A stretch of DNA of 39,497 nt. Origin: Gallionella sp. (lineage in GTDB: Bacteria; Pseudomonadota; Gammaproteobacteria; Burkholderiales; Gallionellaceae). Shown here piece by piece: positions 1-39,497 of this stretch. A program made the position numbers and the translations under genes. The stretch covers positions 1 to 39,497 of the forward strand of contig JABEVF010000062.1 in assembly GCA_013043965.1 (NCBI GenBank). The letters are read 5' to 3'. The first letter of the stretch is position 1. Each line of letters begins with the position of its first letter. A model generated the notes under the pieces. The model made no database searches and was not told where the DNA came from. It was given only the letters and a program-made list of their open reading frames with translations.

Positions 1-853
1 AAATATGCGGTTTGGGTTCGCTCAAATAACAGCCCAAGAAATTCGCGATGTCTTCTCGATCCCAGCGTATCTGTTTGATGGCCTGCGCGACCTGATCCAG
101 CATTGCCGGGCTGATCTCGGACGGGTGGCGTTGCGTTGCCAGGCCGGGGTCGGCATACATGCCTGCTACATTGATGCGGTCTTGCAGATACACTAGGAAC
201 TGTTCCGCCAGTTCCTGATAGGACGGGGTGCGGAAGCCTATCGAATAAGTCATGCAATCATCTTCGGCGATGCCGTTGTGCGCGCAATGGGGGGGCAGAT
301 ACAACATGTCACCCGCTTCCAGCGACCATTCCTGCTCCGCTCTGAAATCCTTCAATATGCGCAATGGCGCATCGGCTATCAGGGTGCGGTCGGCCTGGGT
401 GGATATCTGCCAGCGGCGGCGTCCCTTGCCTTGCAACAGGAATACGTCGTATGAGTCGAAATGCGGACCAACACCGCCCCCCTTGGGCGCGTAGCTGACC
501 ATCAGGTCATCCAGTCGTGTATGGGGGATGAAATTGAACCGCTCGAGCAACTCGCCGGCCTTCGCCAAGTGATGGTTGACACCTTGTACCAATACGGTCC
601 ATTTGGCTTTGCCGAAATCGGAAAAATCATCGGGTGTGAAAGGGGCGTGGTGTAGCGCGAACTTGCCCCGGTACTGTGTGACCAGGCGGGATTGGATGTC
701 ATCCGTGCAGGCCAAGGCTATCAGTTGCTGCGGTTCGAGCAGGCCTTTGAAGCCGGGTATCGCCTGGCGTATCAGCAGCGGTTTTTTTTGCCAGTAATCG
801 CGCAGAAATTCTTCCACGCTCAAACCGCCGAGTAGTGTTTGCAGGGTTTTCAT
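1..853 (-). CDS. roxA: RoxA/YcfD-type ribosomal protein arginine hydroxylase (JmjC/cupin), C-terminus cut by window edge
   Basis: The ORF track misses this gene because its stop lies outside the window. Reading the minus strand from the ATG at 853 gives an uninterrupted protein starting MKTLQTLLGGLSVEEF. It contains the cupin/JmjC core: GGGVGPHFDSYDVFLLQGKGRRRW, quoted here in pieces as GVGPHFDSYDVF and GKGRRRWQIS, gives the Fe(II) ligands H131 and D133, and PPHCAHNG supplies the third ligand, about H192. In E. coli the YcfD family is a 2-oxoglutarate/Fe(II) oxygenase that hydroxylates an arginine of ribosomal protein L16, acting in the cytoplasm. About 284 residues are visible of a usual 370 to 390, so only part of the C-terminal winged-helix region is missing. 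It is divergent from bcp. Family assignment is firm; the exact substrate is inferred. Confidence 0.88.
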   Translation of the reverse strand, partial: MKTLQTLLGGLSVEEFLRDYWQKKPLLIRQAIPGFKGLLEPQQLIALACTDDIQSRLVTQYRGKFALHHAPFTPDDFSDFGKAKWTVLVQGVNHHLAKAGELLERFNFIPHTRLDDLMVSYAPKGGGVGPHFDSYDVFLLQGKGRRRWQISTQADRTLIADAPLRILKDFRAEQEWSLEAGDMLYLPPHCAHNGIAEDDCMTYSIGFRTPSYQELAEQFLVYLQDRINVAGMYADPGLATQRHPSEISPAMLDQVAQAIKQIRWDREDIANFLGCYLSEPKPHI

Positions 854-952
854 GGGCCAGATTATAGCCGCGCTATTTTGAGTCTGGCGTGTCGAAAATT
901 TTTATGGGCGATTGCAAAAGCATTTACAATGCCGCACAGGGGGAACTGAACT

Positions 953-1456
953 ATGCAATTCGAACCGTTAGTTGTAGGAATGGAAGCGCCACATTTTGAA
1001 TTGCCAGATGCGGATATGCAGACTTTTGCGCTCACTTCTCAGCATGGCAAGAACAACGTCGTATTGTATTTTTACCCGCGAGACGACACGCCGGGATGCA
1101 CTTTGGAAGCCAACGAGTTTAGCGAACTGGACGCGGACTTCGCCGCGCTTGCAACGATCGTGGTGGGGGTGAGCCGTGATGACTGTTTGAGCCATGCCAC
1201 GTTCCGCGATAAATACGGATTGTCGGTCTTGTTGCTGTCTGATCCCGATGCGCGCGCGTGCAAACGTTATGGCGTGATGTACGAGAAAGAGGTCAGCACC
1301 GAGACCGATCGGGGTGTTGAGGTGCATAAAAAACCGTCTATCAAACGCTCCACTTTTATCATCGATAAACATGGCAAGTTGCGCCATGTCGCATACGGTG
1401 TGCAAGCGCATGGACACGCGCAAGAGATTTTGAATCTACTAAAGGAAATGAAATGA
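953..1456 (+). CDS. bcp: Thioredoxin-dependent thiol peroxidase Bcp/PrxQ
   Basis: A 167-residue AhpC/TSA-fold peroxiredoxin that reduces hydrogen peroxide and organic hydroperoxides in the cytoplasm. The peroxidatic cysteine is C49 in DDTPGCTLEANEF, followed by the family block VVGVSRDD. In the two-cysteine form the resolving cysteine lies five residues after the peroxidatic one, but here that position is asparagine (EAN instead of EAC). C78 and C103 are the remaining cysteines, so the enzyme is either 1-Cys or uses a more distant partner. The ATG at 953 is preceded by a purine-rich AGGGGGAA stretch. The stop overlaps the start of the next gene by four bases (ATGA), so the two are probably translationally coupled. 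Confidence 0.93.
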   Translation: MQFEPLVVGMEAPHFELPDADMQTFALTSQHGKNNVVLYFYPRDDTPGCTLEANEFSELDADFAALATIVVGVSRDDCLSHATFRDKYGLSVLLLSDPDARACKRYGVMYEKEVSTETDRGVEVHKKPSIKRSTFIIDKHGKLRHVAYGVQAHGHAQEILNLLKEMK

Positions 1457-1938
1457 AAATTGTTAAGGACTCGGTTGTCTCGCTGCGATATGAATTGCTG
1501 GATTCGGAGGGGGTGTTGGTCGAAACAGTCGAAGACCCGATCAGTTATTTGCACGGCGGATACGACGGGATTTTTCCATTGGTCGAAGAGGCGTTGCACG
1601 GCAAGGCAGTAGGCGATAAGGTCAGCGTGACTTTGCAGCCGGACGATGCTTTTGGCGAGTATGAGCATGAGATGGTCGAAGTCGAGGCGCGCAGCTCCTT
1701 CCCCAAGGATGTGGCGGTCGGTATGCAGTTCGAAGGCGCGCCTGAAGAAGCCGATGATGAAGATTTCATTCTGTATACCGTAATCGAAATAACCGACGAT
1801 GAAGTGACGGTGGATGGCAACCATCCTCTGGCCGGCAAGACCCTGACCTTCAATTGTGCCGTGACGGGTGTGCGTGCCGCCACCGCGGATGAATTGCAAC
1901 ACGGCCATGTGCATGACGAAGGCGGTCATCTGCACTGA
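1453..1938 (+). CDS. slyD: SlyD-like FKBP-type peptidyl-prolyl cis-trans isomerase
   Basis: A 161-residue cytoplasmic FKBP with the SlyD arrangement: a split FKBP domain (residues 1-70 and about 130-150) around an inserted 'insert-in-flap' chaperone domain rich in acidic residues. Seen directly are the FKBP segment YLHGGYDGIFPLVEEAL, the DDAFGEY motif, the return strand NHPLAGKTLTF, and a short histidine-rich tail HGHVHDEGGHLH that could bind nickel or zinc. The tail is much shorter than the metal-binding tail of E. coli SlyD. The family catalyses prolyl isomerisation and helps folding; in some bacteria it supplies nickel to hydrogenases, for which nothing here gives support. The start overlaps the bcp stop. 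Confidence 0.9.
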   Translation: MKIVKDSVVSLRYELLDSEGVLVETVEDPISYLHGGYDGIFPLVEEALHGKAVGDKVSVTLQPDDAFGEYEHEMVEVEARSSFPKDVAVGMQFEGAPEEADDEDFILYTVIEITDDEVTVDGNHPLAGKTLTFNCAVTGVRAATADELQHGHVHDEGGHLH

Positions 1939-1963
1939 GTTTTGACCTCACAAACCTGCGCTT

Positions 1964-2115
1964 AGATTGCGTTGTTGCGCGGAACTTGCTTACTCGCCCG
2001 GCTAACGGCATGTAGTTGCGACATAACCTAAAGGTTGGCCTGCTCCGGAATTCGCGTTGCTGGTTTTCTTGGTCACTCTGTTTGGTGCTGCCCGCACTCA
2101 AACCGCCCGCTACGG
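1964..2115 (+). repeat. Degenerate dispersed intergenic element, copy 1
   Basis: This stretch aligns by eye over its whole length with the reverse complement of 35120-35263. Shared blocks include AGATTGC, GTTGCGCG, ACGG.ATGT, CGACA, AAGG, TTCGCG and a common end CCGC.CGCTACGG. Similarity is clear but many positions have changed, and no long ORF runs through it. It fills most of the gap between slyD and panC. It could be a decayed non-autonomous mobile element or a REP-like family; I do not recognise it by name. Confidence 0.6.
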
Positions 2116-2151
2116 ATTTTCAAGGTTCGCGGGATCGGGATGAGAACAAAT

Positions 2152-2183
2152 AAAAACTCGAAACCTGATTGTTTCGAGTTTTT
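2152..2183. terminator. Bidirectional rho-independent terminator before panC
   Basis: AAAAACTCGAAAC pairs with GTTTCGAGTTTTT around a six-base loop. The flanking A and T tracts allow function on either strand. It should end transcription of bcp-slyD and insulates panC, whose ribosome-binding site follows within ten bases. Confidence 0.85.
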
Positions 2184-2200
2184 ATTCTTTGGAGTTTTAT

Positions 2201-3034
2201 ATGCAAATAATTGATTCTATTGAGTCTTTACGCGACTTGTTGGTGTCTCAGTCCAGTGTCGCATTGGTTCCGACTATGGGTAATCTGCATGAGGGGCATC
2301 TGGCATTGATGAGTCAAGCCCGCCAGCACGGTAAGCTGGTGGTGGCGAGCATCTTCGTCAATCCTTTGCAGTTCGGACCCAGTGAGGACTTTGACCGTTA
2401 CCCGCGTACCCTGGCGGAGGACTGCAACAAGTTGCAAGGGGTGGCCGATGTGGTGTTTGCGCCGTCCATTAATGATATGTACCCTCAGCGACAAACTGTA
2501 TTTGTCGAGTTGCCCGAGATTGCCAATGAGTTGTGCGGCGCATCTCGCCCGGGACACTTTCGCGGTATGGCGACGGTGGTGCTGAAATTACTCAGCATCG
2601 TCCGGCCGCAGGCTGCCTTCTTCGGTAAAAAAGATTATCAGCAGCTGCATATCATTCGGCAGATGGTTACGCAATTTAACTTGCCGGTGCGCATCGTGGG
2701 CGGCGAGACGGTGCGCGCCGCAGACGGCCTGGCCCTGAGTTCGCGCAACCAGTATTTGAGCGAGGAGGAGCGCCAGGAGGCTCGCCGCTTGAGTTGCATG
2801 CTGCGAGAGATGCGGCTGGAGATGCTCGCTGGCGATCGTTCTGTGGAACGATTGCAGCAAGCAGCTACCGAAGCGCTCGCCAGCAGGGGGTGGTTGGTCG
2901 ATTATGTTTCAGTGCGTGATCAATTGACATTGCAGGCGGCCCAACCATCAGATCGTGAACTGGTGATCCTGGCCGCGGCAACATTGGGCAAGACACGCTT
3001 GCTGGACAACATCGAAGTATATCTGCCCGGATGA
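2201..3034 (+). CDS. panC: Pantothenate synthetase
   Basis: A 277-residue cytoplasmic enzyme joining pantoate and beta-alanine with ATP to make pantothenate, the vitamin precursor of coenzyme A. It shows the nucleotidyltransferase signature PTMGNLHEGHLALM (residues about 24-37), the FVNPLQFGPSEDFDRYPR segment and FFGKKDYQQLHIIRQM, all diagnostic for PanC. The ORF track starts at a TTG at 2189, but the ATG at 2201 is better: GGAG lies at the right distance upstream and family members begin with short MQII-type N-termini. The beta-alanine is made by PanD, encoded 41 bases downstream, so the two genes form a pathway pair, probably an operon. Confidence 0.96.
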   Translation: MQIIDSIESLRDLLVSQSSVALVPTMGNLHEGHLALMSQARQHGKLVVASIFVNPLQFGPSEDFDRYPRTLAEDCNKLQGVADVVFAPSINDMYPQRQTVFVELPEIANELCGASRPGHFRGMATVVLKLLSIVRPQAAFFGKKDYQQLHIIRQMVTQFNLPVRIVGGETVRAADGLALSSRNQYLSEEERQEARRLSCMLREMRLEMLAGDRSVERLQQAATEALASRGWLVDYVSVRDQLTLQAAQPSDRELVILAAATLGKTRLLDNIEVYLPG

Positions 3035-3075
3035 GTGCTATATAATCCGCGCCCCATTTGAAATGGAGGTCCCTT

Positions 3076-3456
3076 ATGCAAAGAACCATGCTTAAAGCCA
3101 AGTTGCACCGGGTGCATGTCACGCATTCCGAGTTGCACTATGAGGGCTCGTGCGCGATCGACGATGATTTGCTGGATGCCGCCGATATTCATGAGTACCA
3201 GCAAATCGATATTTATAATGTGACGAATGGCGAGCGCTTCACCACTTATGCGATACGCGCGCAGCGCGGCTCCGGTGTGATTTCCGTGAACGGGGCGGCC
3301 GCCCATAAGGCGAACCCGGGGGATATTTTGATTATCGCCACCTACGCCGTGTATACCGAACTGGAGTTGCGAGAATTCCATCCCAAGCTGGTGTATGTGA
3401 ACGAGCATAACCGCATCGTCGCGCAACGTGACGAGATATCTGTGCAAGCAGCTTAG
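3076..3456 (+). CDS. panD: Aspartate 1-decarboxylase (pyruvoyl enzyme)
   Basis: A 126-residue proenzyme that decarboxylates aspartate to beta-alanine for pantothenate synthesis. The self-cleavage site is G24-S25 in HYEGSCAID; Ser25 becomes the pyruvoyl group. Family landmarks visible are [12 protein letters not shown] at the start, the catalytic-region [13 protein letters not shown] and [16 protein letters not shown]. The ATG at 3076 is chosen over the upstream TTG at 3058 because GGAGGT sits six bases before it and the protein then begins exactly like other PanD proteins. A TATATAAT element with an upstream TG (about 3036-3046) lies just before the gene and could be an extra promoter, but no good -35 box is seen. 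Confidence 0.96.
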
Positions 3457-3539
3457 CAAGGCGTTTTTCAAATATTGCGCAGCTACAACTCTCCCGGGGG
3501 CTTTCACGCGGGAGCGGATCGAGCGGTGGATATTGTGAG

Positions 3540-3992
3540 TTACCCACCGGAGACGATAGGGATGGATTTGAAGGCGGCGATTGTTTTTTTGGGCGCCTTG
3601 GATAAGTCGGCTAGCGTGTATTGGTCGAGTACGCCCATGAAGGTCGCTTGCGCATTGAATAATACGGATTTCAGGCTGCAGGAGCGGGTGATGACGCATT
3701 GATCCGTCGCGGGGTTGAAGCATTCCAGCAAATCCAGATCGGGTTCGGTAGCGCGCACCACATTCCCGATCAATATCTCTTTGGCGGGATGGGCTAGCCT
3801 GAGTCCGCCATTCCTGCCCCGGGTCGTCAAGATGTATCCCTTAAGCCCCAGGTTGTGCACCACTTTGACGAGATGGTTGCGCGAAATCTTATAGAAATCG
3901 GCGAGGTCGCTGATCGTCACCACTTCGTCTTCCTTGCCGGCTAGATACAGTAGGACTCGTAATGAGTAATCGGTGTATAGGGTCAAGCGCAT
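3540..3992 (-). CDS. nsrR: NsrR, nitric-oxide-sensing Rrf2-family repressor
   Basis: A 150-residue Rrf2-family regulator. The N-terminal winged helix (MRLTLYTDYSLRVLLYLA, then a recognition region with SRNHLVKVVHNLGLKGYILT) is of the NsrR type, and TRGRNGGLRLA follows it. Three cysteines C91, C99 and C105 (ECFNPATDQC, then SCSLK) correspond to the Fe-S ligands of NsrR. In the family nitric oxide nitrosylates the cluster and releases repression. The gene is divergent from a haemoglobin-reductase pair, and an NsrR-like palindrome lies in the shared upstream region, which strongly supports this name over IscR or other Rrf2 members. Confidence 0.92.
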   Translation of the reverse strand: MRLTLYTDYSLRVLLYLAGKEDEVVTISDLADFYKISRNHLVKVVHNLGLKGYILTTRGRNGGLRLAHPAKEILIGNVVRATEPDLDLLECFNPATDQCVITRSCSLKSVLFNAQATFMGVLDQYTLADLSKAPKKTIAAFKSIPIVSGG

Positions 3993-4163
3993 TTCTTACC
4001 TTTTCCGGGTTGTACGGCTCTAACAAGCTTTGGTGAGGCGGCTATTCTACTGGGCGGCCGCATCCGGGTGGTCATCTTTCACGTATCGGATACCGCCGAT
4101 CCTCGCAACATTCTCTTACAATTTCTCGAACACAATTCTTGACGCGTTTGCCGAAGAACAATT

Positions 4164-4186
4164 AAGATGCACTAAGAATGTATCTT
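4164..4186. promoter_or_regulatory. NsrR operator
   Basis: A 23-bp imperfect palindrome with left half AAGATGCAC and right half ATGTATCTT around a short centre. It closely matches the NsrR operator known from other proteobacteria (AAGATGCATTT and its inverse). It is about 105 bases upstream of the haemoglobin gene and about 170 upstream of nsrR, so it could control both directions. TTGACG at 4139 and TTGCCG at 4148 are possible -35 boxes whose -10 regions would overlap the operator. No other full palindrome was seen in the 298-base gap. Confidence 0.8.
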
Positions 4187-4290
4187 ATTGTTGTGTTGGT
4201 CTAGCGCAGCTTGAATATACATCCTCGGAGTGCGTTTATACAATCACCAGGACTTTCTGGCAGTAGGTCAAATAACTTTAGGAGAAGAAT

Positions 4291-4653
4291 ATGAGTCTGT
4301 TTAACGAAATTGGTGGTGAAGGTGCAGTGGATGCTGCAGTGGATATTTTTTATCGCAAGGTTTTGAAAGATGATCGCATCAAGAGGTTCTTCGATGGTGT
4401 CGATATGAACAAGCAGGCGGCCAAGCAAAAGGCCTTTTTGACCATGGCATTCGGTGGCCCGCACAACTACTCCGGTGCGGATATGAGAAAAGGCCATGCC
4501 CATCTTGTCGCTCAGGGGCTCAACGACTCGCATTTTGATGCGGTGATGGAACACCTTGGCGGCACGCTTGCCGAGCTTAAAGTGCCGGGGCATTTGATCG
4601 CGCAGGCCGCTGCCATTGCGGAAAGCACCAGGCATGACATTTTAGGCAAATAG
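4291..4653 (+). CDS. glbN: Group I truncated haemoglobin (trHbN-type)
   Basis: A 120-residue 2-on-2 globin. It begins with the family pattern MSLFNEIGGEGAVDAAVDIFY, in which Y21 is the likely B10 tyrosine that contacts bound ligand. The proximal haem ligand is H69 in DMRKGHAHL, followed by GLNDSHFDAV and the C-terminal helix. Group I globins can turn nitric oxide plus oxygen into nitrate when re-reduced by a reductase. The gene has an AGGAGAA ribosome-binding site, sits under a putative NsrR operator, and is followed 12 bases later by a ferredoxin-type reductase. Together these argue for nitric-oxide detoxification; the reaction itself is inferred. Confidence 0.93.
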   Translation: MSLFNEIGGEGAVDAAVDIFYRKVLKDDRIKRFFDGVDMNKQAAKQKAFLTMAFGGPHNYSGADMRKGHAHLVAQGLNDSHFDAVMEHLGGTLAELKVPGHLIAQAAAIAESTRHDILGK

Positions 4654-4665
4654 GTTCAGACACCG

Positions 4666-5619
4666 ATGCCCAAGATTATTTATGGCGGGCAGTCATACGA
4701 GTGCGACGAGGGCTCGGTTCTCGACTGTTTAACTGCCCACGGTGTTGCCGTTCCTTCCTCCTGTCGCTCCGGCGTTTGTCAGACCTGTCTGATGCGCGTG
4801 ACCGAGGGTGAGGTGCCCGAAAAGGCACGGGCAGGGTTGAAACCGACGCTTGCCGCCCAGAATTACTTCCTGGCGTGTTCCTGTTATCCCGAAAAAGACA
4901 TCGAGGTCGCCCTGCCCGAAGCCGGGCTTGGTAGGTTGGAGGCCAAGGTTGCCCGTGTCGAATATCTCAATGCCGATATTCTGGGTATCAGGCTCAAGCC
5001 TTCCCGGACCTTTGAATACAAGGCGGGGCAATTCATCAATCTTTTCAAAGATGAGGCTACGGCGCGCAGCTATTCACTGGCAAGCGTCCCGGCTCTGGAG
5101 GAGGAGCTTTTCCTCAATGTGCGCAAGGTTCCGGGCGGGCTGGTGAGCGGTTGGGCTTTCGCGGATATCAAAGCGGGGGACACGCTGACGATCTCGGAAG
5201 CTTCCGGCGATTGTTTTTATGTTCCGGGGCAACCCGAGCAGAATATCCTCCTGATCGCCACGGGTTCGGGTCTCGCGCCGTTGTATGGCATCATCCGCGA
5301 TGCGTTGTTGAACGAGCATCACGGCAAGCTCAGTCTTTATCATGGTAGCTATAACGCGGATGGGTTTTATCTGGTCGATGAGTTGAGGCGGCTTGCGCAG
5401 GCTCACCCCAACTTCGAATATGTGCCGTGCATATCCGATGGTGAGGCCTCGGTAGGATACGCGTCCGGGATGGTTTTGGATGTTGCCTTGGCTGACAATC
5501 CCGATCTTTCCGGTTGGCGCGTCTTTTTATGCGGCAATCCGAACATGGTCAATGCGGCCAAACAGCAGACGTTCTTTGCGGGCGCGTCCATGCGTGATAT
5601 CTTTGCCGATCCGTTCTAG
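4666..5619 (+). CDS. 2Fe-2S ferredoxin / FAD / NAD(P)H oxidoreductase, likely globin reductase
   Basis: A 317-residue electron-transfer protein with three domains in order. A plant-type 2Fe-2S ferredoxin occupies about residues 1-85, with C33, C38, C41 and C71 in a CX4CX2CX29C pattern. An FAD-binding barrel follows, marked by ARSYSLAS. The NAD(P)H domain contains IATGSGLAPLYGI and ends with CGNPNMV and IFADPF. The layout matches reductases of soluble monooxygenases and phenol hydroxylases. No oxygenase gene is nearby. The only partner in the transcription unit is the truncated haemoglobin, so the likely role is passing electrons from NAD(P)H to the globin haem. Family is certain, partner is inferred. 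Confidence 0.9.
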   Translation: MPKIIYGGQSYECDEGSVLDCLTAHGVAVPSSCRSGVCQTCLMRVTEGEVPEKARAGLKPTLAAQNYFLACSCYPEKDIEVALPEAGLGRLEAKVARVEYLNADILGIRLKPSRTFEYKAGQFINLFKDEATARSYSLASVPALEEELFLNVRKVPGGLVSGWAFADIKAGDTLTISEASGDCFYVPGQPEQNILLIATGSGLAPLYGIIRDALLNEHHGKLSLYHGSYNADGFYLVDELRRLAQAHPNFEYVPCISDGEASVGYASGMVLDVALADNPDLSGWRVFLCGNPNMVNAAKQQTFFAGASMRDIFADPF

Positions 5620-5652
5620 CCGGATGCGCATATAAAACTCTGTGTCATTCTT

Positions 5653-5685
5653 ATGGCGGTTGCCACGGCCACACCGCCATCTTTG
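5653..5685 (+). terminator. Probable terminator after the globin-reductase pair
   Basis: ATGGCGGT and ACCGCCAT form an 8-bp stem around a 12-base loop, followed by the short T-rich run CTTTGT. The U tract is weak, so efficiency is uncertain. Confidence 0.45.
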
Positions 5686-5744
5686 TCAAGACAAAATCCC
5701 GAGACTTTTGATGCTGTATGTTCAGGTCGATTCGGTTTGTTCCA

Positions 5745-5773
5745 TTGACCATTCGGCTGTTCGCGGGTAGGAT
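5745..5773 (+). promoter_or_regulatory. Sigma-70 type promoter for tpiA-secG
   Basis: TTGACC and TAGGAT are separated by exactly 17 bases. The element lies 31 bases upstream of the chosen tpiA start and after the preceding terminator, so it fits the promoter of tpiA and possibly of the genes beyond it. Confidence 0.55.
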
Positions 5774-5804
5774 TGCGCGCTTTCGTGTTTGGCGGATTGA
5801 TAAC

Positions 5805-6560
5805 GTGCGACGCAAATTGGTTGTCGGAAATTGGAAGATGTACGGTCGTTTGGCGCGTAATCAGGAGTTGCTGCAAGGTGTGCTCGCCGGCGTGCGCGAA
5901 TTGCGCGGTGCGGACTATGCGGTTTGCGTGCCTTACCCCTATCTGGCTCAGGCTCAGTCCTTATTGCAAGGCAGTAACGTGGCATGGGGGGCGCAGAACT
6001 TGAGCCCGAACGAAGAGGGGGCGTTCACCGGTGCGGTCGCTCCCGGGATGTTGACGGATTTCGGTTGCAAATTTGTGATCATCGGGCACTCCGAGCGCCG
6101 TGGCTTGTTCCATGAGAGCAACGAAGTCGCATCGGCCAAATTCGATGCCGCGCAAAAAGCCGGCATGACCCCGATCTTTTGCGTGGGCGAAACTTTGGCG
6201 GAGCGTGAATCGGACATCACGGAGCAAGTGGTCGCGACGCAATTGGACGCGGTGCTGGATCGCGCCGGCGTGCAAGCCTTGTCGAACGCGGTCATCGCGT
6301 ATGAGCCGGTCTGGGCGATCGGCACAGGCAAGACGGCGAGCCCCGAGCAGGCGCAGGCGGTTCACGCTTTCATCCGCCGGCGTGTGGGGGGGCATGACCC
6401 TGAAGTGGCGGAAAAGCTGTGTATACTCTACGGCGGAAGCGTGAAAGCTGCGAATGCCGAGGCGTTGTTTGGTATGGCGGATATCGATGGTGGTCTGATA
6501 GGCGGGGCCTCATTGGTGGCGGAAGAGTTTGTGGCGATCTGTCGCGCGGCACAAAAATAA
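5805..6560 (+). CDS. tpiA: Triosephosphate isomerase
   Basis: A 251-residue TIM-barrel enzyme interconverting dihydroxyacetone phosphate and glyceraldehyde-3-phosphate in glycolysis and gluconeogenesis. The substrate lysine is K11 in VVGNWKMYG, the catalytic histidine is H95 in IIGHSERR and the catalytic glutamate is E167 in YEPVWAIGTGKTA. The ORF track begins 29 codons earlier, but the added residues (MFRSIRF...) have no counterpart in the family. GTG at 5805 gives the usual RRKLVVGNWKM N-terminus and follows a GGCGGA ribosome-binding site. A promoter candidate just upstream would place its start site inside the longer ORF, again favouring GTG. secG follows after 22 bases. Confidence 0.95.
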   Translation: MRRKLVVGNWKMYGRLARNQELLQGVLAGVRELRGADYAVCVPYPYLAQAQSLLQGSNVAWGAQNLSPNEEGAFTGAVAPGMLTDFGCKFVIIGHSERRGLFHESNEVASAKFDAAQKAGMTPIFCVGETLAERESDITEQVVATQLDAVLDRAGVQALSNAVIAYEPVWAIGTGKTASPEQAQAVHAFIRRRVGGHDPEVAEKLCILYGGSVKAANAEALFGMADIDGGLIGGASLVAEEFVAICRAAQK

Positions 6561-6582
6561 TTTAAAAGTTCTGGGGTGAAGT

Positions 6583-6915
6583 GTGGAAACATTAGTTTGG
6601 ATAGTGCATGTCTTGACCGCCGTGGTGTTGGTCGGCTTGGTGCTGGTTCAGCATGGCAAAGGCGCCGACATGGGGGCTGCGTTCGGTACCGGGTCCGCGG
6701 GTAGTCTGTTCGGTTCCAGCGGCTCGGCGAATTTTTTGAGCCGTAGTACTGCGGTTGCTGCAACCGTGTTCTTTGTGACCAGTCTTTTGTTGACTTACAT
6801 TTATGCCCACCCTGCGCAGCAAAACGGGGTGATGGATAAGGTGAAGGTGTTGGAAAGCAAGTCTGCGCCAGTCGCACCTGCTGATACCTCCAAGTCTAGA
6901 GAAATCCCAAAATAG
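6583..6915 (+). CDS. secG: Protein-export membrane protein SecG
   Basis: A 110-residue small subunit of the SecYEG translocon in the inner membrane. It starts with GTG at 6583 after GGGGTGAAG. Two transmembrane helices are visible: WIVHVLTAVVLVGLVLVQ near the N-terminus and AATVFFVTSLLLTYIYA at about residues 58-75. Between them is the conserved glycine/serine/phenylalanine loop KGADMGAAFGTGSAGSLFGSSG, quoted only in part here as family signature GADMGAAFG. The charged C-terminal tail is longer than the core needs and variable in the family. The tpiA-secG-tRNA-Leu order is common in proteobacteria. Confidence 0.94.
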   Translation: METLVWIVHVLTAVVLVGLVLVQHGKGADMGAAFGTGSAGSLFGSSGSANFLSRSTAVAATVFFVTSLLLTYIYAHPAQQNGVMDKVKVLESKSAPVAPADTSKSREIPK

Positions 6916-6922
6916 TAATATC

Positions 6923-7009
<87 letters not shown>

Positions 7010-7095
7010 AAACATAAGCTGATACGTGCGCGTGTCGGTAATTATAAAAAAGTGGCCATGGGTGTCCCAAGGGTCAAGGCAGAGGAGGAAGCTCA

Positions 7096-7452
7096 ATGTT
7101 GGAAAATTATTTTCCGGTGCTGTTGTTTATCTGCGTCGGTTTGGCCGTTGGTGTCGCGCCTTTGGTGCTTGGCAGGTTGCTTGCCCCCAATCGTCCCGAT
7201 AGTGAGAAGTTGTCTCCGTACGAATGTGGTTTTGAGGCGTTCGAGGATGCCCGGATGAAATTCGATGTGCGTTACTACCTGGTCGCCATCCTGTTTATTT
7301 TGTTCGATCTCGAAATCGCGTTTCTTTTCCCCTGGGCCATCGTGCTCAAGGAGATCGGTACGTTCGGTTTTGTCTCCATGATGATATTCTTGGCGATTCT
7401 GGTGGTCGGCTTTATCTATGAATGGATGAAAGGGGCGTTGGAATGGGAGTAG
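7096..7452 (+). CDS. nuoA: NADH-quinone oxidoreductase subunit A
   Basis: A 118-residue membrane subunit of complex I with three transmembrane helices. Family landmarks are the loop [10 protein letters not shown], containing the conserved cysteine C44 near the quinone site, and [14 protein letters not shown] with D71 and E73 inside the second helix. A strong ribosome-binding site AGAGGAGGAA precedes the ATG. This is the first gene of a full nuoA-N operon. The end of the gene overlaps the nuoB start by ten bases. No convincing promoter was seen in the short gap after tRNA-Leu, so transcription may come partly from upstream. Confidence 0.97.
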
Positions 7453-7919
7453 AAGGCATGCTGGAAAAGGGTGTCGTCACGACGACCCTGGACACCATCA
7501 TCAATTACACCCGCACCGGCTCATTATGGCCGATGACTTTTGGTCTGGCGTGCTGCGCGGTAGAGATGATGCAGGCGGGTGCGGCGCGCTATGACCTGGA
7601 CCGTTTTGGCGTGGTGTTCCGCCCCAGTCCGCGCCAGTCCGATGTGATGATCGTGGCGGGAACCTTGTGCAACAAGATGGCCCCCGCGCTGCGCAAGGTC
7701 TATGACCAGATGGCCGAGCCGCGCTGGGTAATCTCGATGGGCTCCTGTGCGAACGGCGGGGGCTATTATCACTATTCCTACTCGGTGGTGCGCGGTTGCG
7801 ACCGCATCGTGCCGGTCGATGTATATGTGCCCGGTTGCCCCCCGACAGCGGAGGCGCTGCTGTACGGCATCATCCAGCTGCAAAACAAAATCAAACGTAC
7901 CAATACCATTGCGCGCTAG
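7443..7919 (+). CDS. nuoB: NADH-quinone oxidoreductase subunit B
   Basis: A 158-residue peripheral-arm subunit that carries the terminal 4Fe-4S cluster N2, the direct electron donor to quinone. The four ligands are the adjacent pair C37-C38 in [11 protein letters not shown]102 in [11 protein letters not shown] and C132 in [12 protein letters not shown]. The ORF track extends to 7422, but ATG at 7443 gives [15 protein letters not shown], the usual betaproteobacterial N-terminus. The gene therefore begins inside the last codons of nuoA, which suggests translational coupling. Confidence 0.97.
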
Positions 7920-7927
7920 GGTGAATT

Positions 7928-8530
7928 ATGGCTGCTGACTTGATCACATTGCGCGACCATTTGTCCGGGTTGTTGGCCGGGAAATTGGTGAGCGTGCAAG
8001 ATAAATTGGATGAGTTGACCGTGGTGGTGAAAGCCGCCGATCTGTTGCCGGTGATGTCTGTGTTGCGCGATGCCGACAAGTTGCGCTTCGAGCAGATGAT
8101 CGATTTGTGCGGTGTGGATTATTCCGAATATGGCGACGGGGCATGGCAGGGCAAACGCTTCGCGGTGGTCTATCATCTCCTGTCCATCACTTACAACCGG
8201 CGGTTGCGCGTCCGCGTGTTTGCCGAAGAAGACGGTTTTCCGGTGTTGCCCACTGTGGTGGATATCTGGTCTTGTGCAAACTGGTACGAGCGCGAAGCGT
8301 TCGACTTGTTCGGTATCGTCTTCACGGGTCATCCCGATCTGCGCCGTTTGCTGACCGACTATGGTTTTGTCGGCAACCCGTTCCGCAAGGACTTCCCCTT
8401 GTCCGGTCATGTCGAGATGAAATATGACCCGGCGCAGCAGCGCGTGGTTTATCAGCCGGTTTCCATCGAACCGCGCGAAGTGACCCCGCGCATCGTACGT
8501 GACGAGTTGTACGGCTCGGTTCGGGGATAG
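7928..8530 (+). CDS. nuoC: NADH-quinone oxidoreductase subunit C
   Basis: A 200-residue hydrophilic subunit of the complex I connecting module (30-kDa family). The signature [22 protein letters not shown] is present in the middle (quoted in part: [10 protein letters not shown]), followed by [20 protein letters not shown] near the C-terminus. It is a separate protein, not fused to NuoD as in E. coli. It follows nuoB by eight bases. The gap to nuoD (128 bases) is larger than any earlier gap in the operon and contains an unexpected duplicate-like sequence. Confidence 0.96.
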
Positions 8531-8534
8531 CGCC

Positions 8535-8654
8535 ATGTCGGGAATCAAGAATGACGCAATGCATTTCAGCTGCGGCATAACGCTGGCCGCGCCAACAGTG
8601 GCATGCACGGGAATTCAGTGTGGGCGCGCGCTACAAATCGTGGGAGGCATCTAA
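8535..8654 (+). pseudogene. Decayed partial copy of the nuoD start (39-codon ORF)
   Basis: An ATG at 8535 opens a 39-residue ORF whose first residues, MSGIKNDAMHFS, match the NuoD N-terminus [12 protein letters not shown] at seven of twelve positions. At DNA level about 25 of the first 33 bases agree with 8659-8691. Similarity then fades. The remainder ([12 protein letters not shown] and onward) resembles nothing I know. The simplest reading is a partial tandem duplication of the nuoD 5' end that has decayed. A short expressed leader peptide cannot be excluded, but no good ribosome-binding site is seen. Confidence 0.45.
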
Positions 8655-8658
8655 CGCT

Positions 8659-9912
8659 ATGTCCGAGATCAAGAACTACACAATGAATTTTGGGCCGCAG
8701 CACCCGTCCGCACACGGTGTGTTGCGCCTGGTGTTGGAGCTGGATGGCGAGGTCATCGAGCGTGCCGACCCGCACATCGGTTTGCTGCATCGCGCGACGG
8801 AAAAACTCGCCGAGCACAAGACCTTTTTGCAGTCTGTCCCCTATATGGACAGGCTCGACTATGTGTCGATGATGTGCAACGAACACGCTTATGTCATGGC
8901 GATCGAAAAGTTGGCGGGTATAGCCGTGCCCTTGCGCGCGCAATACATCCGGGTGATGTTCGACGAGATCACCCGCGTGTTGAATCATCTGCTGTGGCTG
9001 GGCGCGCACGGGCTGGACATCGGCGCGATGACCATGTTCCTGTATTGTTTCCGCGAACGCGAAGACCTGATGGATGTGTACGAGGCGGCTTCCGGCGCGC
9101 GCCTGCATGCGGCCTACTATCGTCCGGGCGGTGTGTACCGCGATCTGCCGGATTCCATGCCGCAGTATCAGGCTTCAAAGATCCACAATGCCGCAGCCGT
9201 GGCGAAGATGAACGAGAATCGCCAGGGTTCGGTGCTGGATTTCATCGAGGATTTCACCAAGCGCTTCCCCAAGTGTGTCGATGAGTACGAGACGCTGTTG
9301 ACCGACAATCGTATCTGGAAACAGCGCACGGTAGGCATCGGCGTGGTCACACCGGAACGCGCGCTGGCGATGGGTTTCACCGGACCGATGCTGCGCGGCT
9401 CGGGTGTCGAATGGGATTTGCGCAAGAAGCAGCCTTACGAAGTCTACGACCGCATGGACTTTGACATCCCGGTCGGCAAGACCGGCGATTCTTACGATCG
9501 TTATTTGGTGCGGGTCGAGGAGATGCGCCAGGCTAACCGTATCATCGGGCAGTGTGTCGCCTGGCTGAAAGCCAATCCCGGCCCTGTGCTGACGACCAAC
9601 CACAAGTTCGCTCCCCCCAGTCGCGTGGCGATGAAAGAGAACATGGAAGAGCTCATCCATCATTTCAAATTGTTTACCGAGGGTATGCATGTGCCCGCCG
9701 GTGAGGCCTATGCGGCGGTCGAGCATCCCAAGGGCGAGTTCGGTATCTATCTGGTTTCCGATGGCGCGAACAAGCCTTACCGCATGAAGATACGCGCGCC
9801 GGGTTTTGCGCATATTTCCGCTTTGGATGAAATGGCGCGCGGACACATGATCGCTGACGTGGTCACGATCATCGGTACGCAAGACATCGTTTTTGGAGAG
9901 GTAGACCGCTAA
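8659..9912 (+). CDS. nuoD: NADH-quinone oxidoreductase subunit D
   Basis: A 417-residue subunit (49-kDa family, related to hydrogenase large subunits) that helps form the quinone-binding pocket with NuoB. It starts [21 protein letters not shown]; the GPQHPSAHG motif carries the conserved histidines near quinone. Other landmarks are [28 protein letters not shown] and the C-terminal FGEVDR. ATG at 8659 is chosen over the GTG at 8620 in the ORF track because family members begin here and GGGAGG lies upstream, at a rather long spacing of 11 bases. Its stop overlaps the nuoE ATG by one base. Confidence 0.97.
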
Positions 9913-10391
9913 TGTTATCCGCGCATATACAAGACCAGATCAACCGCGAATTGATCAAGTATCCCGCTGACCAGAGACAGAGCGCGGTGATGGCCGCCTT
10001 GCGTTTTGTGCAGGATGAGAAAGGCTGGATATCCAACGATGATATGACGGATATCGCCGCCTTTCTGGGCATGCCGCATATCGCGGTGTATGAGGTAGCG
10101 ACCTTCTATCACATGTATAACCTCAAGCCCATGGGCGAGCACACTTTGACGGTGTGCACCAACCTGTCCTGCACTTTGTGCGGTGCGCTGGACACGGTCA
10201 AATACATCGAGAACAAGCTGGGCATAGCCGTAGGCGAAGTGACTGCCGATGGTAAGTACGGTTTGCGCGAAGGCGAGTGTATGGGCGTGTGTATCGATGC
10301 GCCTTTGCTCACCATCAATAATAAGAAGCTATGCGGCCGCATGACCCCGCAAAAGATCGATGCGATGCTGGCAGAATTGGATAAATCATGA
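9912..10391 (+). CDS. nuoE: NADH-quinone oxidoreductase subunit E
   Basis: A 159-residue thioredoxin-like 2Fe-2S protein of the NADH-oxidising module, holding cluster N1a. Ligands are C82 and C87 in [12 protein letters not shown], and C123 and C127 in [11 protein letters not shown]. The N-terminal helical bundle ([23 protein letters not shown]) is standard for the 24-kDa family. It overlaps nuoD by one base and nuoF by four, consistent with tightly coupled translation of the NuoEFG module. Confidence 0.97.
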
Positions 10392-11653
10392 GAGGCCCGG
10401 TCACACAAACCACGATGGATTTCGACCAGCCGTGGACGCTGGAGAACTACCTGAAGGTCGGCGGCTACCAGGCGCTGCGTAAAGTTCTGAGCGAAAAAAT
10501 GTCACCGGAATCCATCATCGCGGACGTGAAGTTGTCGGCCTTGCGCGGGCGCGGTGGCGCGGGCTTCCCCACCGGCTTGAAGTGGAGTTTCATGCCGCGC
10601 GGTTTCGCCGGCGATAAATACATCGTGTGCAATTCCGACGAGGGTGAACCCGGCACCTGCAAGGACTGGGACATCCTGCGTTACAACCCGCACCTGCTCA
10701 TAGAAGGCATGGCCATCGCCGCGTACACCATGGGCGTGAAGACCGGCTACAACTATGTGCATGGCGAGATTTTTGAAGCCTATGAGCGCATGGAAGAAGC
10801 GTGTGAGGTCGCGCGCAAAGCGGGCTTCCTCGGCAAAAATATCATGGGCCTGGATTTCGACTTCGAGCTGCATAATCACTTGGGTTACGGTGCGTATATC
10901 TGCGGTGAAGAAACCGCGTTGCTCGAATCCATAGAAGGCAAGAAAGGCCAGCCGCGTTTCAAACCGCCGTTCCCCGCGAGCTTTGGTTTGTACGGCAAGC
11001 CGACCACCATCAACAACACCGAAACCTTCGCCAGCATTCCCTACATCATCAACCACGGCGGCCAGGCGTTTCTGGATCTGGGCAAGCCCAATAACGGCGG
11101 CACCAAGCTGTTCTCGGTGTCCGGCCACGTGAACAATCCCGGCAATTTCGAAGTGCCTATGGGCACGCCGTTTGCCGAGCTGTTGGAGATGGCGGGCGGG
11201 GTGCGTCACGGGCACAAGTTGAAAGCGGTGATCCCGGGCGGTTCGTCCATGCCCGTATTGACCGGCGCAGTGATGATGGATCTGACCATGGACTACGACT
11301 CGATCGCCAAGGCGGGTTCGGGCTTGGGTAGCGGTGCGGTGATCGTCATGGACGAGACGGTTTGTATGGTGCGCGCGCTGGAGCGGCTGTCGTATTTCTA
11401 CTACGAAGAATCGTGTGGCCAATGCACGCCCTGCCGCGAAGGCACGGGCTGGCTGTACCGCATCGTGCACCGCATCGAACACGGCGAGGGACGCAAAGAA
11501 GATCTGGATCTGCTGTTGAGTGTCGGCGAGAACATTGCCGGGCGCACCATCTGCGCATTGGGTGAAGCCGCCGTGTGGCCGGTGCAGGGGATGTTGAAGA
11601 ACTTCCGCGACGAATTTGAATATCACATCGAACACAAGCGCTGTTTGGTGTAG
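10388..11653 (+). CDS. nuoF: NADH-quinone oxidoreductase subunit F (NADH/FMN site)
   Basis: A 421-residue flavoprotein that accepts hydride from NADH. The FMN/NADH region begins with [15 protein letters not shown] (about residues 52-66) and continues through [16 protein letters not shown] and the glycine-rich [15 protein letters not shown]. Cluster N3 is bound by C343, C346 and C349 in [11 protein letters not shown] plus C389 in TICALGEAA. The chosen ATG forms an ATGA overlap with the nuoE stop; the N-terminal ten residues ([10 protein letters not shown]) are not conserved, and translation could also begin at M10. nuoG follows after 17 bases. Confidence 0.97.
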
Positions 11654-11670
11654 CCGACGGGTGAATAGAC

Positions 11671-14025
11671 ATGATTAAGATCGAAATTGACGGCCTGCTG
11701 ATCGATGCCCCAAAAGGCTCGATGGTGATAGAAGCCGCGCAACAAGCCGGTATTTATATCCCGCATTTTTGTTATCACAAAAAACTTTCTATCGCGGCCA
11801 ACTGCCGTATGTGCCTGGTCGAAGTCGAAAAAGCCCCCAAACCTTTGCCTGCTTGTGCGACGCCGGTCGCCGAAGGGATGAAGGTGCACACCCATTCCGA
11901 CATGGCGGTCAAGGCGCAAAAAGGCGTGATGGAGTTTTTGTTGATCAACCATCCGCTGGATTGCCCGATCTGCGACCAGGGCGGAGAGTGCCAGTTGCAG
12001 GATCTGGCGGTCGGCTATGGCGGCGGCGAGTCGCGCTATCAGGAAGGCAAGCGCGTCGTGATGCACAAAGACATAGGCGCGCTGGTGTCCACCGAAGAAA
12101 TGACCCGCTGCATCCATTGCACCCGTTGCGTGCGCTTCGGTCAGGAGATCGCCGGAGTCATGGAGTTGGGTATGGCGTTCCGTGGCGAGAATGCGGAGAT
12201 CATGAGTTTCGTGAACAGCACGGTCGATTCCGAACTGTCCGGCAACATGATAGACCTGTGCCCGGTCGGCGCGCTGACCAGCAAGCCGTTCCGTTACACC
12301 GCGCGCAGCTGGGAGTTGTCGCGCCGCAAGTCGGTCAGCCCGCACGATAGCCTGGGATCGAATCTCGCATTGCACACCAAAGATAACAAAGTGCTGCGTG
12401 TCGTGCCCATCGAGAACGAAGATCTCAATGAATGCTGGTTGTCGGATAAGGATCGCTTCAGCTACGAGGGGCTGAGCGTGCAAGAACGCCTGACCAAACC
12501 CATGCTCAAGCAGGACGGCAAGTGGCTAGAAGTGGAATGGCAAACCGCGCTTGAGTATGTCGCGAGCGGGCTGCGCCAGATCAAGACTACCTCCGGTGCC
12601 GAACAGATCGGCGCGCTGGCGACCCCGCACAGCACGCTGGAAGAGTTGGCCCTGTTGCAGAAACTGATGCGCGGCATGGGCAGTCACAACGTGGACTTCC
12701 GTTTGCGCCAGTCGGATTTCAGCGCGGATGGGCATCAGGCAGGTGTGCCGAATCTGGGTATCAATGTCGCCGACCTGAACACGCGTGATCGCTTCCTGCT
12801 GGTCGGCAGTTTCCTGCGCAAAGACCATCCGCTGCTGGCGCAGCGCATCCGCGCCGCCGTCAAGAAGGGCGCGCAAGCCAACATCATCCATGCGGCGGCT
12901 GACGATTTGCTGATGCCGGTAAGCCATCAGGCCATCGTCGCGCCGAGCGATCTGCCGTCCTTGCTGGCGCAAGTGCTGAAGGCTCTGGCAACGATCAAAC
13001 AAGCGCCGCTGAGTGCCGCGATGCAAGCAGCGGTTGCCCCGGTTTTTGTCTCGGAAACCGCGCAAGCCATCGCGCAGAGTTTGAGCGGCGGCGAGCGTGT
13101 GGCCGTGCTGCTGGGCAACTACGCGCAACAGCACCCGCAAGCGGCGCAACTGGCCTTGCTCGCCGCAATGATCGCCGAGCTGAGCGGCGCGTCGTTCGGT
13201 TATTTGGGCGAAGCGGCGAACAGCGTGGGCGGATACATCGCCGGCGCGGTGCCGTTCGCGCACGGCGGACACGGCATGAATGCCGCGCAAATGCTGGCAT
13301 CGCCACGCAAGGCATATGTGTTGCTGAACGTGGAAGCGGAGCTGGACACGCACGACGCGCAACAGGCGATGGCGGCGATGCAAGCTGCCGACATGGTGGT
13401 GGTGCTGAGCGCGTATCGACACCACGCCACGCAATATGCCGATGTGATGTTGCCTATCGCGCCGTTCAGCGAAACTTCGGGCACCTTCGTGAATACCGAA
13501 GGTCGCGCGCAAAGTTTCAAGGGCGCGGTGAGGCCCTTGGGTGAGGCGCGTCCGGCCTGGAAAGTGTTGCGCGTGCTGGGCAACCTGCTGGAAGTGCCCG
13601 GCTTCGATTACGACACCTCTGAGGCGGTGCGCGATGAGGTGCTGGCGGGCTACAGCAGCGCACGTTTGAGCAACGCGGTCACGGGTGTTGCGTTGCAGGC
13701 CATCGCAACCAGCCAAAACGAAGGACTGCAACGCGTCAGCGATGTGCCGATCTACAGCAGCGATGCGGTGGTGCGCCGAGCGGTTTCGCTGCAAAAGACA
13801 CACGATGCGGCGACGCCGGTGGTGACCATGCACAGCAGCGAGCTGGCCAAGCTGGGCGTGCGTGCGGGCGATACCGTCAAAATCACGCAAGGCGATGCCA
13901 GCGTGCGTCTGCTGGTACAGGCCAACGACCGTCAACCTGTCCGTACGGCACGCTTGCCCGCCGGGCACGCTGCGACGGCGGCGCTGGGTGGGATGTTCGG
14001 AACAATAAGCGTGGAGCGTGCATGA
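11671..14025 (+). CDS. nuoG: NADH-quinone oxidoreductase subunit G
   Basis: A 784-residue subunit with an N-terminal Fe-S domain and a C-terminal molybdopterin-oxidoreductase-like domain that no longer binds the cofactor. Cluster N1b: C34, C45, C48 and C62. Cluster N5: H94, C98, C101 and C107 in [14 protein letters not shown]. Cluster N4: C147, C150 and C153 in RCIHCTRC, plus C197 in IDLCPVGAL. The extra N7 cysteine motif found in some bacteria is absent. The C-terminal half is richer in alanine and less conserved, as usual. The last codon region overlaps the nuoH start by four bases. Confidence 0.96.
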
Positions 14026-15062
14026 TGGAATTGCTACTCAGTCTGGAGCAGGCGGGACAAAATTTACTGGGAGTGTTCTGGCTGCCGCTTTGGACGCTGG
14101 TGAAGATCATGGTCATCGTCGGCCCCCTGATGGGCGCGGTGGCTTATCTGACGCTGGCGGAACGCAAGGTGATAGGCTGGATGCAGATCCGTATCGGCCC
14201 GAATCGCGTGGGACCTTTGGGTCTGCTGCAGCCGCTCGCCGACGGCCTCAAGTTGCTGATGAAAGAGATCATCATTCCCGCCGGCTCGAATAAATTCCTG
14301 TTCGTTCTGGGACCTGTCATCGCCTTGATGCCCGCGCTGGCGGCTTGGGCGGTGGTGCCGTTCAATGCCGAGCTGGTGTTGTCCAATGCCAACGCCGGTT
14401 TGCTCTATATATTGGCGATGACCTCGCTGGGTGTGTACGGCGTGATCATCGCGGGCTGGGCATCCAACTCCAAGTATGCCTTCCTCGGCGCATTGCGTTC
14501 CGCCGCGCAGATCGTGTCTTACGAGATCGCGATGGGCTTCGCGCTGGTGTGCGTGCTGATGGCGGCGCAGAGCATGAATCTGGGTGACATCGTGCACGGG
14601 CAGCAAGGCCGTTACGGCGCGCTGAACTGGTACTTCATCCCGCTGTTCCCGATGTTCCTGGTGTACTTTATTTCCGGGGTCGCCGAAGCCAACCGCGCAC
14701 CGTTCGACGTGGCCGAAGGGGAATCCGAGATCGTGGCGGGTTTTCACGTGGAGTATTCAGGCATGGCCTTCGCGCTGTTCTTCCTCGCCGAATACGCCAA
14801 CATGATCCTGATCGCCTTCCTGACCTCCATCATGTTTCTGGGCGGCTGGCTGTCACCCGTGCCTTTTCTGCCGGACAGTATCGTGTGGATATTCGCCAAG
14901 GTGTTCTTCGTGTTGTTCCTGTTTTTGTGGTTCCGCGCGACGTTTCCGCGCTACCGCTATGACCAACTGATGCGCTTGGGCTGGAAAGTGTTTATTCCGT
15001 TATCGATCGTCTGGGTCGTGGTGGTGGGCGCGTGGATGCAAACCCCGCTGTGGGTCTGGTAA
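14022..15062 (+). CDS. nuoH: NADH-quinone oxidoreductase subunit H
   Basis: A 346-residue membrane subunit with about eight helices, joining the peripheral and membrane arms and forming much of the quinone chamber. Visible landmarks are [21 protein letters not shown] in the first cytoplasmic loop (in part: RIGPNRVGP), [15 protein letters not shown], and the acidic loop [20 protein letters not shown]. Two adjacent ATG codons at 14022 and 14025 are both possible starts; the first overlaps the nuoG stop. nuoI begins nine bases after the stop. Confidence 0.97.
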
Positions 15063-15071
15063 ACGCCGGAG

Positions 15072-15566
15072 ATGAATATGGAAAAAATAAAATATTACTT
15101 TAAGACCTTTCTGCTGGTCGAATTGCTCAAAGGTCTGGCGTTGACCGGACGCTACATGTTCGCGCGCAAGATCACCGTGCAATTCCCGGAAGAAAAGACC
15201 CCGCAAGGCTATCGTTTTCGCGGTCTGCACGCTCTTCGCCGTTACGCCAACGGCGAAGAGCGCTGCATAGGTTGCAAGCTGTGCGAAGCGGTCTGTCCGG
15301 CCCTGGCGATCAAGATCGAAGTCGCGGAACGCGACGATGGCACGCGCCGCACCACACAGTACGACATCGACCTGACCAAGTGCATATTCTGCGGTTTCTG
15401 CGAGGAGTCCTGTCCGGTTGACGCGATCGTGGAGACGCGCATATTCGAATATCACGGCGAGAAAAAGGGCGACCTGTACTACACCAAGCCGATGTTGCTG
15501 GCGGTGGGCGACAAATATGAGGCGCAGATCGCCCAGGACAGGGCAGACGACGCGAAATACCGTTAA
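15072..15566 (+). CDS. nuoI: NADH-quinone oxidoreductase subunit I
   Basis: A 164-residue ferredoxin-like subunit carrying clusters N6a and N6b between NuoG and NuoB. The two CX2CX2CX3CP motifs are C65-C68-C71-C75 ([13 protein letters not shown]) and C104-C107-C110-C114 ([13 protein letters not shown]); the outer cysteines swap between clusters in the family. An amphipathic N-terminal helix ([21 protein letters not shown]) docks on the membrane arm. The start is ATG at 15072, with M3 as an alternative. The gene is followed by a 93-base gap containing period-7 repeats. Confidence 0.97.
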
Positions 15567-15574
15567 TAGCGGGC

Positions 15575-15639
15575 AGCTACTAGCTTGTAGCAAGTAGCTA
15601 AAAAGCAACGCGCTACAAGCTACAAGCTACAAGCTACAA
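15575..15639. repeat. Period-7 intergenic element, nuoI/nuoJ gap
   Basis: Left side: four consecutive heptads all beginning AGC (AGCTACT, AGCTTGT, AGCAAGT, AGCTAAA) at 15575-15602. Right side: four perfect GCTACAA heptads at 15612-15639. AGCTTGTAGC at 15582-15591 is the exact reverse complement of GCTACAAGCT at 15612-15621, so a hairpin can form. No protein is encoded. The element sits inside the operon 20 bases before nuoJ. Confidence 0.85.
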
Positions 15640-15659
15640 GCTTTTAAGAGGATAGATAG

Positions 15660-16277
15660 ATGAATTTTTTGGACATCGTGTTTTATGTGTTTGCAGCCAT
15701 CACCGTGTTCGCCGCGATGGGTGTGATCACTTCGCGCAACCCGGTGAACGCGGCGTTGTTCCTGGTGCTCGCATTCTGCAGTTCGGCGGGGATATGGATG
15801 CTGCTCGAAGCCGAGTTCCTCGCCATCGTGCTGGTGCTGGTCTACGTCGGCGCGGTGATGGTGCTGTTCCTGTTCGTGGTGATGATGCTGGACATCAACC
15901 TGGTCAGGCTGCGCGAAGGTTTCTGGCGTTGGTTCCCGTTCGGCGCGGGCCTGGCCGGGTTGATGGTATTCGAGATGATCTATGTGCTGGGCGCACGACA
16001 GACCTCGGACACCGTGCACGCGATCGTGCATCCGGCCGACTACAGCAATACCAAAGAGCTGGGCCGTTTGCTATACACCGATTATGTCTACCCGTTTGAA
16101 TTGGCGGCGGTGCTGCTGCTGGTGGCGATGGTCGCGGCGATCGCGCTGACCTTGCGCCGCCGCGCCGGCGTGAAGACTCAAAATATTTCCGAGCAGGTGC
16201 AGGTGCAGGCCGGGGATCGGGTCCGTATCGTCAAGCAGATGTCAGCCGAAGGCACCGGTTCGGCGACCCGGAAATAA
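15660..16277 (+). CDS. nuoJ: NADH-quinone oxidoreductase subunit J
   Basis: A 205-residue membrane subunit with five predicted helices. The third helix region AIVLVLVYVGAVMVLFLFV contains the tyrosine/glycine pattern of the ND6 family that changes conformation during coupling. The N-terminal segment TSRNPVNAALFLVLAFCSSAG is also typical. A charged tail of about 40 residues after the last helix (RRRAGVKTQNISEQ...) is variable in the family. AAGAGGAT precedes the ATG. The start lies 20 bases after the period-7 element. Confidence 0.96.
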   Translation: MNFLDIVFYVFAAITVFAAMGVITSRNPVNAALFLVLAFCSSAGIWMLLEAEFLAIVLVLVYVGAVMVLFLFVVMMLDINLVRLREGFWRWFPFGAGLAGLMVFEMIYVLGARQTSDTVHAIVHPADYSNTKELGRLLYTDYVYPFELAAVLLLVAMVAAIALTLRRRAGVKTQNISEQVQVQAGDRVRIVKQMSAEGTGSATRK

Positions 16278-16324
16278 GCCGTCCATCACCCACCACAAAA
16301 ATATATTAGGGGAGAGTAAATCGC

Positions 16325-16630
16325 ATGTTGACCCTGTCACATTATCTGATACTGAGCGCGGTGCTGTTTGCCATCAGCGTGGTCGGTATCTTCCTGAACC
16401 GCAAGAATATCATCGTGTTGCTGATGGCGATCGAACTGATGCTGCTCGCGGTGAACACCAACTTTGTCGCGTTCTCCCATTATCTGCATGACACTGCCGG
16501 ACAGGTGTTCGTGTTCTTCATCCTGACCGTGGCCGCCGCAGAAGCCGCGATAGGCCTGGCGATCCTGGTGGTGCTGTTCCGCAACTTGCGCACCATTAAC
16601 GTCGATGATCTCGGCGGTTTGAAAGGCTGA
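16325..16630 (+). CDS. nuoK: NADH-quinone oxidoreductase subunit K
   Basis: A 101-residue subunit with three transmembrane helices (ND4L family), part of the proton-translocating chain in the membrane arm. Essential membrane glutamates are E37 in [13 protein letters not shown] and E73 in [11 protein letters not shown], matching E36 and E72 of E. coli. A GGGGAGAG ribosome-binding site lies upstream of ATG 16325. It is followed almost directly by nuoL. Confidence 0.97.
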
Positions 16631-16634
16631 TGTG

Positions 16635-18689
16635 ATGGATATCCAAACTCTGTACCTGCTGGTCCCGTTGGCCCCGTTGCTCGGCGCAATCCTGGCCGGG
16701 CTGTTCGGCAAATGGCTGGGGCGCAAATGGTCGCACCGCATCACCATCGCCTTGGTCGGCGTGTCTTTGTACGCGTCCGTGCAGATTTTTCGCAGTGTGT
16801 TGGACGGACATTCGTTCGACGGTCCCGTTTACACCTGGCTGACGTCGGGCGGTATCTCGTTCCATGTCGGGTTCCTGATCGACCGGTTGACGGTCACCAT
16901 GATGCTGGTGGTGACTTCGGTGTCGCTGATGGTGCACATCTACACCATAGGCTACATGGAAGAAGACCCGGGCTACCAGCGTTTCTTCAGCTACATCTCG
17001 CTGTTCACCTTCTCCATGCTGATGCTGGTGATGGCGAATAACTTCATGCAACTGTTCTTCGGCTGGGAAGCGGTGGGTTTGGTCTCTTATCTGCTGATCG
17101 GTTTCTGGTACACCCGCCCGACCGCGATCTACGCCAACCTGAAAGCCTTTCTGGTCAACCGCGTCGGCGACTTCGGCTTTCTGCTGGGCATCGCGCTGGT
17201 GCTGATGGTGTTCGGCTCGTTGAACTATGCCGACGTGTTCGCCAACGTGGCCAGCCATGCCAACGACCTCGCTCCGATAGCTGGCATGCATGTCAATCTG
17301 ATCACCGCGATCTGCATCCTGCTGTTCATCGGCGCGATGGGCAAATCGGCACAGTTTCCGTTGCATGTCTGGTTGCCCGACTCGATGGAAGGCCCGACCC
17401 CGATCTCCGCGCTGATCCATGCGGCGACCATGGTGACCGCCGGTATCTTCATGGTGGCGCGCATGTCGCCGATGTTCGAGTTCTCCGAGACCGCGTTGTC
17501 GTTCGTGATGATCATCGGTGCGATCACCGCCTTGTTCATGGGCTTTCTGGGCATCATCCAGAACGACATCAAACGCGTGATCGCGTATTCCACCTTGTCG
17601 CAGCTGGGTTACATGACCGTGGCGCTGGGCGCGTCGGCCTACTCGGCGGCGATCTTCCACCTGATGACCCACGCCTTTTTCAAGGCACTGCTGTTCCTGG
17701 CCGCAGGTAGCGTCATCATCGCGATGCACCACGACCAGGACATCCGCAACATGGGCGGCTTGCGCAAGTACATGCCCACCACCTGGATCACCTCGCTGAT
17801 CGGTTCGCTGGCCCTGATCGGCACGCCGTTCTTCTCCGGCTTCTATTCCAAGGACAGCATCATCGAGGCGGTCGAGTACTCGCATCTGCCCGGCCATACC
17901 ATCGCTTACATCGCGGTGGTCGCGGGCGTGTTCGTCACGGCCTTCTATTCTTTCCGGATGTACTTCCTGGTGTTCCACGGCGAGGAGCGTTTCGGCAAGG
18001 CGCATGCCCCGCATCACCCGGGTGCGCATGACGACCGTCATGCAAAAGAAACCGCGCACCCTTCGGCAGACACGGGGCAGGCTGAGCATCACGGCCTCGC
18101 CCCCGGCCAGAAACCGCATGAGTCGCGGTGGGTTGTGACCCTGCCCCTGGTGTTGCTGGCGATCCCGTCCGTGGTGATCGGTTACTTCGCGATCGAGCCG
18201 ATGTTGTTCGGCGGCTATTTCAAAGACGCGATCTACGTTTCCGCCGAACACGGCAAAGTTTTGCACGAGATGCGCGAAGAGTTCCACGGTGCGTTGGGGA
18301 TGGCCGCCCGTTCTTTGCTGAGCCTGCCGTTCCTGTTGGCCCTGGCGGGCGTGGCGATGTCCTGGTTCTTCTACATGAAGCGCCCCGATATTCCCGCCGC
18401 GATCCAGAAACGCTTCCAGTGGATCTACACCGTGTTGGATAACAAATATTACTTCGACCGTTTTAACGACTGGTTCTTTGCCGGCGGCGCGCGCGGCGCG
18501 AGCCTCTTCCTGGCCAAGTTCGGCGACAAGTTCCTGATCGATGGTTTGCTGGTCAACGGAACGGCGGGTATGGTCGGGAAAATATCCGGCATCGTGCGCC
18601 GTTTCCAAACTGGCTACATCTACCATTACGCATTCACCATGATCACCGGGGTGTTCGTATTGTTGACCATACGCAATTGGTTTGAATAG
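16635..18689 (+). CDS. nuoL: NADH-quinone oxidoreductase subunit L
   Basis: A 684-residue antiporter-like proton pump at the far end of the membrane arm. E145 in FFGWEAVGLVSYLLIG is the conserved helix-5 glutamate, and the helix-7 lysine lies in AMGKSAQFPLHVWLPDSMEGPTPISALIHA (in part: GKSAQFPLHVWLP). The long C-terminal lateral helix and its anchor helix are present. A histidine-rich loop at about residues 455-500 (HAPHHPGAHDDRHAKE) is longer and more charged than in many homologues. ATG at 16635 is preferred over the GTG at 16632. A 676-codon antisense ORF is a codon-bias shadow. Confidence 0.96.
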   Translation: MDIQTLYLLVPLAPLLGAILAGLFGKWLGRKWSHRITIALVGVSLYASVQIFRSVLDGHSFDGPVYTWLTSGGISFHVGFLIDRLTVTMMLVVTSVSLMVHIYTIGYMEEDPGYQRFFSYISLFTFSMLMLVMANNFMQLFFGWEAVGLVSYLLIGFWYTRPTAIYANLKAFLVNRVGDFGFLLGIALVLMVFGSLNYADVFANVASHANDLAPIAGMHVNLITAICILLFIGAMGKSAQFPLHVWLPDSMEGPTPISALIHAATMVTAGIFMVARMSPMFEFSETALSFVMIIGAITALFMGFLGIIQNDIKRVIAYSTLSQLGYMTVALGASAYSAAIFHLMTHAFFKALLFLAAGSVIIAMHHDQDIRNMGGLRKYMPTTWITSLIGSLALIGTPFFSGFYSKDSIIEAVEYSHLPGHTIAYIAVVAGVFVTAFYSFRMYFLVFHGEERFGKAHAPHHPGAHDDRHAKETAHPSADTGQAEHHGLAPGQKPHESRWVVTLPLVLLAIPSVVIGYFAIEPMLFGGYFKDAIYVSAEHGKVLHEMREEFHGALGMAARSLLSLPFLLALAGVAMSWFFYMKRPDIPAAIQKRFQWIYTVLDNKYYFDRFNDWFFAGGARGASLFLAKFGDKFLIDGLLVNGTAGMVGKISGIVRRFQTGYIYHYAFTMITGVFVLLTIRNWFE

Positions 18690-18736
18690 GGACTGACTCC
18701 TCCCGGCCTCCCCCCGTCATCTGGGCAGACCGGTTT

Positions 18737-18752
18737 CCCCCTGATGAGGGGG
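18737..18752. repeat. GC-rich hairpin in nuoL/nuoM gap
   Basis: CCCCCT and AGGGGG flank the loop GATG, followed by a second G run (GAGGGGG). The 99-base gap before nuoM is otherwise rich in C and G runs. It may act as an mRNA-processing or partial-attenuation hairpin within the operon; there is no U tract, so it is not a classic terminator. Confidence 0.55.
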
Positions 18753-18788
18753 ATCGAGGGGGTTGATACTAAACGTAAAGGAAAGAGC

Positions 18789-20279
18789 ATGATTTTTGGA
18801 TTACCCGTCATTAGCGTCACCATCTGGCTGCCCATCATCTTCGGCGTGCTGGTGCTGGCGACCGGCAACGATAAGAACGCGCCACTGGCGCGCATGTTGG
18901 CTCTGGCCGGTGGGGTGCTGGGCTTCCTGGTGACGCTGCCCTTGTATACCGGCTTCGACATCACCACCAGCGACATGCAGTTCGAGGAGATGCACAGCTG
19001 GATCAACCGCTTCAACATCCATTACCACCTGGGTGTGGACGGCATTTCGATGCTGTTCATCCTGCTCAACAGTTTGTTCACCCTTATCGTGGTGCTGGCC
19101 GGCTGGAAGGTGATCGAGAAGCGCGTGGCGCAATACATGGCGGCATTCCTGATCATGTCCGGCATTGTTAACGGCGTGTTCGCGGCGCTCGATTCGGTCC
19201 TGTTCTACGTGTTCTGGGAAGCGATGCTGATCCCGATGTTCATCATCATCGGCGTGTGGGGCGGCCCGAACCGCGTCTACGCGGCGATGAAGTTCTTCCT
19301 GTACACCTTGCTGGGCTCGCTGTTGATGCTGGTTGCACTGATCTATCTGTACAACCTGAGTGGCGGCAGTTTCGAAATTCTGGACTTTCATGACCTGGTG
19401 ATTCCGATGCAGGCGCAGATCCTGATCTTCATCGCGTTCTTCTTCGCCTTTGCGGTGAAAGTGCCGATGTTCCCGGTGCATACCTGGTTGCCCGACGCGC
19501 ACGTGGAAGCCCCGACCGGCGGCTCGGTGGTGCTGGCGGCGATCATGTTGAAAGTGGGCGCGTACGGTTTCTTGCGCTTCTCCCTGCCCATCACGCCAGA
19601 TGCCAGCCACAAGCTGGCCGGCGTGATGATCGCGCTGTCGCTGATCGCCATCGTGTATATCGGCCTGGTCGCGTTGAAGCAATCGGACATGAAGAAACTG
19701 GTGGCGTACTCTTCTATTTCGCACATGGGTTTCGTCACGCTCGGCATCTTCATTTTCAATACCTACGGCGTGGAAGGCGCGCTGCTGCAGATGCTGTCGC
19801 ACGGCTTCGTCGCGGGGGCGCTGTTCCTGTGTATCGGCGTGCTGTACGACCGCGTGCATTCGCGCGAGATCTCCGCATACGGGGGCGTGGCCAACAGGAT
19901 GCCGGTGTTCGCCGCGTTCTTCATGCTGTTCGCGATGGCCAATAGCGGGCTGCCCGGCACCAGCGCGTTTGTCGGCGAGTTCATGGTCATCATGGGCGCG
20001 GTCAAAGTGAATTTCTGGTATGCCTTCGCCGCCGCCAGCACGCTGGTGTTCGGCGCGGCCTACACGCTGTGGATGTACAAGCGCGTGATCTTCGGGGCGG
20101 TGGCGAACCACCATGTCGCCGAGCTGGCCGACATCACGCCGCGCGAAAAATTGATTTTCGCGGTGCTCGCGATATTCGTGTTGGGCATGGGTGTCTATCC
20201 CTTGCCGTTCGGTGAGATTTTGCACGTGTCGGTGAATGATTTGCTGCTGCACGTGGCTCATTCCAAGCTGACAAACTAA
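18789..20279 (+). CDS. nuoM: NADH-quinone oxidoreductase subunit M
   Basis: A 496-residue antiporter-like proton pump. E144 in VLFYVFWEAMLIPMFIIIG is the essential helix-5 glutamate; the helix-7 lysine lies in FAVKVPMFPVHTWLPDAHVEAPT (in part: KVPMFPVHTWLPDAHVEAPT is standard for ND4). About 14 helices are expected from the hydrophobic pattern. The ORF track extends the start into the GC-rich gap (MRGIEGVDTKRKG...); ATG 18789 gives the natural hydrophobic N-terminus and follows AAAGGAAAG. Confidence 0.96.
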   Translation: MIFGLPVISVTIWLPIIFGVLVLATGNDKNAPLARMLALAGGVLGFLVTLPLYTGFDITTSDMQFEEMHSWINRFNIHYHLGVDGISMLFILLNSLFTLIVVLAGWKVIEKRVAQYMAAFLIMSGIVNGVFAALDSVLFYVFWEAMLIPMFIIIGVWGGPNRVYAAMKFFLYTLLGSLLMLVALIYLYNLSGGSFEILDFHDLVIPMQAQILIFIAFFFAFAVKVPMFPVHTWLPDAHVEAPTGGSVVLAAIMLKVGAYGFLRFSLPITPDASHKLAGVMIALSLIAIVYIGLVALKQSDMKKLVAYSSISHMGFVTLGIFIFNTYGVEGALLQMLSHGFVAGALFLCIGVLYDRVHSREISAYGGVANRMPVFAAFFMLFAMANSGLPGTSAFVGEFMVIMGAVKVNFWYAFAAASTLVFGAAYTLWMYKRVIFGAVANHHVAELADITPREKLIFAVLAIFVLGMGVYPLPFGEILHVSVNDLLLHVAHSKLTN

Positions 20280-20284
20280 AAATG

Positions 20285-20358
20285 AGTCATAAGCCGTAAG
20301 GCGTAAGTTTTCGCGAATTACCCGTTTTAACTTATGGCTTACGTCTGGCAACTTACGA
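20285..20358. repeat. Period-7 intergenic element, nuoM/nuoN gap
   Basis: Left arm: ATAAGCC, GTAAGGC, GTAAGTT at 20289-20309, three heptads with TAAG at the same place, preceded by GAGTC. Right arm: AACTTAT, GGCTTAC, GTCTGGC, AACTTAC at 20329-20356, carrying the complementary CTTA(C/T) every seven bases except in one unit. The arms are imperfect reverse complements, the right being one heptad longer, and could form a long hairpin 20 bases before the nuoN start. Confidence 0.75.
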
Positions 20359-20376
20359 CTGTATTACGAGGTGAAT

Positions 20377-21828
20377 ATGAATTTGATGGTTGAACTGATG
20401 CCCGCTGGAGCGGAAATTTTCCTGCTGGTGATGGTGTGCGTGATTCTGATCGTGGATCTGCTGCTGGCTGAAAGCAACAAGATATACACGTATTCTCTGG
20501 CGATGCTCACCTTGCTGGGCTGCGCCCTGATCACGGTGGGCACGCATACTCAGGGCGTGGTGTACACCTTCCACAACATGTTCGTGGATGACCTGATGTC
20601 CGATGTGTTGAAGCTGTTCACCTATATCGCCGTGGGGGCGATGCTGGTGTATTCGCGCCAGTACCTGACGGTGCGCGGCCTGTTCACCGGCGAATTCATG
20701 GTGCTGGCCCTGTTCGCGCTGCTGGGCATGAACGTGATGATCTCCGCCAACAACTTTGTCACCTTGTATCTCGGTTTGGAGCTGCTGTCGCTGAGTTTGT
20801 ACGCGATGGTGGCGTTGCAACGCGATTCCGCCGTGGCTACCGAAGCCGCGATGAAATATTTTATCCTGGGTGCGCTGGCCTCGGGACTGCTGCTGTACGG
20901 CATGTCCATGCTGTACGGTGCGACCGGATCGCTGGAGCTCGGTGTGATCTCCGCTGCCATCACACACGGCGTGCCGAACAACGCCCTGCTGGTGTTCGGT
21001 CTGGTGTTCATCGTTTCCGGCCTGGCGTTCAAGCTCGGTGTCGTGCCTTTCCACATGTGGGTCCCCGATGTGTATCACGGCGCGCCGACCGCGATGACCA
21101 TGATGATAGGCTCCGCGCCCAAACTGGCGGCTTTCGCGTTCACCGCGCGCATCCTGGTGGAGGGCCTGCAACCGCTGATGAAAGACTGGTCCGGCATGCT
21201 GATCATCCTGGCGATCGCCTCGATGGCGCTGGGCAACCTGAGCGCGATCGCGCAAACCAACCTGAAACGCATGTTCGCTTACTCGACCATCTCGCACATG
21301 GGTTTCCTGCTGTTGGGTTTCATCGGCGGCGGCGTGGAAGGCTACGGTTCGGCGATGTTCTATGCGGTGGTCTACGTGCTGATGACGCTGGGCGGATTCG
21401 GCATGATCATGTTGCTGTCCCGCGCCGGTTTTGAAGCCGACACGCTGAACGACTTCAAGGGGCTGAACCAACGCAGCCCGTGGCTGGCATTCATGATGCT
21501 GCTGCTGATGTTCTCCATGGCAGGCGTGCCGCCCACGGTCGGCTTCTATGCGAAATTCTCGGTGCTCAATGCGGTCGTGCAGACTGGCCACACCTGGCTG
21601 GCGGTCCTGGCGGTAATGTTCTCGCTGATCGGCGCGTTCTATTATCTGCGTATCGTCAAACTGATGTACTTTGACGTGCCGCAAAGCCACGAGCCGATCA
21701 ACCTCGCCCCCGACACCGGCCTGCTCATCAGCATCAACGGTTTGGGTGTGCTGGCGCTGGGCATGATGCCCGGCATGCTGATGTATACCTGCGCGGAGTC
21801 GGTCAAGCAGTCCCTGCTGTTGCATTGA
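20377..21828 (+). CDS. nuoN: NADH-quinone oxidoreductase subunit N
   Basis: A 483-residue antiporter-like subunit, the last gene of the operon. E135 in [18 protein letters not shown] is the conserved helix-5 glutamate, and the helix-7 lysine is in [23 protein letters not shown] (in part: [20 protein letters not shown]). The ORF track starts with GTG 20371; ATG 20377 is better spaced from the GAGGTG ribosome-binding site, giving [18 protein letters not shown] strong terminator follows 22 bases after the stop and ends the unit. Confidence 0.96.
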
Positions 21829-21850
21829 GCCCGTGATGTGCTGAATCTCG

Positions 21851-21880
21851 AAACTCCCGCCGTATGCGGGAGTTTTTGTT
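21851..21880 (+). terminator. Rho-independent terminator of the nuo operon
   Basis: AACTCCCGC and GCGGGAGTT form a 9-bp perfect stem around CGTAT, followed directly by TTTTTGTT. This is a strong intrinsic terminator placed just after nuoN. Confidence 0.92.
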
Positions 21881-21932
21881 GGTGCGGTGCAAACGTGTCA
21901 GAATGTGTGAGCCGAAAAATCGGGAGGACGAA

Positions 21933-22346
21933 ATGGAAAGCTATTGGCTGTGGTGGTTGGCCGCGCTGGCGCTGGTGATCGCCGAAATGTTCAGCGGCAC
22001 CTTCTATTTGCTGGCGGTGGCCGGTGGCCTCGGCGCGGCTGGCCTGGCCGCCTATCTGGGCATGGCCTGGAGCGGGCAGGCGTTGATCGCCGCCTTGTTG
22101 TGCAGCGCCAGTGTGGTGATGATCTATTTCTGGAAACGGCAATCCGTGCAGCCAGTCCAGAGCAATTTCGCGTACGACATTGGCCAGACGGTGCACATCG
22201 CGAGCTGGTCGGATGCGTGCCACGCGAGGGTGCATTATCGCGGCGCCGAATGGGATGCCGAGCTGGCCGATACCGCGCTGATCGATGCGGGAAAAACCGC
22301 GTGGCGCATCAAGAACATCGCGGGTTCGTTGTTAATCATAGAGTGA
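21933..22346 (+). CDS. NfeD-like membrane protein
   Basis: A 137-residue short NfeD-family protein. It begins with hydrophobic helices (SYWLWWLAALALVIAEMF, then a second span from about residue 28 to 65) and ends in a small OB-fold-type soluble domain (IGQTVHIASWSDACHARVHYRGAEWDAEL, ending GSLLIIE). NfeD proteins pair with stomatin/SPFH proteins in membrane microdomains, and the gene directly downstream is a stomatin, which supports the call. ATG 21933 is used because GGGAGG lies six bases upstream; the longer ORF in the track runs through the nuo terminator. The counterpart in E. coli is ybbJ next to qmcA. Confidence 0.88.
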   Translation: MESYWLWWLAALALVIAEMFSGTFYLLAVAGGLGAAGLAAYLGMAWSGQALIAALLCSASVVMIYFWKRQSVQPVQSNFAYDIGQTVHIASWSDACHARVHYRGAEWDAELADTALIDAGKTAWRIKNIAGSLLIIE

Positions 22347-22354
22347 GGGGAGTC

Positions 22355-23260
22355 ATGGATAGCGTTGTCATTGGTTTGGTTATATTTGCGATCTTCCTGG
22401 CTGTTCGAACCATCAAGATCGTGCCGCAACAAAACGCATGGGTGATAGAGCGGTTCGGGAAATATAACCGGACGCTGGAACCCGGCCTGAGCATCGTCAT
22501 CCCGTTCATGGATCGCGTGGCATACAAGCACCACCTCACCGAGTTCCCCATCGACATCGCGCCCCAGGTCTGCATCACCCGCGACAATACCCAGGTGCAG
22601 GTGGACGGCGTGCTGTACTACCAGGTGACCGATGCCGCGCGCGCAAGTTACGGCACGTCGAATTATCTCGCCGCCATCACCATGCTGGCGCAGACCGCGT
22701 TGCGCTCGGAATGCGGCAAGCGCGACCTCGACAAGTTGCTGGAGGATAGGGACGCGATCAACCGCACCGTGGTGTTCGCGCTCGACGAAGCCAGCCCGAA
22801 CTGGGGCGTGAAGGTGTTGCGTTACGAGATCAAGGACATCACGCCGCCGCAGCAAGTACTGGCCTCGATGCAGAAGCAGATCACCGCCGAGCGCGAGAAG
22901 CGCGCGCTGATCGCGCAATCCGAAGGCAAGAAACAGGAAGAGATCAATCTGGCCGAAGGCCTGATGACCGCCTCGATACGCGAATCGGAAGGCACACGCC
23001 AGGCGGCGATCAACAATGCTCAGGGTGAGGCCGAAGCCATCATGCTGGTGGCGAAGGCGACCGCCGAATCCATCCGCCTGGTGGCCAGCGCGATACAGAG
23101 CGACGGCGGCATGACTGCGGTGAATCTCAAAGTCGCCGAACGTTTTGTCGATGCTTTCGGCAACATCGCCAAACAGGGCAACACCATGATCATTCCCGGC
23201 AATGCGGCCGATATCGCAGGCCTGGTCGCCACCGCGATGCAGGTGGTGAAAAAAGCCTGA
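22355..23260 (+). CDS. qmcA: Stomatin/SPFH-domain protein (QmcA/YbbK-like)
   Basis: A 301-residue SPFH protein. One N-terminal transmembrane segment (VVIGLVIFAIFLAVRTI) is followed by the SPFH core with IVPQQNAWVIERFGKYNRTLEPG, the stomatin signature region DIAPQVCITRDNTQVQVDGVLYYQV (quoted in part: TRDNTQVQVDGVLYY) and RYEIKDITPP. A long alanine/glutamate-rich coiled coil (about residues 165-240, e.g. MQKQITAEREKRALIAQSEG) drives oligomerisation. The family forms ring-like scaffolds on the inner membrane and affects membrane-protein quality control. The 438-residue ORF in the track is an artefact of reading upstream through the NfeD gene in another frame. ATG 22355 follows GAGGGGAG. Confidence 0.92.
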   Translation: MDSVVIGLVIFAIFLAVRTIKIVPQQNAWVIERFGKYNRTLEPGLSIVIPFMDRVAYKHHLTEFPIDIAPQVCITRDNTQVQVDGVLYYQVTDAARASYGTSNYLAAITMLAQTALRSECGKRDLDKLLEDRDAINRTVVFALDEASPNWGVKVLRYEIKDITPPQQVLASMQKQITAEREKRALIAQSEGKKQEEINLAEGLMTASIRESEGTRQAAINNAQGEAEAIMLVAKATAESIRLVASAIQSDGGMTAVNLKVAERFVDAFGNIAKQGNTMIIPGNAADIAGLVATAMQVVKKA

Positions 23261-23379
23261 ACAATCGGAAAGATGGCCATTCGATGTTGCAAGCCTGAAG
23301 AATATCGTCGTCTCTAAAGTTCCTAAGGCCACACCTATAACCTTTTGCCGGTGACACAACCGAAAATTTTGGAGCGAGC

Positions 23380-23925
23380 ATGGATTTGACTGAAACACGC
23401 CTGGATTCCATGCGGATGTATGACGGCGGCTTTATCCAAGTGCATAAGGATACGGTGCGCCTGCCGGATGGTACGGTGAGCACGCGCGAATATATCCGGC
23501 ATCCCGGTGCGGTGGCGGTGCTGGCGTTGCTGGACAACGGCAATCTGGTGATGGAGCGGCAATACCGTTACCCGCCGCAGCGCGAATTCATCGAACTGCC
23601 CGCGGGCAAGATCGATCACGGTGAGGACATCCTGCTTTGCGCGCAGCGAGAGCTGCTGGAGGAGACCGGCTATGTGGCGCGCGAGTGGACGCATCTCGCC
23701 ACCGCCTGGCCGTGCATCGGCTATGCCGACGAGCGCATGGAATATTTTTTGGCGCGCGGGCTGACGTTGCAGGCGCGCAAGCTGGACGACGGCGAGTTCC
23801 TCGAGGTGTTCGAATTGTCGTTGGCCGATGCCATCGAATGGATACGGCTGGGCAAGATCAACGAAAGCAAGACCATAGTCGGATTGTTCTGGTTGGAGAA
23901 ATACCTGAAGGGGTGGCGGGACTAG
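23380..23925 (+). CDS. Nudix hydrolase, ADP-ribose pyrophosphatase-like
   Basis: A 181-residue Nudix protein. The Nudix box GX5EX7REUXEEXGU is complete: GKIDHGEDILLCAQRELLEETGY (in part: AQRELLEETGY). The preceding strand VMERQYRYPPQREFIELPAG is characteristic of the ADP-ribose pyrophosphatase subgroup (NudF-like), which cuts ADP-ribose to AMP and ribose-5-phosphate. ATG 23380 follows GGAGCG. The 119-base gap from qmcA holds no clear terminator, so co-transcription is possible. Substrate is inferred from subgroup resemblance only. Confidence 0.88.
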   Translation: MDLTETRLDSMRMYDGGFIQVHKDTVRLPDGTVSTREYIRHPGAVAVLALLDNGNLVMERQYRYPPQREFIELPAGKIDHGEDILLCAQRELLEETGYVAREWTHLATAWPCIGYADERMEYFLARGLTLQARKLDDGEFLEVFELSLADAIEWIRLGKINESKTIVGLFWLEKYLKGWRD

Positions 23926-24001
23926 TGCCTTGGGGTCGTGCGCAAGACATGCCGCATCCGGTTCGCGCCCATCTAGGGATGCGCGATCGCCAACCAGAGC
24001 A

Positions 24002-25312
24002 TCATCGGGTGAACCGTTGCCGGTAGCGAAAAACGGTGCCGGGTTCCATCCCCCGGTCATGCAGGCTCACGACCCCGCCCGAACGAACTGCGGCTTCGCG
24101 CGCGATGGCCAGCCCAAGCCCGCTGCCCTGCCCGGACGAATCCGGCATTCGGTAGAACGCATCAAACACACGCTCGCGTTCCGGGGCGGGAATCCCGGGC
24201 CCGTTGTCAACGACTTCGATCACGGCACTGTCGGCATCGGACAGCAGGCGCAGCGTAACCACACCGTTTTCCGGCGTGTATTTCAGGGCGTTCTCCAGCG
24301 CGTTCTTGAGTATCAGCGGCAACGTGTCGGGCGACGCGCGCACTTGAAGCCGCGTGACTTCCTCAAGCCCCAGGTCTATGTGTTTGGCTTCGGCCATCGG
24401 CAGGTACTCCGCAATCAAGGCGCGAGCCATCGCCGGGACATCGACCAGCACCTCGCCTTGGGTTTCGGCTTGCGTTCTGGCGAGGGTCAGCAGCTGTTCG
24501 GTGAGCTGCCGCGCGCGCTCTATCCCGGCTTGCAGCGGCGTCACGCGCGTTTGCACGGCTTCCAGCGTATCGGCCTGCCGCAAATTCTGCGCCTGTAACG
24601 ACAATGCGGTGAGCGGGCTGCGCAGTTCGTGCGCGGCATCGGCGATGAAACGCCGCTGTTGTGCCACCAAGTGGTTCACTCGCCCCAGCAGGCGATTGAT
24701 CGCGTGGACGAACGGGGCGATTTCCCGGGGGATGTCATGGTCGGCAAGCGGGTGCAGGTGATCTGCGGGCTGCTCATCCAGACTCTTGGCCAGCAGCGTG
24801 ACCGGTGCGAGTTCATGCCGGATGATACGCACGATCAGCCAGGCCAGTACGGGTAGCAGGAGCAACAACGGAATCAAGGTGCGCCACGCGCTGTCGGCCG
24901 CGATCTCATCACGCGCGTCGGTGAGCTGGAACACAACCGTGCGCGTTCCGGCTGGCCCATCCCGCACGAATACCCGCAGGTGGTCGGCCCCGACGTTCAG
25001 CGTATGCAAGCCTGCGGACAGATCGCCGGTGAGCCAGTCGGGACGGGTGTCCGAGGGAAGATGAAGGATGGTCACGCGGGATTCGGGGTCGGCGAGTGCG
25101 GTATCCGGCAGATATTGACCGTCCGTGATAGACGCGGGTGAGTTTGCTGCCGAGCCTGCCGACATGGCTGCAATCTGGCGGAGCATGTCGTCTTGGAACT
25201 CTTTGGCTTCCGAATAGGCCAGCCGGAAAGAGGCGATGGCGGCCAGCAAACCGGCGCATAGGATGGCGCTCCCCAACACCAGTGAAAGTTGGCGTTGCAG
25301 AGAGCGTTTCAT
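24002..25312 (-). CDS. Two-component sensor histidine kinase, QseC/PmrB/TctE type
   Basis: A 436-residue inner-membrane kinase. The first helix (about residues 10-30) and second helix (LIPLLLLLPVLAWLIVRII, about 147-165) enclose a periplasmic sensing region of roughly 115 residues. A HAMP-like linker follows. The phosphoacceptor is H228 in FIADAAHELRSPLTAL. The ATPase domain shows the N box NALENALKYTPENG, the G1 box DNGPGIP and the G2 box GQGSGLGLAIA. Its start overlaps the end of the response-regulator gene by four bases, so the pair is coupled. The signal is unknown; the first gene of the unit encodes a periplasmic protein that could take part in sensing. Confidence 0.93.
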   Translation of the reverse strand: MKRSLQRQLSLVLGSAILCAGLLAAIASFRLAYSEAKEFQDDMLRQIAAMSAGSAANSPASITDGQYLPDTALADPESRVTILHLPSDTRPDWLTGDLSAGLHTLNVGADHLRVFVRDGPAGTRTVVFQLTDARDEIAADSAWRTLIPLLLLLPVLAWLIVRIIRHELAPVTLLAKSLDEQPADHLHPLADHDIPREIAPFVHAINRLLGRVNHLVAQQRRFIADAAHELRSPLTALSLQAQNLRQADTLEAVQTRVTPLQAGIERARQLTEQLLTLARTQAETQGEVLVDVPAMARALIAEYLPMAEAKHIDLGLEEVTRLQVRASPDTLPLILKNALENALKYTPENGVVTLRLLSDADSAVIEVVDNGPGIPAPERERVFDAFYRMPDSSGQGSGLGLAIAREAAVRSGGVVSLHDRGMEPGTVFRYRQRFTR

Positions 25313-25971
25313 ACCGGTTTCTCCACCATCCAGCCGGCGCCCCGCACATTTTTAATGGCGCTAGCGCCGAGTTTTTTGCGTACGCCGTGAATCAGAAAAT
25401 CCACTGCATTGCTTTCCACTTCTTCGTTCCAGCCATAAATGCGTTCTTCCAGCTCGGCCCGGGTGAGGATCGCACCCGGGCGCAGCAGCAGCGCGTGCAG
25501 CAACGCAAACTCGCGCGCGCTCAGCAGCTCCGCGGCATCGCCGCAGCGCGCTTCCATGGTGGCCTGGTCGAGGCTCACCTTGCCGTTGGTGAGCAGCGGC
25601 GCGGCTTGCCCGCCCTGGCGGCGGATGACCGCGCGCAGCCGGGCCAACAGCTCGTTGATGTCAAAAGGTTTGACCAGATAATCATCCGCACCGAAGTCCA
25701 GCCCCTGGACCCTGTCCGCCACGCTATCACGCGCTGTGATGACGATGACCGGCACCGTGTTGCCGCCCAGTCTCAGGCGGCGCAGCACTTCGAGACCGTC
25801 ACGTTTGGGCAACCCCAGATCGAGCAGCACGGCCTGGTGTTCGCCGTGCTCCAGCGCGGTGCTGGCGGTCGCGCCATCCTTGACCCAGTCGACGGCATAC
25901 GCCGAGTCTTTGAGCGCGACGCTCAAGGCTTCGCCTATCATGCTGTCGTCTTCAACGAGGAGTATGCGCAT
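25309..25971 (-). CDS. OmpR/PhoB-family response regulator, QseB/PmrA type
   Basis: A 220-residue regulator. The receiver domain (1-115) has the acidic pocket EDD at 7-9, the phosphorylated D51 in AVLLDLGLPKRDG, T/A switch segment VIVITARDS and K in DYLVKPFD. The C-terminal winged helix (about 125-218) ends with the family motif VDFLIHGVRKKLGASAIKNVRGAGWMVEK (in part: NVRGAGWMVEK). It should activate or repress genes after phosphorylation by the kinase encoded just downstream. It starts 18 bases after the stop of the DUF4124-like gene. Targets are not known from this window. Confidence 0.94.
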   Translation of the reverse strand: MRILLVEDDSMIGEALSVALKDSAYAVDWVKDGATASTALEHGEHQAVLLDLGLPKRDGLEVLRRLRLGGNTVPVIVITARDSVADRVQGLDFGADDYLVKPFDINELLARLRAVIRRQGGQAAPLLTNGKVSLDQATMEARCGDAAELLSAREFALLHALLLRPGAILTRAELEERIYGWNEEVESNAVDFLIHGVRKKLGASAIKNVRGAGWMVEKPV

Positions 25972-25989
25972 GTCGCCGGCGGGTTGCCG

Positions 25990-26514
25990 TTACTTGAGCG
26001 CGTTGCGGGCCGCGTAGGCCTGGTCCAGGCGCGCCTTGGCCTGCGCGACTTGCGCCTCCAACTCGCCGAGGCGTTGGAAATAACTCCCGGTCAGTCTCGT
26101 GCCGCCGCCGATGTCGGCGCGTCTTTCCCCGCCAAGCGGAGTGCGCCCGTTCTGCAGCGCATTTTCTGCGTCTGCGAGCGCCTTTTGTGCGGCAAGGATT
26201 TCCCCGTCTACCTGCTTCCATGCCTCGTCGCGCGACTGCAGTTGCGCGTCAGCCCCGGCCGCGGCGTTCCTTTCCTGCTGGCGCAACAGCGCGGCGGCGC
26301 GGCGCTGCTCAGGGGTCAGGCTGTCGGTCTCTATCGTTCTGGATTCCCGGGCATCGGGCATGGGCTGCGAAGAGTAAGTGACCTCGCCGTCCGCGCTGGT
26401 CGAACGGTAAATGGTTTCCGCGTACGCCGATGTGGCGTAGCAATACAGCGCGATCAGGATAGCGGCAAGGGTGGTTGCTGCTTGGGTCTGGTTACTGGGA
26501 TATATCGGCATCAT
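25990..26514 (-). CDS. DUF4124-like secreted protein with coiled coil
   Basis: A 174-residue predicted periplasmic protein. A signal peptide (residues about 10-32, ending SAYA before ETIYRS) is followed by a short beta-rich DUF4124-type segment, IYRSTSADGEVTYSSQPMPDA. The rest is alanine/glutamine-rich and probably helical, with two coiled-coil stretches (RRAAALLRQQERNAA and LGELEAQVAQAKARLDQ). The function of DUF4124 proteins is not known to me. The gene is the first of an apparent three-gene unit with the response regulator and kinase, so it may be an accessory or a target of that system. An adjacent second ATG (26511) is an alternative start. Confidence 0.75.
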   Translation of the reverse strand: MMPIYPSNQTQAATTLAAILIALYCYATSAYAETIYRSTSADGEVTYSSQPMPDARESRTIETDSLTPEQRRAAALLRQQERNAAAGADAQLQSRDEAWKQVDGEILAAQKALADAENALQNGRTPLGGERRADIGGGTRLTGSYFQRLGELEAQVAQAKARLDQAYAARNALK

Positions 26515-26685
26515 GCATTCTCCTTAAGTCAGGTCACAACGACAACAGCTGCGTTTGACTACCCAGCCACCAAGGCGAGAGCGGCCTTCGGTGTGCAGGT
26601 AAGCGCGTAGCTGTACGGGCAGTGTAGGCGAGATCGCCGGCACTGCAAACTTGTTCATCGGGCCAGCCAATAATCTGGTGATCCG

Positions 26686-27444
26686 TCAATGGCTTGTTTT
26701 GGACGCTCGGTGCTCGAAGATCAAGATGCAGGCCACAATAAACACCAGCAGCACTAGCGACGCGGAGTAGCGACTCAATGCCAGACCGCCGGCGTTGAGC
26801 GGTTTGTCGAGAAAATCTCCGACCACCGCACCTAGCGGGCGGGTGAGTATGAATGCGGCCCAAAACAGCACGGTGTGGGATATTTTTGTCCGGTAGTAGG
26901 CTGCAACAACGAGCAGCAGCAGCGCGCCGAACACCATCGCGCCCCCCGCGTAGCCCAGCCCGGCCGTGTCGGCTGTCCAATCGCCCAGGGCAGTGCCCAA
27001 GGTCTGGGAGAACATGATCGTCACCCAATAGAACATCTCGGCCTTGGGCGAACTGACGCTGGCAACCGATACCGAGCCCAGCGCCCGATACCAGATCAGC
27101 AACGAGGACATCAACAGCACCAGCAGCAGCGAGGCGCCGCCCGCATAGCCTATCCCGAGAGAGCGGTCGGCAAAATCCGCCAACGTTGTCCCGACCGTGG
27201 TCGTTGCGATGATGGTCGTCCAGTACAGGAACGGATGGAAGCCCCTGGCCTGGATTTGTGCTGCTACAGCCAGAAGAAAGACGACTGCGAAAATGGCCGT
27301 CCCCACCAGATAACCCAGGTTCATCGACATCGACACGGCATCGCCACCGGTTTCACCCAGGGTGGTAGCCGCGATCTTTATGATCCAGAAGATCAACGTA
27401 AGCTCGGGGACTTTGCTCAAAGTGTGTTCGGTAGCGGGTTTCAT
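26686..27444 (-). CDS. COG4705-type multi-pass membrane protein with four internal repeats
   Basis: A 252-residue integral membrane protein made of four similar units of about 60 residues, each with two helices. Repeat cores seen are TTLGETGGDAVSMSMNLGY, TTVGTTLADFADRSLGIGY, QTLGTALGDWTADTAGLGY and RPLGAVVGDFLDKPLNAGG. This TxGxxxxD...LGY pattern is that of the uncharacterised COG4705 family. The conserved aspartates next to or in membrane helices suggest ion or small-molecule handling, which is speculation. The ORF track begins 49 codons upstream; ATG 27444 is chosen because AAGGG lies just upstream and the preceding residues are not membrane-protein like. It lies 171 bases upstream of the DUF4124-RR-HK unit on the same strand. 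Confidence 0.8.
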   Translation of the reverse strand: MKPATEHTLSKVPELTLIFWIIKIAATTLGETGGDAVSMSMNLGYLVGTAIFAVVFLLAVAAQIQARGFHPFLYWTTIIATTTVGTTLADFADRSLGIGYAGGASLLLVLLMSSLLIWYRALGSVSVASVSSPKAEMFYWVTIMFSQTLGTALGDWTADTAGLGYAGGAMVFGALLLLVVAAYYRTKISHTVLFWAAFILTRPLGAVVGDFLDKPLNAGGLALSRYSASLVLLVFIVACILIFEHRASKTSH

Positions 27445-27791
27445 ACATTTTCCCTTCTGGGATGGTTTCGATGATGCGATCAATCCGGGATCGAGACTGA
27501 ACCGATAATAGCGCTCGCCGCCTGTTCTGCCGAGCGACGGCCGTGCAAATTGCCAGGAGCGCTTTTTATGCGGGCATCCTGGTCTTGGCAAGAGGGGAGA
27601 TGCGCCAGGCGGTGAAGATACCGCCCAAAAATTAGCAGGGAGTTAGGCTTGATATTTTTGCCGGCTATGGAAGCGGTCATCCGGGCTGATACAATCCGCG
27701 CATCCCCAACGTTGCAGCGGACCGCATCGCTATCAGCACGTTAGATATTCGGTGCGGTGCCAAAAGCATCCCTCCCGTTCCGCTGTGGCTA
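27445..27791. other. Non-coding divergent intergenic stretch
   Basis: Between the COG4705 gene (-) and the sigma-28 promoter there is no ORF with convincing coding character. The short minus-strand ORFs listed at 27480-27680 and 27677-27919 lack ribosome-binding sites and recognisable sequence. GATACAAT near 27698 could be a -10 box, but no matching -35 is seen. Confidence 0.6.
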
Positions 27792-27818
27792 TAAAGTTTT
27801 GCGCCAGCTTGCCGATAA
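27792..27818 (+). promoter_or_regulatory. Sigma-28 (FliA) flagellar-class promoter
   Basis: TAAAGTTT and GCCGATAA are separated by exactly 11 bases. This is a complete 16/16 match to the E. coli/Salmonella FliA promoter consensus TAAAGTTT-N11-GCCGATAA. It points towards the HDOD gene; transcription would begin near 27825, leaving a 5' leader of about 130 bases. A perfect match with the correct spacing is very unlikely by chance and implies control with late flagellar and chemotaxis genes. Confidence 0.85.
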
Positions 27819-27901
27819 AACGACTGTACGGGCGGCGGCCGTTTAATATACGCCGGGTTGTCGATGCGCTTGCGCCTAAGCCTCGAGAAGCGGAGGGCGA
27901 T

Positions 27902-27958
27902 ATGCGTTGCCCGCACCACATGAGAAACAATTTTTTGGAAGATGAGTTTGGAAAATGA
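27902..27958 (+). CDS. Short leader ORF (18 codons) coupled to the HDOD gene
   Basis: GGAGGG five bases before ATG 27902 is one of the best ribosome-binding sites in the window. The ORF encodes MRCPHHMRNNFLEDEFGK and its TGA overlaps the HDOD ATG as ATGA. It lies within the predicted sigma-28 leader. The likely purpose is to bring ribosomes to the HDOD start, which lacks a strong site of its own. A functional microprotein is possible but unsupported. The longer 68-residue ORF in the track starts before the promoter and would not be transcribed from it. Confidence 0.5.
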   Translation: MRCPHHMRNNFLEDEFGK

Positions 27959-28833
27959 ATATGTATAACCTTGATCAGCCCGTCAATTTGAAACTTGCCC
28001 TTGCCAACCTGGACACCTTGCCTGCCATGCCGGCGATAGCCCAGAAGCTGTTGGGCCTGCAGTTGGATACGGATCAGGGCGAAGCCGAATTCTTGCGGTT
28101 GATCGAACAGGATCCGCAAATTTCGGCAAAGATCCTCGGTTTGGCAAACACCGCGGCGTATGGCGCATCGCGCAAAGTGCTGTCTCTTTCCGATGCGGTG
28201 ATGCTGATGGGCATGACCCGCGTCAAGTCGGTAGCGATCGGCATCGCGGCAACCTCCACGCTGGCCAAGGTACCGGAAGGCAGGCTCAAATCTACCGAGA
28301 TCTGGATGCACAGCATGGCGATAGCGATGGGCATGAGCACCATTGCCCGCGCCATGCCGGCGCACAGCAGGCCCCAGGAAGACGTGATATTTTTTGCCGG
28401 GTTGCTGCATGACATCGGCTACATGGCCCTCAGCTATATGGACATCAAGACCAGCGATGTGCTGCACGGGCAACTGCAACAGGCATCGGGCAGCATGCTG
28501 CTGAGCATCGAGAAGGAGCTGCTCGGTATGACGCATGGCGAGATCGGTGCGGAACTGGCACGTCACTGGGGTCTTCCGGAGGAGATCGTCGCGGTGATAC
28601 GCGATCATCACGGTTACGGCGAAACGGATACGCGCGCATATCCCCCCTTGGTCCGCCTGGTGAATATCGCCGAGAAGATACTGGGCGAGTTCGGCGTGCA
28701 CAAGCTATCCGAACAGGCCATCGCGGATAGAGAATGGCTCGATCTCGGGATCGACCCGGAAAAAGCCGACGATCTATGCGGTCGGGTCTGCGAAGTGGCG
28801 ACACAAGCCGGGCAGATGGCGAGCGCTTTTTGA
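27955..28833 (+). CDS. HDOD-domain signalling protein, probably motility-linked
   Basis: A 292-residue cytoplasmic protein that is almost entirely one HDOD domain, beginning with LALANLDTLPAMPAIAQKLLGL and FLRLIEQDPQISAKILGLAN. It retains more HD-type metal-ligand positions than many HDOD proteins: H in IWMHSMAI, HD in GLLHDIGYMAL, H in GMTHGEIGAEL and HH in IRDHHGYGE. The final aspartate position reads VNIAEKI, without D. HDOD proteins usually act as protein-interaction modules in chemotaxis, type IV pilus and c-di-GMP networks. The FliA promoter upstream supports a link to flagellar or chemotactic behaviour. ATG 27955 overlaps the leader ORF; ATG 27961 is an alternative. It converges on purB. 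Confidence 0.88.
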   Translation: MNMYNLDQPVNLKLALANLDTLPAMPAIAQKLLGLQLDTDQGEAEFLRLIEQDPQISAKILGLANTAAYGASRKVLSLSDAVMLMGMTRVKSVAIGIAATSTLAKVPEGRLKSTEIWMHSMAIAMGMSTIARAMPAHSRPQEDVIFFAGLLHDIGYMALSYMDIKTSDVLHGQLQQASGSMLLSIEKELLGMTHGEIGAELARHWGLPEEIVAVIRDHHGYGETDTRAYPPLVRLVNIAEKILGEFGVHKLSEQAIADREWLDLGIDPEKADDLCGRVCEVATQAGQMASAF

Positions 28834-28901
28834 GCGGTATCGCCCGCTAAGCGGCTATAGATGATGCACGGGCATCAGTCCTCTATGCTGTGCGGTGTTG
28901 C

Positions 28902-30278
<1,377 letters not shown>

Positions 30279-30351
30279 TTAACCTTAATAACGTAAAGTA
30301 ACAGGCAGGGCGGATAACGGCCTGCAAATGGAGGGTCGCATTTTACGCGAT

Positions 30352-31437
30352 TCAGGGATGTCCTTGTTCGATGATTGCGCCGCCCAGACACACTTCCCCG
30401 TCGTAGACCACCACCGATTGACCAGGCGTGACCGCCCATTGCGCCTCCTCGAATGCGAGCGTGCATCTTTCGCCGTCTAGTCCGGTGAAATGGCAGGCCG
30501 CATCGGCCTGGCGGTAGCGGGTCTTGCCCGCATAGCGATGCTGCGGTAGCGGCGCGGCCCCGCTGATCCAGTGGCTACCCAGCGCACTCACTCGCGGCGA
30601 GAGCAGCGCGGGATGGTCATGGCCCTGAACCACGATCAGGCGGTTGTGTTCCATGTCTTTAGCCGCCACGAACCACGGCTTGCCAGAGGACGCTTTTGCG
30701 CCGCCTATGCCCAGGCCCTGGCGCTGACCCAGCGTGTAGAAACTCAGGCCTATGTGTTTGCCGATTGACTGTCCTTCCGGCGTGCACATCTCGCCGGGCT
30801 GGGTCGGCAGGTAGCGGTTGAGGAATTCGCGGAACGGGCGCTCGCCGATGAAGCAGATACCCGTGCTGTCTTTCTTTGCATGGTTGGACAGGCCGTGTTG
30901 TTCGGCAATGCGGCGCACTTCGGATTTCAGCAGTTTGCCCAAAGGAAACATCGCGCGCGAAAGTTGCGTCTGGTTCAAGCGATGTAAAAAGTAGCTTTGG
31001 TCCTTGCCGGCATCGGTCGCTTTGAGCAGCTGGAACAGGCCATCCACCTCGCGCACTTGCGCGTAATGCCCGGTGGCGATGGTGTCCGCGCCCAGCGCGA
31101 TGGCGTGGTCGAGGAAGGCTTTGAATTTGATCTCGGCGTTGCACAGTATGTCGGGATTGGGCGTGCGCCCCGCCTGATATTCGCGCAGGAAATAACTGAA
31201 CACCCGGTCTTTATATTCTTTGGAAAAATTCACCACTTCGATGGGTACGCCTATGGTGTCGGCGACCGATACGGCATCGAGCAGATCCTGGCGCGACGAG
31301 CAATACTCGTCGTTGTCATCGTCTTCCCAATTCTTCATGAACAGGCCGATCACGTCGTAGCCCTGCTGCTTGAGCAACAAAGCGGTAACGGAAGAATCGA
31401 CTCCGCCGGACATGCCGACCACGATGCGCTTACGCAT
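30352..31437 (-). CDS. mnmA: tRNA-specific 2-thiouridylase MnmA
   Basis: A 361-residue cytoplasmic enzyme that adds sulphur to U34 of tRNAs for Lys, Glu and Gln. It has the PP-loop MSGGVDSSV at residues 9-17 for ATP, the catalytic C99 in [12 protein letters not shown] and the persulphide C195 in [16 protein letters not shown]. These match C102 and C199 of E. coli. GHYAQV and [10 protein letters not shown] are further family motifs. The start codon lies inside the end of the Nudix gene, overlapping by eight bases, so the two are co-translated. purB follows. Confidence 0.97.
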
Positions 31438-31876
31438 AGTGCACCAGCAGGTCGAGCGGGTAACGTTTGCCCGCGAGATAGTCTTCCATGCAGCGCAGGA
31501 CCAGCGGGCTGCGGTGACGCATTTTGCTGGCGCGAATCTCGTCGGGAGTCAGCCATACGGCTTGCAGGATGCCGGCATCTAATGCCCGGTCTGCTTCGTG
31601 CCCGGCAATGTCGCCGGTGAAAGCGAAACGCAAATACGTGGTGTCGGATTCGATGGCATGCCAGCGATAGATGCCGACGAGATGAGAGGGCGTGAAGTGA
31701 TAAGCCGATTCTTCCAGCGTTTCGCGCACCGCGGCGGCGAGCAAGGTTTCATCGGCTTCGAGGTGTCCTGCAGGTTGGTTGAAACGCGCGCCTTGCACGG
31801 TTTCTTCTTCAACCAGCAAGAATTTTCCAGCGCGCGCGATGACGGCGGCGACTGTGACGTTGGGTTTCCAGACCAT
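31430..31876 (-). CDS. nudJ: Nudix hydrolase, NudJ-like
   Basis: A 148-residue Nudix enzyme of the NudJ subgroup, which in E. coli removes phosphate from thiamine-pyrophosphate precursor and nucleoside di/triphosphates. The box is [23 protein letters not shown] (in part: RETLEESAY); the final glycine of the general motif is alanine. FNQPAGHLE directly before it and the N-terminus [23 protein letters not shown] are typical of NudJ. Pairing with mnmA (overlap of eight bases) recurs in proteobacteria. Substrate in this organism is inferred. Confidence 0.87.
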
Positions 31877-31904
31877 GTGGCGGCAGTGGATGATTTTAGA
31901 AATA

Positions 31905-31934
31905 AAAAAAGGCAGGGTTGCCCCTGCCTTTTTT
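31905..31934. terminator. Bidirectional intrinsic terminator
   Basis: AAAAAAGGCAGGG and CCCTGCCTTTTTT form a 13-bp pairing around a four-base loop. On the minus strand it ends the Asr-like gene, whose stop is 15 bases away. It also separates that gene from nudJ-mnmA-purB. Confidence 0.92.
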
Positions 31935-31948
31935 AAGCGTGCAACAAA

Positions 31949-32158
31949 TTACTTGGCAGCAGCGTCAGCAGCAGCCTTTTTGTGCTTCTTGGCGTGCTTT
32001 TTAGCGTGGTGCTTGGCTTCTTTCTTTTCTTCAGCAGCAGGAGCCGATTTAGCGGCAGCAGCTTCAGGAGCCTTGGCTGGAGCCGCATCGGCAGCAACAG
32101 CAGAGAAAGTAACAGTAGCGAATACAGCGGCGATCAGTGCGGACAAAAGTTTGCTCAT
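31949..32158 (-). CDS. Small secreted Ala/Lys/His-rich protein, Asr-like
   Basis: A 69-residue protein. The signal peptide MSKLLSALIAAVFATVTFSAVA is followed by AADAAPAKAPEAAAAKSA and a very basic tail with repeats of HAKKHAKKHKKAA. The mature part is low in complexity and probably disordered. It resembles acid-shock Asr-type periplasmic proteins of enterobacteria in composition and layout, but composition-based likeness is weak evidence. ATG 32158 is chosen because GGAG precedes it; the track's start four codons upstream lies in the ribosome-binding region. The gene is isolated, with its own terminator. Confidence 0.75.
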   Translation of the reverse strand: MSKLLSALIAAVFATVTFSAVAADAAPAKAPEAAAAKSAPAAEEKKEAKHHAKKHAKKHKKAAADAAAK

Positions 32159-32229
32159 TGTGAACTCCATTTTCAGTAGTTTATTAAACGTTTATGACAC
32201 TACGTGTCGCTTGCATTAACGCTTCCTTG

Positions 32230-32259
32230 ATTTATTTGGTTGACACTAACCAAATAAAT
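32230..32259. repeat. Perfect 12-bp inverted repeat upstream of the Asr-like gene
   Basis: ATTTATTTGGTT and AACCAAATAAAT are exact reverse complements separated by GACACT. It lies directly after tRNA-Leu(CAA) and about 70 bases upstream of the Asr-like gene, both on the minus strand. It may be the tRNA terminator, although the U tract is poor, or an operator for the small gene. Confidence 0.7.
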
Positions 32260-32264
32260 TTGTG

Positions 32265-32349
32265 TGGTGCCGGGGGGGGGACTCGAACCCCCACGCCTTT
32301 CGGCACCGGATTTTGAGTCCGGCACGTCTACCAGTTCCATCACCCCGGC
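32265..32349 (-). tRNA. tRNA-Leu(CAA), CCA encoded
   Basis: An 85-base class II tRNA on the minus strand. The acceptor GCCGGGG pairs with CCCCGGC, and CCA is encoded at 32265-32267. The D region GATGGAACTGGTAGACGTG is leucine-like. The anticodon stem CCGGA/TCCGG carries the loop CTCAAAA, giving CAA, which reads UUG. A long variable arm TGCCGAAAGGCGT is present. The T stem GGGGG/CCCCC next to the acceptor creates a nine-G run in the plus strand, a place where sequencing errors are possible. Confidence 0.96.
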
Positions 32350-32427
32350 GAAGCGACGCGCATTATCCATGAAACGCCAGCCCGCATCAAGCTACAATCT
32401 CGTCTTTGCCGAAATTAGGTTGGTTTT

Positions 32428-33456
32428 ATGCGTACTGATGAGTTTGATTTTTCCTTGCCGGAGAGCCTGATCGCCCAGCATCCGCCGGCGCGGCGTGGCG
32501 CCAGCCGCTTGCTGCATGTGCATGGAGGAGGGCTCGATGACAGGCAGTTCACGGATCTGTTAGCGCTGGTGCAAGCGCGCGACGTGCTGGTGTTGAATGA
32601 CACCCGCGTCATCAAGGCGCGGCTGTTCGGTGCCAAGCAAACGGGCGGGCAGGTCGAAGTGATGGTCGAGCGCGTGTTGAATGACCACGAGGCGTTGGCG
32701 CAGGTGCGCGCCAGCAAGTCGCCCAAGGCTGGAAGTTACTTGCATCTGGCCGGACAACTCAACGTCGAGGTGCTGGGGCGCGAGGGCGAGTTCTTTCATT
32801 TGCGTTTTGTCGACGAAGAGAGTGTATGGACGTTGCTGGAACGGCACGGGAGACTGCCGCTGCCGCCTTACATCACGCATGCCGCCGAGGACGAGGACGA
32901 GCAACGCTACCAGACCGTGTTCGCGCGCGCGGACGGAGCGGTCGCCGCGCCCACCGCCGGGTTGCATTTCGATGAGGCCATGCTGCAAGCCTTGCGCGAT
33001 AAGGGCGCGGAGGTCGCCTATGTGACGTTGCATGTGGGGGCGGGGACGTTCCAGCCGGTGCGCGCCGAGTTCGTCCACGAACACACCATGCACAGCGAGC
33101 GCTACGAGATCCCGCAAGCGACCGTGGATGCGATCGCCCACGCGCGCGGCGCGCAAGGTCGCGTGATTGCGGTCGGAACCACCAGCCTGCGCGCGCTGGA
33201 AAGTGCGGCAGCATCGCGAGAATTGGCAAGTGGTGCGGGTGAAACCAGTATTTTCATCACGCCGGGTTATGCGTTCCGCGTGGTGGATGTGTTGCTGACC
33301 AACTTCCATCTGCCCAAATCCACGCTGCTGATGCTGGTGAGCGCGTTCGGCGGGATGGGCGCGATGCGCGCCGCCTATAAACACGCGGTGGAAAAGGAAT
33401 ATCGCTTCTTTAGCTATGGCGATGCGATGCTGATAGAAAGAGCTAGTAGCTACTAG
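32428..33456 (+). CDS. queA: S-adenosylmethionine:tRNA ribosyltransferase-isomerase
   Basis: A 342-residue enzyme that transfers and rearranges the ribosyl part of SAM onto preQ1-modified tRNA, making epoxyqueuosine. Landmarks are [24 protein letters not shown] at the N-terminus, [51 protein letters not shown] and [28 protein letters not shown]. The normal protein ends near MLIER. Here four more codons, ASSY, and the TAG stop lie inside a heptanucleotide repeat array, so the array has reached the end of the reading frame. tgt, the preceding step of queuosine synthesis, follows. Confidence 0.97.
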
Positions 33457-33518
33457 CTACTAGCTACTAGCTACTAGCTACTGGCTACTAGCTACTGGCT
33501 ACTGGCTACTGGCTACTG
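33442..33518 (+). repeat. Heptanucleotide tandem array (GCTACTA/GCTACTG), about 11 units
   Basis: After one imperfect unit (GCTAGTA) come ten units of GCTACTA or GCTACTG, ending at 33518. The first four perfect units end in A and the last four in G, with alternation between them. The queA stop codon TAG (33454-33456) is formed by the array. The array covers most of the 100-base queA-tgt gap and ends 38 bases before tgt. Length polymorphism is expected for such an array. Confidence 0.95.
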
Positions 33519-33532
33519 GCGAGCAGCTTTGA

Positions 33533-34666
<1,134 letters not shown>

Positions 34667-34677
34667 CACCCGCTTCA

Positions 34678-34686
34678 TGCTAGAAT
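34678..34686 (+). promoter_or_regulatory. Extended -10 promoter candidate for yajC-secD-secF
   Basis: TGCTAGAAT has the TGn extension directly before TAGAAT. TTGACA occurs just upstream at 34663, but only 12 bases away, which is too close for a normal -35. The element lies between tgt and yajC, 31 bases before the yajC start. Confidence 0.4.
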
Positions 34687-34717
34687 GCGCGGCTTTTTCA
34701 ACTCGGAGATTCGGAAC

Positions 34718-35044
34718 ATGTTTATTAGTAACGCATACGCGGAAGCCGCCGCCACACCGGCAGGTAGTGACTTGACACAATTTTTGCCGCTGGTCGCGCT
34801 GGTGGTGGTGTTTTATTTCCTGATATTGCGCCCGCAACAGAAACGCGCCAAAGAACACAAGGTGATGATGGGAGCACTGCAGCGCGGCGACGAAGTTGTC
34901 ACCAGCGGCGGGGTGGTGGGGAGTGTCGCTAAGGTGTACGAACAATACGCCAGCGTGGAACTGGCCGAGAACGTGGAAGTCATCGTGCAAAAAAGCGCGA
35001 TCCTGAACGTGTTGCCCAAGGGCACGATCAAGTCCATCAAGTAG
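34718..35044 (+). CDS. yajC: Sec translocon accessory subunit YajC
   Basis: A 108-residue single-pass membrane protein that associates with SecDF. The helix FLPLVALVVVFYFLILRPQQKRAKEHK is diagnostic (in part: FYFLILRPQQKRAKEH). A soluble beta domain follows, with RGDEVVTSGGVVGSV. The ORF track starts at 34685; ATG 34718 gives MFISNAYAEAA, the usual N-terminus, with CGGAG upstream. Gene order yajC-secD-secF is standard. A hairpin terminator and a dispersed repeat separate it from secD, which is unusual. Confidence 0.96.
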   Translation: MFISNAYAEAAATPAGSDLTQFLPLVALVVVFYFLILRPQQKRAKEHKVMMGALQRGDEVVTSGGVVGSVAKVYEQYASVELAENVEVIVQKSAILNVLPKGTIKSIK

Positions 35045-35065
35045 CGCTCGTTATTTAAATATGAG

Positions 35066-35090
35066 CCGGGGATGTCCCCGGTTTGTCGTT
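35066..35090 (+). terminator. Hairpin after yajC
   Basis: CCGGGG and CCCCGG enclose ATGT, followed by TTTGTCGTTTT. It may end or reduce transcription before secD, 22 bases after the yajC stop. Confidence 0.55.
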
Positions 35091-35119
35091 TTCTGGGATT
35101 GGTGAGACACCCCGATCAA

Positions 35120-35263
35120 CCGTAGCGAGCGGCTGGAGTGCAATGCGTATTGAGCGGACGATAAGACGAACTTCGCGAGTTTCGGCGAAGACTGGCCTTC
35201 GGGCTGTGTCGGGGCCACATACCGTGAGGCAGGCGAAAGAAGTGACGCGCAACGCAGCAATCT
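35120..35263 (-). repeat. Degenerate dispersed intergenic element, copy 2
   Basis: Reading the minus strand, this stretch matches 1964-2115 from AGATTGC to CCGCTCGCTACGG. It lies in the 262-base yajC-secD gap, which otherwise contains only the hairpin after yajC. No coding sequence is seen. Confidence 0.6.
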
Positions 35264-35306
35264 GGTCGCGCAGTAGGTTGGTCCGGGTGTATGGGAAGAG
35301 GTTGTG

Positions 35307-37118
35307 ATGAATCGTTATCCTTTGTGGAAATATGTGCTGATCTTTGCCGTGCTGTTGGCGGGCCTGATCTATACCCTGCCGAATTTTTTTGGCGAATCGC
35401 CTGCGGTGCAAGTCTCGCCGTTGCGCACCGGCATCAAAGCGGATGCGGCATTGCTGGAACGTGCCTCCGACGCGCTCAAGGCGGCAAATCTCAATCCCGA
35501 TATGCTGAGTCTGGAAGGCAATAGCGTGAAAGCGCGTTTTGCCGATACCGATACCCAGCTCAAGGCCAAGGATGTGCTGCACACCGCTTTGGGCGAGGAC
35601 TACGTGGTCGCGCTGAACCTGGTGTCGCGCTCGCCGCAGTGGTTGACGAATTTGCACGCGCTGCCGATGTATCTGGGCCTGGACTTGCGCGGCGGGGTGC
35701 ATTTCCTGCTGCAAGTGGACATGAAGGCCGCGCTGGACAAGACGCTGGATGCGACGACCGGCGATCTGCGCAGCACCTTGCGCGAACAGAACGTGCCGTA
35801 CTCGGGTGTGAGCCGCGAGGATAGCGTGCTGCTGGTCAAGTTCCGCGATGCGGCGGCGCGCGACAAGGGTGAGGCGGAGATCAAACAACGCTTTGCCGAT
35901 TACAGCCTGAGCGGCAAAGAGCAGGGCGGCGAGTTTTTGCTGCAAGCACAGCTCACCGAACAAGCCAAACGCCGCATCCAGGAATCTGCGGTGCAGCAAA
36001 ACCTGCTGACCCTGCGCAATCGCGTCAACGAGCTGGGCGTGGCCGAGCCGGTCATCCAGCAACAGGGCGTGGATCGCATCGTCGTGCAACTGCCCGGCGT
36101 GCAGGACACGGCGCGCGCCAAAGATATTCTGGGGCGTACCGCGACCCTGGAAGTGCGCCTGGTCGATGACGAACACCAGCTGGACGCGAGCGGTGTCGCG
36201 CCGTTTGGCACGGAAGCGTTCAAGGACAGGGAAGGCAAAACGCTGCTGGTGAAGAAGCAAGTGTTGCTGACCGGCGAGCGTATCAACGACGCGCAGCCCG
36301 GTTTCGACAATCGCGACAACGAACCGGCCGTGCATATCAATCTGGACGGGGTGGGTGCGCGCAAATTCAAGGAAGCCACGCGCGAGAACGTCGGCAAGCG
36401 CATGGCGATCATCCTGTTTGAAAAAGGCAAGGGCGAGATCGTCACCGCGCCGGTGATACGCGAAGAGATCGGCGGCGGCCGCGTGCAGATCAGCGGGCGC
36501 ATGACCACCGAGGAAGCGCAGGACACCTCCTTGCTGTTGCGCGCCGGTGCCCTGGCCGCACCGATGGAGATCGTCGAGGAGCGCACCGTCGGCCCCAGCC
36601 TGGGCGCGGACAATATCGCGCGCGGTTTCAACTCCACCAAGATCGGCTTCATGCTGATCGCCGTGTTCATGGTGGCGTACTACCTGATGTTCGGCACGAT
36701 CTCGGTGTTCGCGCTGGCGGCCAACCTGCTGCTGCTGATCGCCCTGTTATCCATGCTGCAAGCCACGCTGACCCTGCCGGGCATGGCGGGTATCGCGCTG
36801 ACGCTGGGGATGGCGATCGACTCTAACGTGCTGATCAACGAGCGCATCCGCGAGGAGCTGCGCAACGGTGTCAGCCCGCAAGCCGCCATCCATGCGGGTT
36901 ACGACAATGCCTTCGCCACCATCGTGGATTCGAACATCACCAACCTGATCGCCGGTATCGCGCTGTTCCTGTTCGGTTCCGGCCCGATCAAAGGCTTCGC
37001 GGTGGTGCTGTGCCTGGGGATACTGACTTCGATGTTCAGCGCGGTGCTGGTATCGCGCGCGCTGGTGAACCTCATCTATGGCAGCAAGGCGCGACTCAAT
37101 AAAGTCGCCATCGGTTAA
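35307..37118 (+). CDS. secD: Protein translocase subunit SecD
   Basis: A 603-residue inner-membrane protein that uses the proton motive force to pull proteins through SecYEG. Helix 1 (WKYVLIFAVLLAGLIYTLPNFF) is followed by a large periplasmic domain starting LGLDLRGGVHFLLQVD, then five helices near the C-terminus with LGMAIDSNVLINERIREEL, which carries the conserved aspartate, and GFAVVLCLGILTSMFSAVLVSRALV. ATG 35307 is used, not the GTG one codon earlier, with AAGAGG upstream. secF follows after ten bases. Confidence 0.97.
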   Translation: MNRYPLWKYVLIFAVLLAGLIYTLPNFFGESPAVQVSPLRTGIKADAALLERASDALKAANLNPDMLSLEGNSVKARFADTDTQLKAKDVLHTALGEDYVVALNLVSRSPQWLTNLHALPMYLGLDLRGGVHFLLQVDMKAALDKTLDATTGDLRSTLREQNVPYSGVSREDSVLLVKFRDAAARDKGEAEIKQRFADYSLSGKEQGGEFLLQAQLTEQAKRRIQESAVQQNLLTLRNRVNELGVAEPVIQQQGVDRIVVQLPGVQDTARAKDILGRTATLEVRLVDDEHQLDASGVAPFGTEAFKDREGKTLLVKKQVLLTGERINDAQPGFDNRDNEPAVHINLDGVGARKFKEATRENVGKRMAIILFEKGKGEIVTAPVIREEIGGGRVQISGRMTTEEAQDTSLLLRAGALAAPMEIVEERTVGPSLGADNIARGFNSTKIGFMLIAVFMVAYYLMFGTISVFALAANLLLLIALLSMLQATLTLPGMAGIALTLGMAIDSNVLINERIREELRNGVSPQAAIHAGYDNAFATIVDSNITNLIAGIALFLFGSGPIKGFAVVLCLGILTSMFSAVLVSRALVNLIYGSKARLNKVAIG

Positions 37119-37128
37119 GGGGATAAAC

Positions 37129-38061
37129 ATGGAATTTTTTAAGATTAAACGCGACATCCCGTTCATGAGTTACGGGCGTTACACCACTTCAATCTCGCTG
37201 GTGACATTTCTGATCGCGGTGGTTTTTCTGGCGACCAAGGGGCTGAATTTCGGCGTGGACTTTACCGGCGGAACAGTCATGGAAGTGCATTACGTGCAGG
37301 CCGCCGACCTGAATAAAGTCCGCGAACAACTCGCGGTTGCGGGCCTGCCCGACGCGCAAGTGCAGAACTTCGGTTCCAGCCACGACGTGCTGATCCAGAT
37401 TCCGCTCAAGCAAAATAAAGCGGGCGCGAAATTGAGCGACCAGGTGATGTCGACCCTGCGCCAGCAGGATGGCGACGTGGAAGTGCGCCGCGTCGAATTT
37501 GTCGGCCCGCAAGTCGGCAAGGATCTGGTCGAGAACGGTGCGATGGCCTTGCTGCTGGTGAGCCTGGGGATCGTCGGTTATCTGTGGATACGTTTCGAGT
37601 GGAAGTTTGGCCTGTCGGCGATCATCGCCAACTTGCATGACGTGGTCATCATCCTGGGCTTCTTCGCGTTCTTCCAATGGGAGTTCTCGCTGTCGGTCTT
37701 GGCTGCGGTACTCGCAGTACTGGGCTATTCGGTGAACGAATCGGTGGTGGTGTTCGACCGTATCCGCGAGAACTTCCGCAAGATGCGCAAGGCGGATACC
37801 GCCGAAATCATCGACAACGCCATCACCCGCACCATGTCGCGCACCATCATCACGCACGGCTGTACACAGATGATGGTGTGCGCGATGTTGTTCCTAGGCG
37901 GCGAGACGCTGCATTATTTCGCGATGGCGCTGACCATAGGCATCCTGTTCAGTATCTATTCTTCGGTGTTGGTCGCCAGCCCGTTGTTGATGATGTTCGG
38001 CGTGTCGCGCGAAGACTTCATCAAGCCGGAAAAGACCGCCGCGGAAGAAGTGTTGCCTTAA
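37129..38061 (+). CDS. secF: Protein translocase subunit SecF
   Basis: A 310-residue partner of SecD with six helices and a small periplasmic domain. It begins FFKIKRDIPFMSYGRYTT and has the GLNFGVDFTGGTVMEV segment after helix 1. VEFVGPQVGKDLVENG precedes helix 2, and VLGYSVNESVVVFDRIRENFRK holds the conserved aspartate/arginine motif. ATG 37129 follows AAGGGGAT; the track's longer start overlaps secD in another frame. A perfect 22-bp inverted repeat lies just downstream. Confidence 0.97.
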   Translation: MEFFKIKRDIPFMSYGRYTTSISLVTFLIAVVFLATKGLNFGVDFTGGTVMEVHYVQAADLNKVREQLAVAGLPDAQVQNFGSSHDVLIQIPLKQNKAGAKLSDQVMSTLRQQDGDVEVRRVEFVGPQVGKDLVENGAMALLLVSLGIVGYLWIRFEWKFGLSAIIANLHDVVIILGFFAFFQWEFSLSVLAAVLAVLGYSVNESVVVFDRIRENFRKMRKADTAEIIDNAITRTMSRTIITHGCTQMMVCAMLFLGGETLHYFAMALTIGILFSIYSSVLVASPLLMMFGVSREDFIKPEKTAAEEVLP

Positions 38062-38071
38062 GAAGCGGCGG

Positions 38072-38140
38072 GTAGCTAGTAGGCGGTAGCGGGTAGCACA
38101 AGCGAACTGCCCTAGCGACCCGCTACCGCCTACTAGCTAC
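38072..38140. repeat. Perfect 22-bp inverted repeat with period-7 structure, secF/dedA gap
   Basis: The 22-base left arm at 38072-38093 and right arm at 38119-38140 are exact reverse complements with a 25-base loop. The left side is four heptads each beginning GTAG (GTAGCTA, GTAGGCG, GTAGCGG, GTAGCAC); the right side has CTAC every seven bases. The right arm ends 13 bases before the dedA ATG. There is no T tract, so this is not a typical terminator. Confidence 0.9.
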
Positions 38141-38153
38141 GAGCTCAAGAAAT

Positions 38154-38780
38154 ATGATCGATCTCATTCTGCATCTCGATACGCACCTGCTCGCCATGAC
38201 GCACGAGTATGGTTATTGGGTGTACGGCATTCTGTTCGTCATCATCTTTGCCGAGACCGGCCTGGTGGTCGCCCCCTTCTTGCCAGGCGACTCGCTGTTG
38301 TTCGTCGCGGGTGCGCTGTGCGGTCTGGGCGCGCTGGACATGGCCTGGCTGATGCCGGTATTGATGATCGCGGCGTTTACCGGCGACAACATCAATTACT
38401 GGATAGGCCGCTTTCTGGGGCTGCACCTGTTCGACCTGTTCATCGGGAAATTCATCCGGCGCGAACACCTGGACAAGACCCGCGCGTTCTACGAGGAGCA
38501 TGGCGGCAAGACCATCATCTTCGCGCGTTTCCTGCCCATCGTGCGTACCTTCGCGCCGTTCGTGGCCGGTTTGGGGCTGATGCGTTATCCGATGTTCGTG
38601 ATGTTCAGCCTGCTGGGCAGCGTGGCGTGGATAGGCTCATTGACCCTGGCGGGATATTTCTTCGGCAACATCCCGGTGGTGAAAAACAATCTCACGCTCA
38701 TCATCGCAGCGATTGTCTTGCTCTCCTTCGTGCCCGCTATCAGCGGGTACATCAGGCATCGCCGCAACCGTTCGGTTTGA
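38154..38780 (+). CDS. DedA-family membrane protein
   Basis: A 208-residue polytopic inner-membrane protein (SNARE-associated/VTT domain). Signatures are IFAETGLVVAPFLPGDSLLFVAGAL (in part: FLPGDSLLFVAG), GDNINYWIGRFLG, FYEEHGGKTIIFARFLPIVRTFAPFVAGLGLMRY (in part: ARFLPIVRTFAPFVAG) and a C-terminal basic tail RHRRNRSV. Members of this family flip phospholipids or undecaprenyl phosphate and support envelope integrity and drug or pH tolerance; which substrate applies here is unknown. ATG 38154 follows GAGCTCAAGA. It is the last complete plus-strand gene. Confidence 0.92.
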   Translation: MIDLILHLDTHLLAMTHEYGYWVYGILFVIIFAETGLVVAPFLPGDSLLFVAGALCGLGALDMAWLMPVLMIAAFTGDNINYWIGRFLGLHLFDLFIGKFIRREHLDKTRAFYEEHGGKTIIFARFLPIVRTFAPFVAGLGLMRYPMFVMFSLLGSVAWIGSLTLAGYFFGNIPVVKNNLTLIIAAIVLLSFVPAISGYIRHRRNRSV

Positions 38781-38895
38781 TCGGGCGAATTAGCGGAATA
38801 AATTGGTTTTTCTGTTTCCCTGAATCTCGATTCACCATTCGCACGGCATGACGCGGCCGTCAGGTAGCGGTGGGTTATATTCGACCTGATTGTCC

Positions 38896-39426
38896 TCACT
38901 CTATCTGAAGTTCGGAGCGCATCAATTTAAGCATAAGACTATCAAATGTGTAAAACCCCTTTGAGCAATTGCTGAGCTGCAGCAGCGCAAATGCCGCCCC
39001 TGTACCGAACGCTTCTCGCCTGATCGACTCGTGCGTGAGACGCACAGTCTGGTGCGGAAACCCGAATATCACTTCGTGGTGACCAACGATACCGCCAAAC
39101 CGCAATGAAGTGATGCTCTCGTCCCCCACCTCCAGAGTTTTGGCAAGCTTGCGCGCTGTACCCGACACCTCGGGCTTGTCCTTGAAGTGCTGTTCGAGGA
39201 TCTCGATATCGGCGAACGGTGCGATCTTGCGCAATAGATTGGCCGCCACGATTATAAAATTGATGCCGAGTGTGATATTGGGCGAACATAGCACGCGGGT
39301 GTCGTCTCCCAGGCTATGCGCATACGCCAGGTCGTGTTCCGAATAAGCCGAGATAGCGCTGACCAGCATGATGCCGCGTTCGCGCACTTCTTCACCGTAA
39401 ATCACTAGTGTCCGGTTAAAAATCAA
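38896..39426 (-). pseudogene. DapB-like (dihydrodipicolinate reductase) C-terminal fragment
   Basis: The 176-residue ORF resembles the C-terminal two thirds of 4-hydroxy-tetrahydrodipicolinate reductase. Seen are GIMLVSAISAYSEHD (equivalent of the VIGTTG region), CSPNITLGINFIIVA, EILEQHFKDKPEVSGTAR, FGGIVGHHEVIFGFPHQTVRLTHESI and a final helix. The usual dinucleotide-binding N-terminus (GxxGxMG) is missing. The only available start is a TTG, and an in-frame TGA lies two codons before it. The active-site HH pair reads HF and the DAP of DAPSGTA is altered. It could be a gene cut by an insertion at 39404-39410 or a divergent non-catalytic paralogue. Confidence 0.6.
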
Positions 39427-39458
39427 ACAGAATCATCTGGTTATTGGGTGGTGGCGCA

Positions 39459-39497
39459 ATGCTTCTGATGGTGTCAGGCTGCAAAGCGCATGAAATA
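39459..39497 (+). CDS. Possible start of a lipoprotein gene, cut by window end
   Basis: From ATG 39459 the frame reads MLLMVSGCKAHEI and continues out of the window. VSGC fits a lipobox, and the preceding in-frame codons (IIWLLGGGA) extend the hydrophobic stretch. There is a weak GGTGG upstream. With only 13 codons the call is tentative, and it competes with the idea that this stretch is the end of an insertion element. Confidence 0.22.
   Translation, partial: MLLMVSGCKAHEI

Follow-up and report, generated by a model that had tools for sequence, protein, structure and literature searches.

Background

HDOD-domain proteins have been found to change swimming in Pseudomonas syringae, P. protegens, Xanthomonas, and Campylobacter (PMC11813219, PMC11004494), effects that are known in several bacteria without a mechanism or partner to account for them. 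GsmR (Xanthomonas), SadB (Pseudomonas), PSPTO_4229, and Cj0248 (Campylobacter) share the same HDOD domain and fold, and each affects swimming or flagellar expression (PMC11813219, PMC11004494, PMC6543031). In the case of SadB, binding of c-di-GMP has been tested and reported (PMC6543031). A hemerythrin under sigma28 control has been described in Campylobacter jejuni, where it is termed FedA (PMC4257069), and an O2-binding domain is likewise found with motility or chemotaxis genes in Methylomonas (bhr-77/-88) and in a Desulfovibrio chemoreceptor (PMC12607906). Relatives of Gallionella, which possess several hemerythrins, form bands when growing in O2/Fe(II) gradients (PMC3770913).

The locus described here lies in a stretch of 39,497 nucleotides from Gallionella sp. 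(the window; contig JABEVF010000062.1) and differs from each of these systems. Its HDOD protein is a stand-alone domain behind a sigma28 promoter and is devoid of the YbaK-like domain of SadB. It keeps the HD ligands, whereas GsmR is without the conserved histidine (PMC4114195) and in SadB the HD position is occupied by HN. The promoter shares sequence and spacing with those of flgM, fliC, motA, and a chemoreceptor (MCP) gene of the same genome, as expected of FliA class III flagellar genes, but the gene behind it encodes a signalling protein and stands by itself, outside the flagellar clusters. While FedA is likewise a sigma28-dependent hemerythrin, the Gallionella-type unit pairs a hemerythrin with an HDOD protein in one operon, and in the window the hemerythrin has been lost. 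In contrast to the Methylomonas and Desulfovibrio systems, this hemerythrin consists of a single domain, forms a protein of its own, and is paired with HDOD, being part neither of a chemoreceptor nor of a che cluster. HDOD motility regulators, sigma28 regulons, and a sigma28-dependent hemerythrin are each known; their combination appears to be undescribed, and no mention of HDOD and hemerythrin together was found in the open-licence literature, where absence constitutes weak evidence. Our main reading, to which we assign a probability of about three in four on the basis of the comparisons below, is that the promoter is a genuine FliA promoter and that the HDOD gene is a late-class flagellar gene derived from a unit of sigma28 promoter, bacteriohemerythrin, and HDOD from which the hemerythrin has been lost.

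The FliA promoter and its conservation

An earlier note on this DNA had described an exact sigma28 motif, correctly spaced and oriented, 136 bases ahead of a lone HDOD gene, and all of these elements are present as described. The -35 element TAAAGTTT (27792-27799, + strand) and the -10 element GCCGATAA (27811-27818) are separated by an 11-nt spacer, so that the sigma28 consensus TAAAGTTT-N11-GCCGATAA is matched at 16/16 positions in the correct orientation. The 136 bases extend from 27819 to 27954, immediately before the HDOD ATG at 27955, and both neighbouring genes, DUF347 upstream and purB downstream, are encoded on the - strand, leaving the HDOD gene alone on its own (Table 1). From promoter geometry, the transcript would be predicted to start at about 27825. 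No further match with up to three mismatches occurs elsewhere in the window (shuffle mean, 0.15). Pattern searches, from which the genome-wide motif counts were obtained, found the motif exactly only twice in the 2.48-Mb genome, at the window site and before flhD, against an expectation of about 0.001 by simple counting. On the + strand, no sigma70-like site was found upstream of the HDOD gene, nor was any sigma70 promoter or terminator detected in its vicinity. The leader was also considered as a riboswitch, and no Rfam family reached its cut-off (one weak match is attributable to chance), and as a structured element, with folding no better than that of shuffled sequences (z 1.08).

Table 1. 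Features of the HDOD locus in window coordinates
Feature	Position	Strand	Basis
Sigma28 (FliA) promoter	27792..27818	+	Exact consensus; FliA encoded; four-species footprint; genus-wide 62 vs 1
Predicted transcription start	27825	+	About 7 nt past the -10 element, from usual sigma28 promoter geometry
Probable decayed 3'-end remnant of a bacteriohemerythrin gene, now HDOD leader	27842..27940	+	Local alignment; shuffles
HDOD-domain signalling protein, 292 aa	27955..28833	+	Pfam PF08668; alignment; AlphaFold model

In what follows, G000 denotes the genome of the window and other G-numbers denote congeneric genomes, 76 of which were compared. The closest orthologue of the HDOD gene (79% identity) is found in Gallionella sp. 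MAG 26 (JABEVG010000019.1), a locus also present in G073, and is preceded by a 15/16 sigma28 site; the orthologues of G036 (64% identity) and G088 (60% identity) follow sites of 14/16 and 16/16, respectively. The locus is syntenic in all four species, flanked by an upstream NUDIX gene, which is the immediate neighbour in G036 and G088, and by purB on the downstream side. Alignment of the four promoter regions revealed invariance in 13/16 motif columns as opposed to 3/11 spacer and 2/61 flanking columns (motif versus flanks, Fisher p about 3e-10). Since the flanks are close to saturation while the motif has been kept, the promoter site is evidently under selection. Several related HDOD genes have weaker sites in front of them, namely a tandem pair in G034 (13/16), a gene in G014 (12/16), and genes in G009, G067, and G001 (11/16 each); sites of at least 12/16 occur in five of 36 HDOD upstream regions, compared with 0.4 for permuted motifs. 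Before the more distant HDOD paralogues, a sister clade of 17 members, a recognisable sigma28 site is mostly absent. Regulon membership is therefore not claimed for the HDOD family as a whole, and sigma28 control is a trait of the window lineage and a few others (G034, G014).

The FliA regulon in the genome and the genus

FliA itself is encoded in the genome (G000:C48:4210-4872; 269 bits versus a TIGR02479 cut-off of 189.6), and the flagellar clusters found reside on contigs other than that of the window (C48 and C155). Besides the window site, sigma28 sites precede flhD (16/16), fliC (15/16), and a REC-EAL gene (15/16), and weaker ones precede an MCP gene, flgM, and flgK (14/16 each) as well as motA (13/16). 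Across the 76 congeneric genomes, the pattern TMAAGTTT-N11-GCCGATAW has 62 matches compared with a single match for the reversed pattern. Of the 32 genomes with near-exact matches, 31 possess fliA, and the exception, G084, is probably explained by an assembly gap. Many of the genes behind these matches, considered at one locus per genome and named by eye from translations with some left unassigned, are flhD, flgM, fliS, and MCP genes; the G088 HDOD gene is also among them. With a signal-to-control ratio of 62:1, any given near-exact match is very likely to mark a real FliA target. That the motif of the window might be a chance match that is not used as a promoter is therefore highly improbable, an explanation further opposed by the four-species footprint and by the correct orientation and spacing of the elements.

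The earlier note had placed the HDOD gene in the late flagellar regulon and had named as checks the presence of fliA in the genome and of the promoter at orthologous loci. Both are borne out, and the placement gains support, as judged from sequence comparison, from the encoded FliA, from the occurrence of the motif before flagellar genes, from the conserved footprint, and from the co-occurrence of fliA and HDOD genes. All 47 fliA-positive congeners harbor one or more HDOD genes, as against 6/29 fliA-negative ones, the remaining 23 having none (76 genomes; Fisher p about 3e-14, a value that overstates the number of independent events because the genomes are related). Restricted to genomes that are at least 90% complete, the counts are 30/30 and 5/17 (p about 1e-7). 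The correlation may in part reflect shared ancestry or the general signalling richness of motile cells.

Several other sites deserve mention. The near-perfect sigma28 site upstream of flhD (G000:C155:6036-6062; L002) lies at a distance of roughly 200-290 nt, and a site in this position is also found in about ten congeners (L138-L140, L143-L145, L150, L162-L164); in this genus the master regulator FlhDC thus appears to receive feedback from FliA. The site of the REC-EAL gene (G000:C155:9455-9481; L004) adds a second signalling gene to the regulon, whose product is a probable c-di-GMP phosphodiesterase. A 14/16 site (G000:C126:7529-7555; L010) precedes a gene for a Ser/Gly-rich protein of 217 aa without a Pfam match, possibly a new protein of the flagellar regulon.

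The hemerythrin partner and its probable loss

In MAG 26 and G036, a hemerythrin gene on the same strand is located between the sigma28 site and the HDOD gene, with about 20 nt separating its end from the start of HDOD in MAG 26. Both proteins comprise about 150 residues and match PF01814; E-values against TIGR02481 are 5e-25 and 5e-28 for the two, the bacteriohemerythrin model being passed by the G036 protein and just missed by that of MAG 26. What we take to be the diiron ligand pattern of the family (H, HxxxE, HxxxH, HxxxxD) is readable in the hemerythrin sequence. An intact hemerythrin gene is absent between promoter and HDOD gene in the window, where no open hemerythrin frame is left. The leader segment listed in Table 1 aligns to L090:5889-5994, i.e., the last ~105 nt before the HDOD gene of MAG 26, with a score of 17.5, while dinucleotide shuffles yield 10.8 +/- 1.6 and the reverse-complement control yields 9.5. 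This score was reached by 16/5000 shuffles when the whole hemerythrin gene was used and by 9/5000 when its last 146 nt were used. The alignment is collinear, its end falling immediately ahead of the HDOD gene in the window as in MAG 26; similarity of the leader to the hemerythrin gene of G036, which is more diverged, was not detectable. The alignment is significant but modest, and the 136-nt leader is probably the stub of a lost hemerythrin gene. Furthermore, PF01814 has no match in the window genome, whereas at least one is present in 71/76 congeneric genomes; some of the latter encode more than ten hemerythrins. Taken together, the operon of the relatives, the remnant, and the lack of PF01814 are most simply explained by a history in which the ancestral unit probably consisted of sigma28 promoter, hemerythrin, and HDOD gene, with the first gene lost in the window lineage.

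Other arrangements occur within the genus. In G088, the HDOD gene directly follows the promoter without an intervening hemerythrin. A different hemerythrin gene (L123:2405-2779) lies just downstream of this HDOD gene (L123:1501-2373) on the opposite strand, the two facing each other. In G001, an orthologue of the operon hemerythrin stands elsewhere, behind a 12/16 site. Within the window leader, GGAGG is followed by a short frame, MRCPHHMRNNFLEDEFGK (27902-27958), which overlaps with the start of the HDOD gene at ATGA. This frame could provide translational coupling or have arisen by chance within the hemerythrin remnant.

The HDOD protein and alternative explanations

The HDOD frame matches PF08668 with E=1.3e-44 (152.5 bits versus a cut-off of 22.9). 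An alignment of 33 relatives shows seven invariant residues (H119, H152, D153, H194, H218, H219, and E240), which would, by analogy with HD-GYP enzymes, be metal ligands. The statement of the earlier note that the HD residues are largely kept is hence correct, although the sigma28-driven G088 orthologue, which is outside this alignment, has HN in place of HD. This pattern could be taken as a sign of enzymatic activity, the protein acting as a metal-dependent phosphohydrolase or c-di-GMP phosphodiesterase that is made together with the flagellum and lowers c-di-GMP in swimming cells. In support of this possibility, DVU0330, an HDOD protein in which HD is kept, displays weak activity on bis-pNPP (PMC4114195), and the REC-EAL protein of the same genome is also encoded behind a sigma28 site. 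However, a GYP motif is missing, the corresponding sequence being HHGYGE in the window protein and mostly HHxP in its relatives. The AlphaFold model (pLDDT 84.6) finds its best fold matches in SadB (9qzk), 3MEM, and 3HC1, whereas HD-GYP enzymes rank much lower. Moreover, GsmR is cited as inactive (PMC4114195), and SadB has been described as non-catalytic (PMC6543031). Given these points and the HN of the G088 orthologue, an enzymatic role is rather unlikely as an overall explanation; catalysis by the HDOD protein is possible but is not favoured as its conserved function.

It might also be argued that the promoter is real and the HDOD gene a mere passenger, decaying since the loss of its partner and without a present role in motility. 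The hemerythrin gene is indeed gone, and dN/dS relative to MAG 26 is higher for the HDOD gene (0.19) than for purB (0.056) and DUF347 (0.086), which may indicate that constraint is loosening. A value of 0.19 is nevertheless well below 1, as for a gene that is still constrained, the frame is intact, and HD-type residues are kept. In addition, the HDOD gene of G088 stands directly behind its 16/16 site with no hemerythrin between, so that the solo form is stable elsewhere. The passenger explanation is accordingly improbable.

Under the reading of a late-class flagellar gene, an ancestral two-gene unit of bacteriohemerythrin and HDOD behind a sigma28 promoter, at a locus upstream of purB, would have lost its hemerythrin gene by deletion or decay, so that the original promoter would now serve the HDOD gene only. 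After completion of the hook and export of FlgM, FliA would express the HDOD gene together with genes for flagellin, the motor, and chemoreceptors. Its product would then tune flagellar output through binding of a partner or a nucleotide, a mode of action put forward for PSPTO_4229 and SadB, or, with lower likelihood, through weak metal-dependent phosphohydrolase activity. The HDOD protein is likely to be a signalling protein of the late flagellar class that tunes motility. A role in chemotaxis or in the motile-sessile switch, as suggested by the earlier note, is plausible in view of relatives with tested phenotypes (PMC11813219, PMC11004494, PMC6543031). The ancestral cytoplasmic diiron hemerythrin could have supplied an O2 or redox input or buffered O2, and the need of a microaerophile to keep its place in an O2 gradient would provide the setting for such an input. 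The precedent of FedA and the banding in O2/Fe(II) gradients of relatives with several hemerythrins make an O2-linked motility module reasonable, and the hemerythrin gene that comes first behind the promoter in close relatives hints at a unit for O2-linked control of motility. Of this scenario, the sequences show the promoter and its conservation, FliA, the operon of the relatives, and the remnant, while transcription, the influence on motility, and the connection to O2 are inferred. Only tentatively do we suggest that the sigma28-controlled hemerythrin-HDOD pair represents an undescribed O2-responsive flagellar module in which the hemerythrin would signal O2 or redox state and the HDOD protein would set swimming, some lineages keeping the HDOD output alone.

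The shared, conserved flagellar promoter offers a concrete and testable pairing of an O2 carrier or sensor with HDOD as its output, and does so in bacteria whose way of life depends on finding their position along O2/Fe(II) gradients. Having lost the hemerythrin, the window genome constitutes a natural experiment for separating the functions of the two proteins. As regards the wider family, tandem HDOD pairs are common in the genus (L072, L073, L074, L084, L087, L124-L126), and in several genomes the tandem copies come from different subclades.
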